From assembly GCF_032911445.1 (NCBI RefSeq), contig NZ_JAWJEJ010000001.1, forward strand, positions 2,666,001-2,730,000: a stretch of DNA of 64,000 nt, written 5' to 3'. The notes beneath the pieces are model-generated. The model was not told the origin of the DNA and did no database searches. It saw only the letters and a list, made by a program, of their open reading frames with translations. This DNA comes from Sphingomonas sp. HF-S4. Its GTDB lineage: Bacteria; Pseudomonadota; Alphaproteobacteria; Sphingomonadales; Sphingomonadaceae. This document shows positions 1-64,000 of the stretch, in pieces. The number at the start of each line of letters is the position of its first letter. Position 1 is the stretch's first letter. A program made the translations under genes and the position numbers.

Positions 1-63
1 TCGGTGATCTGGGTGGATGCGGACGGGCGCACGGGGAACATTCTGCGACGCACGGGCAATTAG
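1..63 (+). CDS. C-terminal end of a small protein, possibly PepSY domain (partial)
   Basis: Reading frame 1 is open from the first base to a TAG at 61-63 and encodes the last 20 residues of a protein whose start lies outside the window. The tail reads like the end of a PepSY domain (acidic/aromatic strand followed by D-x-x-T-G-x-I-L). PepSY proteins are often encoded directly upstream of PhoP/PhoQ-type two-component genes in sphingomonads, as here, 25 bases before the response regulator start. The assignment rests on a very short segment plus context. Confidence 0.45.
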   Translation, partial: SVIWVDADGRTGNILRRTGN

Positions 64-88
64 CGCCAGCAACGGTACAGGGACAAAT

Positions 89-757
89 ATGCGACTTCTG
101 ATCGTCGAGGACGAACCCAATCTCGGACAGCAGCTCCGCAACGCGCTCGAAGGCGCGGGCTATGCGGTCGATCTCGCCACCGATGGCGAGGAAGGGCTCT
201 ATCTCGGCTCGAACGAGCAATATGACGCGATCATCCTCGATCTCGGCCTCCCCGAGATCGACGGCCTCACCGTGCTCGATCGCTGGCGCAAGGAAGGCAA
301 GACCACCCCGGTGCTCGTGCTCACCGCGCGCGACAGCTGGTCGGACAAGGTCGCCGGGCTCGATGCCGGCGCCGACGATTATGTCGCCAAGCCGTTCCAG
401 ACCGAGGAACTGATCGCCCGGCTGCGCGCGCTGATCCGCCGTGCCTCGGGCAACGCGTCCGCGGAGCTCATTGCCGGCGACATCCGCCTCGACACGCGCA
501 GCGGCAAGGTCACCAAGGCCGGCGAGCCGGTCAAGCTGACCGCGCAGGAATACAAGCTGCTCAGCTATCTGCTCCACCACAAGGGCAAGGTCGTCAGCCG
601 CACCGAGCTGATCGAGCACATCTACGATCAGGATTTCGATCGCGATTCGAACACGATCGAAGTGTTCGTCACCCGCATCCGCAAGAAGCTCGGGCCCGAC
701 GTGATCACTACCATCCGCGGGCTGGGCTACAGCCTCGAGGAACCCGCGGTCGCCTGA
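89..757 (+). CDS. OmpR/PhoB-family two-component response regulator
   Basis: A 222-residue transcriptional regulator. The N-terminal receiver domain (about residues 1-115) has the acidic pocket (VEDE near residue 8), phospho-acceptor Asp51 in ILDLGLPEIDG, the Thr of VLTAR and the Lys of AKPF. The C-terminal winged-helix domain (about 125-220) ends with the usual TxRGxGY motif. I chose ATG 89 because the receiver fold begins there; an upstream in-frame GTG-type extension to 17 overlaps the preceding gene and carries no domain. The histidine kinase gene starts one base after the stop, so the two are a co-transcribed pair. The ligand and target genes cannot be read from the sequence; PhoP-like is the closest general description. 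Confidence 0.93.
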   Translation: MRLLIVEDEPNLGQQLRNALEGAGYAVDLATDGEEGLYLGSNEQYDAIILDLGLPEIDGLTVLDRWRKEGKTTPVLVLTARDSWSDKVAGLDAGADDYVAKPFQTEELIARLRALIRRASGNASAELIAGDIRLDTRSGKVTKAGEPVKLTAQEYKLLSYLLHHKGKVVSRTELIEHIYDQDFDRDSNTIEVFVTRIRKKLGPDVITTIRGLGYSLEEPAVA

Positions 758-758
758 C

Positions 759-2213
759 ATGGCCGAAGCCGGGGACAATGTCCCGTCCCCCCTGAGCGAC
801 GCGGCGCTCGAGCCGCAGCCGCGGAATTATGCCCCGCGCGCCACCGGCTCGGTCAGCCGGCGCATGATCCTGATCGCCAGCGCGTGGATTTTCGTGCTGC
901 TGGTCGGCGGCGGCGTCGCGCTCGATCGCGTGCTCACCACCGCGATCACGCGGAACTTCGACGAGCAGCTCGATTACCTGCTTACCTCGATGATCGTCTC
1001 GGCCGAGCTCGGCCCGAGCGGCGAAGTGATGCTCAACCGCGAACTCGCCGACCAGCGTTTCCTCGAACCCGGCTCGGGCGCCTATTGGCAAATCAGCGGC
1101 AAGGGCTTCGAACCCTTCCCGTCGCGCTCGCTGTGGGACCGCAAGCTGCGCGTCAATCAGCGCCATGACGATCGCGACCTCCACATCTACGACAGCGACG
1201 AGTTCGTTGACAAAACCCCGCGCGCCGACCGCGATCCCAACGATCCGAGCAACCAGTTGCTCCGCATCGCCGAACGCGACCTGACGTTGCCCGGATCGCC
1301 GGTGCGGTGGAAATTCCAGGTGGCGCAGAGCCGCGACGGTCTCGACGCCCAGATCGCCACGCTGCGCCGCACGCTGGTGCGCAGCTTCGTGCTGCTCGGG
1401 CTCGGGCTGATCGTGATGGTCGGGTTGCAGACCTGGTACGGACTGCTGCCGCTGCGGAAGGTCCGAAAGGAGATCGCCCGGCTGCGCGCCGGCGAGGCCA
1501 GCAGGATCGAGGATCGCATGCCTGCGGAAATCGCGCCGATGGTCGACGAATTGAACGCGCTGGTCGAGCACAACGATCGCCAGGCCGAGGAAGCGCGGCG
1601 CCATGCCGGCAACCTCGCCCATGCACTCAAGACCCCGCTCAGCGTGATCATGAACGCCGCCGCAGCCGGACAGGACGACCTCGCCCCCACTGTGATCCGC
1701 GAGGCGCGGACGATGCGTCGCCAGATCGACCACCACCTCGCCCGCGCCCGCGCCGTCGGCAGGCGGGGCAGCGCCCACAGCCGCGCGCAGGTCTGGCCCT
1801 CGGTCGAGGCCGTCGAGCGCGCCGTCGCCCGGCTCTATCCGAATGTCCGCATCGACGTGGACGGCCAGAAGGACCTGGTCGCGCATATCGAGCGCCAGGA
1901 TCTCGACGACCTTCTCGGCAACCTTGTCGAGAACGCCGCCAAATATGGCGGCGGCAGCGTGTTCATCACCGCGGGCGTTCAGGCCGGGTTCGTCGAGATC
2001 CTCGTCGAGGACGATGGCCGCGGCATCCCGGAGGCCGACCGCATTCGCATCTTCGACCGGGGCGTCCGCCTCGACAGCGGCAAGCCCGGGACCGGCCTGG
2101 GCCTGGCGATCGTTCGCGACGTGGCCGAGATCTACGATGGCACCGTCAGCCTCGAAGAGAGCGAAGATCTCGGGGGCCTGCTGGTTCGGCTAAGGCTGCC
2201 GGCGGCGAGCTAA
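759..2213 (+). CDS. Sensor histidine kinase, partner of the upstream regulator
   Basis: A 484-residue inner-membrane kinase. A first transmembrane helix lies near residues 36-58, a periplasmic sensing region follows to about 205, and a second helix lies near 208-232, then a HAMP-like linker. The H-box [12 protein letters not shown] carries the phosphorylated His288. The ATPase domain has an N-box (LVENAAKYG), G1 (DDGRGIP) and G2 ([11 protein letters not shown]). It autophosphorylates and passes the phosphate to the regulator encoded one base upstream. The layout is PhoQ/QseC-like. The last bases overlap the convergent monooxygenase gene by four nucleotides, so the stop codons of both strands interlock. 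Confidence 0.92.
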
Positions 2214-3196
2214 AGCGACTTCATCGCCTCCGCGGCGATCGTCAGGCTCTTCCTGCGCGCATCGTGATCGAACATCGCGCTGGTCAGCATCAGCTCATCC
2301 GCCCCCGTCCGCGCCACGAACGCGGCAAGCTGCGCGCGCACTTTGTCGGGCCCGCCGATCGCGCTCGCCGAGAGCACCTGTTCGAGCATCGCATTGCCCT
2401 GCGGCCCCAGGCTCTCGCGATAGCCGCGCACCGGCGGCGGCAGCTGGATGCCGCGCCCGGTACGGATCGCGACGAACGCCTGTTGCTGCGACGTCGCGAG
2501 ATATTCCGCCTCGTCGTCGCTGTCCGCGCCGAACACATTGAACCCGAGCATCAGATGCGGCTTGTCGAGCACTGCCGAGGGCCTGAAGTTGCGGCGATAG
2601 ACATCGGCTGCTTCGTCCATCAACCCAGGCGCGAAGTGCGAGGCAAAGGCATAAGGCAGCCCCAGCGCCGCGGCGAGCTGCGCGCCGAACAGGCTCGATC
2701 CGAGGATCCAGAGCTTGACGTCCGCCCCCGCCCCCGGCGTAGCGCGGATGCCGGTCTGGCCGTCATCGGCGAAATAGCTTTGCAGCTCGACCACGTCCTG
2801 CGGGAATTCGTTGCCGCTGCCGCCCATGCCGCGGCGGATCGCGGCCGATACGCGCTGGTCCGATCCCGGCGCACGTCCGAGCCCCAAATCGATCCGTCCC
2901 GGGAACAGCGCATCGAGCGTGCCGAACTGTTCGGCAACCTGAAGCGGCGAATGATTGGGCAGCATGATCCCACCCGCCCCGACGCGGATCGTCGAGGTCG
3001 CGGCGCCGACATGGCCGATCACCACCGCGGTGGCGGCGCTGGCGATGCCCTCCATCCCGTGATGCTCGGCGACCCAGTAGCGAGTGAAACCGAGGCCCTC
3101 GGCATGCCGCGCCAGATCGGCGGCGTTGGCAAAGGCTTGGGAAGCGGTCCCACCCTGGACGATGGGAACGAGGTCGAGCAGCGAATAAGCGGTCAT
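2210..3196 (-). CDS. LLM-class flavin-dependent oxidoreductase (luciferase-like, MsnO8 type)
   Basis: A 328-residue single-domain TIM-barrel protein of the bacterial luciferase-like family. It opens with the typical [12 protein letters not shown] strand, has the YWVAEHHGM segment near residue 45, the [17 protein letters not shown] strand, and [14 protein letters not shown], which are conserved in the COG2141/MsnO8 group. The ATG at 3196 is preferred over an upstream in-frame start because the conserved N-terminus begins there. Such proteins use reduced FMN to oxygenate small molecules; the substrate is unknown here. It converges on the histidine kinase with a four-base overlap. Confidence 0.88.
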
Positions 3197-3266
3197 GCTC
3201 GGGAGATGGGTGGCGCAGGTCCGCTGCGCCACCCGAAGCTTTGCTTTCAGGCAGGCAAGCAGTTTC

Positions 3267-5645
3267 TCAGAACCCCAAGGTCAGCCGCACCGCTCCGCCC
3301 TTGTCGCTCGGCAAAGCGGCGTAGTTGCCTGGGTTGCGGCGCAGGAACAGGTTGCTGCTCAGGCTCCCGCCAAACACGGGCAAGGCATACCGCAGCTCGT
3401 AATCGACCTCGCGGCCCTGTGGCGCCAGGTTGATGAACCCCTTGTCCCAGGCGCTCACCGACATCGTCGCGTAATCCCAGTCGGCGGGGAGCGCGATGCC
3501 GATTCCGCCGCTGGCCACACGGAGCGGCTGGGCGATGCGCAGTCCGAAGCTGTCCGCGTCGGCGAAGAGCCCGTCCTTGCCGATATCCGCGGCGAACGCG
3601 CTGGTGCGGATCATGCCCCCGCCCTCGACGCCGTTGCGCAGCTTGGCCTTGGTCCGGCCCTGCCGCATCGAGCCGCCCAGCGACCAGCCCTCGCCCATCT
3701 CGTAACGCAGCCCGAGATCGACGAAATTGCTGTCCGCGCGCGCACCGCCCAGCCCGCCGCTGAACCGCGCGCCGAGCACCGTGTCGCGCTCGCTGAGCCG
3801 CGTGACCGACACGCCGACGCGCAGGTCGCCGAGTGCGCGGTCGAGCCCCAGCGTCGTGCGCCAATAGCCCGATCGCTGTGCATCCCAGCGCAGCGCCGCG
3901 AACTGCGTCTCGCGCCGGCTGAGCACCTGTCCCTGCTCCTGCGCGAGGCTCACGCCCCAGCGCCCGAGCGGGTGGCGCACCGCCACCGAGCCCTGCACAT
4001 CGACGTCGAAACCCGCATCGCGCAGCGGATCGCGCGCGACGAGAAAGGCCGGATCGTCGCGTCCTGCCAGCCGCGCAGTGAGCGTATTACCCGTCTCCGA
4101 CGCGCCGATCGCGAACTGCGCGGTGCTGCCGAGCTTGCCGCTCACCGTTGCGGCGAGCATCCGCGCGACATTGGCGTCGCGCGTACCGATGCCGAGCGGC
4201 TCGAGCCGCACCGTGTCGCGCGCCGGCACCAGCGAGACGGCGACGTTCAGGTCGCGCACCCCGGCCGAGAAGCTGCGCTGGCGCGTCGCCATCAGCGCAG
4301 GCAGGCGGCGGGCCGGTCCCTGGCGGACGATCGTCCGCGCCAGCTCGGTGGCGAAGGCACGGTCGAACGAATCGAGCACGACCGCGCCGAGCGCGCCCTG
4401 CCGGGCATCCCCCATCGGCAGCGACAGGGCGCCGTTGACCCCGCTCGAGACCACGCCGGTCGATCCCGCGAGCGAAGTCGTGCCCACCGGCTGGAAGGCA
4501 CGCGTGAGGTCGATCACGCCGCGGCCATAGATCGCATCGATCCCCGCTTCGCCGGCGTCACGCGCCGTGGCGTAGAGCAGCTGGACGATCTGCGCGCCGG
4601 TGAGGTTGGGGAAAGCTTGGGCGAGCAGCGCCACCGCGCCCGCGATCTGCGGCGCCGAGAAGGACGTGCCCGACCAGAGCAGCGGCGTCGCGTTCTCGTC
4701 GGGGGCGCGCACGCGCTCGCCGACCGCGGCTAGAAAGGTGTTGGCGCCCGTGCCGGCGCGGTTGCTGAAGCTCGAGATCTGGTCGTTGGTGCCCACCGAG
4801 CCGGCGATGATCACCAGCCCGCGCGCACCTGCGCTGGCGGCAGCGCCCGCGGCGAAGGGATCGGGATTGACGCCCTCGGCCTTGGCACCGTCATTGCCCG
4901 CCGAGATCACGATGACGATCCCCGCCGCGGTCGCGTCGCTGATCGCGCGGAGCAGCCGGGCATTGGGCGCATCGCCGCCGAGCGAGATGTTGACCACGCG
5001 CGCGCCGCCGGTCCGCGCGGCGTCGAGCCCCGCGGCGATGGCGTTGTCGCCGAAGCTGCAGCCGCCATCGTCGCCGGTATCGGTGCAGGTGCCCGGCGTG
5101 TCGGCGCGCGCGACGATCAGCTGTGCGTCGAAGGCGACGCCGTGCGTGCCTACATCGTTGCGACGCCCCGCGATAGTGAAGGCGACCGCCGTGCCGTGCC
5201 CACCTTCGTCGTCGATGCTGGCATTGCCCGCAGCTGCGATCGAGGCGGCGGCGATTCGACAGCTTCCGGTTCCGACTCCGCCCGAACAGTCGCCAAACTC
5301 GGCGCTCTGCAGGTCGATGCCACTGTCGATCACCCCGACGCGAATGCCGGCGCCGGTGCCGCCGTGCGTATAAGCGGTGAGCGCATTCATTGAGATCGCG
5401 CCGATCGTCGCACGATATTCGGCGGTATCATAGTTCACCGTCGGCGTAGGGGCGGGACTCGGCGTGGGAGTTGGGACCGGCGCGGGAGTCGGTGTCGGCG
5501 TGGACACCGGCACAGGCGGCGGGGCGGGCGCCGGGATCGGCGCGGGACGGCTGCCGCCGCCGCTGCCACCGCCGCATGCGGCGAGCGCCAGCAGACCGCC
5601 GATCGCTACGCCCTGCATCAACCGCGCGTGGAATATTGCCCGCAT
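3267..5645 (-). CDS. S8 (subtilisin-like) serine protease autotransporter, lipoprotein-type
   Basis: A 792-residue exported protease. The N-terminus has a hydrophobic signal ending in the lipobox LALAAC (Cys24), then a Gly/Ser stretch and a roughly 45-residue linker of Pro-Thr/Pro-Ala repeats. The peptidase domain follows with Asp107 (VIDSGID), His150 (GGHGTAVAF) and the catalytic Ser in [13 protein letters not shown] near residue 330. The last 280 or so residues alternate in beta-strand fashion and end in aromatic Phe, as in an autotransporter barrel. ATG 5645 is chosen because the signal peptide begins there and an AGGA stretch precedes it. A lipid anchor together with a C-terminal barrel is unusual but recurs in sphingomonads. 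It is divergent from the HAD gene. Confidence 0.88.
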
Positions 5646-5769
5646 ATCGCCGATCCTGTTGGAAACTGCCCAATGGCACCGATAGTTTATGCAGCCATTC
5701 CGGGGCGTTAACGCTAATCTTCCCTGCCGCCTTGCGGGCATGGCGTCCACTCCGTAGAGCCCCGCTCCG

Positions 5770-6432
5770 ATGCTTCCCGCGCTGGCCCATATCCGCAACT
5801 GGATCTTCGATCTGGACAACACGCTCTATCCGGTGAGCGCCAATCTCTTCCCTATGATAGACGCTCGGATCGGCGAATATGTGGAAACACTGCTGAAATG
5901 TGGACCTGAGGAAGCGCACCGCATCCAAAAGGGATATTTCCACGCGCACGGCACGACCCTGGCCGGCTTGATGTCGGAACATGGCACCGATCCGCACCAT
6001 TATCTCGATTTCGTCCATGACGTGGACATGAGCCTGCTCGAGCGCAACGAGGCGTTGATCGAGGCGCTCGCGCGGCTTCCGGGGCGCAAGCTGGTCTTCA
6101 CCAATGGCGACGCGCCCTACGCCACCAAGGTGCTCGACCGGCTCGGGCTGGCCGACACGTTCGAGGCGATCCACGACGTCCATGCGACGCAATACCGCCC
6201 AAAGCCCGATCCGCTCGCTTATCAGGGCCTGTGCGAGGCCTATGGCCTCGACCCTACGAAATCGCTGTTCGTCGACGACATGGCCCGCAACCTGAAGCCC
6301 GCCAAGGCGATCGGCATGGCGACGGTCTGGATCGACAACGGTTCCGAGCAGGGACCCGAGCAGGACCGCAGCTTCATCGACTATACCGTGACCGACCTCG
6401 GCCATTGGCTGCACGAAATATTGGAGGACTGA
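5770..6432 (+). CDS. HAD-family pyrimidine 5'-nucleotidase
   Basis: A 220-residue cytosolic HAD phosphatase. Motif I is DLDNTLYP (nucleophile and acid Asp near residue 15-17), motif II is VFTNGD, and motif III/IV is KPDP followed by [11 protein letters not shown]. The DxDNTLYP signature with the helical cap of about 70 residues is characteristic of the pyrimidine 5'-nucleotidase (Sdt1/YjjG-like) group. It would dephosphorylate nucleoside monophosphates such as UMP or CMP. Its stop is one base before the GTG of dapD, so the two are probably co-transcribed; this nucleotidase-dapD adjacency is common in alphaproteobacteria. Confidence 0.9.
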
Positions 6433-6433
6433 C

Positions 6434-7252
6434 GTGACCGACCTCGCATCGACGATCGACGCCGCCTGGGAAGACCGGGCCAATCTTGGCGTCGACACGC
6501 AAGGCGCGGTGCGCGAGGCCGTGGCCGAGGCGCTCGACTTGCTCGATAGCGGTGCGGCGCGCGTCGCCGAACCCAGCGCGGACGGCTGGCAGGTCAACCA
6601 GTGGCTCAAAAAAGCCGTGCTGCTGAGCTTCCGGCTCAACGACAATGTCGTGATCGAGGGCCCCGGCGGCGCCAATTGGTTCGACAAGGTGCCGAGCAAG
6701 TTCGCCGGCTGGGACGAAGCGGCGTTCCGCGCGGCCGGCTTCCGCGCAGTGCCCGGATCCATCGTGCGGCGCGGCGCGCATATTGCCAAGGGCGCGGTGC
6801 TGATGCCGAGCTTCGTCAATATCGGTGCCTATGTCGGCGAAGGCACGATGGTCGACGGCTGGGCGACCGTGGGCAGCTGCGCGCAGATCGGCAAGAACGT
6901 CCACCTCTCGGGCGGCGTCGGCATCGGCGGGGTGCTTGAGCCGCTCCAGGCCGATCCCGTCATCATCGGCGACGGCGCGTTCATCGGCGCGCGCGCCGAG
7001 GTGGCCGAGGGCGTCCGCGTCGGCGAGGGTGCGGTGCTCTCGATGGGCGTGTATCTCGGCGCCTCGACCAAGATCATCGACCGCGCGACCGGCGAGGTCC
7101 ATCGCGGGCAGGTGCCGCCTTATTCGGTGGTGGTGCCCGGCAGCATCGGCGGGGGCGAGGGCAAGCCGGCGCTGTACTGCGCGGTGATCGTCAAGACGGT
7201 CGACGCGCAGACGCGGAGCAAGACCGGGATCAACGAGTTGCTGCGGGACTGA
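6434..7252 (+). CDS. dapD: 2,3,4,5-tetrahydropyridine-2,6-dicarboxylate N-succinyltransferase
   Basis: A 272-residue trimeric transferase that succinylates tetrahydrodipicolinate with succinyl-CoA in the lysine/diaminopimelate pathway. The N-terminal helical domain contains the conserved [14 protein letters not shown] segment, and the left-handed beta-helix shows hexapeptide repeats from about residue 110 ([41 protein letters not shown] pattern). It starts with GTG at 6434, with a GGAGGA ribosome binding site at 6423-6428 inside the end of the preceding gene. No dapE is adjacent in this window. Confidence 0.97.
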
Positions 7253-7283
7253 CCCGGAGACTGGATCGGCTTGGGAGGCAAGG

Positions 7284-7955
7284 GTGAAATCGTTCATCAG
7301 ACGGTTGTTCGGCTGGGCAGGAGGCGGCGACTCTCGCGAGCTGCCGGCGGCGTCCGACCAGGGCGATACTGCGGACGATCCCATCGCGATGCTCCGCGAC
7401 AAGATCCGCGCCGACATCGCGAACGGTTTTTACGACGAGGATGCGATCCTCACCAACCTTCCCGAATATTTCGACGACGAGATCGATCCGGCCCTGATAC
7501 GCCGCGATGCGCCGCGCCTGCTGCGCGAAACGCTGGCAGAGCACGCCGCGCGCGAGGCCGAATGGCCGAAGGTGACCGACTGCGACCGGCTCGACGCCGC
7601 CTTCGCCGCGCTGGAGGCCGATGGCGTGATCGCGCGCCAGAATTTCACCTGCTGCGGCACCTGCGGATCCACCGAGATCTGGGACGAGATCCATACTGCC
7701 CAGGATGCGGGGCTCCCGGCGCGCGGCTACGCCTTTTACCATATGCAGGATACCGATAGCGCCGTGGAGGGGTCCGGTATCTATCTCGGCTATGGCGCAT
7801 GCGAGGAAGGCGAGGAGGCAGCGCTGGCGATCGCCCGCGACATCATCGCCGAACTCGAATCGCAGGGACTTGCAACCCACTGGGACGGGAGCTGGAGCCA
7901 GCGGATCGGCGTGACGCTCGATTGGAAGAAGCGGCGCGGCGTGGCAACCGTCTGA
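7284..7955 (+). CDS. DUF6891-like protein of unknown function
   Basis: A 223-residue soluble protein starting with GTG at 7284 behind a GGGAGG ribosome binding site. Its core has an acidic N-terminal half, then a conserved-looking FTCCGTCGSTEIWDEI segment with three clustered cysteines, and a GYAFYHMQDTDSAVEGSGIYLGYGA segment resembling the DUF6891 family. The Cys cluster could bind a metal or be redox-active. It lies downstream of dapD in the same direction with a 31-base gap. The family has no known function, and the assignment is from memory of the motif pattern. Confidence 0.7.
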   Translation: MKSFIRRLFGWAGGGDSRELPAASDQGDTADDPIAMLRDKIRADIANGFYDEDAILTNLPEYFDDEIDPALIRRDAPRLLRETLAEHAAREAEWPKVTDCDRLDAAFAALEADGVIARQNFTCCGTCGSTEIWDEIHTAQDAGLPARGYAFYHMQDTDSAVEGSGIYLGYGACEEGEEAALAIARDIIAELESQGLATHWDGSWSQRIGVTLDWKKRRGVATV

Positions 7956-8004
7956 GCTTCTGGGCTCTCTGGCGCCGCCTTCCACTGCGCCGTAATAGCG
8001 GTTC

Positions 8005-8769
8005 ATGACCGAACCCATGACCTATGGGCGCTATCTCGCGCTCGACCAGCTTCTCGCCGCACAGCATCCGCTCTCGGATCTCGACGACGAGCTGCTGTTC
8101 ATCATCATCCACCAGACTAAGGAGCTGTGGCTCAAGCAGGTCCTCGCCGAACTGCTGCCCGCCAAGGCGCTGGTCCGCGGGGGCCGGCTGATCGAGGCGT
8201 ACAAGAATCTCGCGCGGATCAGCCGCATCCAGGCCGTGATGACGCTGAGCTGGGACGTGCTCGCGACGATGACGCCCTCCGACTATACTCGTTTTCGCGA
8301 AGTGCTGGGGCCGAGCTCGGGGTTCCAGTCGGACCAGTTCCGCGCCGTCGAGACCCTGCTCGGGGTGCGCGGCGGCGGCGTGCCGGGGCCGCTCAGCCAG
8401 CAATATGCCGCGGAGCCCAGTCTGTGGGACGACGCCAATGCCGCGCTCGCGGCAGCGGGGTTCGCGGTGCCGAACGAAGCGCTGGCGCGCGACTGGCCGC
8501 AGCCCTATGCGCCGAATCAGGGCGTCGAGGATGCCTGGGCCCAGGTCTATCGCGATCCGACGACGCATTGGGATCTCTATCAGTTCGCCGAGAAGCTGGT
8601 CGATATCGACGACGCGATGGCGACGTGGCGGCACAAGCACGTCCTCACCGTCAGCCGGGTGATCGGGATGAAGCAGGGGACCGGCGGCACGCCCGGCGTC
8701 CCGTATCTCGAATCGACGCTCAAGAAGCGCGCCTTCCCCGAACTCTGGTCGCTGCGGACGCAGCTGTGA
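8005..8769 (+). CDS. kynA: Tryptophan 2,3-dioxygenase
   Basis: A 254-residue haem dioxygenase that opens the indole ring of L-tryptophan to N-formylkynurenine. It carries the family motif FIIIHQTKELWLKQ with the substrate-contacting His36, and near the C-terminus WRHKHVLTVSRVIGMKQGTGGTPGV, which holds the haem-ligating His and the GTGGTxGV loop. Length and motif spacing match bacterial TDO. The stop TGA overlaps the GTG start of the next gene, giving translational coupling to the kynureninase-like enzyme. No formamidase gene is adjacent. Confidence 0.96.
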   Translation: MTEPMTYGRYLALDQLLAAQHPLSDLDDELLFIIIHQTKELWLKQVLAELLPAKALVRGGRLIEAYKNLARISRIQAVMTLSWDVLATMTPSDYTRFREVLGPSSGFQSDQFRAVETLLGVRGGGVPGPLSQQYAAEPSLWDDANAALAAAGFAVPNEALARDWPQPYAPNQGVEDAWAQVYRDPTTHWDLYQFAEKLVDIDDAMATWRHKHVLTVSRVIGMKQGTGGTPGVPYLESTLKKRAFPELWSLRTQL

Positions 8770-9878
8770 CGGCCAGCTACAAGCACCTGTTCCAGCGCGC
8801 GATCGCGGCGGCGCCCGAACGGCTGCACTTCGCGGCGCATTCGCACCATCTATGGCCCGACGCCTCGTATCTCGGCCAGCTCGCCGCCTGGGAAGACGGG
8901 GTGCGCCTCGCCGACCGCAAGTGGGAGCGGGTGATGGGCGAAATCTGGCCCGCGGCGCAGGGGCATGTCGCCGCCGAGCTGGGGCTGCCCGATCCCTCCA
9001 CCGTCGTGTTCGCGCCAAATAGCCATGAACTGCTGCTTCGCATCGTCTCGGCCTTGCCTCGTCGGCCGCTGCGTATCCTGGCGACCGACGGCGAGTTCCA
9101 CAGCTTCCGCCGGCAAAGCGTCCGCTGGGAAGAGGCGGGAACGGTGACGGTGGAGCGCGTGCCGCTGAACCGCATTGTCGAACGCGCATGCAGCGGGGAC
9201 CACGACCTGGTGTTCGTTAGCCAAGTCCAGTTCGGCACCGGCCATGTCTTCGAGCAGGTGGCCGAACTCGCGGCACTCGCGCGGCCGGAGGGACCGTGGG
9301 TGGTGATCGACGGCTATCACGGCTTCATGGCGATGGAGACCGATCTCTCCGCCGTCGCCGACCGCGTCTTCTACCTCGCCGGTGGATACAAATATGCGAT
9401 GGCGGGCGAGGGCTGTGCCTTCCTTCATGCCCCGCCCGGCTTCGGCTCGCGGCCCGAGATCACCGGCTGGTATGCCGAGTTCGACGACCTCTCCTTGCCT
9501 CCGGGGCGCGTCGGCTACGCACCCGACGCGCGGCGCTTCCTCGGCGCGACCTTCGATCCTTCGGGGATCTACCGCTTCGTCGCAGTGCGCGACATGCTGC
9601 GGCAGGAGGGGCTGCGCACCGCGGACATCGCGGCACATGCGGCGGAGCTGCGCGACGCGCTGTTGGCGCGGCTGCCGATCGAAGCGGAGTTGCTCAATCC
9701 GGGATCGCCGGCGCGGTTCGTGGCGTTGCGATCGCCGCACGCGGCGGCGTGGAAGGCGGCGCTGGAGGCGCAGGACGTGATCGTCGATGTTCGCGGCGAC
9801 GTGCTGCGGATCGGTTTCGGGTTGTACCAGGATGCGCGCGACCTCGAAGGGCTGATCTGGACCCTAGAGCGACTGTAG
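8766..9878 (+). CDS. kynU: Kynureninase-like PLP-dependent enzyme (class V aminotransferase fold)
   Basis: A 370-residue fold-type I PLP enzyme. The start is GTG 8766 (GTGA overlap with the kynA stop), and the next residues ASYKHLFQRAIAAAPERLHFAAHSHHLWPD resemble the N-terminus of sphingomonad kynureninase-like proteins. The likely cofactor lysine sits in LAGGYKYAMAGEGCAF near residue 208, preceded by VVIDGYHGFMAM with the PLP-contacting Asp. Given the coupling to tryptophan dioxygenase, cleavage of kynurenine to anthranilate and alanine is the likely role. It is shorter than canonical kynureninase and its lysine motif differs from the usual YKYLNGGPG, so a related class V function cannot be excluded. 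It is part of a two-gene unit with kynA. Confidence 0.75.
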   Translation: MTASYKHLFQRAIAAAPERLHFAAHSHHLWPDASYLGQLAAWEDGVRLADRKWERVMGEIWPAAQGHVAAELGLPDPSTVVFAPNSHELLLRIVSALPRRPLRILATDGEFHSFRRQSVRWEEAGTVTVERVPLNRIVERACSGDHDLVFVSQVQFGTGHVFEQVAELAALARPEGPWVVIDGYHGFMAMETDLSAVADRVFYLAGGYKYAMAGEGCAFLHAPPGFGSRPEITGWYAEFDDLSLPPGRVGYAPDARRFLGATFDPSGIYRFVAVRDMLRQEGLRTADIAAHAAELRDALLARLPIEAELLNPGSPARFVALRSPHAAAWKAALEAQDVIVDVRGDVLRIGFGLYQDARDLEGLIWTLERL

Positions 9879-9921
9879 GTGAGGGGTACGCGGCCCCGTC
9901 CTTCGCCGGAGCACGGATGCG

Positions 9922-10359
9922 CTAGTGCGCCCCGTCGACTCGTGGCACGCCAAGCCGCGGGATGTCGATCTTCGGACAGCGGTCCATCACCACTTTCAAC
10001 CCTGCCGCCTCGGCCCGCGCTGCCGCCTCTTCGTTGATTACGCCGATCTGCAGCCATACCGACTTCGCCCCAGCCGCGATCGCTTCGTCCACGGCTTCAC
10101 CCGCGGCGATCGAGCGGCGGAAGATATCGACCATGTCGATCGGTTCTCCGATCTGGCTCAGCTCGCGGAAGACGAATTCGCCGTGGATATGCTCGCCGGT
10201 GATCTGCGGGTTGACCGGGATCACGCGGTAGCCGCGGCTCTGGAGATAGGCCATCACGCCATAGCTCGGCCGATCGGGGCGATCCGACGCGCCGATCATT
10301 GCGATCGTCCGCGTCTCCTCGAGCAGTTCCTTGATATCCTCGTCGCGTGTCAGCGGCAT
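9922..10359 (-). CDS. CoA-binding domain protein (YccU-like)
   Basis: A 145-residue single-domain Rossmann protein. It contains TIAMIGASDRPDRPSYGVM near residue 20, then GYRVIPVNPQ, VDIFRR and VWLQIGVINEEAA, ending with VVMDRCPKIDIPRL; this series is typical of the CoA_binding_2 family (E. coli YccU). ATG 10359 is chosen since the family begins there; a longer frame-open extension runs into the upstream Mrp gene in another frame. It starts two bases after the stop of the Mrp gene and is probably co-transcribed with it. The cellular role is not established. Confidence 0.88.
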   Translation of the reverse strand: MPLTRDEDIKELLEETRTIAMIGASDRPDRPSYGVMAYLQSRGYRVIPVNPQITGEHIHGEFVFRELSQIGEPIDMVDIFRRSIAAGEAVDEAIAAGAKSVWLQIGVINEEAAARAEAAGLKVVMDRCPKIDIPRLGVPRVDGAH

Positions 10360-10361
10360 GG

Positions 10362-11327
10362 TCAGCCTCCGTTTGCGGTCAGCCATCCGTCGAGCTGCGC
10401 CGCCAGGGAAGCGAACGTCTCCGCCTGCGGGCCGTTCCCCGCAGCCGGCGGCTCGCCGGCGTCCGAAGCGGTGCGGATCGCCAGCTCGAGCGGCACCCGG
10501 CCGAGGAAGGGCAACCCCATCTTCGCCGCCGCCGCCTCCGCGCCGCCGCTGCCGAACGGGTCCGAAACCTCCCCGCAATGCGGACAGACATAGCCCGCCA
10601 TGTTCTCGATCACGCCGATGATCGGCACATCGACCTTGTTGAACAGGTCGATCGCGCGGGTAGCGTCGATCAGCGCGAGGTCCTGCGGGGTCGAGACGAT
10701 CACCGCGCCCGCCGGCTTGTGCTTCTGGACCATCGTCAGCTGCAAGTCGCCGGTGCCCGGCGGCAGATCGAGGATCAGCAGCTCGGCATCCCCCCAATCG
10801 GCGTCGACCATCTGGCCGAGCGCGCCGCCCGCCATCGATCCGCGCCACGCGATCGCCTGCCCCTCGGGCACCAGCCCGCCCATCGACAGCAGCGGCACGC
10901 CGAATCGGGTCGGAACGGGGAGCAACGTCTTCTCGCGCGATTCGGGGCGAATGCCGTCGACGCCGAGCAGCCGAGTCTGCGACGGACCATAGATATCGGC
11001 ATCGACCAGGCCGACGCGCCGCCCGCGCTTCGCCAGCGCGATTGCGAGATTCGCCGCGATGGTCGACTTGCCCACGCCGCCCTTGCCGCTCGCTACCGCG
11101 ATCAGCCGCCGCGCGCGCCGCTCGCTGGTCAGCAGCACGCGAACTTCGCGCACCCCGGCCACGCCCTGCGCAACACGGCGGACATCGGCCTCGAGCTCCT
11201 CGCCCGCTGCCTTGCCGAGGCCAGTGACGTCGAGCACGATGCTCGCCCGTCCGTCTTCGATTCGGGCGCTGGCGCGGCCCGCCGCAATCGGCGCGAGCGC
11301 CGCTTTCAAGCTGTGGACATCATTCAT
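10362..11327 (-). CDS. apbC: Mrp/ApbC-family iron-sulfur cluster carrier ATPase
   Basis: A 321-residue P-loop ATPase. An N-terminal MIP18/DUF59-like domain (about residues 1-85) precedes the deviant Walker A VASGKGGVGKSTIAANLA near residue 95, the DADIYGPSQ switch, the ILDLPPGTGD segment, and the CPHC pair in GYVCPHCGE that binds a bridging Fe-S cluster. It assembles or transfers Fe-S clusters in the cytosol. ATG 11327 (MNDV) is preferred to an upstream in-frame Met because DUF59 starts there. It is divergent from hflK and leads the two-gene unit with the CoA-binding protein. Confidence 0.95.
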   Translation of the reverse strand: MNDVHSLKAALAPIAAGRASARIEDGRASIVLDVTGLGKAAGEELEADVRRVAQGVAGVREVRVLLTSERRARRLIAVASGKGGVGKSTIAANLAIALAKRGRRVGLVDADIYGPSQTRLLGVDGIRPESREKTLLPVPTRFGVPLLSMGGLVPEGQAIAWRGSMAGGALGQMVDADWGDAELLILDLPPGTGDLQLTMVQKHKPAGAVIVSTPQDLALIDATRAIDLFNKVDVPIIGVIENMAGYVCPHCGEVSDPFGSGGAEAAAAKMGLPFLGRVPLELAIRTASDAGEPPAAGNGPQAETFASLAAQLDGWLTANGG

Positions 11328-11397
11328 TACGCGCCAGATAGGCGCACAATCGCTCCCTGCCACTGTAAATCCACGGATGCCGCCTTATAAAGGCAGG

Positions 11398-12534
11398 ATG
11401 GTGAACCTATCGGGCTGGCGCGGACTGGCCGGCATCTTCAAGAACGAAGCTCCCAAGAGTCCGTGGGGCAGTGGCGGCGGAAGCGGCGGCTCCGGCAATG
11501 GCGGCGGCTCCGGTAACGGCAATGGCGGCGGTGGCGGCGGTGGCCCGCGCAATCCCTGGTCGTTCCCGCCCGACGGCAAGCGCCCCCGCCCCGGCGCGAC
11601 CAGCCTGGACGAATTGCTCAAGCGCGCGCGCGGCGGCGGCGGCCCCGGCGTTCCGGGCCTGCCCAGCGGAACGCGGCTGTGGACGATGGTGATCGGCGCG
11701 CTGCTGCTGATCTGGGTGCTGTTCACCAGCATCCACCCGATCGGCCCGCGCGAGCGCGGCATCGTCACCACGCTAGGCAGCTATTCGACCACGCTGACGC
11801 CGGGCGTGCGCTTCACGCTGCCTGCACCGCTCCAATTGGTCGACGTCGTAGACGTCGCCAATATCCGCACCGAGAACTTCCCGACCGGCGGCGAAAATTT
11901 GATGCTGACCGGTGACCAGAACATCGTCGACCTGGCCTATTCGGTGCGCTGGGACATCCGCAGCGCGGTCGACTACAAATTCCAGATCGCCCGGCCCGAG
12001 GACACGGTGCGCGCTACCGCCGAAAGCGCGATGCGCGCCGTGGTCGCCACCACTACGCTCAACCAGGCGATCGGCCAGGGCCGCGCCGCGATCGAAGGGC
12101 AGGTTCAGGCTGCGATCCAGCAGATTCTCGACCAATATCATTCGGGCATCCGCATCCAGGGCGTCGCGATCCAGAAGGCCGCAGCACCCCAGGCCGTCGA
12201 CGAGGACTTCAAGCAGGTCACCGCCGCGCAGCAGGAGGCGCAGGCCAACAAAAACAACGCCAATGCCTATGCCCAGCAGGTGCTCGCCGCCGCGCAGGGC
12301 GAGGCCGCCGAGTTCGACAAGATCTACGAACAGTACAAGGCGGCGCCCGAAGTGACGCGCCGCCGCATCTATTACGAGACGATGGAGCAGATCCTGTCCC
12401 GCACCAACAAGACGATCGTCGAAGCGCCCGGCGTGACGCCATACCTGCCCCTGCCCGCGATGCGCGGTGGCGGTAGCACGCCCGCGGCCGAGGCCCCTGC
12501 CCAGCCCCGCGCGCAAAGCGGAGGCGCGCAATGA
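11398..12534 (+). CDS. hflK: HflK, membrane protease-modulating SPFH protein
   Basis: A 378-residue inner-membrane SPFH/Band 7 protein that with HflC forms a large assembly around FtsH. A low-complexity Gly/Ser/Asn-rich cytosolic tail (about residues 20-60) precedes a single transmembrane helix (LWTMVIGALLLIWVLFTSI near 98-118); the SPFH domain follows with GPRERGIVTTLGSY and the NLMLTGDQNIVDLAYSVRW segment. ATG 11398 has a nearby AAGG; an ATG 21 bases upstream is also in frame and cannot be excluded. The stop overlaps the hflC start by four bases. Confidence 0.95.
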   Translation: MVNLSGWRGLAGIFKNEAPKSPWGSGGGSGGSGNGGGSGNGNGGGGGGGPRNPWSFPPDGKRPRPGATSLDELLKRARGGGGPGVPGLPSGTRLWTMVIGALLLIWVLFTSIHPIGPRERGIVTTLGSYSTTLTPGVRFTLPAPLQLVDVVDVANIRTENFPTGGENLMLTGDQNIVDLAYSVRWDIRSAVDYKFQIARPEDTVRATAESAMRAVVATTTLNQAIGQGRAAIEGQVQAAIQQILDQYHSGIRIQGVAIQKAAAPQAVDEDFKQVTAAQQEAQANKNNANAYAQQVLAAAQGEAAEFDKIYEQYKAAPEVTRRRIYYETMEQILSRTNKTIVEAPGVTPYLPLPAMRGGGSTPAAEAPAQPRAQSGGAQ

Positions 12535-13388
12535 GCGCCGCCTGGTTCCGTAGCCCGATCGGCGTGGCCATCGCCCTGATCGCTCTGCTCGTCGTGCTGA
12601 TGAGCACGATTGCTATCGTCCCCGAGAGCAAGCAGGCGGTGATCCTGCGGCTCGAACAGCCCTATCGTACGATCAACGCGTACAAACCCAACGAGCAATA
12701 TGGCCGCACCCAGGCGGGCCCGATCTTCCGCCTGCCGTTCATCGATCGCGTCGTCTGGGTCGACAAGCGCGTGCTCGATATCGACCTGCCCAACCAGCCG
12801 GTGCTGTCGACCGACCAGCTCCGCCTCGAAGTCGATGCCTATGCGCGGTTCCGCGTCGTCGATCCGCTGCGCATGGTAGTGACGGTGGGCTCGGAAGAGC
12901 GCGTCCGCGACCAGCTTCAGCCGTTGTTCGGATCGTCGCTGCGCAACGAGCTCGGCAAGCGCACCTCGGCGACGTTGCTCAGCCCCGAGCGCGGCGAAGT
13001 GATGGACAACATCCAGGATTCGCTCCAGCGCCTCGCCAGCCAATATGGCGTCGAGATCGTCGACGTCCGCATCAAGCAGACCGAGTTGCCGAGCGGTTCG
13101 CCGCTGGAAAGCGCGCTCAATCGCATGGCGACCGCGCGCCGCCAGGAAGCGGCGACGATCAAGGCGCAGGGCCTCAAGGAAGCGCAGATCATCCGCGCCA
13201 CCGCCCAGGCGCAGGCCGCGCAGGTCTATGCCCAGGCGTTCAACAAGGATCCCGCCTTCTACGACTTCTTCCGCGCGATGCAGTCGTACCGGACGACGTT
13301 CCTCGCCCAGGGCGAGGGCAAGGGCGAGACCTCCGTGATCCTGTCGCCGCAGAACAGCTATCTGCGCGAATTCATGGGGCAACGATGA
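12531..13388 (+). CDS. hflC: HflC, membrane protease-modulating SPFH protein
   Basis: A 285-residue partner of HflK with an N-terminal transmembrane helix (about residues 8-28) and an SPFH domain: ESKQAVILRLEQP, then GPIFRLPFIDRVVWVDKRVLDID and the DQLRLEVDAYARFRVVDPL segment. The C-terminal coiled region (ATARRQEAATIKAQGLKEA) is typical of the family. It is translationally coupled to hflK through an ATGA overlap and is followed 94 bases later by degP, the standard alphaproteobacterial order for envelope protein quality control. Confidence 0.96.
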   Translation: MSAAWFRSPIGVAIALIALLVVLMSTIAIVPESKQAVILRLEQPYRTINAYKPNEQYGRTQAGPIFRLPFIDRVVWVDKRVLDIDLPNQPVLSTDQLRLEVDAYARFRVVDPLRMVVTVGSEERVRDQLQPLFGSSLRNELGKRTSATLLSPERGEVMDNIQDSLQRLASQYGVEIVDVRIKQTELPSGSPLESALNRMATARRQEAATIKAQGLKEAQIIRATAQAQAAQVYAQAFNKDPAFYDFFRAMQSYRTTFLAQGEGKGETSVILSPQNSYLREFMGQR

Positions 13389-13482
13389 CGCTGCACGCTC
13401 GTTCATATTCAATCGGCGTTCAGCAACTTCGCGTAACAAGCTGACCCGAACGCTATCCCGTCCTTCGAGAGGATTCGCCCAC

Positions 13483-14991
13483 GTGCGTTACGTCTACGCC
13501 CTTACCACTGCCCTCGCCCTTGGCGGCGCCGCCACCGCGCTGACGCTCAACTATCCCGCCGGCGCGCAGACCGCGCAGAACGAGCCCGGCGCGATCCAGG
13601 CAAGCGCACCCAAGGCCGGCGCGCCAATGAGCTTCGCCGACATGGTGCAGAAGCTCCAGCCCGCGGTGGTCAACATCTCGACCACGCAGCGCATCACCGT
13701 CCAGCAACAGAACCCGTTCCAGGGCACGCCGTTCGAGATGTTCGGCCGCGGCCAGGGCGGGGGCGGCCCGGTCACGCGCCAGGCCGAATCGCTCGGCTCG
13801 GGCTTCCTGATCTCGGCCGATGGCTATGTCGTCACCAACAACCATGTCGTCACTGCTGGTACGCGCGGCGCGGTGGTCGAGACGATCACCGTCACGCTCA
13901 ACGACCGCAAGGAATATAAGGCGCGCCTGATCGGACGCGATTCGTCGTCGGACCTCGCGGTCCTCAAGATCGAAGCCACCGGCCTGCCCTTCGTCCGCCT
14001 GGGCGATTCGAATCAGGCGCGAGTCGGCGATTGGGTGGTCGCGATCGGCAGCCCGTTCGGCCTGGGTGGATCGGTGACCGCAGGCATCGTCTCGGCACTG
14101 CACCGCTCGACCGTCGGCGGCGCGTTCGACCGCTTCATCCAGACCGACGCCTCGATCAACCGCGGCAATTCGGGTGGCCCGCTGTTCGATCTCAGTGGCA
14201 ACGTCATCGGGATCAACTCGCAGATCCTGTCCCCCACCGGCGGCAATGTCGGCATCGGCTTCGCCATCCCGTCGACCGAAGCCAAGCCGATCCTCGATCG
14301 CCTGATGAAGGGCCAGACGATCCAGCGCGGCTACCTCGGCATCCAGATGCAGGATCTGACCGCCGATCTCGCCGATTCATTTGGGGTGCCCAAGGGCAAC
14401 GGTACGATCGTCGCGCGCGTCGAGCCGGGTCAAGCCGCAGAAAAGGCCGGCATCCGCCAGGGCGACGTGATCGTTCGGGTCAACAACAAGGACGTCACGC
14501 CCGACCAGACGCTGAGCTACCTCGTCGCCAATGTCCCGCCTGGCACGCGCATCCCGGTCGAGCTGGTCCGCGACGGCAAGCGCCAGACGGTGACGCTCAC
14601 CCTCGGCACGCGTCCGCCCGACGAGGAACTTGCCCAGCAGCAGTTCGACCTTGAGGACAATGATAGCAACCCGCAGGACAGCGAGACCATGGGTGCTGCC
14701 TCGCTCGGCATCGCCGTCACTCCGCTCACCCCGCAGATCGCGCGCCAGATCGGCGCCGATGCCAATGCGCAGGGCGTGGTGGTGCTCGGTGCGGATGCGA
14801 ACAGCGACGCCGCCGGCAAGGGCCTGACCCGCGGCGACCTGATCACCACTGCCAACCGCACTCCTGTGCGCACCGCGGCGGACCTGGCGCGGATCGTCGC
14901 TCAGACCAAGAGCAGCGGCGGCAAGCAGGTGCTCCTGTTCGTCCAGCGCCGCGGCATGGGCCGCTATGTGACGGTGCAGATTCCGAACTGA
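13483..14991 (+). CDS. degP: Do/DegP-family periplasmic serine endopeptidase
   Basis: A 502-residue HtrA protease/chaperone. A signal peptide (about residues 1-28, ending at AGAQ) directs it to the periplasm. The trypsin-like domain shows the catalytic triad: His in VTNNHVVTAG, Asp in SSDLAVLKIE and Ser in INRGNSGGPLFD. Two PDZ domains follow (about 290-370 and 400-490). It starts with GTG at 13483, behind a GAGAGGA ribosome binding site. Position after hflK-hflC fits a shared role in envelope quality control. I see no stress-sigma promoter I could defend. Confidence 0.95.
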   Translation: MRYVYALTTALALGGAATALTLNYPAGAQTAQNEPGAIQASAPKAGAPMSFADMVQKLQPAVVNISTTQRITVQQQNPFQGTPFEMFGRGQGGGGPVTRQAESLGSGFLISADGYVVTNNHVVTAGTRGAVVETITVTLNDRKEYKARLIGRDSSSDLAVLKIEATGLPFVRLGDSNQARVGDWVVAIGSPFGLGGSVTAGIVSALHRSTVGGAFDRFIQTDASINRGNSGGPLFDLSGNVIGINSQILSPTGGNVGIGFAIPSTEAKPILDRLMKGQTIQRGYLGIQMQDLTADLADSFGVPKGNGTIVARVEPGQAAEKAGIRQGDVIVRVNNKDVTPDQTLSYLVANVPPGTRIPVELVRDGKRQTVTLTLGTRPPDEELAQQQFDLEDNDSNPQDSETMGAASLGIAVTPLTPQIARQIGADANAQGVVVLGADANSDAAGKGLTRGDLITTANRTPVRTAADLARIVAQTKSSGGKQVLLFVQRRGMGRYVTVQIPN

Positions 14992-15004
14992 TCGATAGCC
15001 GTAC

Positions 15005-15025
15005 CGGGCTGACCAATGCCCGTTT
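15005..15025 (+). terminator. Weak hairpin with short T-run after degP
   Basis: CGGGC (15005-15009) can pair with GCCCG (15018-15022) across an eight-base loop, followed by TTT. The stem is only five base pairs, so this is a possible rather than certain intrinsic terminator between degP and the HerA-like ATPase gene. Confidence 0.4.
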
Positions 15026-15037
15026 CTCCCCTAGAAG

Positions 15038-15059
15038 CGAACTCCGGTAGAGGAGTTCG
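15038..15059 (+). promoter_or_regulatory. RBS-sequestering hairpin before the HerA-like ATPase
   Basis: CGAACTCC (15038-15045) is a perfect complement of GGAGTTCG (15052-15059), with a six-base loop GGTAGA. The ribosome binding site AGGAG (15051-15055) lies almost entirely in the 3' arm, seven bases before the ATG at 15063. If transcribed, the eight-base-pair stem would hide the site from the ribosome, so it may act as a translational switch. Pairing and position are seen directly; the regulatory effect is inference. Confidence 0.55.
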
Positions 15060-15062
15060 GTG

Positions 15063-16667
15063 ATGGCGGGAGAGACGGGCATTTTCTTGGGCAGCGCCGA
15101 GGGCGCCCGGCAGGAATTGGTGCTCCGCCGCGCCAATCGCCACGGGCTGATCGCCGGCGCGACCGGCACCGGCAAGACGGTGACCTTGCAGGCGCTGACC
15201 GAAGGCTTCTCCGCCGCGGGCGTGCCGGTGTTCGTCTCCGACGTGAAGGGCGACCTGTCGGGGCTCGGCATGGCCGGATCGCCCGTCGCCAAGACCCATG
15301 AGATCTTTGCCAGGCGAGCACAGGAGATCGGTGACGCGGACTGGCGCTATGGCGAGACCCCCGTCCAGCTCTGGGACCTGTTCGGCGCGGCGGGGCATCC
15401 GATCCGTGCCACCGTTTCGGAGATGGGCCCGCTGCTGCTTGCCCGGCTGCTCGACCTCAACGACACGCAGGAAGGCGTGCTCAACATCGCTTTCCACGTC
15501 GCCGACGAGGACGGCCTGCTGCTGCTCGACCTCGACGACCTCCAGGCGATGCTGGCGCATTGCGCCGAGCGTGCCAGCGAGCTCTCGACCAAGTTCGGCA
15601 ATATCACCAAGGCGAGCGTCGGCACGATCCAGCGCCAGCTGCTCCAATTGCGCACCCAGGGCGGGAACAGCTTCTTCGGCGAGCCCGCGCTCGACATCGG
15701 CGAGTTCATCCGCACCGACGAGCGCGGCCGCGGCGTGGTCAACATCCTTGCCGCCGACAAATTGATGGCGTCGCCCCGGCTCTATGCCAGCTTCCTTTTG
15801 TGGATGCTCTCGGAGCTGTTCGAGATCCTTCCAGAGATCGGCGACCCCGACAAGCCGGTGCTCGTCTTCTTCTTCGACGAGGCGCACCTGCTGTTCGACG
15901 ACGCCCCCAAGGCGCTGCTCGACAAGATTGAGCAGGTCGTGCGGCTGATCCGCTCGAAGGGCGTCGGCGTCTATTTCGTCACCCAGAACCCCATGGATAT
16001 TCCCGAGGACGTCGCCGGCCAGCTCGGCAACCGCGTCCAGCACGCGCTACGCGCCTTCACGCCCAAGGACGCCAAGGCGGTGCGCTCGGCCGCCGAGACT
16101 TTCCGCCCCAATCCCAAGGTCGATGTCGCCCAGGCGATCACCGAGCTGAAAGTCGGCGAGGCACTGGTCTCGGTGCTTCAGGACGACGGCTCGCCCTCGC
16201 CGGTCGAGCGCACGCTGATCCGCGCACCGGGCACGCGAGTCGGCCCACTCACCCCCGACGAGCGCGCGACGCTGATCGCCACCGATGCGGTGGGCGACAA
16301 GTACGATACGCCAATCGACCGCGAATCCGCCGAGGAGATCCTTGCCGCGAAAGCCGACGAAGCGGCGTTCGCGGCCGCGGAGGCGCAGGCTGAGAATGAC
16401 AGCGCGCGCTCCGAAGCGGCGCGCGAGAAGCAGCAGGCGCGCGTCGCCAAGGAAGCCGAGCGCACTCGCCTCGCCACCGAACGCGCCCAGGCGACCTCGC
16501 CCTGGGGCAAGATGGCGACCTCGGCCGGCCGCGCCGCCGCCTCGTCGCTCGGGCGGCAGGTCGCCAATGAAGTGGGCCGCGAGATGTTCGGCGGACGCGG
16601 GCGGCGCTCGCAGAGCCTGGGCGCGCAGCTGGTGCGCGGCGTACTCGGCGGGCTGTTCCGGGGCTGA
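15063..16667 (+). CDS. HerA-like helicase ATPase (DUF853 family)
   Basis: A 534-residue hexameric-type ATPase. Walker A is [12 protein letters not shown] near residue 35, and Walker B is [15 protein letters not shown] near residue 265, with the arginine-containing sensor region [15 protein letters not shown] after it. This is the DUF853 (YjgR-like) architecture, ending in a charged Ala/Glu/Arg-rich coiled region (about 430-490) and a basic tail. The biological role of DUF853 proteins is not settled; DNA translocation is assumed from the HerA fold. ATG 15063 has AGGAG at 15051-15055; the GTG at 15060 is an alternative. A hairpin covers the ribosome binding site. No nurA-type nuclease is adjacent. 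Confidence 0.9.
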
Positions 16668-16797
16668 AGGGGACGATTTTCCGGATCGACATACCTGACT
16701 GAATAGCCCGTTCTTCGGCGCTCGGCGGCCCCGGCCTTCATTGCCCCCGCCCGCCACTTGTGCCTAAGCTCGGTGAAACGTTTCCAAGGAGCGCCGA

Positions 16798-18819
16798 ATG
16801 GCCACCGCCCCCCGCCCGCTTTCCGAACTGACGCTGCGCGGCGTCATTCTGGGGGCGCTGATCACCATCCTGTTCACGGCCGCCAACGTCTATGCCGGAT
16901 TGAAAGTGGGTCTCACCTTCGCGACCTCGATCCCCGCAGCGGTGGTTTCGATGGCGGTGCTGCGGGTGTTCAAGGGCGACAACATCCTCGAGAACAACAT
17001 CGTCCAGACGATCGCCAGCGCGGCGGGCACGCTGGCGGCGATCGTGTTCGTGCTGCCCGGGCTCATCATGGTCGGCTGGTGGTCGGGCTTCCCCTATTGG
17101 ACCACGGTCGCGGTGTGCGCGACCGGCGGCATCCTCGGCGTGATGTTCTCGGTGCCGCTGCGCCGCGCGCTCGTCACCGGATCATCGCTGCCCTATCCCG
17201 AGGGCGTTGCGGCCGCCGAAGTGCTCAAGGTGGGCTCCAACTCGGCCGTTGGCGATGCCGAGAACAAGCGCGGGTTGCGCATCCTGATTCTCGGCTCGCT
17301 CTTCTCCGGGGCGTTCGCGCTGCTCGCCAAGATGAAGCTGGTGGGCGAGGAAGCCGGCAAGAACTTCGCGGTCGGCGGCACTGCCACCGGCTTTTCGACC
17401 AGTTGGTCGATGCTGCTGATCGGCGTGGGCCATCTCGTCGGGCTGTCGGTAGGCGCGGCGATGTTCTTCGGGATGCTGATCTCGTGGACCGTGCTTGTGC
17501 CGTATTTCGCGTCGTCGGGCGATTTCTCGGCGGGGATCGACGCGCTGGTCGGTGGCACCTTCCGCGGGCAGGTGCGCTTCATCGGCGCGGGCACGATCGG
17601 CGTCGCGGCGATCTGGTCGCTGCTCAAGATCATCGGGCCGATCGTCTCGGGGCTGCGCTCGGCGCTCGCCGCGTCGCGCGCGCGCAAGGGCGGCGAAGCG
17701 CTCGACATCACCGAGCGTGACTTGCCGATCGGCGTGGTCGCCTTGGTCTCGCTGCTCGTCCTCGCCCCGATCGCCTGGCTGCTCTGGGACTTCTCGACCG
17801 GCGGGCCGGTGCACGACTATCCCGTCGCGGTGATCGGCGGATCGCTGCTCTACATCCTCGTCGTCGGCGTACTGATCGCGGCGATCTGCGGCTATATGGC
17901 CGGGCTGATCGGCGCATCGAATTCGCCGGTCTCGGGCGTCGGCATCCTCGCCGTGCTCGGCGCGTCGCTGCTGCTGGTCGCGATCTTCGGGCATGAGGCC
18001 GATCCGACGCGGACCAACGCGCTGATCGCCTATGCGCTGTTCACCACGGCGATCGTCTTCTCGATCGCGACGATCTCGAACGACAATCTCCAGGACTTGA
18101 AAACCGGCCAGCTCGTCGGCGCCACCCCTTGGAAGCAGCAGGTCGCGCTGGTGATGGGGGTGATCTTCGGCAGCTTGGCGATCCCCTTGGTGCTCGATCT
18201 GCTCAAGGACACGCTCGGTTTCGTCGGCATGCCCGGGGCGGGGCCGAACGCGCTGGCGGCGCCCCAGGCGGCATTGATCTCTTCGATCGCCAAGGGCGTG
18301 CTGGGCGGCGATATCGACTGGGGGCTGATCGGGCTCGGCGCCGCGATCGGCGCGGCGGTGATCGCGCTCGACGAGACGCTAGGCAAGACCGGCAAGATGC
18401 GCCTGCCACCGCTCGCAGTGGGTATGGGGATCTACCTGCCGATGGCGCTAACCCTGCTGATCCCGGTCGGCGCCGTGATCGGCCATTTCTACAATCGCTG
18501 GGCCAAGCGCCGCGCCAATCCCGAATTCGCCGAGCGGATGGGCGTGCTCGCCGCCACCGGGCTGATCGTCGGCGAATCGCTGTTCGGAGTCGCCTATGCG
18601 GGCGTGCTCGCCTGGGCCAATCGCAACTCGCCGATCCCGCCCAACGATACGCCGCTCGCGGTGATGGGCGAGCGCTTCGAGCATGTCGCTTTGTGGATCG
18701 CGCCGTTGCTGTTCTTCGGGCTGATCGCGGTGGCCTATGCGACCACGCGGCGGCTGGTGCGCAGCGCTCCGCCCGCGAGCGAGCCGCCGGTGGACCAGGA
18801 CATCGCCAATTATCGGTGA
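16798..18819 (+). CDS. OPT-family oligopeptide transporter
   Basis: A 673-residue polytopic inner-membrane protein with about 15 hydrophobic helices. It begins SELTLRGVILGALITILFTAANVYAGLKVGLTFATSIPAAVV, the hallmark start of the prokaryotic OPT family, and has the conserved NNIVQTIASAAGTLA and LPYPEGVAAAEVLKVG segments. OPT members move oligopeptides or metal-chelate conjugates by proton symport; the substrate here is unknown. It starts at ATG 16798 behind AAGGAG. It converges on the GH130 gene with a hairpin between them. Confidence 0.93.
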   Translation: MATAPRPLSELTLRGVILGALITILFTAANVYAGLKVGLTFATSIPAAVVSMAVLRVFKGDNILENNIVQTIASAAGTLAAIVFVLPGLIMVGWWSGFPYWTTVAVCATGGILGVMFSVPLRRALVTGSSLPYPEGVAAAEVLKVGSNSAVGDAENKRGLRILILGSLFSGAFALLAKMKLVGEEAGKNFAVGGTATGFSTSWSMLLIGVGHLVGLSVGAAMFFGMLISWTVLVPYFASSGDFSAGIDALVGGTFRGQVRFIGAGTIGVAAIWSLLKIIGPIVSGLRSALAASRARKGGEALDITERDLPIGVVALVSLLVLAPIAWLLWDFSTGGPVHDYPVAVIGGSLLYILVVGVLIAAICGYMAGLIGASNSPVSGVGILAVLGASLLLVAIFGHEADPTRTNALIAYALFTTAIVFSIATISNDNLQDLKTGQLVGATPWKQQVALVMGVIFGSLAIPLVLDLLKDTLGFVGMPGAGPNALAAPQAALISSIAKGVLGGDIDWGLIGLGAAIGAAVIALDETLGKTGKMRLPPLAVGMGIYLPMALTLLIPVGAVIGHFYNRWAKRRANPEFAERMGVLAATGLIVGESLFGVAYAGVLAWANRNSPIPPNDTPLAVMGERFEHVALWIAPLLFFGLIAVAYATTRRLVRSAPPASEPPVDQDIANYR

Positions 18820-18829
18820 GACCCTGCGA

Positions 18830-18857
18830 TTCCCCTCCCCGCCCTCAGGGAGGGGAA
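18830..18857. terminator. Bidirectional hairpin between convergent genes
   Basis: TTCCCCTCCC (18830-18839) pairs perfectly with GGGAGGGGAA (18848-18857) over an eight-base loop. It lies between the stops of the OPT transporter and the GH130 gene, so it can serve both strands. The stem sequence is the same as the arm core of the palindromes near recF and hom. Confidence 0.65.
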
Positions 18858-18864
18858 CAGGAAA

Positions 18865-20151
18865 TCAATCCATCTGATCGATCAGCGCCTTGATCGGCAC
18901 GAAGGCGAACGCCACCGAGCTGTCAGCGACGCCATACGGGATGAACAGCTTCTCCCCATGGCGGATCGCGCCGCAGGTATAGACGACGTTGGGGACATAG
19001 CCTTCGCGGTCCTGGTCCGCCGCCGCGAGCAGCGGCTCCTTCGAACGCGCGAGCACCTTCGACGGATCGTTCTTGTCGAGCAGCGCCGCGCCGATCGAAT
19101 ATTTCCGCATCGCGCCGACGCCGTGGGTGAGCATCAGCCAGCCCTCGTCGACTTCGATCGGCGGCCCGCAATTGCCCATCTGGACGAGCTCCCAGGGATA
19201 ATGCGGCTTGATCAGCAGCTCGCCGCCTTCCCAATGGGTGATGTCGTCGGAGGTGTGGAGGAAGATGTTCTCGCCGTCCTGCCGGCCGAGCATCATGTAT
19301 TTGCCGTCGATCTTCCGGGGGAACAGCGCCATGCCCTTGTTGCGCGATGCGCCGCCGCTCATCGGCACGAGATCGATCGCGCGCCAGTCGCGCGTGCGCA
19401 TCAGCTCGGACTGGATCACCGAGCCGTTATAGGCGGTGTAGGTGCCGATCCATTCCTCGCTGCCATCGTCATGGGTGAAGTGGCAGATGCGGAGGTCTTC
19501 CAGCCCGTTCGATTGCGCCTTGGTGATCGGAAAGATCACCGTGCCCGACAAGGTCGAGTCCCGGTGTCGATAGACCGTCACCGGCCCCTCAGGCATCTTG
19601 GACTCCTCTTCCTCGCGCGCATCGGCTGCGGTGGCGAAAGGGGGTTCCGGCGCGAGCACCAGTTCGTTCTTGTCGGTGATGATGCCCTCGCGGAACGACA
19701 CCGACGAGATATGCCCCTCGCCCACCGCGCGCAGCGACATCAGGATGCGCATGCTGCCCTTGGGCATGCCGGTCTGGTCGTAATGCGGCACCGCGCTCGG
19801 GTTCATCAGCGCGGCGGCGGCATAGCTGTACTCGTGACAGAAATAGGCACCGAGCAACTGGCGCTTCTCGTCGCCGATCTTGCTCCCGTCGAGCTTGAGC
19901 ATCGCCTCGATCTCGTCGTAGCGCGTCATGAACACGCGGCGCGTCTGCCAATGGCGCGCTTCGAAATCCTTGAGCACGATCTCGAGTTGCGCGCTTGCCT
20001 CACCCGGTGACATCGCCAGCACTTCCTGGACGATGCGCTCGGAACGGCTGGGGCCCGAGCCGTTATGCGCCCAGGCGATGTGAAACGGACGCACGACCAC
20101 TCTGGAGGGATCGGCGCGAAGCCGCAGCGCGTGATTGACCAAGTCCTGCAT
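18865..20151 (-). CDS. Glycoside hydrolase family 130 protein (mannoside phosphorylase-like)
   Basis: A 428-residue enzyme with a five-bladed propeller of the GH130 family after an approximately 90-residue N-terminal extension. The motif GLEDLRICHF (about residue 215) corresponds to the family's GxEDxR with the proposed proton-donor Asp. SRNKGMALFPRKIDGKYMM and the later LMLTHGVG supply Arg and His residues that in phosphorylases bind phosphate. GH130 enzymes phosphorolyse, or occasionally hydrolyse, beta-mannosides. ATG 20151 is the first Met before the conserved region. It is 38 bases downstream of the large glycosyltransferase gene, so the two probably act on one mannose-containing glycan; the substrate is not readable. 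Confidence 0.85.
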   Translation of the reverse strand: MQDLVNHALRLRADPSRVVVRPFHIAWAHNGSGPSRSERIVQEVLAMSPGEASAQLEIVLKDFEARHWQTRRVFMTRYDEIEAMLKLDGSKIGDEKRQLLGAYFCHEYSYAAAALMNPSAVPHYDQTGMPKGSMRILMSLRAVGEGHISSVSFREGIITDKNELVLAPEPPFATAADAREEEESKMPEGPVTVYRHRDSTLSGTVIFPITKAQSNGLEDLRICHFTHDDGSEEWIGTYTAYNGSVIQSELMRTRDWRAIDLVPMSGGASRNKGMALFPRKIDGKYMMLGRQDGENIFLHTSDDITHWEGGELLIKPHYPWELVQMGNCGPPIEVDEGWLMLTHGVGAMRKYSIGAALLDKNDPSKVLARSKEPLLAAADQDREGYVPNVVYTCGAIRHGEKLFIPYGVADSSVAFAFVPIKALIDQMD

Positions 20152-20189
20152 TCGTACCCCGCTCGACCCTTCACGCCGGCGCGAAGGGT

Positions 20190-22463
20190 TCACGCGGCGG
20201 CGGTGCGGCGGGTGCTTGCCACGATTTCGGCAGGCTTTGAAAGTGCGGAAATGGCGCAATTCGCCAGTTGGAGCGCCAAAATCGACTCGGCGCCCTGATT
20301 CCGGTTCAAACCGCCCGGCATCAAACCGTCGAAACAGCCGCCGTCCTGCACGGTCGCAAGCGGGAGCTCGAGGTCGTTCGCCCCCAAATACCAGCGGTAC
20401 GCCTTCATCGCCTCGTCATACCAGCGCTTGTCTGAAGTGACTTCATAGGCAGCGGCACATGCGTCGACGGTCGCCTGCGCCTCGAGCGGCTGCTGATCGA
20501 ACTGCAGCGGCTCGGCATAGGGTCGGCCGAAGCTCTCGCTGCCGACGGCGCGGAAGCGGCCCTCGGGCGAGGTCTGCCGCCCAACGATCCAGTCGAGCGT
20601 CTGCAACCCGATATCGATGAAGTCCTGCCGCCCGAGCACCTTGCCCGCGCGCAGCAGCGCCTCGGGCAGCCGGGCATTGTCATAGGCAAGGACGATCTCG
20701 AACCACTGCCATTCGGGCCGGCGCGCCTGGTCGAGCAACGCGATCAGCTCCTCGCCATAGCGCGTCAGGATCGTGCGGGAGAGCGCGTGCCCCGGATGCG
20801 CCTCGATCATCGCCGCGGCACCGAGCATCGCAAAGGCGTGCGCGCGCGGCGCCATCAGCTCGAGCGCGACCGACGCCGTGGTGTCGAACAGCACCGAGGC
20901 CCAGTCGCGGTGCTTCTGCGCCCGCGCGTCGCGCGCCGTGACGCCGAGCGCCCAGATCGCGCGGCCGTTCGAATCCTCCGAGCCGACATCCTCGCACCAG
21001 GTGCGATCGAAGTTCATGAAGTTGCGGAAGCGGCGCTGGTCGGGGTTCCAGGCGTACTGGACAAACCCGCCATAGATCGTTGTCCACTTGTCGCGCACCG
21101 CCTCGTCGATCCCGTCGATCTTGCACATCAGGATCAGCGCGCGGGCATTGTCGTCGATGCAATAGCCGTGGCGGCGATCTGGCACCGAATAGATCGAATG
21201 CTGGAGCATGCCGGTCGAATCGCTCATCCGCTCGACTGCGGCGATATCGGGTTTGAGCGTCGCGAGCTCCACGGGCGCCGTCGCTAAACGGCGCGGCTGT
21301 GCTTCACGGATGGCATTGAGCTCGACCATCGCATTCTCGGCGAGACGCGACCAGATCATCGTGCGGCCGCGGGCATACGCGCGCTGCGCCAGCGCCAGCC
21401 GCTCGCCCTCGTCGGAAAGCAGCCGTTCGATCTCGCGCGCGAAGGCGGCGCTGTCGCCGAAATCGACGAGCACGCCATGATCGTCGGCAAGGATCTCGGT
21501 CGCGTGAACGTACGGGGTCGAGATCACCGGCTTGCCGACGCCGACCGCATAGGAAAGCGTGCCGGAGGTGATCTGGGCGGGGTTGTTATACGGCGTCACA
21601 TAGAGGTCGGCCGCCTCGAGATAGTCGATCAGCTCGTCATACTCGACGAACGCGTCGATGAACTGGACGTTTGCGGCAACGCCCTTTTCTTCGGCAAGCG
21701 CCTTCAAGCGATCGCGATAGGCTTCGCCCTCATGCGCGACGAGATTCGGATGCGTCGCGCCCAGCACGACATACAGCGCGTTGGGGCGCGTCTGGACGAC
21801 CTGGGGCAGCGCCGCGATCATCGTCTCGATGCCCTTGTTGGGCGCGAGCAGCCCGAAGGTGAGCACGACTTCGCGGCCTTCCCAGCCGAACGCCGTCTTG
21901 CGGCTGTCGGGATCGGCGAAGGCGCGATCGGGCACGCCGTGCGGGATCATCACGATGCTCTTGCCGTCGGCGCCGTGGACGCGCTTGAGGATGTCGCGGC
22001 CCTTTTCGGCCATCACGATGATCCGCGACGAGCGCTGGAGCAACGCCTCCATCACCCGGCGCTCATCGGCGCTCGGGCGCTCGAGCACGGTGTGGAGGGT
22101 GGTGATGACGGGGATCGACAGCCGGTCGAGCAAGGCGAGCAGGAAATCGCCCGCCGCGCCGCCATAGATGCCATATTCGTGCTGGACCCACAGCGCCTGG
22201 GCGCCGCTAGCCTCGATCGCGCGCGCCGCGTCGAGATACGCCGTGCGATCATCCTGCGGGATCGCGCGAGTCACCGCCTCGGGATAGTCGTACATCCCAG
22301 GATGATCGTCCATCGCGTACACGTCGACTCGAAGATCGGGATAGCGATCCTTGAGCGCGTTGTAGGTATCGGTGGTGTAGGTCGCGAGGCCGCATTTGCG
22401 CGGAAGAAAGTTGCCGATAAGCGCGAGGTGATCGATCCCCGGAGCCAACATGAAAGGCGCCAT
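20190..22463 (-). CDS. GT4-type glycosyltransferase with C-terminal helical (alpha/alpha)6-like domain
   Basis: A 757-residue two-domain protein. Residues 1 to about 420 form a GT-B glycosyltransferase: LIGNFLPRKCGLATYT, EYGIYGG, VLTFGLLAPNKGIETMI and the nucleotide-sugar end region TPYNNPAQITSGTLSYAVGVGKPVISTPY with HATEILADDHG. Residues from about 430 to 745 are helical with DDNARALILMC, WFEIVLAYDNARLPEALL and NRNQGAESILALQ, resembling an (alpha/alpha)6 glycosidase-like barrel. ATG 22463 has GAAGGAA upstream. It is followed at 38 bases by the GH130 gene. I infer mannosyl transfer from the neighbour; acceptor and product are unknown. Confidence 0.85.
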   Translation of the reverse strand: MAPFMLAPGIDHLALIGNFLPRKCGLATYTTDTYNALKDRYPDLRVDVYAMDDHPGMYDYPEAVTRAIPQDDRTAYLDAARAIEASGAQALWVQHEYGIYGGAAGDFLLALLDRLSIPVITTLHTVLERPSADERRVMEALLQRSSRIIVMAEKGRDILKRVHGADGKSIVMIPHGVPDRAFADPDSRKTAFGWEGREVVLTFGLLAPNKGIETMIAALPQVVQTRPNALYVVLGATHPNLVAHEGEAYRDRLKALAEEKGVAANVQFIDAFVEYDELIDYLEAADLYVTPYNNPAQITSGTLSYAVGVGKPVISTPYVHATEILADDHGVLVDFGDSAAFAREIERLLSDEGERLALAQRAYARGRTMIWSRLAENAMVELNAIREAQPRRLATAPVELATLKPDIAAVERMSDSTGMLQHSIYSVPDRRHGYCIDDNARALILMCKIDGIDEAVRDKWTTIYGGFVQYAWNPDQRRFRNFMNFDRTWCEDVGSEDSNGRAIWALGVTARDARAQKHRDWASVLFDTTASVALELMAPRAHAFAMLGAAAMIEAHPGHALSRTILTRYGEELIALLDQARRPEWQWFEIVLAYDNARLPEALLRAGKVLGRQDFIDIGLQTLDWIVGRQTSPEGRFRAVGSESFGRPYAEPLQFDQQPLEAQATVDACAAAYEVTSDKRWYDEAMKAYRWYLGANDLELPLATVQDGGCFDGLMPGGLNRNQGAESILALQLANCAISALSKPAEIVASTRRTAAA

Positions 22464-22551
22464 CTCTATTCCTTCGCTACTGCAACAATTGGGTCCGTCA
22501 CGACCCCCTCGAAGCCTCCTCAACTCTTGCAAAGGAATATGGTTTCACTCT

Positions 22552-22566
22552 TGTTGCAATGCAACA
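22552..22566. promoter_or_regulatory. Perfect 7-1-7 inverted repeat upstream of the glycosyltransferase gene
   Basis: TGTTGCA and TGCAACA flank a single central A, 89 bases upstream of the glycosyltransferase start. A further half-site TGCAACA is at 22481-22487. The shape suits a dimeric repressor such as a LacI- or GntR-type regulator. The next gene in the direction of transcription is the glycosyltransferase/GH130 unit. No regulator gene is adjacent, so binding is inference. Confidence 0.45.
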
Positions 22567-22603
22567 CAAATGAATCGGACGAGTCGAGCCGTAAATCTGG
22601 CGT

Positions 22604-23050
22604 TCAGCCTCGGCCGCGGTATCCGGGCACGTCCTGGGCAGGGATCCAGACGCCTGCGGGGGGATCGCCCGACTGCCAGAACACGTCGATCGGGATCCCG
22701 CCGCGCGGATACCAATATCCGCCGATCCGGAGCCATTCGGGCTGCATCTCGGCGAACAGCCGCTCCCCGATCCCGACGGTGCAATCCTCGTGGAAGGCGC
22801 CGTGGTTGCGGAAAGAGCCGAGGAACAGCTTGAGCGCCTTCGATTCGACGATCGTCGCGCGCGGGACATAGTCGATCACCAGATGCGCGAAATCGGGCTG
22901 GCCGGTGATCGGGCAGAGCGAGGTGAATTCGGGCGCGGCGAAGCGGATCATGTAGCGGCTGCCGGGCCGGGGATTGGCGACGTAGTCGAGTTCCGCTTCT
23001 TCGGGCGACGCGGGGAGGACGGAGTTCTGTCCGAGATGCTTGGCTTTCAT
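22604..23050 (-). CDS. queF: NADPH-dependent 7-cyano-7-deazaguanine reductase
   Basis: A 148-residue T-fold enzyme that reduces preQ0 to preQ1 in queuosine biosynthesis. The catalytic Cys46 lies in [13 protein letters not shown], and the signature [22 protein letters not shown] follows; this is the short, YkvM-type form. ATG 23050 (MKAKHLG) fits the family start best. Two further in-frame Met codons at 23059 and 23098 would extend it into the start region of the divergent sulfurtransferase. No preQ1 riboswitch fits in the roughly 50-base gap. Confidence 0.94.
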
Positions 23051-23102
23051 CGCCGCCATGTAGTGGTTTGCGCCGCGCTTTGCATCCTTTAGGAGCATGG
23101 CG

Positions 23103-23936
23103 ATGGACGGACTCGTAACGACGCAGTGGCTGACGGATGCCCTAGGCTCCGACGGCCTGGTGGTGCTCGACGCAACCTACACCTCGACGATCCCCGGATC
23201 GGCGAAACAGCATCCGCCGGCCGAATATGCCGCGGGTCACATCCCCGGCGCGCTGCTGCTCGATCTCGACACGCTGGTGGATGCCGCTGACCCGCTGCCT
23301 TCGATGCTGCCGCCGCGCGACTTGTTCGAGGCGCGGATGGCCGAGCTCGGCATCACCGCCGGCAGCCGGATCGTGCTCTACGACACCAGCCCGCACCGCA
23401 CGTCGTGCCGCGCCTGGTGGGTGCTCGGCCGCTTCGGGCTCGAGGCCGCGCTGCTCGACGGCGGGATGGCCAAATGGAAGGCCGAAGGCCGGCCGCTCGA
23501 AACCGACACCCCTTCGCCCATCCGCGCGGCATTCGAGGCCGGGATGCCGCGCACCCAGGTGCGCAGCCTCGCCGAGATGCAGGCGACCGACGAGCAGATC
23601 GTCGACGCGCGCTCGACGGCGCGCTTCACCGGCGACGAAGCCGATCCGCGCCAGGAAGTCGCGGCCGGCCATATTCCGGGATCGAAGAACATTCCTTATG
23701 GTCGCTTCTTCGAGGCCGACGGCACGTGGAAGGCGCCCGACGCGCTGCGTGCCGAATTCGAGCGCGTGGAGATCGATCTCGACAAGCCGCTGGTCGCGAC
23801 CTGTGGATCGGGGATCACCGCGAGCGTCGTCGCCTTCGCCGCGCATCTGCTCGGCCGCGACGTGCCGGTCTATGACGGAAGCTGGACCGAATGGGGCGCG
23901 CAGCCCGACACCGCCAAGGCGCTGGGCCCGGCATGA
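23103..23936 (+). CDS. sseA: 3-mercaptopyruvate sulfurtransferase
   Basis: A 277-residue enzyme with two tandem rhodanese domains. The C-terminal domain holds the active-site loop CGSGITA near residue 232, the CGSGxTA pattern of mercaptopyruvate-specific sulfurtransferases. The N-terminal domain is catalytically inactive (WWVLGRFG region). Two ATGs are in frame at 23097 and 23103; AGGAG at 23091-23095 lies one base from the first and seven from the second, so I choose 23103. The stop overlaps the metC start by four bases, linking cysteine sulfur handling to cystathionine cleavage. Confidence 0.93.
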
Positions 23937-25117
23937 GCGACGAGAAGGACGCGACCAAGATCGTCCAGGCCGGACGCCGGCCCGAATGGACCCAGGGCAT
24001 CGTCAACCCGCCGGTATGGCGCGCCTCGACGATCCTCTACGATTCGGTCGCCGAGTTGCGCGCGCGCGGCGCGGCCGACACGCATCACAAATTGTTCTAC
24101 GGCCGCCGCGGCACGCCGACCCAATGGTCGCTTGCCGAAGCGCTGACCGAACTCGAGCCCGGCGCCGAGGCGACCCTGCTCTACCCCTCGGGCGTCGCCG
24201 CGGTGGCGTCGGCGCTGCTCGCAGTGCTCTCGCCCGGCGACGAGTTGCTCGTTCCCGACAGCGCCTATGATCCCACCCGCGGCTTCGCCAACGGGTTGCT
24301 CCGGAAGATCGGCGTCACCACGATCTATTACGATCCGACGATCGGCGCCGGGATCGCCGCGCTCTGCACCGATCGCACCAAGGCGATCTTCCTCGAAAGC
24401 CCCGGCAGCCTGACCTTCGAAGTGCAGGACCTGCCCGCGATCGTCGCGGTCGCCAAGGCACGCGGGATCGTCACCCTGCTCGACAATACTTGGGCGACGC
24501 CGCTGCTGCTTCCCGCGATTGCGCTGGGGATCGACTATTCGATCCTCGCCTGCACCAAGTACGTCGTCGGCCATTCGGACGTGATGCTCGGCTCGGTCAC
24601 CGCCGCGCAGGGCAAGTACGAGCCGCTACGCGCGATATCGTACCAGCTCGGCCAGACCGGCAGCCCCGACGATGCCTGGCTCGGCGCGCGCGGGCTGCGC
24701 ACGATGGCGGTGCGGCTGGAGCAGCACGGCAGGTCCGCGCTCAAGATCGCGCAGTGGCTGCGCACCCGCCCCGAGGTCGCCCGCGTGCTCCACCCGGCGC
24801 TGCCCGAATGCCCCGGCCACGAATATTTCGTCCGCGACTTCCGCGGCGCATCCGGGCTGTTCTCGTTCGTGCTGAACGGCGGGTCGGACGCGGCGCGCGC
24901 CGCGCTGATCGACGGGCTCGCGCATTTCGGCATCGGCTTCAGCTGGGGTGGCTATGAGAGCCTCGCGCTGCCGGTAGATCCGCAACGCCACCGTACCGCG
25001 AAGAAATGGGAAGCCGAGGGGCCGGTGATCCGGCTCCAGATCGGGCTCGAGGATGCCGACGACCTGATCGCCGACCTCGATGCCGGGCTCGCGCGCTTCG
25101 CCCAGGCGCGCGGCTGA
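23933..25117 (+). CDS. metC: Cystathionine beta-lyase
   Basis: A 394-residue PLP-dependent enzyme of the Cys/Met metabolism family. It has the YGRRGTPTQWSLAEAL tetramer/cofactor loop, YPSGVAAVASALLA, the LLDNTWATPLLL aspartate strand and the cofactor lysine in ILACTKYVVGHSDVMLGS near residue 208. The YGRRGTPT pattern favours beta-lyase over gamma-synthase or gamma-lyase. It cleaves cystathionine to homocysteine, pyruvate and ammonia. It overlaps sseA upstream (ATGA) and shares one base with the start of the mechanosensitive channel gene downstream. Confidence 0.92.
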   Translation: MSDEKDATKIVQAGRRPEWTQGIVNPPVWRASTILYDSVAELRARGAADTHHKLFYGRRGTPTQWSLAEALTELEPGAEATLLYPSGVAAVASALLAVLSPGDELLVPDSAYDPTRGFANGLLRKIGVTTIYYDPTIGAGIAALCTDRTKAIFLESPGSLTFEVQDLPAIVAVAKARGIVTLLDNTWATPLLLPAIALGIDYSILACTKYVVGHSDVMLGSVTAAQGKYEPLRAISYQLGQTGSPDDAWLGARGLRTMAVRLEQHGRSALKIAQWLRTRPEVARVLHPALPECPGHEYFVRDFRGASGLFSFVLNGGSDAARAALIDGLAHFGIGFSWGGYESLALPVDPQRHRTAKKWEAEGPVIRLQIGLEDADDLIADLDAGLARFAQARG

Positions 25118-26397
25118 TGGAGCGGCTCGCGGCCTGGCTGGCGGGACACAACCTGCCCGGGACCGCGGAGATCACCGAAGCCGCGTTCGCCGCCGGGCTG
25201 GTTGCGCTGGCGCTCGTCCTCGGCTGGCTCGCCGGGCGGCATATCGGCACGCGGATCGCCACCGCCTGGGCCGAGCATCTCAACGGCAGTGCCGACACCT
25301 TCCAGCTGCGCGTCTGCGCGCTGGTCCGCTGGGGCACCGCGACGATCCTGCTCGCGATGGTCGCGGTCGGCTGGCCGTGGCTGCCGCTCGGCACGCTGGT
25401 CACCGGACTCGCCGAGGCCTTCGCGATGGCGATGCTGGCCTCGACCGTGCTGCGCGCGCTCAACCTGGCGCGCTGGGCGGCCTGGACGCTCGCGGCGCTC
25501 GCCTTCTTCCTCGTGCTCAGCCACGCGATCGGCGGGTTCGCGGTGGTCGAGGCGACGTTCGACCGGGTCGGCATCCAGGTTGGCTCGCGCCGCTTCTCCT
25601 TGCTCTCGGCCTTCACCTTCGGGATCACGGTGCTGCTGCTGTTCGCCGGCGTGCGCGTTGTCAATCGCGTGCTCAGCCATTCGATCGGCAAGGCGCGCGG
25701 GTTCGACGCCACCCAGAAGCTGCTCGTCCAGAAGCTCGCCGCGATCGCGGTGGTGGTGCTCGCCTTCTTCGTCGGCGTCGACCTGCTCCAGGTCGATCTG
25801 ACCGCGTTCGCGGTGTTCTCGGGCGCGTTCGGCCTGGCGATCGGCTTCGGGCTGCAGAAGACGATCGGTAATCTGATCGCCGGGATCATCCTGCTGATGG
25901 ACCGATCGATCAAGCCGGGCGACGTCATCGTGGTGGGCGACAGCTTCGGTTGGGTGAACAAGATTGGCGTGCGCGCGGTCAGCGTAATCACCCGCGACGG
26001 CAAGGAGCATCTGATTCCCAACGAGAATCTGATGACCCAGGAGGTCGAGAACTGGAGCTACACCGATCGCAACGTCCGCGTCCGCATCCCGGTGACGGTC
26101 GCCTATGACTGCGACCTGGAACTTGCCCAGGAACTGATGCTGCGCGCCGCCGAGGAGAGCCCGCGGGTGCTCGCCAACCCGAAGACCAATGTCTGGCTGA
26201 TGGCGTTCGGCGAAAAGGGCGTCGAGCACGAGATCCTCGCCTGGATCAGCGATCCCGAGAGCGGCGTGGGCAATGTCCGCAGCGACGTGCTCAACCGGCT
26301 GTGGTTGCTGTTCAAGGAGCATGGCATCGTCATCCCCTATCCGGTGCGCGACGTGCGCGTGCGGGAGTGGCCGGGGCAACCGCCAGGCGCGTTGTAG
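25117..26397 (+). CDS. MscS-family mechanosensitive ion channel
   Basis: A 426-residue inner-membrane protein with about four to five hydrophobic helices in the first 240 residues. The pore-lining helix and vestibule region AFGLAIGFGLQKTIGNLIAGIILLMDRSIKPGDVI is the MscS signature, followed by the beta-domain (KEHLIPNENLMTQEVENWSY). It would release solutes on hypo-osmotic shock. Its ATG shares the last base of the metC stop, so it is translated from the sseA-metC message; the functional link to sulfur metabolism is not evident. Confidence 0.92.
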   Translation: MERLAAWLAGHNLPGTAEITEAAFAAGLVALALVLGWLAGRHIGTRIATAWAEHLNGSADTFQLRVCALVRWGTATILLAMVAVGWPWLPLGTLVTGLAEAFAMAMLASTVLRALNLARWAAWTLAALAFFLVLSHAIGGFAVVEATFDRVGIQVGSRRFSLLSAFTFGITVLLLFAGVRVVNRVLSHSIGKARGFDATQKLLVQKLAAIAVVVLAFFVGVDLLQVDLTAFAVFSGAFGLAIGFGLQKTIGNLIAGIILLMDRSIKPGDVIVVGDSFGWVNKIGVRAVSVITRDGKEHLIPNENLMTQEVENWSYTDRNVRVRIPVTVAYDCDLELAQELMLRAAEESPRVLANPKTNVWLMAFGEKGVEHEILAWISDPESGVGNVRSDVLNRLWLLFKEHGIVIPYPVRDVRVREWPGQPPGAL

Positions 26398-26490
26398 GAT
26401 TTGCCCGGCTTAACTTCGCACTTTGCGCATTTATTCATTCCATACGTTGCGCGAACACGTAATTTCGTTGCGCCGAGCGATCGTATGAGT

Positions 26491-26520
26491 TTGACAAGTT
26501 CAAAGAACGAATAGTGAACA
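26491..26520 (+). promoter_or_regulatory. Possible promoter in the AT-rich gap before the acyltransferase gene
   Basis: The 190-base gap 26398-26587 is far more AT-rich than its surroundings. It contains a perfect TTGACA at 26491-26496, followed at an 18-base spacing by TGAACA (26515-26520), a weak -10. The TTGACAAGTTCAA segment is also partly self-complementary. Only the -35 match is strong. Confidence 0.4.
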
Positions 26521-26587
26521 TATCAGATCAGCGCGCTGTAGGAAAGTCCCCCTCCCGCGTGCGCCAGTTCGCGCCTATCTTGGCGGC

Positions 26588-27727
26588 GTGAATTCACAGC
26601 CGATTTCCGCTCGCATCGCCGATGGCGTCGCCTCGATCCCCTCGTCGCAGTGGGACGCGTGTGCAGGATCTGGCAATCCGTTCGTCGGCCATGGCTTCCT
26701 GTCGATCCTCGAACGCTCGGGATCGGCCACTGCGCGCGCAGGGTGGCAGCCGCTGCCGATCGTGATCGATGGGGCCGACGGCCGCCCCGCCGGCATCGTG
26801 CCCGCTTATGTGAAGGCGCACAGCCAGGGCGAATATGTCTTCGACCATGGCTGGGCCGACGCCTGGGAGCAGGCGGGCGGAAGCTATTATCCCAAGCTCC
26901 AGATCGCCGTGCCGTTCACGCCGGTGCCGGGGCCGCGGCTGCTGTTGCGCGATTCCGCACTGGCGGCCCCGCTGATCGCAGCGATCGAGGCCGTGACCGA
27001 CCAGAACGAACTCTCCTCGGCGCATGTCACCTTCGTCGACGAGGGCCAGCTGCCGTATTTCGAGGCGGCGGGCTGGCTGGTGCGCGCGGGGACGCAGTTC
27101 CACTGGCAGAACCAGGGCTATGCCAGGTTCGACGACTTCCTCGCCGCGCTCGCCAGCCGCAAGCGCAAGGCAATCCGCAAGGAGCGCGCCGCGGCAGTGG
27201 AAGGGCTAACGATCCGCCATTTGACCGGCGCCGAGATCACCGAGGCGCATTGGGATGCGTTCTGGAGGTTCTACCAGGACACGGGATCGCGCAAATGGGG
27301 GCAGCCCTATCTGACCCGCGCATTCTTCACGCTGCTCGGGCACGAGATGGCCGACCGGGTGCTGCTGATCCTCGCCGAGCGCGATGGCGTCCCGATCGCG
27401 GGCGCGCTCAACCTGATCGGCGAGGATGCGCTGTACGGCCGCTATTGGGGCGCCACCGAGGAGGTGCCCTTCCTCCATTTCGAGCTCTGTTATTACCAGG
27501 CGATCGACGCCGCGATCGCGCGCGGGCTGGCGCGGGTCGAGGCGGGCGCGCAGGGCGAGCACAAGCTCGCGCGCGGCTATGCCCCGGTGACGACGTGGTC
27601 GGCGCACTACATCCCCAACCCCGGCTTCCGTCGCGCAGTGGCGGACTTCCTGGCACGCGAGCGCGAGGCGGTCGAGCGCGAGCAGGAATGGCTCGGCGAG
27701 ATGATGCCGTTCAGGCGCGAGGGGTGA
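26588..27727 (+). CDS. GNAT-fold acyltransferase, COG3146 type
   Basis: A 379-residue cytosolic protein of the COG3146 (DUF482) family, related to FemAB-type N-acyltransferases. Family segments are WDACAGSGNPFVGHGFLSILERSGS, KAHSQGEYVFDHGWADAWEQAGGSYYPKLQIAVPFTPVPGPRLL and FHWQNQGYARFDDFLAALASRKRKAIRKER, ending with EAGAQGEHKLARGYAP. Many annotations call it peptidogalycan biosynthesis protein, but the reaction is not shown. It begins with GTG at 26588 with only a weak ribosome binding site. It converges on the GT-C-like operon with a long palindrome between. Confidence 0.88.
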   Translation: MNSQPISARIADGVASIPSSQWDACAGSGNPFVGHGFLSILERSGSATARAGWQPLPIVIDGADGRPAGIVPAYVKAHSQGEYVFDHGWADAWEQAGGSYYPKLQIAVPFTPVPGPRLLLRDSALAAPLIAAIEAVTDQNELSSAHVTFVDEGQLPYFEAAGWLVRAGTQFHWQNQGYARFDDFLAALASRKRKAIRKERAAAVEGLTIRHLTGAEITEAHWDAFWRFYQDTGSRKWGQPYLTRAFFTLLGHEMADRVLLILAERDGVPIAGALNLIGEDALYGRYWGATEEVPFLHFELCYYQAIDAAIARGLARVEAGAQGEHKLARGYAPVTTWSAHYIPNPGFRRAVADFLAREREAVEREQEWLGEMMPFRREG

Positions 27728-27734
27728 CAGATTG

Positions 27735-27860
27735 ATCCTCCCCCGGAGGGGGAGGTGGCAGGCGCAGCCTGACGGAGGGGTACTCTCCGCGGGCGACGTC
27801 GCTTGTGGAGACTACCCCTCCACCGCTTCGCGGTCCCCCTCCCCCTCCGGGGGAGGAATT
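27735..27860. repeat. Long imperfect palindrome (REPIN-like) between convergent genes
   Basis: Two arms of about 55 bases (27735-27790 and 27805-27860) are inverted copies of each other; both begin with ATCCTCCCCCGGAGGGGGAG-like sequence and both contain GGAGGGGTA. A short spacer separates them. It fills the gap between the acyltransferase and the convergent membrane-protein gene and likely folds into a strong hairpin on either strand, so it may also stop transcription. The paired, inverted arm design is that of a REPIN; no RAYT transposase is in the window. Confidence 0.7.
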
Positions 27861-29547
27861 AAGGTAGCATCGGCGAAGGCGAAGCCTCGGGCTCGGGCAG
27901 GTTGCTGTTGAACTGGCGCCCGTCGTTGAGGATCAGGTCGCGCTCCCATTTCGGCAGCGGCAGCTCGCCCGGCCGGATCACCGGGGCGGGGATGCTGTGA
28001 TCGACGCGGTAGAGTCCGGAATTGCTGTGATCGTCGGTATAGACCGGCACCAGCCCCTGGAGGAACTTGTCGGGGAATTCGGGCGGGCGGAGCAGCCAGA
28101 CATAGTCGAACGCATCGCGCGGGAAGCGCGACAAGGCCCAGGGCACCGGCCGCCACCATTCGCGCGGGCACTGGACGTCGGTGACGATCTGCGACGGATC
28201 GTGCGCGAAGCGCTTGGCCGCATCGTAGCGCACCGTCAGCAGCTGCGCGCCGGGCATCGACCATTGATCGTTGGTGTAGGCGAGCTTGCGTTCGAGCGCG
28301 AGCGCAGGAACGTGCTGGAGGCGCGTCATCTTCCATTCGTTGTAGCACGTCTCGCCGACGAAGCTGATGAGGCGCGCGCCCTCGGGCAGATGCTCGAGCG
28401 CCTTCAGCTCGCGGTCGTACGACTTGTCGTAGAGGAAGAAACTCCACGTCGTCGCGGCCATCCGCGCGCCGAAGAACGCCATGCCGATCGCCGCCACCGT
28501 CGCCGCGCCGCGCATCGACAGGCCGGGCTTGGGGCGGATCGCGATGATCCCGATCGCCAGCAGGAACGGCACCAGCCGCATATCGGCATAGGCCGATCCG
28601 AACACGATCCGCGGCAACAGGACATAGACCGCCGCGAGGAACAGGAACGAGAGGCCGAGGTTGCGCGAATATTGCAGGTTCGGGTCGCGGATCGCCTTGA
28701 ACAGCAGCAGGAACAGCACGCCGACCGATGCGATGTCGAACAGCTGCCAACGGTCGCGGAACACCTGGGTGATCCACAACATCTTGGCGCGCCAGTTGAA
28801 CCAGTCCGCGGTCTGCCCGGTGACGTGCCCGCCGCTGCGCCAGGCGAGCATCAGCAGCACCGGCGGCGCGAGCGACAGGCACTGGATCCCCGCCTTGAAC
28901 CAGGGCAGCACCCAGGACTGGACGAAATCCTGCCCGCGATGCTTGTCGTGCTGGCGAATCAGCTCTGCCGAGAAGGCGAGCACGCCGAGCACGCCCCAGC
29001 CAAAGGTATGCGTGATCCAGATCAGCACGGAGATCGGCAGGAACACGATGCTGCGAAACTGGAACTTGCCCAGCCGCGCCAGCCGCAGCCACCAGCCGAA
29101 GCCGAGCAGCGCCAGCCCCATCGACAGCGCGAAATTGACGAAGCCGAAATGGAACGGGAAGGCATAGGCCAGCGGTAGCGCGAACAGCGCGCTCGCCGGA
29201 ATGCGGCCATGGACCTCGCGCGCGATCATCAGCAGGCCGGCGACGGTGGTCGCGGGGATCGCCATCACGATCAGCTTGACCGCAAGCTCGAGCCCGAAGA
29301 CCTTGGACAAGGGGATGACGAGCAGGTCGACCCCCAGATTGCCCATCAGGCTCCAGTTGAAATTATACCATTGGTGGAGATGCGGATACTGGTCATAGAC
29401 CAATTGGACGCGATAGCGCCCCATATGCCCGGGCAAGTCGACCAGCGGAGGGATATCGGGCCACAGCAACGGCACGATCGCCAGGAACGTGGCAAATGCC
29501 ACGAACCATCGTGTCTGCCACCAATGCAGCCTTTCGCCCCTGTTCAT
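27859..29547 (-). CDS. Polytopic membrane protein, GT-C glycosyltransferase-like (paralogue 1)
   Basis: A 562-residue inner-membrane protein with about ten to eleven hydrophobic helices in the first 370 residues and a soluble, presumably periplasmic, C-terminal part. The first loop carries IPPLVDLPGHMGRYRVQL, an acidic/His motif placed where GT-C enzymes hold their catalytic Asp. Near residue 390 it has HLPEGARLISFVGETC and AYTNDQWSMPGAQLL. The same landmarks occur in the gene directly upstream, so the two are paralogues. Lipid-linked sugar transfer is an inference from topology. It is the last gene of the argG-led minus-strand run. Confidence 0.7.
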   Translation of the reverse strand: MNRGERLHWWQTRWFVAFATFLAIVPLLWPDIPPLVDLPGHMGRYRVQLVYDQYPHLHQWYNFNWSLMGNLGVDLLVIPLSKVFGLELAVKLIVMAIPATTVAGLLMIAREVHGRIPASALFALPLAYAFPFHFGFVNFALSMGLALLGFGWWLRLARLGKFQFRSIVFLPISVLIWITHTFGWGVLGVLAFSAELIRQHDKHRGQDFVQSWVLPWFKAGIQCLSLAPPVLLMLAWRSGGHVTGQTADWFNWRAKMLWITQVFRDRWQLFDIASVGVLFLLLFKAIRDPNLQYSRNLGLSFLFLAAVYVLLPRIVFGSAYADMRLVPFLLAIGIIAIRPKPGLSMRGAATVAAIGMAFFGARMAATTWSFFLYDKSYDRELKALEHLPEGARLISFVGETCYNEWKMTRLQHVPALALERKLAYTNDQWSMPGAQLLTVRYDAAKRFAHDPSQIVTDVQCPREWWRPVPWALSRFPRDAFDYVWLLRPPEFPDKFLQGLVPVYTDDHSNSGLYRVDHSIPAPVIRPGELPLPKWERDLILNDGRQFNSNLPEPEASPSPMLP

Positions 29548-29556
29548 CGGCCCGCT

Positions 29557-31107
29557 TTAGGGTCGGGATCGGGTGCCCGCAATGGCGTGCGCGTCGATCC
29601 GATAGAGCGTGTCGGTTTCGTTGCGCCACACCGGGGTCATCCCCGCCACCAGCCGCGGATCGAACGCAGGCGGATCGATCAGCCAGACATAGTCGAAGCG
29701 GTCGCGCGGCAAGTGCGCCAGCGCGTCATGGATCGTCGCGAAGGCAGGCTGGATCGGGCACGGCGCGCTCACCACCATCTGCGAAGGATCGGCGTCGTAC
29801 CCCGGAACGCCCGGCGCGACGATGCGCAGCGGCGTGCTGCCGCCGAGCCGCCATTGATCGTTGGAAAAGGCGGCGCGGCGGGCGATCGCGAACGCCGGCA
29901 AGTGGCTGGTGCGGCGATGCGACCAGCCCTGTCCGCAAGGCTCGCCGACGAAGCTGACCAGCCGGGCGCCGCGTGGGACATGATCGAGGGCGGCAAGGTG
30001 ATGCTCCCAGACGCGGCCGGTGTCCCATAGGCTCGCGGTGTTGGCCGCGATGCGCGCGCCGAAAAAGGCCAAGCCGATCATCGCCAGCAGCGTCTTCTCG
30101 CGCAATGGCATCGTCTCGCCGGTGCGCAAGGCGAGCAAGGCGAGCAGGACGATGTAGGGCGCGAGGCGCATGTCGGCGAAGGCCGAGGAGAACAGCATGA
30201 ACGGCAGCAGCACGAACGCGAGCAGCAGCAGCAGGCCTGCATAGGTGAGCATTCGGGCATGGCCGGTGCGGGTGCTGCGGATGCCGCCGTAGAGCAGGAT
30301 GCCGAGCAATGCGGCCGAGGCCATGTCGAATTCGGGCCAGCGATCGCGGAAGATCATCGCCAGCCAGCCCGCCTTGAAGCGGAAGTCGAAGAAGCGCTGG
30401 GTAACGCTCTCGCCCTCGCCCGAACGCCACAGGACCAGGAACAGCAGCGGCAGCGCCAGCGGCAGGCAGGCGAGCCCGGCGCGGATCACGCTGGCCGGCC
30501 ACTTGCCGCCTTGCTCGCGCATCCGGGCAAGCTCGGCGCCATAGGCCATCAGGCACAGCGCGCCCCAGCCGACGACATGCGCAACCCAGACCAATGTGGC
30601 GAGCGGCACGAAGAGCGCCGCGCGCAGGCGGAACCGGCCCTGCCGCGCGAGCCGCAGCCACAAAGCGAAGCCGTTGAGCGCGAGCGCCATCGCCAGGCAG
30701 TGGTTCACGAAGCCGAAATGGAGCGGGTAATTATATGCGAGCGGCAGCGCGAGCAGCGCCCAGGGCTGGACCCGGCCATGCGCCTCGCGCGAGATCCAGA
30801 GGATGCCGGTGACGGTCAACGCGACGATCAGCATCATCGCAGCCTTCACGGCAGGCTCGAGCCCGATCAGCGGGCCGAGCCCGGCGACGATCAGGTCGAC
30901 CCCGAGATTGCCGACGAAGCGCCATTCGTAGCGGTACCATTGGCCGAGCACATCGGAATCGGTGCCGAGCATCACCCGGTAGCGCCCGACATGCCCGGCG
31001 AGATCGGTGAAGGGCGGCACGCTCGGCAGCGCCAGCGGGACGAGCGCGAGCAGCACCGCGGCGACCGCGAACCAGCGCGTCTCCCACCACGGCGTCCGCG
31101 GCTTCAT
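29557..31107 (-). CDS. Polytopic membrane protein, GT-C glycosyltransferase-like (paralogue 2)
   Basis: A 516-residue protein with the same plan as its downstream neighbour: an N-terminal helix, the loop VPPFTDLAGHVGRYRVML, about ten helices, then HVPRGARLVSFVGEPC and AFSNDQWRLGGS in the soluble tail. The C-terminal region ends with DYVWLIDPPAFDP, matched by DYVWLLRPPEFPD in the paralogue. The start overlaps the stop of the upstream 569-residue gene (ATGA), so translation is coupled. Function is unknown; a family of sphingomonad GT-C-like enzymes is the best guess. Confidence 0.7.
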   Translation of the reverse strand: MKPRTPWWETRWFAVAAVLLALVPLALPSVPPFTDLAGHVGRYRVMLGTDSDVLGQWYRYEWRFVGNLGVDLIVAGLGPLIGLEPAVKAAMMLIVALTVTGILWISREAHGRVQPWALLALPLAYNYPLHFGFVNHCLAMALALNGFALWLRLARQGRFRLRAALFVPLATLVWVAHVVGWGALCLMAYGAELARMREQGGKWPASVIRAGLACLPLALPLLFLVLWRSGEGESVTQRFFDFRFKAGWLAMIFRDRWPEFDMASAALLGILLYGGIRSTRTGHARMLTYAGLLLLLAFVLLPFMLFSSAFADMRLAPYIVLLALLALRTGETMPLREKTLLAMIGLAFFGARIAANTASLWDTGRVWEHHLAALDHVPRGARLVSFVGEPCGQGWSHRRTSHLPAFAIARRAAFSNDQWRLGGSTPLRIVAPGVPGYDADPSQMVVSAPCPIQPAFATIHDALAHLPRDRFDYVWLIDPPAFDPRLVAGMTPVWRNETDTLYRIDAHAIAGTRSRP

Positions 31108-32813
31108 CGTTCCACCTCGAACAGCATCGGCACTTCGCCGGGAGGGGAAATCGGCCGCAGCCAGGCGGGCGGCTTGCCGACGGCGAGCGCACCGCTCAGC
31201 CGCGCGGAGCTGGCCGCCTGCGTACCGAGTTCGGCGAAGTCACCGGGGCAATAAGCGACGTAATTGACGTGCCAGGTATCGGCGAGACGCCGGGCATCGT
31301 CGATCGGGCCGAGGAAGAAACGGTACATCGCGTCGTTGCCCGCAGTGTTGCGGTGATAGGGCGCGGCGATCACTCGATGCGGCGTCGCCGCCAGCGCGAA
31401 CGCGCCAAGGTCGATCGGCGCGATCAGCGTGCCGGGCGGCAGTGCCGCGAGCCGGGCGAGTGTGCCAGGCCCGGTGCAGTCTGCGCCACCGGCCCGTTCT
31501 GGTCCGGCGGGAACGAGCGCGCCGGCAACGATCGGATAGAGCATCCCCGCCGAGATCAGCCACGCAGGAACCAACGCAAGCACGCTCCTGGTGCGCGCGA
31601 CCGTGATCAGCATCGCGAGCGCCGGCGCGGCGAGCAGCGCGCCGGCATAGGCGCCGCGCAGCTGGATCCAGGTCAACGCCAGCGCGGCGAGCTGGAGCGC
31701 GAGGATGACCAGCCAGCGATCGTCGCGGCTGCGGCGCAAGGCCCAGATCCCCGCGGCGATGCCAGCGAGCATCAGCCCGGCATAGCCGATCGCATGGACC
31801 AGCGGCGCGCCGAGCAGCGGCTGTGCCTCGGCGACGTTCGCGAGCCACAGCTGCGCGAGCAGCGGATCGACTTCGCCATAGGGCGCGACGCAGCCCGGCG
31901 AGAGCGCCAGCGCGCCGAACAGCCCGGCGGGCGCGAGGATCAGCGTGGCGATGCCGCGATGCCGAGGCGTCTCGAAAACGAAGCCGAAAACGGCGAGGCC
32001 GAGCGGGGCAAGCGTGGCAAGCTGCGCAGCGCGCCAAAAGGTGTAGTTGAAGCCGTCGCACCCCGGCCAATTCCAACCGCTGGTGCGCAGCAGCACCGAA
32101 GCCGCGGCGAGCGACAAGACCAGCCCCACCGCATAGCCGGCAAGGCGCGGCTGGGCATTGCGGCCCTCGCGCACCCAGCGCAGCACGATCGCGGCGGCGC
32201 CGACGCCAAGCAACGGCGCGGTCTCGAGGCCCACGGTCAGCGACGCGGCGGTGGCGATGCCGGCGCCGGCACCCGCACCGAGCCGCCCCTGCCCCACCGC
32301 GGCGCGCGCCACGACGAGCAGCAGGACGAGCTGGAGCCCGTGATGATCGATCCGCCCGGGCATGAACAAGGTCGTCGCGGGAAAAGCGAGCGCAGCGATC
32401 AACGTGGCGAGCGGCCCCGAGGCGCCGAGCGATCGCGCGAGGCTCGCGACCAGCGCAAGCGCGGCGGCGAACAGCAATGCCGGCCAGACGATCACCGCCA
32501 CCAGCTCGGCAGCGTGCGCCCCGAGCAGCGGCGACAGCAGCGCGATCAGCGCGGCGGGGACGAGGTCGGGCAGCCGCGACCAGTGCATCTCGAGCCCCGG
32601 CGCCGCGCCGAGGCGGTGCTGGGCGAGATCACCGAAAGCCTGTCCGCCCAGCCAGTCGCGGATCTGCTGGAGCCGAACGACATCGTCGGTATCGGGCAGC
32701 CGCAGCGCCGACAGATTGGCCCAATTCTGAAGGCTCCAGGCGACCGTCAGCAGGCCCGCGAGGAGCAATGCGACGCCGAGGTCGCGAGTGGGCCGGCCGT
32801 GCACCGAAGGCAT
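31104..32813 (-). CDS. Polytopic membrane protein, GT-C/oligosaccharyltransferase-like
   Basis: A 569-residue protein with about twelve hydrophobic helices. The first external loop has RLPDTDDVVRLQQIRDWLGGQAFGDLAQHRL, the PDTDDxxRLxxxRDWLxGQ pattern seen in alphaproteobacterial GT-C proteins, and a later loop has PGRIDHHGLQLVLLL (DHH). The C-terminal 110 residues form a soluble domain with PIDLGAFALAATPHRVIAAPYHRN. It differs in sequence from the two genes downstream but has the same topology. It starts 35 bases after argG and is coupled to the next gene by a four-base overlap. The donor and acceptor are unknown. Confidence 0.72.
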   Translation of the reverse strand: MPSVHGRPTRDLGVALLLAGLLTVAWSLQNWANLSALRLPDTDDVVRLQQIRDWLGGQAFGDLAQHRLGAAPGLEMHWSRLPDLVPAALIALLSPLLGAHAAELVAVIVWPALLFAAALALVASLARSLGASGPLATLIAALAFPATTLFMPGRIDHHGLQLVLLLVVARAAVGQGRLGAGAGAGIATAASLTVGLETAPLLGVGAAAIVLRWVREGRNAQPRLAGYAVGLVLSLAAASVLLRTSGWNWPGCDGFNYTFWRAAQLATLAPLGLAVFGFVFETPRHRGIATLILAPAGLFGALALSPGCVAPYGEVDPLLAQLWLANVAEAQPLLGAPLVHAIGYAGLMLAGIAAGIWALRRSRDDRWLVILALQLAALALTWIQLRGAYAGALLAAPALAMLITVARTRSVLALVPAWLISAGMLYPIVAGALVPAGPERAGGADCTGPGTLARLAALPPGTLIAPIDLGAFALAATPHRVIAAPYHRNTAGNDAMYRFFLGPIDDARRLADTWHVNYVAYCPGDFAELGTQAASSARLSGALAVGKPPAWLRPISPPGEVPMLFEVER

Positions 32814-32847
32814 GCGACCGGCCTAGTTCAGCATGGTTAAAGCAGCG

Positions 32848-34065
32848 TTAGCCGTCGCGGCGGCCAAGCAGCCGCAGCCGCAGCGCATTGAGCTTGATGA
32901 AGCCCGCCGCGTCGCGCTGGTCGTACGCGCCCTGATCGTCCTCGAAGGTCACGACCTTCTCGCTGTAGAGCGAATGGGGCGAACGCCGGCCGGTGACGAT
33001 GACATTGCCCTTGTAGAGCTTCAAGCGGACCGTGCCGGTCACCTTGGCCTGGCTATGGTCGATCGCGGCCTGGAGCATCTCGCGCTCGGGCGCGAACCAG
33101 AAACCGTTATAGATCAGCTCGGCATAGCGCGGCATCAGCTCGTCCTTGAGATGCGCGGCGCCGCGATCGAGGGTGATCTGCTCGATTCCGCGATGGGCGA
33201 GGTGATAGATCGTCCCGCCCGGCGTCTCGTACATGCCGCGCGACTTCATGCCGACGAAGCGGTTCTCCACGAGATCAAGGCGTCCGATGCCATGCTTGCG
33301 GCCGAGCTCGTTGAGCGCGGTGAGCAGGGTCGCGGGCGACATCGCCTCGCCGTTGAGCGCGACGCCGTCGCCGCGCTCGAAATCGATCGTGATGCTCTCG
33401 GGCTGATCCGGCGCGTCCTCGGGGTTCACCGTGCGCGAATAGACGTAATCCGGCACTTCCTCCCACGGATCCTCGAGCACCTTGCCCTCGGACGAGGTGT
33501 GGAGAAGATTGGCGTCGGTCGAGAAGGGCGATTCGCCGCGCTTGTCCTTGGCGACCTGGATCTGGTGCTGCTCGGCGAATTCGATCAGCCGGGTGCGGCT
33601 GGTCAGGTCCCATTCGCGCCACGGCGCGATCACCTTGATGTCGGGGTTGAGCGCGTAATAGCCGAGCTCGAAACGGACCTGGTCGTTGCCCTTGCCGGTC
33701 GCGCCGTGGCTCACCGCGTCGGCGTTCACCAGCTTGGCGATCTCGATCTGGCGCTTGGCGATCAGCGGCCGCGCGATCGAGGTGCCGAGCAGGTACAGCC
33801 CCTCGTACATCGCATTGGCGCGCATCATCGGGAAGACGAAGTCGCGCACGAACTCCTCGCGCAGATCGTCGATGAAGATGTGCTCGGGCTTCACCCCCGC
33901 CTGCTCGGCCTTGCGGCGCGCGGGCTCTAGCTCCTCGCCCTGGCCGAGATCGGCGGTGAAGGTCACCACCTCGCACTGATATTCCTGCTGGAGCCATTTC
34001 AGGATCACGCTCGTGTCCAGCCCGCCCGAATAGGCGAGGACGACGCGATTGATCTTGTCCGACAT
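32848..34065 (-). CDS. argG: Argininosuccinate synthase
   Basis: A 405-residue ligase that joins citrulline and aspartate using ATP in arginine biosynthesis. The N-terminal PP-loop is [18 protein letters not shown], followed by the citrulline/aspartate-binding segments [19 protein letters not shown] and [28 protein letters not shown]. Length matches the type-I bacterial enzyme. Only 35 bases separate its stop from the three GT-C-like genes on the same strand, so they may be read through. Confidence 0.97.
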
Positions 34066-34159
34066 GGGCGACTCCGGGGATAGATGGGAAACCGGCGCGC
34101 TCTAGGGTTCCATGCCCGGTCGCGCAACCATTGTGCTATGGCGTTCGCGGGAGGGCGCC

Positions 34160-34578
34160 ATGGCCGAACGCAAGACCAAGCCGACCCAGATCAGCGCCGA
34201 GGCCTTTGTCGACGCGGTCCCCGACCCCGTCCGCCGCGCCGACGCCCAGGCGCTCGCGGCGCTGATGGCGCGGGTGAGCGGCGAGCCTGCGGCGATGTGG
34301 GACCCTCGATCGTCGGCTTCGGCCGCTATCACTATCGCTACGACAGCGGCCATGCAGGCGAGATGTGCCGGCTGGGATTAAGTCCGCGCAAGCCCGAGCT
34401 GGTGCTCTATGTGCTCGATGGTTCGCCCAGGCAGGCAGCGCTGCTCGCCCGGCTCGGCAAGCATAAGACCGGCAAGTCCTGCCTCTACATCAAGAAGCTC
34501 GCCGATGTAGACATGGCCGTGCTCGAGGAGCTTGTCCGCGACCAGCTCGCCTCGATGGACGCGCGCTATCCGGGGTGA
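34160..34578 (+). pseudogene. DUF1801 protein interrupted by a one-base frameshift
   Basis: The first part (34160 to about 34300) encodes MAERKTKPTQISAEAFVDAV to ARVSGEPAAMW. The reading then shifts to another frame that encodes GPSIVGFGRYHYRYDSGHAGEM through to ARYPG, stopping at 34578. Together they make the expected DUF1801 (YdhG-like) domain of about 139 residues. The join falls at the GGG run 34299-34301 in an ATGTGGGACC context; one extra G would restore the frame. Either the gene is truly broken or the base call is wrong. The ATG at 34160 has GGAGGG upstream. The downstream part keeps normal codon use, which suggests a recent event or an error. Confidence 0.8.
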
Positions 34579-34581
34579 CGG

Positions 34582-35835
34582 TTAGCCGGCCTCGCGCATC
34601 AATTCCGGCCCGTCCTCGCGCAACGCCGCTTCCCCCTCGATCATATAATCCCGCGTGATCGGCAGGGCCGTGCGCGAGCGCGAGAGCTGGAGCTGGTAAT
34701 TGACCAGCCCGCCATTGACGAACGCGACGTACGAACCGGCAAGGTAGAAGGTCCACATCCGGAAGAAGCGCTCGTCGTACAGCGCGACGATCTCGTCCTT
34801 CGCGGCGACGGTACGGTCATACCAGGCCTTGAGCGTATGCGCATAATGCAGCCGCAGCACTTCCACGTCGGTCGGGAAGATGCGCAGCCCCTCATAGCCG
34901 CGGACGATCTCCGAGAGTGCCGGGATATAGCCGCCGGGGAAGATGTACTTGAGCGTAAAGGCATCGGTGACGCCCGGCGCGCCCGCGCGGCCGATCGTGT
35001 GGAGCAGCATCACTCCTTCGGGCGTCAGCAGCTCGCGGACTTTCCGGAAAAAGGTGCGATATTGCGGGGTGCCGACATGCTCGAACATCCCCACCGAGAC
35101 GATCCGGTCGAACTGTCCCGTCACGGCGCGATAGTCGATCAGTTCGAAGCGCACCTTGCCGTGGACGCCGCGCTCGGCGGCGCGCTCGCGCGCGACCTTG
35201 AGCTGCTCTTCCGAGAGCGTGACCCCGACCACTTCGGCACCGGTCTTCTCGTGGATGTAGAGCGCCATCCCGCCCCAGCCGCAGCCGATGTCGAGCACGC
35301 GCATCCCCGGCTGGATCGCCAGCTTGGCGACGATATGCGCCTTCTTGTCGAGCTGGGCCCGTTCGAGCGGGTTGGCGGGGTCGGTATAATACGCGCAGCT
35401 ATATTGGCGGTCGGCATCGAGGAAGAGATCGTAGAGCCGGCGCGACAGATCGTAATGATGCGCGACGTTGCGCTTGGCCTTGCGCGCCATGTTGTAGCGC
35501 CCGATCCTGTGCGCGACGGCGTTGGCCAGCCGGGCGAGCGGCTTGGGGTCGAGCGCCGCCGTGGCGTCCTCCCAGCGATTGTTGCTGGTCATCAGCACGA
35601 GCAGGTCGAGGATGTCGCCCTGTTCGATCGTCAGCCGGCCGTCCATGAAGGCCTCTGCCGCGCCGAGCGCGGGATCGCGCATAATCGCGCCGGCGGCACC
35701 GGGTCCGAAGCGGATCGTGACGGGGTTGATGTCGGGATCGGGTTCGCCAAAGCTGCGGCTCGATCCGTCCGCATGATACACCACAAGCTGGCCGCGCTTC
35801 ACCGCGCGCGCGAAAAAACCGTCGATCAACGCCAT
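34582..35835 (-). CDS. cfa: Cyclopropane-fatty-acyl-phospholipid synthase family methyltransferase
   Basis: A 417-residue SAM-dependent enzyme. A SCP2-like N-terminal part (about 1-110) precedes the methyltransferase domain, which has MRVLDIGCGWGGMALYIHEKTGAEVVGVTLS near residue 190, RFELIDYRAVTGQFDRIVSVGMFEHVG and the later IFPGGYIPALSE. YSCAYYTDP upstream of the SAM site is the conserved CFAS signature. It adds methylene groups to unsaturated acyl chains of membrane lipids. ATG 35835 is preferred to an upstream Met because family members begin MALIDGFF-like. It converges on the DUF1801 pseudogene. Confidence 0.9.
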   Translation of the reverse strand: MALIDGFFARAVKRGQLVVYHADGSSRSFGEPDPDINPVTIRFGPGAAGAIMRDPALGAAEAFMDGRLTIEQGDILDLLVLMTSNNRWEDATAALDPKPLARLANAVAHRIGRYNMARKAKRNVAHHYDLSRRLYDLFLDADRQYSCAYYTDPANPLERAQLDKKAHIVAKLAIQPGMRVLDIGCGWGGMALYIHEKTGAEVVGVTLSEEQLKVARERAAERGVHGKVRFELIDYRAVTGQFDRIVSVGMFEHVGTPQYRTFFRKVRELLTPEGVMLLHTIGRAGAPGVTDAFTLKYIFPGGYIPALSEIVRGYEGLRIFPTDVEVLRLHYAHTLKAWYDRTVAAKDEIVALYDERFFRMWTFYLAGSYVAFVNGGLVNYQLQLSRSRTALPITRDYMIEGEAALREDGPELMREAG

Positions 35836-35919
35836 AGACCGTTCCACACAAAACAGCCCCACCCGCGTCTTAACCTAGGTGCGTAACGACTTTCTGCAAT
35901 GCGGAAAAAGGTTTCCGAC

Positions 35920-36651
35920 TCATATCCCGGCATACCATTCGTAGCCGTTCGAATCCTCCCAATAGCCACCCTTGCCTGCCCCGATCCCGGCGAGGCTGGC
36001 GACCGCTTCGATCCGCATGACGTATTTGGCATGCTTGTAGCCGAGCTGGCGCTCGACGCGCAGCCGCACCGGCGCGCCGTGGCCGACCGAGAGCGTCGCA
36101 TCGTTCATCGACCAGGCGAGGATCGTCTGCGGGTGGAAGGCGTCGATCAGGTCGATCGATTCGTAATAAGGCTGGCTGCCCAAGCGATCGGCGCAGTGGA
36201 AGACGAGGTAGCGCGCGGTGTCGCGTATCCCGGCGAGCTGGAGGATCGTCTCGAGCCGCGGGCCCTGCCACTTGCCGATCGCGCTCCAACCCTCGACGCA
36301 GTCGTGCCGCGTGATCTGCGCGCGCTGCGGCATCGTCTGGATCTGCGCAAGGCTGAGGCTCAGGGGTCGCGCCACCAGCCCGTCGACGCGCAACCGCCAG
36401 TCGACGAAGCGATTGTTGGCGTGCGCGTTATATTCGGGCGTGTTGGGATGGTGCGTGCCGTTGACGCGGAAGATCGGGCTGCGCTGCTCGGGACGAAACT
36501 GACGCGCGAGCCCCGCCCGGCCGGTGACCGAGCGTTGGAGGAAGCGATGCGCGTCCTCCGCGCTGAGCAAGGTGGGGCTGTTGGTAAGCGAATCGCAGCC
36601 GGTGAGCAGGCTGGCTCCGGTGCCGACGATCAGGGTGCGGCGCGTGATCAT
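35920..36651 (-). CDS. Molybdopterin-dependent oxidoreductase (sulfite oxidase-fold)
   Basis: A 243-residue protein whose N-terminus, MITRRTLIVGTGASLLTGC, looks like a twin-arginine signal with a lipobox-like Cys. The molybdopterin domain has ITRHDCVEGWSAIGKWQG, in which the Cys near residue 118 would coordinate molybdenum, and VRLRVERQLGYKHAKYV later. It is smaller than MsrP, but its partner, the cytochrome b gene, overlaps its start by four bases, as in membrane-linked sulfite-oxidase-fold systems. Electrons would come from or go to the quinone pool. The substrate is unknown. Confidence 0.88.
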   Translation of the reverse strand: MITRRTLIVGTGASLLTGCDSLTNSPTLLSAEDAHRFLQRSVTGRAGLARQFRPEQRSPIFRVNGTHHPNTPEYNAHANNRFVDWRLRVDGLVARPLSLSLAQIQTMPQRAQITRHDCVEGWSAIGKWQGPRLETILQLAGIRDTARYLVFHCADRLGSQPYYESIDLIDAFHPQTILAWSMNDATLSVGHGAPVRLRVERQLGYKHAKYVMRIEAVASLAGIGAGKGGYWEDSNGYEWYAGI

Positions 36652-37352
36652 GCCTCGTCCTCGGGCACGCGCCACCAGCCGGTGACCATCGCGCGCACTT
36701 CGTTGAACGGCCCGGCGAGGATCACCAGCGCGAGATGGACGACCAGGAACAGGGTCATCCCCGCCATCGCGATGAAATGCACCGAGCGCGCCGATTGCCG
36801 CCCGCCAAACAGATCGGCCAGCCACGGCCACATCCCCGGCGACAGTGCGAGGCCGGAGACGATCAGCAGCGGGATCAGGACGAAGATGACGAAGGCGTAA
36901 CTCAGCTTCTGGAAGATGTTGTACGCGGCCGGCGCCTCGGGATCGTGGAAGCGCAACGCAAGATGCGCCTTGAAGTCGTTCCACAGCGCACGCGGCCTCA
37001 ACTCCCGGCCGCGGATCCGCAGATCGCGCTGGAAATGGCGGTTGACCAGGCTGGCGATCATGTACGCCAGCAGCCCGAACCCAAGCACCAGAGCGAAGAA
37101 CAGATGCCAGTGCCGCGCGCCCGACAGGCTGTAATAGCTCGGGATCGTCACCCAGCCGGGAAAGCGCGGCAGCTCAAGCCAGGCATGGTCGAAATTGGCG
37201 CCGAAATGCCCCCAATAGAGCCTGGGATGCGCGTTGAAGATCATCAGCCCGCTCGGGATCAGGATCAGCACGGCCAGCGCATTGAGCCAGTGCCACAGCC
37301 GCGTGAACAGCCGGTGCCGATAGACAATGCGGGGCGTGGACGAGGCATCCAT
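36648..37352 (-). CDS. Cytochrome b561-type membrane subunit
   Basis: A 234-residue integral membrane protein with four to five helices. Candidate haem-ligating histidines are in YRHRLFTRLWHWLNALAVLILIPSGLMI (first helix), ARHWHLFFALVLGFGLL and SARSVHFIAMAGMTLFLVVHLALVIL. The pattern is the di-haem cytochrome b of the Ni-hydrogenase/thiosulfate-reductase type. Its stop overlaps the ATG of the molybdopterin protein, so it is the electron-transfer partner of that enzyme. Confidence 0.9.
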   Translation of the reverse strand: MDASSTPRIVYRHRLFTRLWHWLNALAVLILIPSGLMIFNAHPRLYWGHFGANFDHAWLELPRFPGWVTIPSYYSLSGARHWHLFFALVLGFGLLAYMIASLVNRHFQRDLRIRGRELRPRALWNDFKAHLALRFHDPEAPAAYNIFQKLSYAFVIFVLIPLLIVSGLALSPGMWPWLADLFGGRQSARSVHFIAMAGMTLFLVVHLALVILAGPFNEVRAMVTGWWRVPEDEA

Positions 37353-37369
37353 CCCGCCCCTTTAGCGTA

Positions 37370-38131
37370 TCATCCGTAGGCACGCACGAAGAAGACGAGC
37401 GTGGTCGCGCCGGTGACGAGTAAGGTCCACACCCGCACCGCGCCAGGCGACAGCTTCTTGCCGATCACCGCGCCCAGCCAGCCGCCCAGGATCGACCCAA
37501 ACAGCATCGGCAGGCACGCCCACCACCACACCATCGCAAAGCCGATGAAGATGAACGCCGCGGCGAAATTGGCGACTGCAAGCATCAGCGTGCGGATCGC
37601 GAACAGTTCGCGCGGACGAATGTTGGCGAGCAGGCCATAGACCGCCGTGGTGATCAGCCCCACCCCGCCGCCGAAATAACCGCCATAGATTCCAAGAAAC
37701 GCCTGGGCGACGAGCAACGCCGGCCGGCCGATCGTGACGCGGGCGTGGAGCCAGTCGGCGGCGCGCTTGCCGAACACCATCACCACGAAGGCGAACAGCA
37801 GCAGCCAGGGGATGAGCACGTCGAACGTCTCGGTCGGCGTGCGTACGAGCAGCAGGCTGCCGATCAATCCGAAGGCGAAGGTGATCGCCGCAAGCAGCCT
37901 GACCGACAGCCCGGCGACCGGCCCGAGCTCGTCGCGATACGCCCAGGCGCTGGTCGCGGCGCCGGGGAGCAGCGCGACGTTCGAGGTGGCGTTGGCGATA
38001 TTGGCCGGCAGCCCGAGCGCGATCAGTGCGGGGAGCGTCGCAAAGGTGCCGCCCCCGGCAAGCGCATTCATCGCGCCGCCAAGCACGCCTGCCCCGGCGG
38101 CCAACGCAATGGATGGAAGATCGAGAACCAG
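37370..38131 (-). CDS. TauE/SafE-family sulfite exporter-like permease, start unclear
   Basis: About 253 residues with seven to eight hydrophobic helices. The N-terminal half begins LDLPSIALAAGAGVLGGAMNALAGGGTFATLPALIALG with PANIANATSNVALLPGA after it, the family signature of the TauE/SafE (DUF81) transporters, and it ends near VFFVRAYG. No ATG, GTG or TTG lies in front of the conserved first helix: the codons are GGG-GTT-AGG-CTG-GTT. The repeat at 38139-38227 begins just upstream and may have displaced the original start. I give the CTG at 38131 as a nominal start; an ORF extension through the repeat exists but is not protein-like. Substrate could be sulfite or a sulfonate. Confidence 0.8.
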   Translation of the reverse strand: MVLDLPSIALAAGAGVLGGAMNALAGGGTFATLPALIALGLPANIANATSNVALLPGAATSAWAYRDELGPVAGLSVRLLAAITFAFGLIGSLLLVRTPTETFDVLIPWLLLFAFVVMVFGKRAADWLHARVTIGRPALLVAQAFLGIYGGYFGGGVGLITTAVYGLLANIRPRELFAIRTLMLAVANFAAAFIFIGFAMVWWWACLPMLFGSILGGWLGAVIGKKLSPGAVRVWTLLVTGATTLVFFVRAYG

Positions 38132-38138
38132 CCTAACC

Positions 38139-38227
38139 CCGTTCGCCCTGAGCTTGTCGAAGGGCCGTACTTCATTTTTCCGCAGTGGGAAGAAAGAACG
38201 GTGCTTCGACAAGCGCAGCGCGAACGC
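38139..38227. repeat. REPIN-like palindrome (GTTCGCCCTGAGCTTGTCGAA family)
   Basis: Left arm 38139-38173 (CCGTTCGCCCTGAGCTTGTC at the outer end) is the inverted counterpart of right arm 38189-38227 (ending in GCGCGAACGC, with CTTCGACAAGC inside). The core resembles a palindrome abundant in sphingomonad genomes. It occupies the gap between the divergent TauE/SafE and methyltransferase genes. Confidence 0.75.
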
Positions 38228-38239
38228 TAGAGATTTCGA

Positions 38240-38878
38240 ATGAACGACGTACTGGCCAGCTATGCCGCGGCGGCGACCCCGGAAATGATCGCCGGCTACG
38301 ACGCGCTTCCGCCCGAGCGGATCTACGCGTCGGTCCGCGATTTCCTTCCGGGAGATCCCGCCCGCATCGCCGAAATCGGCGCCGGCACCGGGCGCGACGC
38401 AGCCTGGTTTGCCGCGCAAGGCCATCGCGTCCTCGCCGTCGAGCCGGTGCGCGAACTGCGCGAGGCGGGGATGAAGCTGCACGGCAACGACATCGAATGG
38501 CTCGACGACCGGCTTCCCGAACTGGCGGGACTAGACGCGTACGCGCCGTTCGACCTGATCGTCCTGTGCGCGGTGTGGCACCACCTCGACACCGCCGAGC
38601 GTGCCCGCGCGATGCCTGTACTCGCCTCGGCGTCCGCGCCCGGCGGGCGGCTGGTCCTGTCGCTGCGCCACGGCCCCGGGCGCCACGCCCTCCCGACTCC
38701 GCCAGAAGAGACGATCGCGCTGGCAGCGGCGGCAGGCTTCGCCCTGACCCACCGCGCCGAGGCCGAAGCGGTGCACGCCGAGAGCCGCGCGGAAGGCGTT
38801 CATTGGACCTGGCTCGTGTTGACTAGGGGTCTTGGCCCCGGCGAGGGCCATGCCGGTGAAATCGAGCACCGCGGATAA
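38240..38878 (+). CDS. Class I SAM-dependent methyltransferase
   Basis: A 212-residue soluble enzyme. Motif I is IAEIGAGTGRDAAWFAAQGHRVLAVEPV near residue 45, the acidic loop is DLIVLCAVWHHLD near residue 110, and ASAPGGRLVLSLRHG follows. The substrate is not identifiable; the fold suits a small molecule. There is no good ribosome binding site before ATG 38240. It lies just beyond the palindrome at 38139-38227, which separates it from the divergent TauE/SafE gene. Downstream it converges on the LRR-like gene. Confidence 0.85.
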   Translation: MNDVLASYAAAATPEMIAGYDALPPERIYASVRDFLPGDPARIAEIGAGTGRDAAWFAAQGHRVLAVEPVRELREAGMKLHGNDIEWLDDRLPELAGLDAYAPFDLIVLCAVWHHLDTAERARAMPVLASASAPGGRLVLSLRHGPGRHALPTPPEETIALAAAAGFALTHRAEAEAVHAESRAEGVHWTWLVLTRGLGPGEGHAGEIEHRG

Positions 38879-38912
38879 ATCTCCGCTCGCCTGGCGCTCG
38901 CCGAGACGTATT

Positions 38913-39815
38913 TCAGCCGAACGGCAGCAGGTGACTATAGGGGAAGTCCGTGGTCCCCCAGTGCGAAACATAGACGTGCGGCGGCTCTATCACGACGCTG
39001 AACTGGCATTTCGGCCGGATCGCGGAGAGCGCCCGATATTCCGCCTCGGTGAGGCGAGCATTGCGCAGACGGATGCCCCAGGCCCGCTCCAGCACCGGCG
39101 AGCGAAAAAGCCGCTCGTACTCCGCAAAGGGCGTCGAATCCCATTCGGGCGTTTCCGCCGGCGTGAGCGACAGGAAGGGCGCACTCGAATCGGTGAAGTC
39201 GATGAAGCCCAACGCCGGCAGGCGCGTGGCCTCGGCTAGATGGCCGATAAAGCCGCGCGTGCGCCAGTCGCCGCCGGTACGGATGCGCTTAAGCTGGGGC
39301 AGGTCGAGCGCGAAGAAGTCCGGCTCGGGGGCCTGGGGCAGTTCCAACGTGCGCAGTGCCGGCATGCGCGCGATCAGCGTTGGAAGCTGGTCGTCGGCGA
39401 TGCAGGCCTGATTATGGTCGCCTGGATCGGAAATCGCCACCTGGAAGGCACGCAACCCCGAGAAATCAGGCCGGGCGGCGATCAGCGGGGCGAAATCCCA
39501 TTCCTTCAGGCCGTTGGCGCCTTCGTCAGGCCCTGAAATGCGCAGCTGGACGAGATGCGGCGCGATGCCGGGGCGGCCGAGCAGGTCGAGGAACTCGCTC
39601 CAGCCTTCATATTCCGAACCGCGATACTCCACCGCCAGCGCGCCTCCCAGATCGGCAACGGAAAGCCGCGAGCAATGGTCGGGTTCGAGCAGGCGCTGGG
39701 CCAGCCAGTCGGCATGGTCGCCCTCTTCCACTTCCTGGCCTTCGGCAGCGGCTTCATTGAGCGTGGCCTGGAGGTTGCGCAGCGCCGCCAGCGCCGCATC
39801 CAGGGACAAGCTCAT
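38913..39815 (-). CDS. Hypothetical protein with LRR-like repeats, coupled to rlmN
   Basis: A 300-residue protein I do not recognise. Residues about 100-230 show loose leucine-rich periodicity ([44 protein letters not shown]), suggesting a curved solenoid or recognition scaffold. The N-terminal 60 residues are Ala/Leu-rich and helical. No signal peptide or enzyme motif is seen. The start ATG overlaps the rlmN stop by four bases, so it is translationally coupled to rlmN. It might bind RNA or protein, but no function is assigned. Confidence 0.65.
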
Positions 39816-41020
39816 CCGAGCGCCGCCTGCTTTTCCTCGGCCAGCCGGTCGAGCTCGGCGCGGCTCTTCTTCTCCGACGCGGTCTTCAATTGCCCGCACG
39901 CCGCATCGATGTCGCGTCCGCGCGGGGTGCGCACCGGGGCCGAATAGCCCGCCTCGAACAGGATCGACGAGAACGCGCGGATCCGCTCGGGCGCGGAGCA
40001 TTCGTAGGGCGCGCCGGGCCAGGGGTTGAACGGGATCAGGTTCACCTTGGCCGGCAGCTTGTACTTCTTGATCAGCCGGACCAGCTCGCGCGCCTCTTCG
40101 TCGCTGTCGTTCTTGTCCTTGAGCATCACATATTCGAACGTGATCCGCCGCGCGTTGTTGGCGCCGGGATAGTCGGCGCAGGCCTGGAGCAGCTCCTCGA
40201 TCCCGTATTTGCGGTTCAACGGCACGATCTCGTCGCGCACTTCCTTGGTCACCGCATGCAGCGACACGGCGAGGTTCACCCCGATCTCCTCCCCGGCGCG
40301 CGCCATCATCGGGACGACGCCGGAGGTGCTGAGCGTGATCCGCCGCTTCGACAGCGCCAGCCCGTCGCCATCCATCACGATATGGAGCGCATCGCGGACC
40401 TGGTCGAAATTGTAGAGCGGCTCGCCCATTCCCATCATCACGATGTTGGTGAGCATGCGGCCCTCGGGCTGGCTCGGCCATTCGCCCAGGCCGTCGCGCG
40501 CAAGCATCACCTGCCCGACGATCTCGGCGGGCGTCAGGTTGCGGACCAGCCGCATCGTGCCGGTGTGGCAGAAGCGGCAATTGAGCGTGCAGCCGACCTG
40601 CGACGATACGCAGAGCGTCCCGCGGTCCGCGTCTGGGATGAAGACCATCTCGTAATCCTGGCCGTCGTCCGAGCGCAGCAGCCACTTCCGCGTGCCGTCG
40701 GTCGAGACCTGCGCCTCGACCACTTCGGGTCGCGAGATCACGAAGCGCTGTGCGAGCCAGGGCTGCATCGCCTTGGAGATGTCGGTCATCAGCGAAAAAT
40801 CGGTAACGCCACGATTGTAGATCCAGTGCCACAGCTGCTTTGCGCGCAGCTTGGCCTGCTTGGGCTCGAGCTGCGCGGTCTCCAGCGCCATGCGCAGATC
40901 GGCCTTGGACAGGCCGAGCAGGTCGATGCGGCCATCGGCGCGCGGCTTGAATTCGCGCGGAACGGGCACGGGATCGATGTGCCCCGGAATGGGCATGAGG
41001 GCGGCCGACTCTGTCTGCAT
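39812..41020 (-). CDS. rlmN: Dual-specificity RNA methyltransferase RlmN (23S rRNA m2A2503 / tRNA m2A37)
   Basis: A 402-residue radical-SAM enzyme. It has the N-terminal accessory domain ([15 protein letters not shown]), the [4Fe-4S] motif CTLNCRFC in [18 protein letters not shown], and [11 protein letters not shown] and [18 protein letters not shown] beyond. The second conserved Cys near the C-terminus is in [13 protein letters not shown]. The start is uncertain: GTG at 41056, ATG at 41029 and ATG at 41020 are all in frame, and I picked the last because [16 protein letters not shown] matches related starts. The downstream LRR-like gene overlaps its stop by four bases. Confidence 0.96.
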
Positions 41021-41196
41021 GGCCGCCATGTAGTCGATTTCGCGCGGCTTTTCCACACCCTCGGCCCGGCGCTGGAATCAAACGGGTCCGCCATGCCTGT
41101 CGCGCGAATCAAACGCTGCACCGCGGAACGGGTTGTCACTTGGATACAGGACCGCCCAGCTTGCGTTCAACAGGGGCGTAACAACTGGAGTAACCC

Positions 41197-41634
41197 ATGA
41201 AGCTTCGCAATTCGATGCTGATCACTGCGGCGCTGTTTGCCGCGCCCGCAGCCTTCGCGCAGGACGCGCAGACCACGAGCCCGGCGCCGCCGACCAGCGC
41301 GGATCCGTCGACACAGACCGGCACGGCAACCGATCCGTCGGCGCCGACCGGCACCACTGGCTCGGGCACCGCGGCGACGACGGTGAGCGACACCGAAGTC
41401 ACGCAGTTCGCGACTGCCGCGGTCGCAGCGGCCAAGATTCGTTCGGACGCGACCGTTCCCGAGGCGGACAAGAACGCCAAGATGGTCGAGGCAATCACCG
41501 CGTCGGGCCTCCCGCCCGCACGCTTCAACGAAATCGCCCAGGCGATGCAGTCGGACACCGCGCTCAACAAGCGCATTCAGGACGCCGCGGCGACGCAGGC
41601 ACCGGCAGCCGGCGCAGCAGCACCGACGCCTTAA
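41197..41634 (+). CDS. Exported DUF4168-domain protein
   Basis: A 145-residue protein with a signal peptide (cleavage near AAFAQ, residue 22), then a Thr/Pro/Ser/Gly-rich low-complexity segment (about 23-60) and a DUF4168-like helical domain: SDTEVTQFATAAVAAAKI, then KMVEAITASGLPPARFNEIAQAMQSD. The C-terminus is Ala/Pro-rich. DUF4168 proteins are exported and of unknown function. It is flanked downstream by a strong intrinsic terminator at 41689. Confidence 0.8.
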   Translation: MKLRNSMLITAALFAAPAAFAQDAQTTSPAPPTSADPSTQTGTATDPSAPTGTTGSGTAATTVSDTEVTQFATAAVAAAKIRSDATVPEADKNAKMVEAITASGLPPARFNEIAQAMQSDTALNKRIQDAAATQAPAAGAAAPTP

Positions 41635-41688
41635 CTGATGGACTCGCGGGCGGCGGTGCGATCGCCGCCCGGCGGGCTTGCCCGATCG

Positions 41689-41716
41689 ATCCTCCCCTGC
41701 GTCGGGAGGATTTTTT
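41689..41716. terminator. Strong Rho-independent terminator after the DUF4168 gene
   Basis: ATCCTCCC (41689-41696) pairs with GGGAGGAT (41704-41711) over a seven-base loop and is followed by a run of six T. A second hairpin lies just before it, GGGCGGCG with CGCCGCCC at 41648-41670. The gene on the minus strand ends nearby, so it can serve both directions. Confidence 0.8.
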
Positions 41717-41719
41717 ACG

Positions 41720-42178
41720 TCAACGCCGCCCCGCGCACCCCAAGGCCGCCGCATCGATCGCGGTCGCCGCGCCCTTGAGCGCATAGCTGTCGGCGAAGGC
41801 GGCACCGTTCACCGCGACCGTCTCGACGCTCATGCTGCGCCCGTCGCGGATCGCGGCGACGACCGCGGCATCAGTGCGTGCGTCCGGCGCCCAGGCGTCG
41901 GCATCGCCGGCGCGCAGCTCGAAGCGACGCTCGCCGATCGACAGGGTCACCCGCGCATTGGGCGAGCGGGCACGGCTCAGACGGATATGGAGCTGGTTGC
42001 GCACTCCCTGCCCGGGCCAGTTGGCGATGCTGGCGAACGGCGCGCCCCGTCCCCGCTCGACCGGCCGGGCGATCGCGAAGCAGCGTAACGGCGAGGGATC
42101 ACGAAACGCCCCCCAGCCGCCATAGGTGCCCAGCGCGTCGCGCGGCAGCATCGCCAGCAGCAGCGCGAGGCCGATCAT
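41720..42178 (-). CDS. Hypothetical small exported protein
   Basis: A 152-residue protein I do not recognise with certainty. It begins with a hydrophobic stretch (MIGLALLLAMLPRDALG) that could be a signal peptide. It has FAIARPVER, SIANWPGQGVRNQLHIRLSR and ends with VNGAAFADSYALKGAATAIDAAALGC, a pattern faintly like the invasion-associated locus B (IalB) family; I would not call it that without a profile search. Its start overlaps the stop of the upstream phosphatase gene by four bases, so the two are translationally coupled. Confidence 0.6.
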   Translation of the reverse strand: MIGLALLLAMLPRDALGTYGGWGAFRDPSPLRCFAIARPVERGRGAPFASIANWPGQGVRNQLHIRLSRARSPNARVTLSIGERRFELRAGDADAWAPDARTDAAVVAAIRDGRSMSVETVAVNGAAFADSYALKGAATAIDAAALGCAGRR

Positions 42179-42825
42179 GCCGGCGCCGCGCCGCGGCCGG
42201 TGCCGCGATGGACCAGGGTTTCCACGCCCCGTTCGATCCGCACGATCGATCCCTGCGGCAGGTCGGGCGCCACCGGCGCGCCGAACTGCGGCATCACGTC
42301 CTTGCCGGTCATAACGCCGCGGAGGATGCGGCTCGACATGCCGTGCATGATGACGAGCCGGTCGCCGGGATCGTCGTCGGTGTCGGCGAGCCAGCCCGAG
42401 ACGCGCGTGGCGATCGCGTCATACCATTCGCCCCCTTCGGGCGGACGCGTGTAGAGCCCGTGCTCGAGATCGAGGAAGGGGCCGATCTCGTCGTGGAGAT
42501 CGGCATAATAGCGCCCGCTCCAGCGCCCCATGCCGATCTCGACCAGGCGGTCGTCGGTGCGCGTCTGGTGCCAGTCGAGCTGGAGATGCTCGGCGATGAT
42601 CGCCAGCGTCTGAAGCGCGCGGCCCGCGCTCGACGACCATAAAGTCAGCTTCGGTTTCCGTCCCAGCACTTCGCGCAACGCCGCTCCCATCGCATCGGCC
42701 TGGGCGAAGCCCGCGCGGGTGAGCGGCGTGTGCGGATGATCGCCCTGCATCCGCTTGGCGATGTTGAACACGGTCTCGCCGTGACGGGCGATGAAGTCGC
42801 GACCCTGACGCTGGCTTGCTGGCAT
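42175..42825 (-). CDS. Histidine phosphatase superfamily (phosphoglycerate mutase-like) protein
   Basis: A 216-residue enzyme of the RHG family. The motif FIARHGETVFN near residue 14 supplies the phospho-accepting His, and the second His is in RLVIMHGMSSRILRGV near residue 160. The acidic RLVEIGMGRWSGRYYADL segment follows the usual E of these enzymes. It may be a phosphatase or mutase; the substrate is unknown. ATG 42825 is preferred because GAGGAAGGGG lies just upstream. It heads a two-gene minus-strand unit with the hypothetical exported protein. Confidence 0.9.
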   Translation of the reverse strand: MPASQRQGRDFIARHGETVFNIAKRMQGDHPHTPLTRAGFAQADAMGAALREVLGRKPKLTLWSSSAGRALQTLAIIAEHLQLDWHQTRTDDRLVEIGMGRWSGRYYADLHDEIGPFLDLEHGLYTRPPEGGEWYDAIATRVSGWLADTDDDPGDRLVIMHGMSSRILRGVMTGKDVMPQFGAPVAPDLPQGSIVRIERGVETLVHRGTGRGAAPA

Positions 42826-42977
42826 GGCCCCTTCCTCAGCGTCTCCGCGGGCCAAAGGCAATGGCCGAAATGCGGCGCGCCGCGATTTTGCCTCGTTTCG
42901 TTCAGGCAACGAACAGGTGCGTTACGACAGCAGGACACCCGCTCCGTCTTTGGGGCGTGTTCAATAAGGAGACCTGC

Positions 42978-43538
42978 ATGCGCAACCTCATTCTCGCCAC
43001 CCTGACCGCGACCGCCGCCGCTACGCCGGCGTTGGCCCAGGACACGCGCTTTGCCGGTCCGCGCGCCGAGGCTATCGCCGGCTGGGATCACGCCAACGTG
43101 CCTGGTGGCGACATGAAGGACGGCGTCACCTATGGCGGCGCGATCGGATACGACGTCCAGCGCGGCAGAACCGTGTTCGGCATCGAGGGCGAGATCACCG
43201 GGTCAACCCTCAAGGACGATAGCCGCATCACGCCCGACACGCGCTTCAAGGGGGAAGTGGGCCGTGACCTCTATGTCGGCGGGCGCCTGGGCTTCGTCGC
43301 GTCCCCCAACACGCTGATCTACGCGAAGGCAGGCTACACCAACCTGCGCACCCATGTGGCCTATAGTTCGCCCACCACCAATTACGACGGCAGCGGCACG
43401 GATGGCGGGTACAGGCTCGGCGCCGGCGCCGAGTACAGGCTGGGCGGCAGGGCCTATCTCAAGAGCGAATATCGCTACAGCGACTATGGCGGCGGCGCGC
43501 GGCACCAGGTGGTGGGCGGGCTCGGCGTCCGCTTCTGA
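42978..43538 (+). CDS. Outer-membrane beta-barrel protein, Omp25-like (tandem copy 1)
   Basis: A 186-residue exported protein with a signal peptide (cleavage near ALAQ, residue 20) and eight-stranded-barrel features: VFGIEGEITGS, GRDLYVGGRLGFVASPNTLIYAKAGYTNLR and YLKSEYRYSDYGGGARHQVVGGLGVRF, ending in Phe. It is similar to the next gene (same YxGxRLGF, KAGYTN, EYRYS landmarks), so the pair is a tandem duplication. ATG 42978 has AAGGA at 42966-42970. Function in the outer membrane is structural or porin-like by family. Confidence 0.85.
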   Translation: MRNLILATLTATAAATPALAQDTRFAGPRAEAIAGWDHANVPGGDMKDGVTYGGAIGYDVQRGRTVFGIEGEITGSTLKDDSRITPDTRFKGEVGRDLYVGGRLGFVASPNTLIYAKAGYTNLRTHVAYSSPTTNYDGSGTDGGYRLGAGAEYRLGGRAYLKSEYRYSDYGGGARHQVVGGLGVRF

Positions 43539-43647
43539 AGCCTTGGTAGGGGCCGCGGAAGGTTCAACCCCGTGTTGCCCAAATACCACGCTTTGCGTTG
43601 TTTATGTGAGGTTCATGCAACTGCGGACTCGCATCCCTAGTTAAGCC

Positions 43648-43673
43648 CCGGCTCGTTCGAACAAGCGAGCCGG
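43648..43673 (+). promoter_or_regulatory. GC-rich hairpin in the leader of the second barrel gene
   Basis: CCGGCTCG (43648-43655) pairs with CGAGCCGG (43666-43673) around a ten-base loop that itself contains a GTTCGAAC palindrome; TTTCCC follows. It sits 17 bases before the start codon and just before the AAGGAG ribosome binding site at 43680-43685, so it may be a terminator for gene 1 or a leader structure for gene 2. Confidence 0.5.
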
Positions 43674-43690
43674 TTTCCCAAGGAGTAGTT

Positions 43691-44344
43691 ATGCGTAAGC
43701 TTGTTTTCGTCGCCGCCCTCGCCGCCTCGTCGGCACTGGCCGCCCCTGCGTTTGCGCAGGATTCGGCCCCCGGTGGTTTCCGCGTCGGCGTGGTCGGCGG
43801 TCTCGATATCGTCCGTCCCGGCGACAGCGAGAATTCGCGTATCCAGGGTGACGACCAGAGCATCGAAGGCGCGCTGTACGGCGTCGAGGCGGGCTATGAC
43901 ATCCCGCTCGGTGGCGCGATCCTCGGCATCGAGGGCGAGTTCAGCGGCTCGACCGCCAAGGTCACCACCGACACCAGCGATCCCAATTACTTCGGCTATG
44001 GCCGCGTCAAGGCCGGCCGCGACATCTATGTCGGCGCGCGCCTCGGCTTCGAAGCGGCCCCCGGCACGCTCGTCTACGCCAAGGGCGGCTACACCAATGC
44101 CCGCCTCAACGTGACCGCCGACAACGGCACCACCACCCGCGACGAGAACTTCCAGCTCGACGGCTGGCGCGTGGGTGCGGGCGTCGAGAAGTCGATCGGC
44201 CGCAACACCTATGCCAAGGTCGAATATCGCTATTCGAACTACACCAATGCGGACTTCCAGTTCGCCAACGGCACGGTGACCGACACGTTCGACGTCGACA
44301 CCGACCGTCACCAGGTCGTTGCGGGCGTCGGCTTCCGCTTCTGA
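43691..44344 (+). CDS. Outer-membrane beta-barrel protein, Omp25-like (tandem copy 2)
   Basis: A 217-residue exported barrel with signal peptide (cleavage near APAFAQ, residue 23). Strands recur as GALYGVEAGYDIPLGGAILGIEGEFSGS, GRDIYVGARLGFEAAPGTLVYAKGGYTNARL and YAKVEYRYSNYTNADF, ending HQVVAGVGFRF. It carries a longer loop between strands than copy 1 (VTTDTSDPNYFGYG). The gene has a clear AAGGAG site and a hairpin in its leader, and a terminator follows at 44378. Codon use is highly biased to G/C, as in abundant proteins. Confidence 0.9.
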   Translation: MRKLVFVAALAASSALAAPAFAQDSAPGGFRVGVVGGLDIVRPGDSENSRIQGDDQSIEGALYGVEAGYDIPLGGAILGIEGEFSGSTAKVTTDTSDPNYFGYGRVKAGRDIYVGARLGFEAAPGTLVYAKGGYTNARLNVTADNGTTTRDENFQLDGWRVGAGVEKSIGRNTYAKVEYRYSNYTNADFQFANGTVTDTFDVDTDRHQVVAGVGFRF

Positions 44345-44377
44345 GGACCGCGCCGCACCATTTTGGTGTGCAAAAGG

Positions 44378-44407
44378 AGGGTCGGGGCGCTTGCCCCGGC
44401 CCTTTTT
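44378..44407 (+). terminator. Rho-independent terminator after the tandem barrel genes
   Basis: GGTCGGGGC (44380-44388) pairs with GCCCCGGCC (44393-44401) with a four-base loop and one G-U pair, followed by TTTTT at 44403-44407. It isolates the barrel genes from dnaN. A smaller hairpin (GCACCA/TGGTGTGC) lies just before it. Confidence 0.8.
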
Positions 44408-44478
44408 GCCGTTAGACACTATATCCGAGCCAATTCGCCAGCGCCCGGATTCGTGCGCGGCACCGGGGGTTTTGAGTG

Positions 44479-45591
44479 ATGAAGGCGACGATCGAACGCG
44501 CAACTCTGTTGAGGGGCCTCAGCCACGTCCAGTCCGTGGTCGAACGGCGCAACACCATCCCGATCCTGTCGAACGTGCTGATCGAAGCACAGGCCGGCGG
44601 CACGATGCGGCTTATGGCCACCGATCTCGACCTCCAGATCGACGAGACGATCCCCGCTGCGGTCGACCAGCCCGGCGCGATCACCGTCTCGGCGCACACG
44701 CTGTTCGACATCGTCCGCAAGCTTCCTGAGGGCTCGCAGGTCGAGCTCGCCGCTGCCGAGGGCCGGATCACGGTCAATGCCGGCCGCGCCAAGTTCACGC
44801 TGGCGACGCTGCCGCGCGACGATTTCCCGATGATCGCCGAGGGCGAGCTGCCGACGACGTTCGAGCTGCCCGCGGAAACGCTCAAGCAGATCATCGACAA
44901 GACCCGCTTCGCGATCTCGACCGAAGAGACGCGCTATTATCTCAACGGCATCTTCCTCCATGTCACCGACGATGCCCAGCCGCTGCTCCGCGCCGCCGCG
45001 ACCGACGGCCACCGCCTCGCGCGCGTCACCGTGGCGCGCCCCGATGGCGCCGACGGCATGCCCGACGTGATCGTGCCGCGTAAGTGCGTCGCCGAGCTCC
45101 GGAAACTGCTCGACGAGGTCGACGGTTCGGTCGGGGTGTCGCTGTCGGGCTCGAAGATCCGCTTCGATCTCGGCCAGGCGATCCTGACCTCGAAGCTGAT
45201 CGACGGCACCTTCCCCGATTACAGCCGCGTCATCCCGACCGCGAACGACAAGATCCTCAAGATCGACCCCAAGAGCTTCATGCAGGGCGTCGACCGCGTC
45301 TCGACGATCGCCACCGAGAAGACCCGCGCAGTCAAGATGGCGCTCGACCGCGACAAGATCATCCTCTCGGTCACCAGCCCCGAAAATGGCGCGGCCGCCG
45401 AGGAAGTGCCCGGCGAATATGTCGCGCTGCCGTTCGAGATCGGTTTCAACAGCCGCTACCTCATGGACATCCTCGGCCAGATCGAGGGCGACTTGGTCGA
45501 GGTTCACCTCGCCGACGCCGCGGCGCCCACGCTGATCCGTGAGAACGACAGCTCGCCGGCGCTGTACGTGCTGATGCCGATGCGTGTGTAA
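44479..45591 (+). CDS. dnaN: DNA polymerase III sliding clamp (beta subunit)
   Basis: A 370-residue ring clamp with three similar domains. It starts MKATIERATLLRGLSHVQSVVERRNTIPIL, the family N-terminus, and has the middle-domain KIRFDLGQAILTSKLIDGTFPDYSRVIPT segment and the C-terminal PVRL-like end ALYVLMPMRV. It tethers Pol III to DNA. ATG 44479 is chosen over the adjoining GTG at 44476. It is separated by about 3 kb from recF, while gyrB lies further on, so the classical dnaN-recF-gyrB unit is spread out here. dnaA is not in the window. Confidence 0.97.
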   Translation: MKATIERATLLRGLSHVQSVVERRNTIPILSNVLIEAQAGGTMRLMATDLDLQIDETIPAAVDQPGAITVSAHTLFDIVRKLPEGSQVELAAAEGRITVNAGRAKFTLATLPRDDFPMIAEGELPTTFELPAETLKQIIDKTRFAISTEETRYYLNGIFLHVTDDAQPLLRAAATDGHRLARVTVARPDGADGMPDVIVPRKCVAELRKLLDEVDGSVGVSLSGSKIRFDLGQAILTSKLIDGTFPDYSRVIPTANDKILKIDPKSFMQGVDRVSTIATEKTRAVKMALDRDKIILSVTSPENGAAAEEVPGEYVALPFEIGFNSRYLMDILGQIEGDLVEVHLADAAAPTLIRENDSSPALYVLMPMRV

Positions 45592-45613
45592 AACGCGGCG
45601 GATAGAGTCCTAG

Positions 45614-45622
45614 TTATCCACG
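45614..45622 (+). promoter_or_regulatory. Candidate DnaA box after dnaN
   Basis: TTATCCACG matches the DnaA consensus TTATCCACA at eight of nine positions. It is only 23 bases past the dnaN stop. Further on, AAAACC and GGTTTT can pair across 20 bases. A single box is not an origin, so this is only suggestive. Confidence 0.35.
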
Positions 45623-45685
45623 TAAAACCGCGAGTCGCATCAATACGTAGGGTTTTGTTTGCGGGTTCCGTGGTACAGCGTTGTC

Positions 45686-45847
45686 ATGCACGGAATGGCA
45701 GCCCTGGTAGCCTTCAACGATCGCCGCGCGCGCGAGGAACGCGAGCGGGCCGAGCGCGCGGCCAATGCCCGAGACCGCGCGCTGCACCTCGAAATGGCCT
45801 CGATCTTCGAGCGCCGCGCCGACGTTCGCAAGCGCCTGCTGCAGTAG
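45686..45847 (+). CDS. Small basic/acidic helical protein, hypothetical
   Basis: A 53-residue open frame beginning ATG at 45686 (a TTG start at 45659 or a second ATG at 45695 are alternatives). After a short hydrophobic start (MAALVAF) nearly the whole length is Arg/Glu-rich helix (REERERAERAANARDRAL). It ends one base before the minus-strand lipoprotein stop region. Codon composition fits a coding frame, but the ribosome binding site is weak. Function unknown; it may be a regulator or an accidental frame. Confidence 0.4.
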   Translation: MHGMAALVAFNDRRAREERERAERAANARDRALHLEMASIFERRADVRKRLLQ

Positions 45848-46192
45848 TTATTGCGCCTTGAGCGCACTGACATCTGCGCGTGCCCGATCCCGTACCGCCT
45901 GCACCTTGGCCTTGGCCTGACGCTCGATGATCTCGGCGTCCTTGCGCAGCGCCTCCGCCCGGGTCTTGAGCCGCTCGGCCTCATAGCCTTTCGCCACTTC
46001 CGCCTGCGCGCCGATCGTATCCGCCTGCGCCTCGATCTGGCCGATCTGGTTTTTCGATGCGGATTCGAGCGCGTCGGCCTCGGCCTCCGCCATGTCCTGG
46101 ATATTGTCGATACGCGCCTGTTCGGGCGTCTGCGGACCGCAGCCCGCCAGCATTAGGCCCATCATCGCCGCTACTACCATCCCGCTACGCAT
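45848..46192 (-). CDS. Small lipoprotein with coiled-coil
   Basis: A 114-residue protein with a lipoprotein signal MVVAAMMGLMLAGC, lipidation at Cys18. The rest is almost entirely heptad-like helix with Ala, Glu and Lys (AEAEADALESASKNQIGQIEAQADTIG, KDAEIIERQAKAKVQAVRD), typical of small envelope coiled-coil lipoproteins. It is transcribed away from the Coq4-like gene. No specific partner can be read from the sequence. Confidence 0.75.
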   Translation of the reverse strand: MRSGMVVAAMMGLMLAGCGPQTPEQARIDNIQDMAEAEADALESASKNQIGQIEAQADTIGAQAEVAKGYEAERLKTRAEALRKDAEIIERQAKAKVQAVRDRARADVSALKAQ

Positions 46193-46307
46193 CGTATCTC
46201 TCCTGTCCGCCCGCCAACGGGCAAGCCGGGCTTTCGTTGCGGCGGCTCGGTTGAACTTCCGCGCCGACCCTGCTATTTACACCATTGTCAGTAGCTCGAG
46301 GCAGATC

Positions 46308-47069
46308 ATGGCGACGCAGGCACAGGAACCGCTCAACCCCGGCATCCCGATGAAGCGCCAATGGGGCACCGCCCTTTCGGCGCTGCGCCGGCTGCTGTCG
46401 AACGGCGACGATACCGAGCAGGTGTTCCGCATCATGCGCGCGCTCAACGGCGACATCACCCAGAAGAATTACCGCAAACTGCTCACCGTCCCCGGCGGCG
46501 GCAAGCTCGCCTACCAGCGTCTCGAACTCGCCGAGCGGCTGTCCGACCGCAGCTGGATCGATGGCTTCGCGCCCGACACCGTCGGCGGTGCCTATCGCAG
46601 CTTCCTCGACGCGACCGGCTATTCGGCCAAGGGCCTCGCCGAAGTCAGCACCAACGCGATCGGCGCCGACGCGCTCGAAGTCGAGCACCCCTATGCCTGG
46701 ATGGGCCGCCGCGAGCGCGACATCCACGATCTGTGGCACGTCCTTACCGGCTACAAGGCCGACGAGCATCTCGGCGAAGCGTGCCTCGTCGCCTTTTCCT
46801 ACGCCCAGACCGGCGGGCTGGGCTGGGCGTTCATCGCCTCGGGCGCCGCACTCAAGAGCCTCCGCATCACCGGCAAGCGCGACTTCCTCCGCGCGGTGAT
46901 CGAGGGCTATCGTCACGGCAAGGCCGCGCGATGGCTCCACGGCGAGGATTACGAGGCGCTGCTCGCCGAGCCGCTCGACGCCGCGCGACGCCGGCTGGGC
47001 ATCGCCCAGCCCAAGGCCTATCGCGTCGCCCAGGCGAGCCTCGCCGAAGCGGGGCTGACGGGAATCTAG
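46308..47069 (+). CDS. coq4: Coq4-family protein (ubiquinone biosynthesis-associated)
   Basis: A 253-residue protein of the Coq4 family. It holds the conserved metal-binding stretch RDIHDLWHVLTGYKADEHLGEA near residue 140 (HDxxH followed by E), preceded by PYAWMGRRERD. Coq4 organises ubiquinone biosynthesis in eukaryotes; bacterial relatives are found in alphaproteobacteria and likely take part in quinone metabolism. ATG 46308 has GAGG in its upstream region; an earlier open frame lacks protein-like sequence. It is divergent from the small lipoprotein and converges on the exported protein pair. Confidence 0.85.
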   Translation: MATQAQEPLNPGIPMKRQWGTALSALRRLLSNGDDTEQVFRIMRALNGDITQKNYRKLLTVPGGGKLAYQRLELAERLSDRSWIDGFAPDTVGGAYRSFLDATGYSAKGLAEVSTNAIGADALEVEHPYAWMGRRERDIHDLWHVLTGYKADEHLGEACLVAFSYAQTGGLGWAFIASGAALKSLRITGKRDFLRAVIEGYRHGKAARWLHGEDYEALLAEPLDAARRRLGIAQPKAYRVAQASLAEAGLTGI

Positions 47070-47088
47070 CGCGGTATCGACCTTAAAT

Positions 47089-47111
47089 TCCCCTCCCTGA
47101 AAGGGAGGGGA
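47089..47111. terminator. Perfect 10-bp hairpin between convergent genes
   Basis: TCCCCTCCCT (47089-47098) pairs with AGGGAGGGGA (47102-47111) over a three-base loop. It lies between the stops of the Coq4-like gene and the minus-strand exported protein gene. The arm core matches the palindromes in recF and before hom. Confidence 0.65.
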
Positions 47112-47136
47112 GTGCGATGCTGCGGATCGATGCGGT

Positions 47137-47847
47137 TTAAGGCAAAGGCGGCAGCTCGGCGGGCACCTCTTCCGCGTCCGACGAAGGCGCCGACATCGCC
47201 GCGTCGAACGCCGACGGATCCATCACCGGCCCCGGCAGCGCGAACCGCGCCGCGTCGATCTCGGCCTTGCTCACCGAGCGCAGCTTCAGATACTCCACCA
47301 GCACCAGCCGCAGCGGCGTCCCCTTGGCGAAGATCTCGCGCAGCCGCGGCGCGAAGTCGGGCGACGGGATCATCGGCGCGAACGTCGCCAGCCCGGCATC
47401 GACTACCCCGGCGAACACCGCGCCGACCGGCGCGAGATCGCGATCGGCGTTCATCACCGCCTCGAGCGTGTTGCCCTTCGGCGTATCGACCTTGAGCGTC
47501 CACAGCGTGCCGCTCCGCCCGGCGACCTGTTCCTCGGCGCCCCGCGCGACCAGCACGGGGCGCTTGTCGGTCTCCGCCGGGGGCTTGCCGGCGAGCGCCA
47601 TCTTGCCCGCTAGGCCGAGAAACGCCTTGCGCTCGATCACCAGCGGCTTGTCGCCCTGGAAGATCGCGACATATTCGGTGCCGCCGCGGCGCAGCAGCAG
47701 CACCTTGCCCGGCACTTCGGCGCGATAGTCGCCATTGTCGTCGACTTCGACCGACAGCGTCTCCTTGCCCATCTCATAGTGCGCGGTGATGTCCGCCGCC
47801 GCCGGCAGCGGCGCAAACAGCAGCGCCGCGGCGAGAGCCCGACGCAT
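47137..47847 (-). CDS. Exported protein of unknown function, paralogue-like partner of the upstream lipoprotein
   Basis: A 236-residue protein with a signal peptide (about residues 1-20, ending PAAAD). It has [26 protein letters not shown], a strand-rich middle, and [27 protein letters not shown] before an acidic/Pro tail. The final part aligns in pattern with [24 protein letters not shown] of the upstream gene, suggesting distant paralogy. Its ATG shares the last bases of the upstream stop (TGATG), so translation is coupled. I do not recognise the family. Confidence 0.7.
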
Positions 47848-48662
47848 CACTTGGCCTTGGGCGCCGGGGCCGGCGTGGCCGCCTTGGGCTCGGCCCCCTT
47901 GGGCGCATCGCCGTTCGGCGTCGGCACCGGCGGCACCGCGGCGGCGCGCGCCCGGTCACGCTCGGCGCTCAGCCGCGCCTTGAGCGCCGCCTTGTCGAGC
48001 ACGGTCGGCAGTGCGAACGCCTTGGCGTCGATCGCACCCTTCTCGACCTTGTCGAGCTTGAGCGCGTCGGCGAAGCGCAGCACCATGCCCTTGCCGAGCA
48101 TTTCCTCGACGCGCTTCTCAAGGTTGCTCTTGCCGCCCTGGATCTGCTCGGAGCTCGCCGCGCCGAGCTTGGTCTGCATCGACAGCGCCTTGCCGATATT
48201 GGCATAGGCCGGGTCGGTGCTGATCACCGCCTCGAACGTCTCCTGCGCCGCCGGGCCGGCCGGCGCCGGCGCCGCGCCCTTGGGGGCGACCTTCCACACC
48301 TCGCCCGCCACGTCGGCGACGGTCTCGCCACCCGTCTTGGTCAGGTCGAACTCGCCCTGCGGCGGCATCCCCATCGGCTTGATCCCGCTTTCCTTCATCA
48401 TCTCGCCCATCACGGCGATGAAGTCGTCGAGCCCGGCGGCGTAGCGCCCCTTGGGATCGGTGAGGATCAGATAGTCCTTGCCGTCGTTGCGGATGAACTG
48501 CTGCTGCCCGGCCTCGACCTTGGCATTGCCGTTGCCCGCCGCCTGGACGGTGATCGTCCCCGCGCCGCCGCCCAGCGTATAGCGCGCGGTGGTGTCCTCG
48601 GGTGCCTTCGAGCAGGCGGCAAGCGCGAGCGCCGCGGCAGCGGCGATGCAGATACGGATCAT
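47847..48662 (-). CDS. Lipoprotein of unknown function, coupled to the exported protein downstream
   Basis: A 271-residue lipoprotein with signal [17 protein letters not shown], lipidation at Cys17. It begins with strand-like [25 protein letters not shown], then [21 protein letters not shown], and ends in a Pro/Ala/Lys-rich tail. The [17 protein letters not shown] block resembles the downstream gene. ATG 48662 is preferred to upstream Mets as it has GGAGA upstream and begins the signal. The downstream start overlaps its stop. Function unknown. Confidence 0.72.
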
Positions 48663-48734
48663 GGAATCTCCTTTTGCGGCCTTCATCGGCGAAGCGCTGT
48701 CCGGCGGCAAGGGGCTGCGCTACAGCATCCGCAA

Positions 48735-49922
48735 ATGGCCGTCACGCGTCTCGTCCTCACCGATTTCCGCAACCATCGCGACGCCGTGCTGGCGCCGGGG
48801 CCCGGCTTCGTCGTGCTCACCGGCGAGAACGGCGCGGGCAAGACCAACGTGCTCGAAGCCGTCTCGCTGCTCGCCCCCGGCCGCGGCCTGCGACGGGCGC
48901 CGCTGTCGGAGATGGTGCGGCAAGGCGGCACCGGCGGATTCGGCGTGGCGGCTGACCTTCTTCAAGCCCCTCCACTTCAGGGGAGGGGTTGGGGGTGGGG
49001 CCTGTCAGTCTCACCGAGCCTGTCGCCTGCGGACAGTCCCCACCCCAACCCCTCCCCTGAAGGGGAGGGGCTTATCTCGCTCGGCACCGGCACCCAGCCC
49101 GACGCGCCCGAGCGCCGGCTGGTCCGGATCAACGGTGCCACCGCCGCCGCCGCCGCGCTCGCCGAATGGGTAACGGTGCTGTGGCTCACCCCGGCGATGG
49201 ACCGGCTGTTCGTCGAGGGCCCCGGCGAGCGCCGCCGCTTCCTCGATCGCCTCACCCTCGCGCTCGCCCCCGGCCACGCGCATCATTCGACGCGCTACGA
49301 AGCCGCGATGCGCCAGCGCAACCGCCTCCTCGCCGACGACGCCCCCGCCGATCCCGAATGGCTCACCGCGCTCGAAGCCCGCATGGCCGAGCATGGCGCG
49401 GCGATCGACGCCGCGCGCCGCGATGCGGTGAACGCGCTTGCCGAACGCCTCGCCGCCCAGCCCGAAACCGTCTTCGCCCGCGCCGGCCTGGCGATCGAGG
49501 GCTGGCAGGGCGATGCCGACACCCTGGCCCGAGAACTGCGCGACGGCCGCCGCCGCGATGCCGCCGCGGGCCGCACCCTGTCCGGGCCGCACCGCGCCGA
49601 CCTGCTCGTCACGCATCTCGGCAAGCACCAGCCCGCGCATCTCTGCTCGACCGGCGAGCAGAAAGCGCTGCTGCTCGGCCTCGTCCTCGCCCATGCCGAG
49701 CTCGTCGCGGACCGCGTCGGCCGCGCGCCGATCCTCCTGCTCGACGAAGTCGCCGCGCATCTCGATCCGGGCCGGCGGGCGGCGTTGTTCGAGCGGCTGG
49801 CGGGCGGCGGCCAGGTATGGATGACCGGCACCGAGCCCGAACTGTTCGAGGCGGTGCCCGGCGGCGCGACGCGCTACACGGTCACGCACGGCACGATCGA
49901 CGAGGCCAGGAGACAAGCATGA
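48735..49922 (+). CDS. recF: DNA replication and repair protein RecF with an in-frame repeat insertion
   Basis: A 395-residue SMC-like ATPase that loads RecA at gapped DNA. Walker A is [18 protein letters not shown] near residue 30, the signature region is [17 protein letters not shown], and Walker B is [16 protein letters not shown] near residue 335. The family is usually about 355-365 residues; here residues about 76-113 are extra and are encoded by the palindrome 48966-49071. The flanks FGVAADL and [20 protein letters not shown] would normally be adjacent. The stop overlaps the downstream hypothetical gene by four bases. Whether the enlarged RecF is functional is unknown, but the frame is intact. 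Confidence 0.95.
48966..49071. repeat. REPIN-like palindrome inside recF
   Basis: Left arm 48966-49006 and right arm 49032-49071 are inverted copies over 40 bases with few mismatches; both share CAGGGGAGGGGTTGGG-type sequence. A 25-base spacer separates them. A related palindrome lies at 63241-63382. The whole unit is read in frame through recF. Confidence 0.85.
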
Positions 49923-50278
49923 CGCAACCGCCAAAGCCCTGGGACGGCGAACAGGTCCGCAAATGGCTCGACCGCCGCTTCGAGGCATCACGGCTCGACC
50001 AGGCCGCAGCAGACCGCCGTGGCTATGACGCCCAGGACGACTATGACAAGGCGGCCGCCGAGGAATGGGTCTGCCGCGCGCTCAAGGCGCCCGACTGCAC
50101 CGCCGACCAGGCCGTGCTGGCCAAGCGGCTCAAGGAACTGATCGCCCAGGATGAATATCAGGCGACCGGCATCTACGACGACACACGGTTCGAACGCCAT
50201 GTCCGCGGCCATCTCCGGAAGCTGGCCAAGATGACCAAGGCGAACGAAGGCTTCGAGAAGACACTGCGCTATCAGTAG
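49919..50278 (+). CDS. Conserved-looking hypothetical protein coupled to recF
   Basis: A 119-residue basic, helical protein I do not recognise. It reads [31 protein letters not shown] and ends [17 protein letters not shown], with two cysteines at residues 52 and 60 or so. The ATG overlaps the recF stop by four bases, so it is made from the recF message. There is no signal peptide or membrane helix. It could be a small nucleoid or repair-associated factor, but nothing in the sequence proves that. Confidence 0.65.
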
Positions 50279-50289
50279 GGCGACCCTAC
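50275..50289. terminator. Small hairpin at the end of the recF-coupled gene
   Basis: GTAGGG (50275-50280) pairs with CCCTAC (50284-50289) over a CGA loop and includes the stop codon. It lies in the 49-base gap between convergent genes. No T-run follows, so activity as a terminator is uncertain. Confidence 0.4.
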
Positions 50290-50327
50290 CATCAGCGACC
50301 CAATCTCGCTCCAGGTCGCCGGCTCGC

Positions 50328-53496
<3,169 letters not shown>

Positions 53497-53518
53497 TTGA
53501 CGCGCTCGACTTAGGGAC

Positions 53519-53539
53519 GGCGCAGGCCCAGCCTGCGCC
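53519..53539. terminator. Perfect 9-bp hairpin after gyrB
   Basis: GGCGCAGGC (53519-53527) pairs with GCCTGCGCC (53531-53539) over a three-base loop. It sits between gyrB and the convergent small exported protein, touching the latter's stop codon. It lacks a T-run but is very stable. Confidence 0.6.
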
Positions 53540-53841
53540 TAGTAGCCAAGCTGCCTGCATAACCGCAGGCCCCTGGAAAATGCCGGATCTGTCCCGCCAT
53601 TGGCGACGGCCCTTCGGATCTTGGCGCAATCCGCCTTCGCCTTGGACGTGCCGGCGCTTCTCGGTCCATCATGACCTCGCCGCACCGGCCGGGGACGCGT
53701 GCCCTCGCGTGCCGCTTCGCGCGTCGCGCTTCCTGCCGCCTCCGTGGCCATCAGGCCGCCCCAATCCACGCCATCCTGCGCTTGCGACGTAGCGGGCAGG
53801 ATGAGGGCCGCGATCATTACCAAGGCCTTACGCGCCGGCAT
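53539..53841 (-). CDS. Small exported protein, hypothetical
   Basis: A 100-residue protein with a signal peptide (about residues 1-22, ending TSQAQ). The mature part is basic and ends with KADCAKIRRAVANGG and RGLRLCRQLGY, holding two Cys. GGGAG precedes ATG 53841 at the expected distance. No known domain. It lies between gyrB and the MpaB-like gene. Confidence 0.6.
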   Translation of the reverse strand: MPARKALVMIAALILPATSQAQDGVDWGGLMATEAAGSATREAAREGTRPRPVRRGHDGPRSAGTSKAKADCAKIRRAVANGGTDPAFSRGLRLCRQLGY

Positions 53842-53975
53842 GCGTTTCTCCCGACGGTTAGGGCATCATGCAAACTCGCCCGTATTCGAAGATTCGACGC
53901 GTCAAGGGCCAGCCGGTTCCGTATGCGTGCGATCAATGAGAGGAAAAACGCGATGACGGCTGTCCAGGACTGCGA

Positions 53976-54821
53976 TCAGCGAAACGCCCAGCGCAACGTC
54001 CCGGCGATCCCTCGCGTGCCCATCCGCAACGCCGGTGCGGCGAGCCCGGGGCTGCGCAGGCCGTGCATCCGCCGCGCCCAGTCGGGCAGCAGGTCGACCG
54101 CCGCCTGGAACGCCATCGCCTGGAACGGCTTGACCGCCAGATTGGGCGCGGGCTGGTCGAGCACCATCCGCGCGACTTCGCGCGTGCGCGCATCGACCAC
54201 GAGCTCGGGCAGCATCGCGGCGATCAGCGCGTCGGCCTCGGCGCGGCTGCGCGGGATCGGATCGGCGCCCAGCGCCTCGGCGAGCAGCGCGAACTCGGCG
54301 AAATAGCGATCCTGGTCGGCCAGCGGCATGTCCGGCTCGGCATAGCGGATCCACGCGTCGAGGAAGCTCACTGCCTCGGTCACGTGCACCCAGGCGAGCA
54401 GCCGAGGATCGTCTGCGGAATAGGGCGTGCCGTCAGGCAGCACGCCCTTCACGCGGGTGTGCACGTCGCGCACCTTGGCGATCGCCGCCTCGGCCTCCTC
54501 GCGCGCACCATAGCTCGTCACCGCGATGAACCGCGCAGTACGCCGCAGCCGCCCGAGCATGTCGCCGCGAAAGCTCGAATGGTCCCACACCCCGGCGAGC
54601 ACTGCGGGATGAAGCATCTGGAGCAGCAAAGCCGCGACCCCACCGACCATCATCGTCGTCACATCGCCATGCACCCGCCACACCACCGATTGCGGGCCGA
54701 ATAGCCCGTCGGGGTTGCGCACCACCGGCGTCTCGCCCTTGGCAGAATCGTTGAACACCGCGCGCACCTGCCCGATCAGGGCGGACTTGAGCGTGCGGGC
54801 TGCCTGGGTGGTGGGACTCAT
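53976..54821 (-). CDS. Oxygenase MpaB family protein (DUF2236)
   Basis: A 281-residue helical protein of the DUF2236/MpaB family. It has NPDGLFGPQSVVWRVHGDVTTMMVGGVAALLLQMLHP near residue 35, WDHSSFRGDMLGRLRRTARF and AWVHVTEAVSFLDAW, with His residues that in relatives such as rubber oxygenase (Lcp) bind haem b. ATG 54821 is used because AAGGGC precedes it; an upstream in-frame Met lengthens it by 25 residues. The substrate is unknown. It is divergent from ppc with a 117-base shared upstream region. Confidence 0.88.
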   Translation of the reverse strand: MSPTTQAARTLKSALIGQVRAVFNDSAKGETPVVRNPDGLFGPQSVVWRVHGDVTTMMVGGVAALLLQMLHPAVLAGVWDHSSFRGDMLGRLRRTARFIAVTSYGAREEAEAAIAKVRDVHTRVKGVLPDGTPYSADDPRLLAWVHVTEAVSFLDAWIRYAEPDMPLADQDRYFAEFALLAEALGADPIPRSRAEADALIAAMLPELVVDARTREVARMVLDQPAPNLAVKPFQAMAFQAAVDLLPDWARRMHGLRSPGLAAPALRMGTRGIAGTLRWAFR

Positions 54822-54938
54822 GCCCTTGAGATAGGGGCCGCGCGTGCCGAGACCAAGAACGACATAAAGTTGCGCTTGCAAGCCGGTTTGCGACACGCCG
54901 GTTGACCCTGCACTCTTCGCAGTGCAGCAACGCCGGTC

Positions 54939-57611
<2,673 letters not shown>

Positions 57612-57617
57612 TCAACG

Positions 57618-57647
57618 ATCCTCCCTCGCGTAGCGGGGGAGGATTTG
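57618..57647. terminator. Hairpin terminator between ppc and thioesterase genes
   Basis: ATCCTCCC (57618-57625) pairs with GGGAGGAT (57637-57644), and CGC/GCG extend inward; TTT follows. The two flanking genes converge, so it may act on both strands. The stem is identical to that of the terminator at 41689. Confidence 0.7.
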
Positions 57648-57649
57648 GA

Positions 57650-58042
57650 TCAGGCCAGGAACGGCGCCGCCACTTCCTCCGGAACGCGTACCAGCCGCCC
57701 GGTCGCACGATCGATGATCGCCCAGGTTGTCTTGGCTTCGACGCGGACCTTGCCGTCCGCCCCGGTGAACTTCATGTAGCGATTGAACCGCGCGCCCTTG
57801 GGCGGCTCCTGCACCCAGGTCTCCGCGGTCACCGTCTCGCCCTCCAATACACTGGCCCGGTAATCGATCTCGTGCCGGGTGATCACCCAGATATAGGCCG
57901 CGTCATGCTCGGGCGCCGCGATTGCGTGCCAGTGCGCCACCGCGACGTCCTGGATCCACTTCACCCACACTGCATTGTTGACGTGGCCCAGGATGTCGAT
58001 GTCCTCGGGGCCGGCGGTGATCGTGGCGGTATAGGGCGTCAT
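57650..58042 (-). CDS. Acyl-CoA thioesterase (4HBT/YbgC-like hot-dog)
   Basis: A 130-residue hot-dog-fold protein. DIDILGHVNNAVWVKWIQDVAVAHW near residue 14 contains the D-x-x-G-H-V-N-N motif with the catalytic Asp/His of the 4-hydroxybenzoyl-CoA thioesterase family. The rest (RHEIDYRASVLEGETVTAETWV) follows the fold. It would hydrolyse acyl-CoA; the natural substrate is not determinable. It converges on ppc. Confidence 0.92.
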   Translation of the reverse strand: MTPYTATITAGPEDIDILGHVNNAVWVKWIQDVAVAHWHAIAAPEHDAAYIWVITRHEIDYRASVLEGETVTAETWVQEPPKGARFNRYMKFTGADGKVRVEAKTTWAIIDRATGRLVRVPEEVAAPFLA

Positions 58043-58095
58043 TCCCTCAGGCTAGCGTAACCAATCCTGAAAGGTCATCGTTGATTTTCCGCCGC

Positions 58096-58101
58096 TATAA
58101 T
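58096..58101 (+). promoter_or_regulatory. Perfect -10 box directly before a start codon (leaderless transcript?)
   Basis: TATAAT at 58096-58101 is a perfect -10 box, and the ATG at 58108 follows after six bases. Transcription from this box would begin at or near the A of the ATG, so the message would have no leader. There is no ribosome binding site before this ATG. A good -35 at 17 bases upstream is lacking. Confidence 0.5.
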
Positions 58102-58107
58102 GCGTGC

Positions 58108-58311
58108 ATGGTTCCGTTACGTCCCACACGTCTTTTCCGCAGCCGCTGGACCGCGTTGCTCTGGGCGGCGGGCGTGATCTTCACGGCCGTGACGACGATC
58201 GGCCTCGGCGACTCGGAGAGCAAAGCCGTCGAATCCAAGCTGGTCGATGCAACCGGCGCCAATGTCAGCGACGCCGATCTCGCGGCGGTGGCGAACCTGC
58301 TCAGCGAATGA
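58108..58311 (+). CDS. Small membrane protein, hypothetical, probably leaderless
   Basis: A 67-residue protein with a basic N-terminus (RPTRLFRSRW) and one transmembrane segment (TALLWAAGVIFTAVTTIGL, about residues 16-34), then a charged tail (GDSESKAVESKLVDATGANVSDADLAAVANLLSE). No family is recognised. The start has no ribosome binding site but a perfect TATAAT six bases upstream. Its last eleven bases overlap the 3' end of the minus-strand MliC-type lipoprotein gene. Confidence 0.6.
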   Translation: MVPLRPTRLFRSRWTALLWAAGVIFTAVTTIGLGDSESKAVESKLVDATGANVSDADLAAVANLLSE

Positions 58312-59140
58312 CCGTGCACGCGATCGGCGGCAGCCCGGGCGCCGTGAAGGTCATGTCGCTGCCCTTGCCGCGCAGCTCGTAGCCGCGGGCGGTGTAGCGA
58401 ATGCCCGAGGCGACACGCTCGCCCTGCAAGGTCGCCAGTGCCTTGCCGCCGCGCACGACGGTAACGCGGTCCCTTTCGGGATCGAAGCGCGCGACAAGGC
58501 GAGAACCGTCCATGCAGCGATACCGCGCCGTCGAGCGATTGTCCTCGCCCGGCTGGGGCGTGGGCGCCGCCTCGCCGGAGCGCGGCGTGATATCGGCGCT
58601 GCGGATGCGCCAACTGCGCTGCTCTGGCGTAGCGCCGTCGATCTCGGCGGTGCGGTGGAGCACGATCGAGCCGCGCATGTTGAACGGCCGCGTATCCGGT
58701 CTGAGCGTGCCGAAGACCTCCACCGGAACGGTCACGTAGCGCTGGCCCGCGCCTGAATCGACGCGGCCCGGCGTACCGACCTTCGCGTGATATTCGGCAT
58801 AGCGGCCGAAGCTCGCGGCGAACGCGTCGGGAGTCATGCCCGCCGCACCCGGCTCCCATAGCCGGTAGGCTTGGCTATATTTCCCGGCTTCGAGCAGCGC
58901 GTAATATTTCTGGACGACCTTAGCCGCGCCCTGCGCGCCGTCTTGAGCCATTGGCGCCTCGTTCGCCGGCATCGCGGGCCCTGATGGCGTTGCCGCTGCC
59001 GTTGGGACGGCGCGCGGCTCGTCAGGCAGCGCCGCTGGATCGTTGCCGGGCGCGACGGCATTGTCGGGCGCCGTCACATTCCTGTCGGTCTGGGCCGAGC
59101 AGGCGGCAAGGGCGAGCAGCAGCGGCAAAGTCAGGCGCAT
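58301..59140 (-). CDS. Lipoprotein with C-terminal MliC-like lysozyme-inhibitor domain
   Basis: A 279-residue lipoprotein with signal MRLTLPLLLALAAC, lipidation at Cys14. A Pro/Ala/Asn linker (about 20-70) precedes a domain with KVVQKYYALLEAGKYSQAYRLWEPGAAGMTPDAFAASF, which resembles an NTF2-like fold. The C-terminal 75 residues (ARYRCMDGSRLVARF through IACTVIR) match the MliC pattern of membrane-bound C-type lysozyme inhibitors, with the conserved Cys pair. If so, it would protect peptidoglycan against lysozyme. It is 55 bases downstream of exbD on the same strand. Confidence 0.75.
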   Translation of the reverse strand: MRLTLPLLLALAACSAQTDRNVTAPDNAVAPGNDPAALPDEPRAVPTAAATPSGPAMPANEAPMAQDGAQGAAKVVQKYYALLEAGKYSQAYRLWEPGAAGMTPDAFAASFGRYAEYHAKVGTPGRVDSGAGQRYVTVPVEVFGTLRPDTRPFNMRGSIVLHRTAEIDGATPEQRSWRIRSADITPRSGEAAPTPQPGEDNRSTARYRCMDGSRLVARFDPERDRVTVVRGGKALATLQGERVASGIRYTARGYELRGKGSDMTFTAPGLPPIACTVIR

Positions 59141-59195
59141 GGGATTTCCAGTTCAAGCAGCGGGCGACGAACGCGCCCGCCGCCTGCGCCGTTCC

Positions 59196-59603
59196 TCAAT
59201 CCTGGAGCGGCTGGTTGCCCACAAAGCCGAGCCGTTCGACCCCGGCGCGCTTGACCACCGCCAGCACCCCATCGAACCGCTCGTAGCGTGCATCGGGATC
59301 GGTCTGCATGTGGAGCACGCCCGTCGCATCGGCCTGCATCTTGGCGAGCAGCCCCGGCAGTTCGGCGTCCGCGATGGCACGGCCTTCCCAGAACAAGGTG
59401 CCGCCGCGGTCGATCGCCAGCCTATACGGCCGCTCGATTTCGCTGGTCAGCTTCGGCTTGCCGGGCAAGTCGATCGGCACCTTGTGCGTCATCACCGGGA
59501 TGCTGAGGATCATCACGATCAGCAGCACCAGCATCACGTCGATGAACGGCGTGACGTTGATCGCGCTGAAGGGGACGGGCTCGGGACGCGCGGTGTAAGC
59601 CAT
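59196..59603 (-). CDS. exbD: ExbD/TolR-family biopolymer transport protein
   Basis: A 135-residue inner-membrane protein. One transmembrane helix (INVTPFIDVMLVLLIVMILSIPVM, about 15-38) bears the conserved Asp in TPFIDVMLVLL that responds to the proton motive force, followed by a periplasmic domain. It would pair with ExbB/TolQ in TonB or Tol energy transduction, but no exbB, tonB or tolQ is adjacent. The MliC-domain lipoprotein follows. Confidence 0.9.
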   Translation of the reverse strand: MAYTARPEPVPFSAINVTPFIDVMLVLLIVMILSIPVMTHKVPIDLPGKPKLTSEIERPYRLAIDRGGTLFWEGRAIADAELPGLLAKMQADATGVLHMQTDPDARYERFDGVLAVVKRAGVERLGFVGNQPLQD

Positions 59604-59853
59604 TGCACCTCTCCTCTGTTGTTATGATGCAACGTATCACACCTCTACCTGGGCGCAATGGCCTCTTGAAATGTAGGATTTGCAATGCTGCAATCGGTGC
59701 GGGCGCCCGCAAATTGGCGACACCCATGCTCTTTGAACCGGTGCAGACAGCGCAATATCCGCAAGAAACAATCTTTCGCTGCCCAGCAATTTTCGCAAAG
59801 ATTAAATGCGCAAAGTGCGAAGTTAAGCGGGCGGAATCCTATTTCGGCCCGTG
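59604..59853. other. Intergenic region before exbD and after the YdeI-like gene
   Basis: About 250 bases without a supported gene. It includes TGTTATGATGCAACG at 59620-59634, which resembles the palindrome at 22552 and lies 17 bases before the exbD start. The TTTGCAATGCTGCAAT segment near 59680 is a further loose inverted repeat. The part towards 59800 is AT-rich. I see no RNA gene. Confidence 0.5.
59620..59634. promoter_or_regulatory. Possible operator upstream of exbD
   Basis: TGTTATGATGCAACG shares the core (TGTTxxxATGCAAC) with the perfect palindrome at 22552-22566. It begins 17 bases upstream of the exbD start codon. A common regulator is conceivable but not shown. Zur-like boxes have a similar GTTAT...AAC form, so zinc or metal control is an alternative. 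Confidence 0.3.
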
Positions 59854-60441
59854 TCAGCTCTCATATCTCCAGTTGCGCCGCTTGCCCTCCCGCAGCCATT
59901 CGACTGCGTCGGCCGCACGTTTGAGTCGCGTTTCGGGCCGCTTGGCCTCGGCGATCCATTCGCAATATTCGCGCCGCTGGCCCGGCGGAAACCCCTCGAA
60001 CGTCGCCTTCGCTTTGGCATCCCCGGCCAGCGCCTCGGCCAGTTCGGCGGGCACTTCCGCCTCGGGCTTGGGCGCCTTGGCAGCGCGCGCCGGCTTCACC
60101 CCGGCGTCGATCCGCGCCGCCGCATCGCGCACCTGCACCTCGAACGTCGCGGCATCGGGCAGATCGTCGAGGCTCTCGATCCGGCCATATTGGCCCATCG
60201 CCGCGCCTTGCTTGCCCGTCGGCAGCGCCTCGCGGTCCCAGAAGCCGAAGGCGGCATGCGCCTTGAACGCCGCCATGTTGGCGAGCGGCTTTCCATTATA
60301 GTCGAAGAACGGCATCGACCATTTGATCGCCTCTTCCGCCTCGGGGCACGCCGTGTGGACGCGCTCGCGCAGCCATTCGAGGATCGGCCGGGCGAAGTCG
60401 GCCTTGCCGGCGATATAGGTGTCGATGCGCGGGTCCCGCAT
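59854..60441 (-). CDS. DUF1801/YdeI (OmpD-associated) family protein
   Basis: A 195-residue protein with two parts. The N-terminal portion (RIDTYIAGKADFARPILEWLRERVHTACPEAEEAIKWSMPFFDYNGKP) is a DUF1801 fold. The C-terminal portion (EVPAELAEALAGDAKAKATFEGFPPGQRREYCEWIAEAKRPETRLKR) is the YdeI/OmpD-associated segment. YdeI proteins have been linked to antimicrobial-peptide and bacteriocin protection in other bacteria; no role is shown here. It starts at ATG 60441 with a GAGAG stretch before it. Confidence 0.85.
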   Translation of the reverse strand: MRDPRIDTYIAGKADFARPILEWLRERVHTACPEAEEAIKWSMPFFDYNGKPLANMAAFKAHAAFGFWDREALPTGKQGAAMGQYGRIESLDDLPDAATFEVQVRDAAARIDAGVKPARAAKAPKPEAEVPAELAEALAGDAKAKATFEGFPPGQRREYCEWIAEAKRPETRLKRAADAVEWLREGKRRNWRYES

Positions 60442-60496
60442 GGCGCTCTCCTGGACGGAGCGCCATGCTGGGTTTGGCCGCGCGCGCCGTCAAGCG

Positions 60497-60838
60497 TCAG
60501 GGTTCGAGCGCGGCCTCGTCGCCGTCGTCGAGCTCTTCGTCGAGATCCTCGTCATCGTCGTCGAGATCGGCCTGGATCTCGTCCTCGCGCTGGTCGTCCT
60601 CGTCCTGCTCGGCGTCGTCATCCTCCTCGCCGAGCTCGTCGTCCGCCATGCCGAGGTCGTCGGTGTCGTCGTCGTCGCCGTCATCGCCCCGGTCGACCGG
60701 GATGTCGGTCAGCACGTTGCCGTCGCTGGGGGCGTCGTTGGTGGCCTCGATGATCTCGGCGCGCTGGCTCTCGTCATAGCCGTCCTCGTCGAAACCGTCG
60801 TCGTTGGGGCCCTGTATCGGAACCTGATGACCACCCAT
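60497..60838 (-). CDS. Very acidic hypothetical protein
   Basis: A 113-residue protein that is more than a third Asp/Glu. It begins MGGHQVPIQGPNDDGFDEDG, then ESQRAEIIEATNDAPSDGN, followed by a long acidic tract (DDDDTDDLGMADDELGEEDDD and similar to the end). No hydrophobic segment. AAGGA lies at a suitable distance before ATG 60838. Such proteins may mimic DNA or bind metals or histone-like proteins; nothing decides the function. It lies 55 bases upstream of the YdeI-like gene. Confidence 0.6.
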   Translation of the reverse strand: MGGHQVPIQGPNDDGFDEDGYDESQRAEIIEATNDAPSDGNVLTDIPVDRGDDGDDDDTDDLGMADDELGEEDDDAEQDEDDQREDEIQADLDDDDEDLDEELDDGDEAALEP

Positions 60839-60915
60839 CGCCTGTCCTTTTCGCTCCGGGGGTCGAAGCGTCCCCCGTACGATGTGCGAACGGCGGGCCA
60901 GGCCCATCCGTTCCG

Positions 60916-62151
60916 TCAGCTCGGGCGGAAAAGACGCCCCCGTTCGGCGACTGCGACCGAGACCATCGCGAGCACGCCCATCGCGACGAAGCCGGTATAG
61001 AGCGGCACCGTGGTCCCGTCGAACGACTGGCCGATCTGTGCGCCGATCACCGCGCCGCCCATCGTCGCGACGAAGCCCTGCAGGCTGGAGGCGGTGCCGG
61101 CGATCTCGCCCATCCGCTCCATTGCCATCGCCGAGAAGTTCGACGTGGCAAGGCCGAAGCTCGCCATCATCAGCGCCTGGAGGATCGCGAACGACCAAAG
61201 GTTCTCGTGCCCCGAAAGCGCGACCGCCAAGTGGATCGCGGCGAACAGGATCAACGCCGAAAGCGCAGTGTGCGAGATCCGCCGCGTGCCGATCTTCATA
61301 ACGATCCGCGAGTTGAGGAACGACCCGATCGCCATCGTGCTGGCGACTGCGGCGAAGATGAGCGTGAGCAGCTCGGGCCGGCCGAACACGACGTCCATGA
61401 TCTGCTGGATCGATCCGATGAACCCGAACAGCCCGCCCGAGAGCAGCGCCGCGGCGAGCGTATATCCCACCGCGTAGCGATCACGCAGGACGAGGCCGTA
61501 ATCCGCGAGGATCCGGCTCGGCTGGAGCGACTGGCGATTGGCCGGGTCGAGCGTCTCGGGCATCCGCAACCAGAACCAGGCGACCACCAGCAGCGAGACT
61601 GCGCCCACGCCCCAGAAGATCATCCGCCACGATCCGCCCGCCGACAGCACGCCCTGGCCGAACGCGGGCGCAAAGATCGGCGCGGCCATGAACACGATGA
61701 ACGCCAGGCTCATCACCCGCGCCATCGCCCGGCCCGCGAAGCAATCGCGCACCAGCGCCACCGTCACCACCCGCGCGCCCGCCGCCGCGGTCCCCATCAG
61801 GAAGCGTGAGGCCAGCAGCAGTTCGAAGCTGCCCGAGATCGCCGCCAGCGCACAGGTCAGCGCATAGCTGAACAGCGCGATGCCGAGCACCGGCCGCCGC
61901 CCGAACCGATCCGACAGCGGCCCATAGACCAACTGCGCGATCGCGAAGCCGAGCAGGAACGCGGTGATGACGAACTGGCGGTGATTGGGCTCGGCAACCC
62001 CCAGGCTGTCGCCGATCGCGGGCAGCGCCGGCAGCATCGAATCGATGCCAAGCGCGGTCAGCGCCATCATGGACGCGATCAGCGTCACGAACTCGCCGAA
62101 CCGGAGCGGTGCGCGATTGGCGGAATCGGTGGCGAGGTGCGGCTCGGACAT
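60916..62151 (-). CDS. MFS multidrug exporter, Bcr/CflA type
   Basis: A 411-residue transporter with 12 helices. The family motifs are GIDSMLPALPAIGDSLGV in helix 1, LVYGPLSDRFGRRPVLGIAL in the loop after helix 2 (the MFS G-x-x-x-D-R-x-G-R-R-P), and AGARVVTVALVRDCF. The Bcr/CflA subfamily exports bicyclomycin, chloramphenicol and related drugs by proton antiport. ATG 62151 is used; 62163 is an in-frame alternative with no better ribosome binding site. It is divergent from the oxygenase gene. Confidence 0.93.
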   Translation of the reverse strand: MSEPHLATDSANRAPLRFGEFVTLIASMMALTALGIDSMLPALPAIGDSLGVAEPNHRQFVITAFLLGFAIAQLVYGPLSDRFGRRPVLGIALFSYALTCALAAISGSFELLLASRFLMGTAAAGARVVTVALVRDCFAGRAMARVMSLAFIVFMAAPIFAPAFGQGVLSAGGSWRMIFWGVGAVSLLVVAWFWLRMPETLDPANRQSLQPSRILADYGLVLRDRYAVGYTLAAALLSGGLFGFIGSIQQIMDVVFGRPELLTLIFAAVASTMAIGSFLNSRIVMKIGTRRISHTALSALILFAAIHLAVALSGHENLWSFAILQALMMASFGLATSNFSAMAMERMGEIAGTASSLQGFVATMGGAVIGAQIGQSFDGTTVPLYTGFVAMGVLAMVSVAVAERGRLFRPS

Positions 62152-62282
62152 GGCGGTGCCCATGAAGGATCGGGGCGCGGGCGTCACCCCCAAGCGGCAC
62201 GATTGATCGCCGTCATGCCCGCACCCCCGCTTGTTCGGCAGGGCCCTGCGGGTCTAACTGGACCCAACATACGGAGACTCGC

Positions 62283-63230
62283 ATGCTCGACACCCTCGCT
62301 GAGATCCCGGCGCTTTCGCTGGCCGATCAGCAATCCGATCCCGAAGGCTTCGCGCAAGCCTTCGGCCAGTCCTTCCAGCGCTTCGGCTTCGCCGTGGTGC
62401 GCGATCACGGCATCCCCGACGCGCTGATCGAGCGCGCCTGGGCGATGACCAAGGCGTTCTTCGACCTGCCCGAAGACGTCAAGCGCAGCTATTTCGTCGA
62501 GGGCGGCGGCGGCGCGCGCGGCTATACGCCGTTCAAGACCGAGATCGCCAAGGGCGCCACCCATGTCGATCTCAAGGAATTCTGGCATATCGGCCGCCAG
62601 ATCGCCGCGGGGCATCGCTTCGAGGACAAGATGTCGCCCAACATCTGGCCCGACCAGCCCGAGGGTTTTCGCGAGACCTTCCTCGAGCTGTTCCAGGCGT
62701 TCGACGATGCCGGCGACAAATTGCTCTCGGCAGTGGCGCGCTATCTCGGTCTCGCGCCCGACTGGTTCGATCACGCCGTCAAGGACGGCAATTCGGTACT
62801 GCGCCTGCTCCATTATCCCCCGGTCGACGCCGATGCGCCCGAAGTCCGCGCCGGCGCGCATGAGGACATCAACCTGATCACGCTGCTGCTCGGCGCCGAG
62901 GAAGCCGGGCTGGAGCTGCTCGACCGCGGCGGCACCTGGCTGGCGGTCAAGCCGCCCCAGGGCGCGATGGTGGTCAATGTGGGCGACATGCTCCAGCGCC
63001 TCACCAACCATGTTCTACCCTCGACCACCCACCGCGTGGTCAATCCGCCGCCCGAGCGCCGCGGCCATTCGCGCTATTCGATGCCCTTCTTCCTGCATCC
63101 CGCACCCGATTTCCTGATCAAGGCGCTGCCGAGCTGCGTAACGGCGGAGAACCCGGAGCGCGAACCCCCGATCACCGCGCACGACTATCTCGCCGAGCGC
63201 CTCGCCGAGATCGGGCTGATCAAGAAATAG
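62283..63230 (+). CDS. 2-oxoglutarate/Fe(II)-dependent oxygenase, isopenicillin N synthase family
   Basis: A 315-residue enzyme with the double-stranded beta-helix fold. An N-terminal part (FGFAVVRDHGIP) precedes the iron triad HEDI (His and Asp) near residue 197 and the second His in TTHRVVNPP near residue 251; the RYSMPFF motif (R-x-S) binds 2-oxoglutarate. Such enzymes oxidise a variety of small molecules, and bacterial members of this size include housekeeping types of unknown substrate. Its ATG follows ACGGAGA. The REPIN-like palindrome and hom lie downstream. Confidence 0.9.
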   Translation: MLDTLAEIPALSLADQQSDPEGFAQAFGQSFQRFGFAVVRDHGIPDALIERAWAMTKAFFDLPEDVKRSYFVEGGGGARGYTPFKTEIAKGATHVDLKEFWHIGRQIAAGHRFEDKMSPNIWPDQPEGFRETFLELFQAFDDAGDKLLSAVARYLGLAPDWFDHAVKDGNSVLRLLHYPPVDADAPEVRAGAHEDINLITLLLGAEEAGLELLDRGGTWLAVKPPQGAMVVNVGDMLQRLTNHVLPSTTHRVVNPPPERRGHSRYSMPFFLHPAPDFLIKALPSCVTAENPEREPPITAHDYLAERLAEIGLIKK

Positions 63231-63240
63231 AAAATCTAAT

Positions 63241-63382
63241 TCCCCTCCCTGCAAGGGAGGGGCTAGGGGTGGGTCAGCGGCGGACGGGGCTCGATGCCCC
63301 GGCCGTCGCTTTGTTGTCGGGCGTAGGGCTCGGAGCTTTGCTCCTCGCACCCACCCCCAGCCCCTCCCTTTCAGGTAGGGGA
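63241..63382. repeat. REPIN-like palindrome upstream of hom
   Basis: Arms 63241-63274 and 63349-63382 are inverted copies over 34 bases with about four mismatches; the arm is TCCCCTCCCTGCAAGGGAGG-like, then GGGTGGGT. A 74-base spacer separates them. The arm closely resembles that of the palindrome inside recF. It ends 15 bases before the hom start. Confidence 0.8.
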
Positions 63383-63397
63383 GCAAAAGGGAAAGAA

Positions 63398-64000
63398 ATG
63401 ACCGAACCGCTTCGCATCGCACTCGCCGGCCTGGGAACCGTGGGCGCGGGCGTCATTCGTCTGCTCGACGCGAATGGCGAGTTGATCGCGCGGCGTGCGG
63501 GGCGGCCGATCGAAGTCGTCGCGGTCTCTGCGCGCGATCGCTCCAAGGACCGCGGTGTCGACATCGCCCGGTTCGACTGGATCGACGATCCCGCCGAGCT
63601 CGCCCGCCATCCCAGGGCCGATGTCGTGGTCGAGCTGGTCGGCGGCTCGGACGGCCCCGCACTTGCGCTCGCGCGCGCGACGCTGGCGGCTGGCAAGAGC
63701 TTCGTCACTGCCAACAAGGCGATGATCGCGCATCACGGGCTCGAGCTCGCGCGCGCAGCCGAATCCGCCAATCTCGCGCTCAAGTTCGAAGCCGCGGTCG
63801 CCGGCGGCGTGCCGGTGATCAAGGGTCTCCGGGAAGGCGCCGCCGCCAATGTGATCGGCCGCGTCTACGGCATCCTCAACGGCACTTGCAATTTCATCCT
63901 CTCCAAGATGGAAGCCGAGGGCCGCGACTTCGGCGAAATCCTCAGCGAAGCCCAGGCGCTCGGCTATGCCGAAGCCGATCCCAGCTTCGACATCGACGGC
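63398..64000 (+). CDS. hom: Homoserine dehydrogenase (3'-truncated by the window)
   Basis: The first 201 residues, open to the window edge. The NAD(P)-binding motif GLGTVGAGV is at residue 11, then VVVELVGGS, AGKSFVTANKAMIAHHG and FEAAVAGGVPVIKGLREG with GILNGTCNFILSKM, all conserved in homoserine dehydrogenases. It reduces aspartate semialdehyde to homoserine in threonine/methionine synthesis. ATG 63398 has a GGGAAAG site. The C-terminal ACT region is beyond the window. Confidence 0.95.
   Translation, partial: MTEPLRIALAGLGTVGAGVIRLLDANGELIARRAGRPIEVVAVSARDRSKDRGVDIARFDWIDDPAELARHPRADVVVELVGGSDGPALALARATLAAGKSFVTANKAMIAHHGLELARAAESANLALKFEAAVAGGVPVIKGLREGAAANVIGRVYGILNGTCNFILSKMEAEGRDFGEILSEAQALGYAEADPSFDIDG

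Follow-up and report, generated by a model that had tools for sequence, protein, structure and literature searches.

The recF gene of Sphingomonas sp. HF-S4 carries a palindromic repeat that is read as part of the protein, and this raises the question of how such a repeat came to lie within a conserved repair gene and what keeps it there. The locus was analysed within a window of 64,000 nt (the whole stretch of DNA studied), and the features discussed below are located in Table 1.

The palindromic element in recF

The open reading frame of recF continues uninterrupted across an inverted repeat of about 110 nt, the arms of which are 36 nt each, 92% complementary and separated by 38 nt. An initial inspection of the DNA by itself (hereafter the sequence-only reading) had described two inverted arms of 40 bases translated in the recF frame. 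The inversion was borne out and the frame, as read from the DNA, does run through both arms, with the arms being shorter than described. A search of the window with the right arm, allowing up to three mismatches, matched the two arms only, with no such match in 100 shuffles. As RNA, the element folds into one long stem (−89.6 kcal/mol, z −8.76), with none of 200 shuffles being equally stable. The RecF of the nearest relative without the insert, Sphingomonas sp. LM7 (P0008), has 359 residues, which gives the window RecF a gain of 36 residues, in agreement with the earlier estimate. The residues flanking the insert had also been expected to be adjacent in the usual RecF, which is nearly correct: two to a few turn residues (e.g., GD) separate them in ordinary RecF proteins.

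Table 1. Location of recF, its palindromic element and related repeats in the window
Feature	Position	Strand	Basis
recF, 395 aa, with translated repeat	48735..49922	+	ORF; Pfam SMC_N; the 11 best Foldseek matches of the structure model are RecF entries
Whole type-A palindromic element, 110 nt, in frame	48964..49073	+	Inverted-repeat search; genome copies
Left arm, contains short hairpin CCCCTCCACTTCAGGGGAGGGG	48964..48999	+	Inverted-repeat search
Spacer between arms	49000..49037	+	Inverted-repeat search
Right arm, contains short hairpin CCCCTCCCCTGAAGGGGAGGGG	49038..49073	+	Inverted-repeat search
Related palindromic element, other subfamily, directly before hom	63241..63382	+	Hairpin core CCCCTCCCTGCAAGGGAGGGG; hom by NCBIfam
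Single short hairpin of the before-hom subfamily	47090..47110	+	Sequence match

Copies of the repeat in the genome and in other genes

Searching the HF-S4 genome (4.44 Mb in 3 contigs) with the element by blastn gave 56 matches at E ≤ 0.001 (both strands, fragments included), among which are 20 distinct places of at least 51 nt, 16 of these being at least 100 nt (counted by hand). The sequence-only reading had suggested counting the arm across the genome and looking for further copies in coding frames; there are about 20 copies, and those in recF, dnaE and mutL do lie in coding frames. A looser pattern built on the hairpin core, with up to two mismatches, gave 156 matches per strand and none for the reversed control, and it also catches other subfamilies. 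The family of the window recF element is here called type A and the CCCCTCCCGCTTGCGGGAGGGG elements type B, both names being coined in this analysis. Full type-A copies read roughly AAGCCCCTCCCCTTCAGGGGAGGGGTTGGGG(T)GGGG ... CCCCACCCC(C)AACCCCTCCCCTGAAGGGGAGGGGCTT. The element preceding hom, which had been placed in the same family, is present and related, with the different hairpin core of another subfamily (Table 1). Another inverted repeat (TCCTCCCCCGGAGGGGGAGG) lies at window positions 27736–27857, just beyond the end of the ORF at 26588–27727.

The type-A copies have terminal inverted repeats (ends AAGCCCC...GGGGCTT), as do MITEs, and no target site duplication was evident by eye in the HF-S4 copies, which were viewed without a clean empty site aligned to the base. 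In REPINs, which occur with a RAYT transposase, two short hairpins in inverted orientation flank a spacer. The type-A element is built likewise, but differs in that no resident Y1-type transposase (PF01797) was matched in the HF-S4 genome, with controls giving a match in 5 of 14. Within the genus, 90 of 101 genomes were without a PF01797 match. A resident Y1 transposase was therefore dropped as the mover, and no transposase was identified for the repeats. An Rfam search returned 25 matches at E ≤ 1 in 4 loci, mostly to microRNA models, none of which reached its family gathering score. The idea that the element has been shaped to read open in every frame was rejected, as 43 type-A elements were open in 2.72 of 6 frames compared to 3.50 in shuffles. 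We infer that the insert is a non-autonomous palindromic repeat with a REP-dimer-like build, which would have spread mostly outside genes.

Repeats read in frame are a known kind of event. According to the main text of PMC3733652 (2013), intragenic REPs occur in many bacteria, many of them in replication and repair genes (dnaE of Rickettsia conorii included), some within tRNA synthetases, with two Xanthomonas species having theirs in recB at roughly one position; neither recF nor mutL appears in that main text. The GTAG- and CGTC-tagged REPs treated there consist of two inverted hairpin units and are present in many, mostly intergenic, copies. The type-A element resembles these in its paired inverted hairpins, its many mostly intergenic copies and its presence in some repair genes, but its hairpin feet do not consistently carry a GTAG or CGTC tag (judged by eye over 24 rows of HF-S4 copies, some of the same place). 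The likeness to the in-frame palindromes of Rickettsia (RPEs, Rickettsia palindromic elements, which were reported before 2013 and are reviewed in PMC10969869), which had been pointed out from the sequence, is a fair one for a repeat translated in frame. In Wolbachia, in-frame inserts like WPEs (Wolbachia palindromic elements) have been described in addA, addB and priA (PMC4224334). Like RPEs and WPEs, the present repeats are palindromic, have several genomic copies and lie in frame in housekeeping and repair genes, and in recF, dnaE and mutL they are absent from close homologues, as is characteristic of RPE-like elements. They differ in the organisms concerned and in the GC-rich core of the sphingomonad element (CCCCTCCCCTTCAGGGGAGGGG), the likeness being one of build and location. 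The event reported here is thus of a kind already known, in an unusually strong form, and the general phenomenon is not new. The portions of PMC4224334 and PMC10969869 that were available contain no account of several families recurring at one codon gap, and a literature search, which was weak and mostly left subscription papers out of scope, found no report of such inserts in sphingomonad recF.

Genic copies were surveyed at 65 distinct type-A places (fragments included) in the genomes of HF-S4 and of MAG-45 (G258, recF locus L117). Eight of these passed a codon-usage test on both sides. Four more (mutL of HF-S4; leuS, murD and mutL of G258) fell below the threshold but were kept, since the protein around the repeat could be recognised; NCBIfam confirmed the three G258 genes, and Pfam domains on both sides confirmed HF-S4 mutL. 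The resulting 12 of 65 places in genes are recF, dnaE and mutL of HF-S4 and recF, uvrA, mutL, ileS, leuS, glyS, murD, rnr and ispDF of G258, with the rnr product lying above the 3′-exoribonuclease cut-off and just below that for RNase R. The murD of another genome (G004) has an insert at about the same place as murD of G258. Repair genes as the sole targets can thus be rejected, since ileS, leuS, glyS, murD, rnr and ispDF carry inserts as well. About 40 further HF-S4 loci, which represent type B, the related subfamily and short hairpins of type A, yielded 15 candidate frames that stay open over 150 nt to either side; Pfam searches of 10 frames (7 of these 15 and 3 of type A) found none with a recognised domain on both sides and three with one on a single side.

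Two of these proteins show a similar pattern among their homologues. For DnaE, 36 of 120 homologues were longer at one site, at about residues 310–360, mostly through repeats of at least four kinds as distinguished by eye, and in the linker of MutL similar repeat insertions were seen in the 60 of 120 homologue rows viewed. One of the DnaE repeat kinds is translated as PVRPELVEG...FDKLSPNG.

Recurrent insertion at one turn of RecF

The 120 best RecF homologues mostly have 353–359 residues with the motif GFGVAAxLGDVEIGTG. Fifteen of them, the window's own RecF included, have at least 26 extra residues at the turn, of several repeat types, and a metagenome protein from another assembly (P0002) has a similar insert. 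The stretch corresponding to residues 75–78 of P0008 is by far the most length-variable of RecF among 120 close homologues, and non-repeat variants of 1, 4, 7 and 12 residues also occur at this turn.

The recF DNA was compiled from 30 loci from 61 relatives, 30 loci from 295 genomes of the genus (291 of which matched), 80 named GTDB loci, and 30 loci plus 14 stretches from 48 genomes picked for matching in two or three pieces, some of these split matches stemming from contig breaks. Of these 184 loci, 182 had both halves (L196 and L198 were dropped) and 155 were distinct after 27 duplicates had been merged. An insert of 90–201 nt was present at the same place in 40 of the 155 sphingomonad loci, a proportion that is not a frequency since the set was enriched for inserts on purpose. 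The 40 include L234 and L236, and the length of 123 for L234 is not a pure insert length, its second half beginning past a lost strand. At least two repeat families, in different frames, are represented. All 40 inserts are multiples of three and none has a stop within the insert or the matched RecF stretch; the chance that 7 to 12 independent insertions of random length would all be multiples of three is 5e-4 to 2e-6. This bears on the possibility that the hairpin is excised from the mRNA, or passed over during translation, giving a RecF without the extra residues. The extreme stability of the stem would suit such a process, but neither excision nor skipping would demand that every insert keep the frame and be free of stops, and this explanation is considered very improbable.

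A tree of 153 RecF rows was built with the insert columns excluded and with L232 and L235 (gaps of 26 and 37 nt, no insert) left off. It requires at least 10 changes of insert presence, 7 of them forced by starred branches, and 12 changes when three states (none, A or B, assigned by hand) are used; the tree is the product of a rapid search with no bootstrap values, leaves 53 of its 150 forks open and includes some long branches. The inserts have independent origins, because type A occurs in two reading frames in recF, type B has other ends, sequence and frames, and neighbouring rows differ in type (L129 with A and L201 with B; L205 with A beside L137 and L195 with B). As far as was searched, the recurrence of several repeats at one recF codon gap is apparently a new detail. 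It amounts to a natural replicated insertion experiment, in which unrelated sequences were gained or lost at least 10 times at a single site of the protein, and opens to test the question of why repair genes come to hold palindromic repeats.

The sequence-only reading had regarded a palindrome in a repair gene of a sphingomonad as a rarity, a view that does not hold given the filled recF sites, the like insertions in dnaE and mutL and the in-frame palindromes of repair genes already published (PMC3733652). Its alternative of an ancient domain also fails, because the nearest relative has no insert, other relatives carry different repeats at the spot and no conserved sequence is seen there. That the site is filled in many relatives might be taken to favour either an old RecF domain or an assembly artefact, but the HF-S4 genome is in only 3 contigs, similar inserts are found in other assemblies, and the more distant recF genes that were read are without a repeat there, so that this explanation is scarcely credible. 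A RecF match was obtained in 108 of 115 genomes across the class; no repeat-like insert was found at the turn in the 12 recF loci that were read (8 class-wide loci with split or late-starting matches and 4 from other Sphingomonadales), the remaining class-wide genomes being judged solely by their unsplit RecF matches. One of these genes (G403) has about a dozen extra residues at the turn which are not repeat-like. Other loops, before the first strand and after the GTG motif, also vary in length among the 12 distant loci, and the turn is therefore not the sole tolerant place in the family.

To place the insert in the protein, an AlphaFold model of the window RecF was made from an alignment of 53 sequences, with a mean pLDDT of 92.1 and values of about 48–55 in the insert; an earlier model from 43 close homologues had given a mean of 53. 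In the model the insert sits between strands 70–76 and 113–121, and in an alignment to 2o5v two segments enclose its site within a short stretch that is taken to be a hairpin turn. The model thus supports a loop position and suggests that the element fills the turn of a beta-hairpin. RecF probably tolerates a disordered loop here, in view of the length variation among homologues and the placement of the insert in a low-pLDDT turn of the model.

Frequent insertion filtered by the tolerance of the protein is considered the best reading of the recurrence, and a fairly probable one. One copy would have landed in the short turn between the two strands, ribosomes would read straight through it, the roughly 36 extra residues would form a disordered loop and RecF would stay functional. 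If hardly any other part of sphingomonad RecF is as tolerant of added residues as this turn, open-frame copies of unrelated families would survive there and others would be lost, giving an apparent hot spot from scattered insertion.

The main competing explanation is that the mobilising enzyme favours the DNA of the turn as its target, with tolerance being secondary. In independent events, and from one repeat family to another, the insert borders fall near each other, in several events no more than about a codon from the strand ends, which is tighter than a loose filter demands, and the distant recF loci vary in other loops yet hold no repeat at the turn. Moreover, the 64-nt nested element described below has entered one type-A and one type-B element at the same CTCC in the 3′ arm, and at least one of these repeats may therefore be choosy. 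Against this, 30 empty recF sites compared by eye differ in sequence, with no common motif beyond a Leu codon; unrelated families use the turn; the DnaE and MutL sites differ in sequence; and small non-repeat length changes occur at the same turn. Targeting is accordingly viewed as rather doubtful.

It should also be noted that some recF loci have defects in this region. The frame is broken near the turn, without a repeat, in G110 (L232) and G067 (L235) and downstream of the insert in G249 (L236), and these may be pseudogenes or sequencing errors. L157 (Sphingomonas sp. Leaf208) lacks the residues VAATL ahead of the insert together with one insert end, and L234 (G177) lacks the strand after the insert, again with one insert end, the frame being kept in both. 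RecF may thus be non-working in 3 of the 40, as judged from a lost strand (left in L157, right in L234) or a frameshift downstream of the insert (L236).

Conservation of the element and a nested third repeat

To follow the element over time, one clade (S. faeni, S. aurantiaca and kin) with 25 rows and a type-B insert in common was used. Twenty-three rows were retained (L234 and L236 omitted), and codon positions were analysed in the 20 with an intact insert, the degraded inserts of L153, L190 and L157 being omitted as well. Differences by codon position were 0.043/0.015/0.297 in the left recF flank and 0.008/0.003/0.225 in the other flank. In the insert they were 0.070/0.099/0.025 and 0.017/0.100/0.026 in the arms and 0.097/0.158/0.062 in the spacer, and the residues appended to the insert differed by 0.31–0.51 at all codon positions. 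The element core differs by 7.1% compared to 28% at four-fold sites, and was below the four-fold value in every one of the 190 pairs, with a bootstrap difference of −0.26 to −0.16. On the basis of these codon-position differences and the comparison with four-fold sites, the recF copy in this best-sampled clade shows strong nucleotide conservation without an amino-acid or codon signature. A freely decaying passenger is rejected for this clade, the core lying far below four-fold sites. Such nucleotide-level conservation inside an open frame is apparently a new detail as far as was searched, and opens to test whether translated repeats, too, are preserved at the level of DNA or RNA.

Other copies with matching flanks were compared among three genomes and differed on average by 7.8% (13 comparisons, range 2.8–19.4%, intergenic and genic copies not being separated), the three recF pairs in the same comparison differing by 2.8–5.5%. 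The recF pairs resemble the other comparisons and the recF copy therefore behaves like other family members. The adjacent 110-nt flanks differ by 6–32%, and for some pairs the element is hardly slower than the flank. The recF copy is not likely to have been converted as a whole from paralogues: within G071 and G216 it is the recF copies that match the G208 recF copy best (97% and 94%), with non-recF copies at 90% or less. The slow evolution of the arms implies a further influence on the element in addition to protein tolerance. Hairpin constraint and homogenisation of shared parts with sister copies are both possible causes, and it would be the nucleic acid of the element, not the peptide, which is conserved.

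These results also bear on a proposal made in PMC3733652, by which the inserts would be adaptive, tuning repair proteins and raising mutability. The in-frame targets do include recF, dnaE, mutL and uvrA, the same bias towards repair genes is described for other phyla in the main text of that paper, and recombination genes of Wolbachia carry such inserts (PMC4224334). The peptide, however, shows no codon-level constraint in the clade tested, its sequence, length and frame vary between events, and the six genes outside repair listed above also carry inserts, making adaptation an unlikely explanation. As regards annotation, it should be kept in mind that 30–60 residues of RecF, and like stretches of DnaE and MutL, are repeat DNA and not domains.

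A third repeat was found nested within the element. Compared to the near-twin L195, the recF insert of S. pruni (L137) has a 64-nt branched hairpin in place of CTCC in the 3′ arm (net +60 nt), and in L117 a like element replaces CTCC at the same place with the same net gain, as judged against the type-A consensus. The nested element folds at −39.4 kcal/mol (z −4.94). A query with the nested element found no copy in the genomes of HF-S4, LM7 (G187) or S. pruni (G148); the last gave no match even though L137 holds a diverged copy, and such absences therefore mean little. A third repeat nested in frame is, as far as was searched, apparently a new detail too.

The genome G258 holds five nested copies (L370, L372, L373 and L374 among them), four of which lie within the translated type-A elements of recF, mutL, uvrA and rnr. 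The counts of 4 of 9 genic and 1 of 32 other copies, which are approximate and were entered by hand post hoc (the 65-place survey would give about 35 non-genic copies), correspond to a Fisher p of 0.0055, or 0.02 without the discovery copy, and this enrichment is a lead only. It is tentatively suggested, with a small likelihood of being right as a whole, that selection on the hairpin, or else gene conversion, maintains the recF copy, with the protein merely tolerating it, and that the smaller third element prefers translated copies in which the frame is kept. The four genic copies are read in one frame as near-identical peptides (GRSGSQPDLNSAGRYSP and variants), and in mutL of G258 the nested copy lies inside the 5′ arm.
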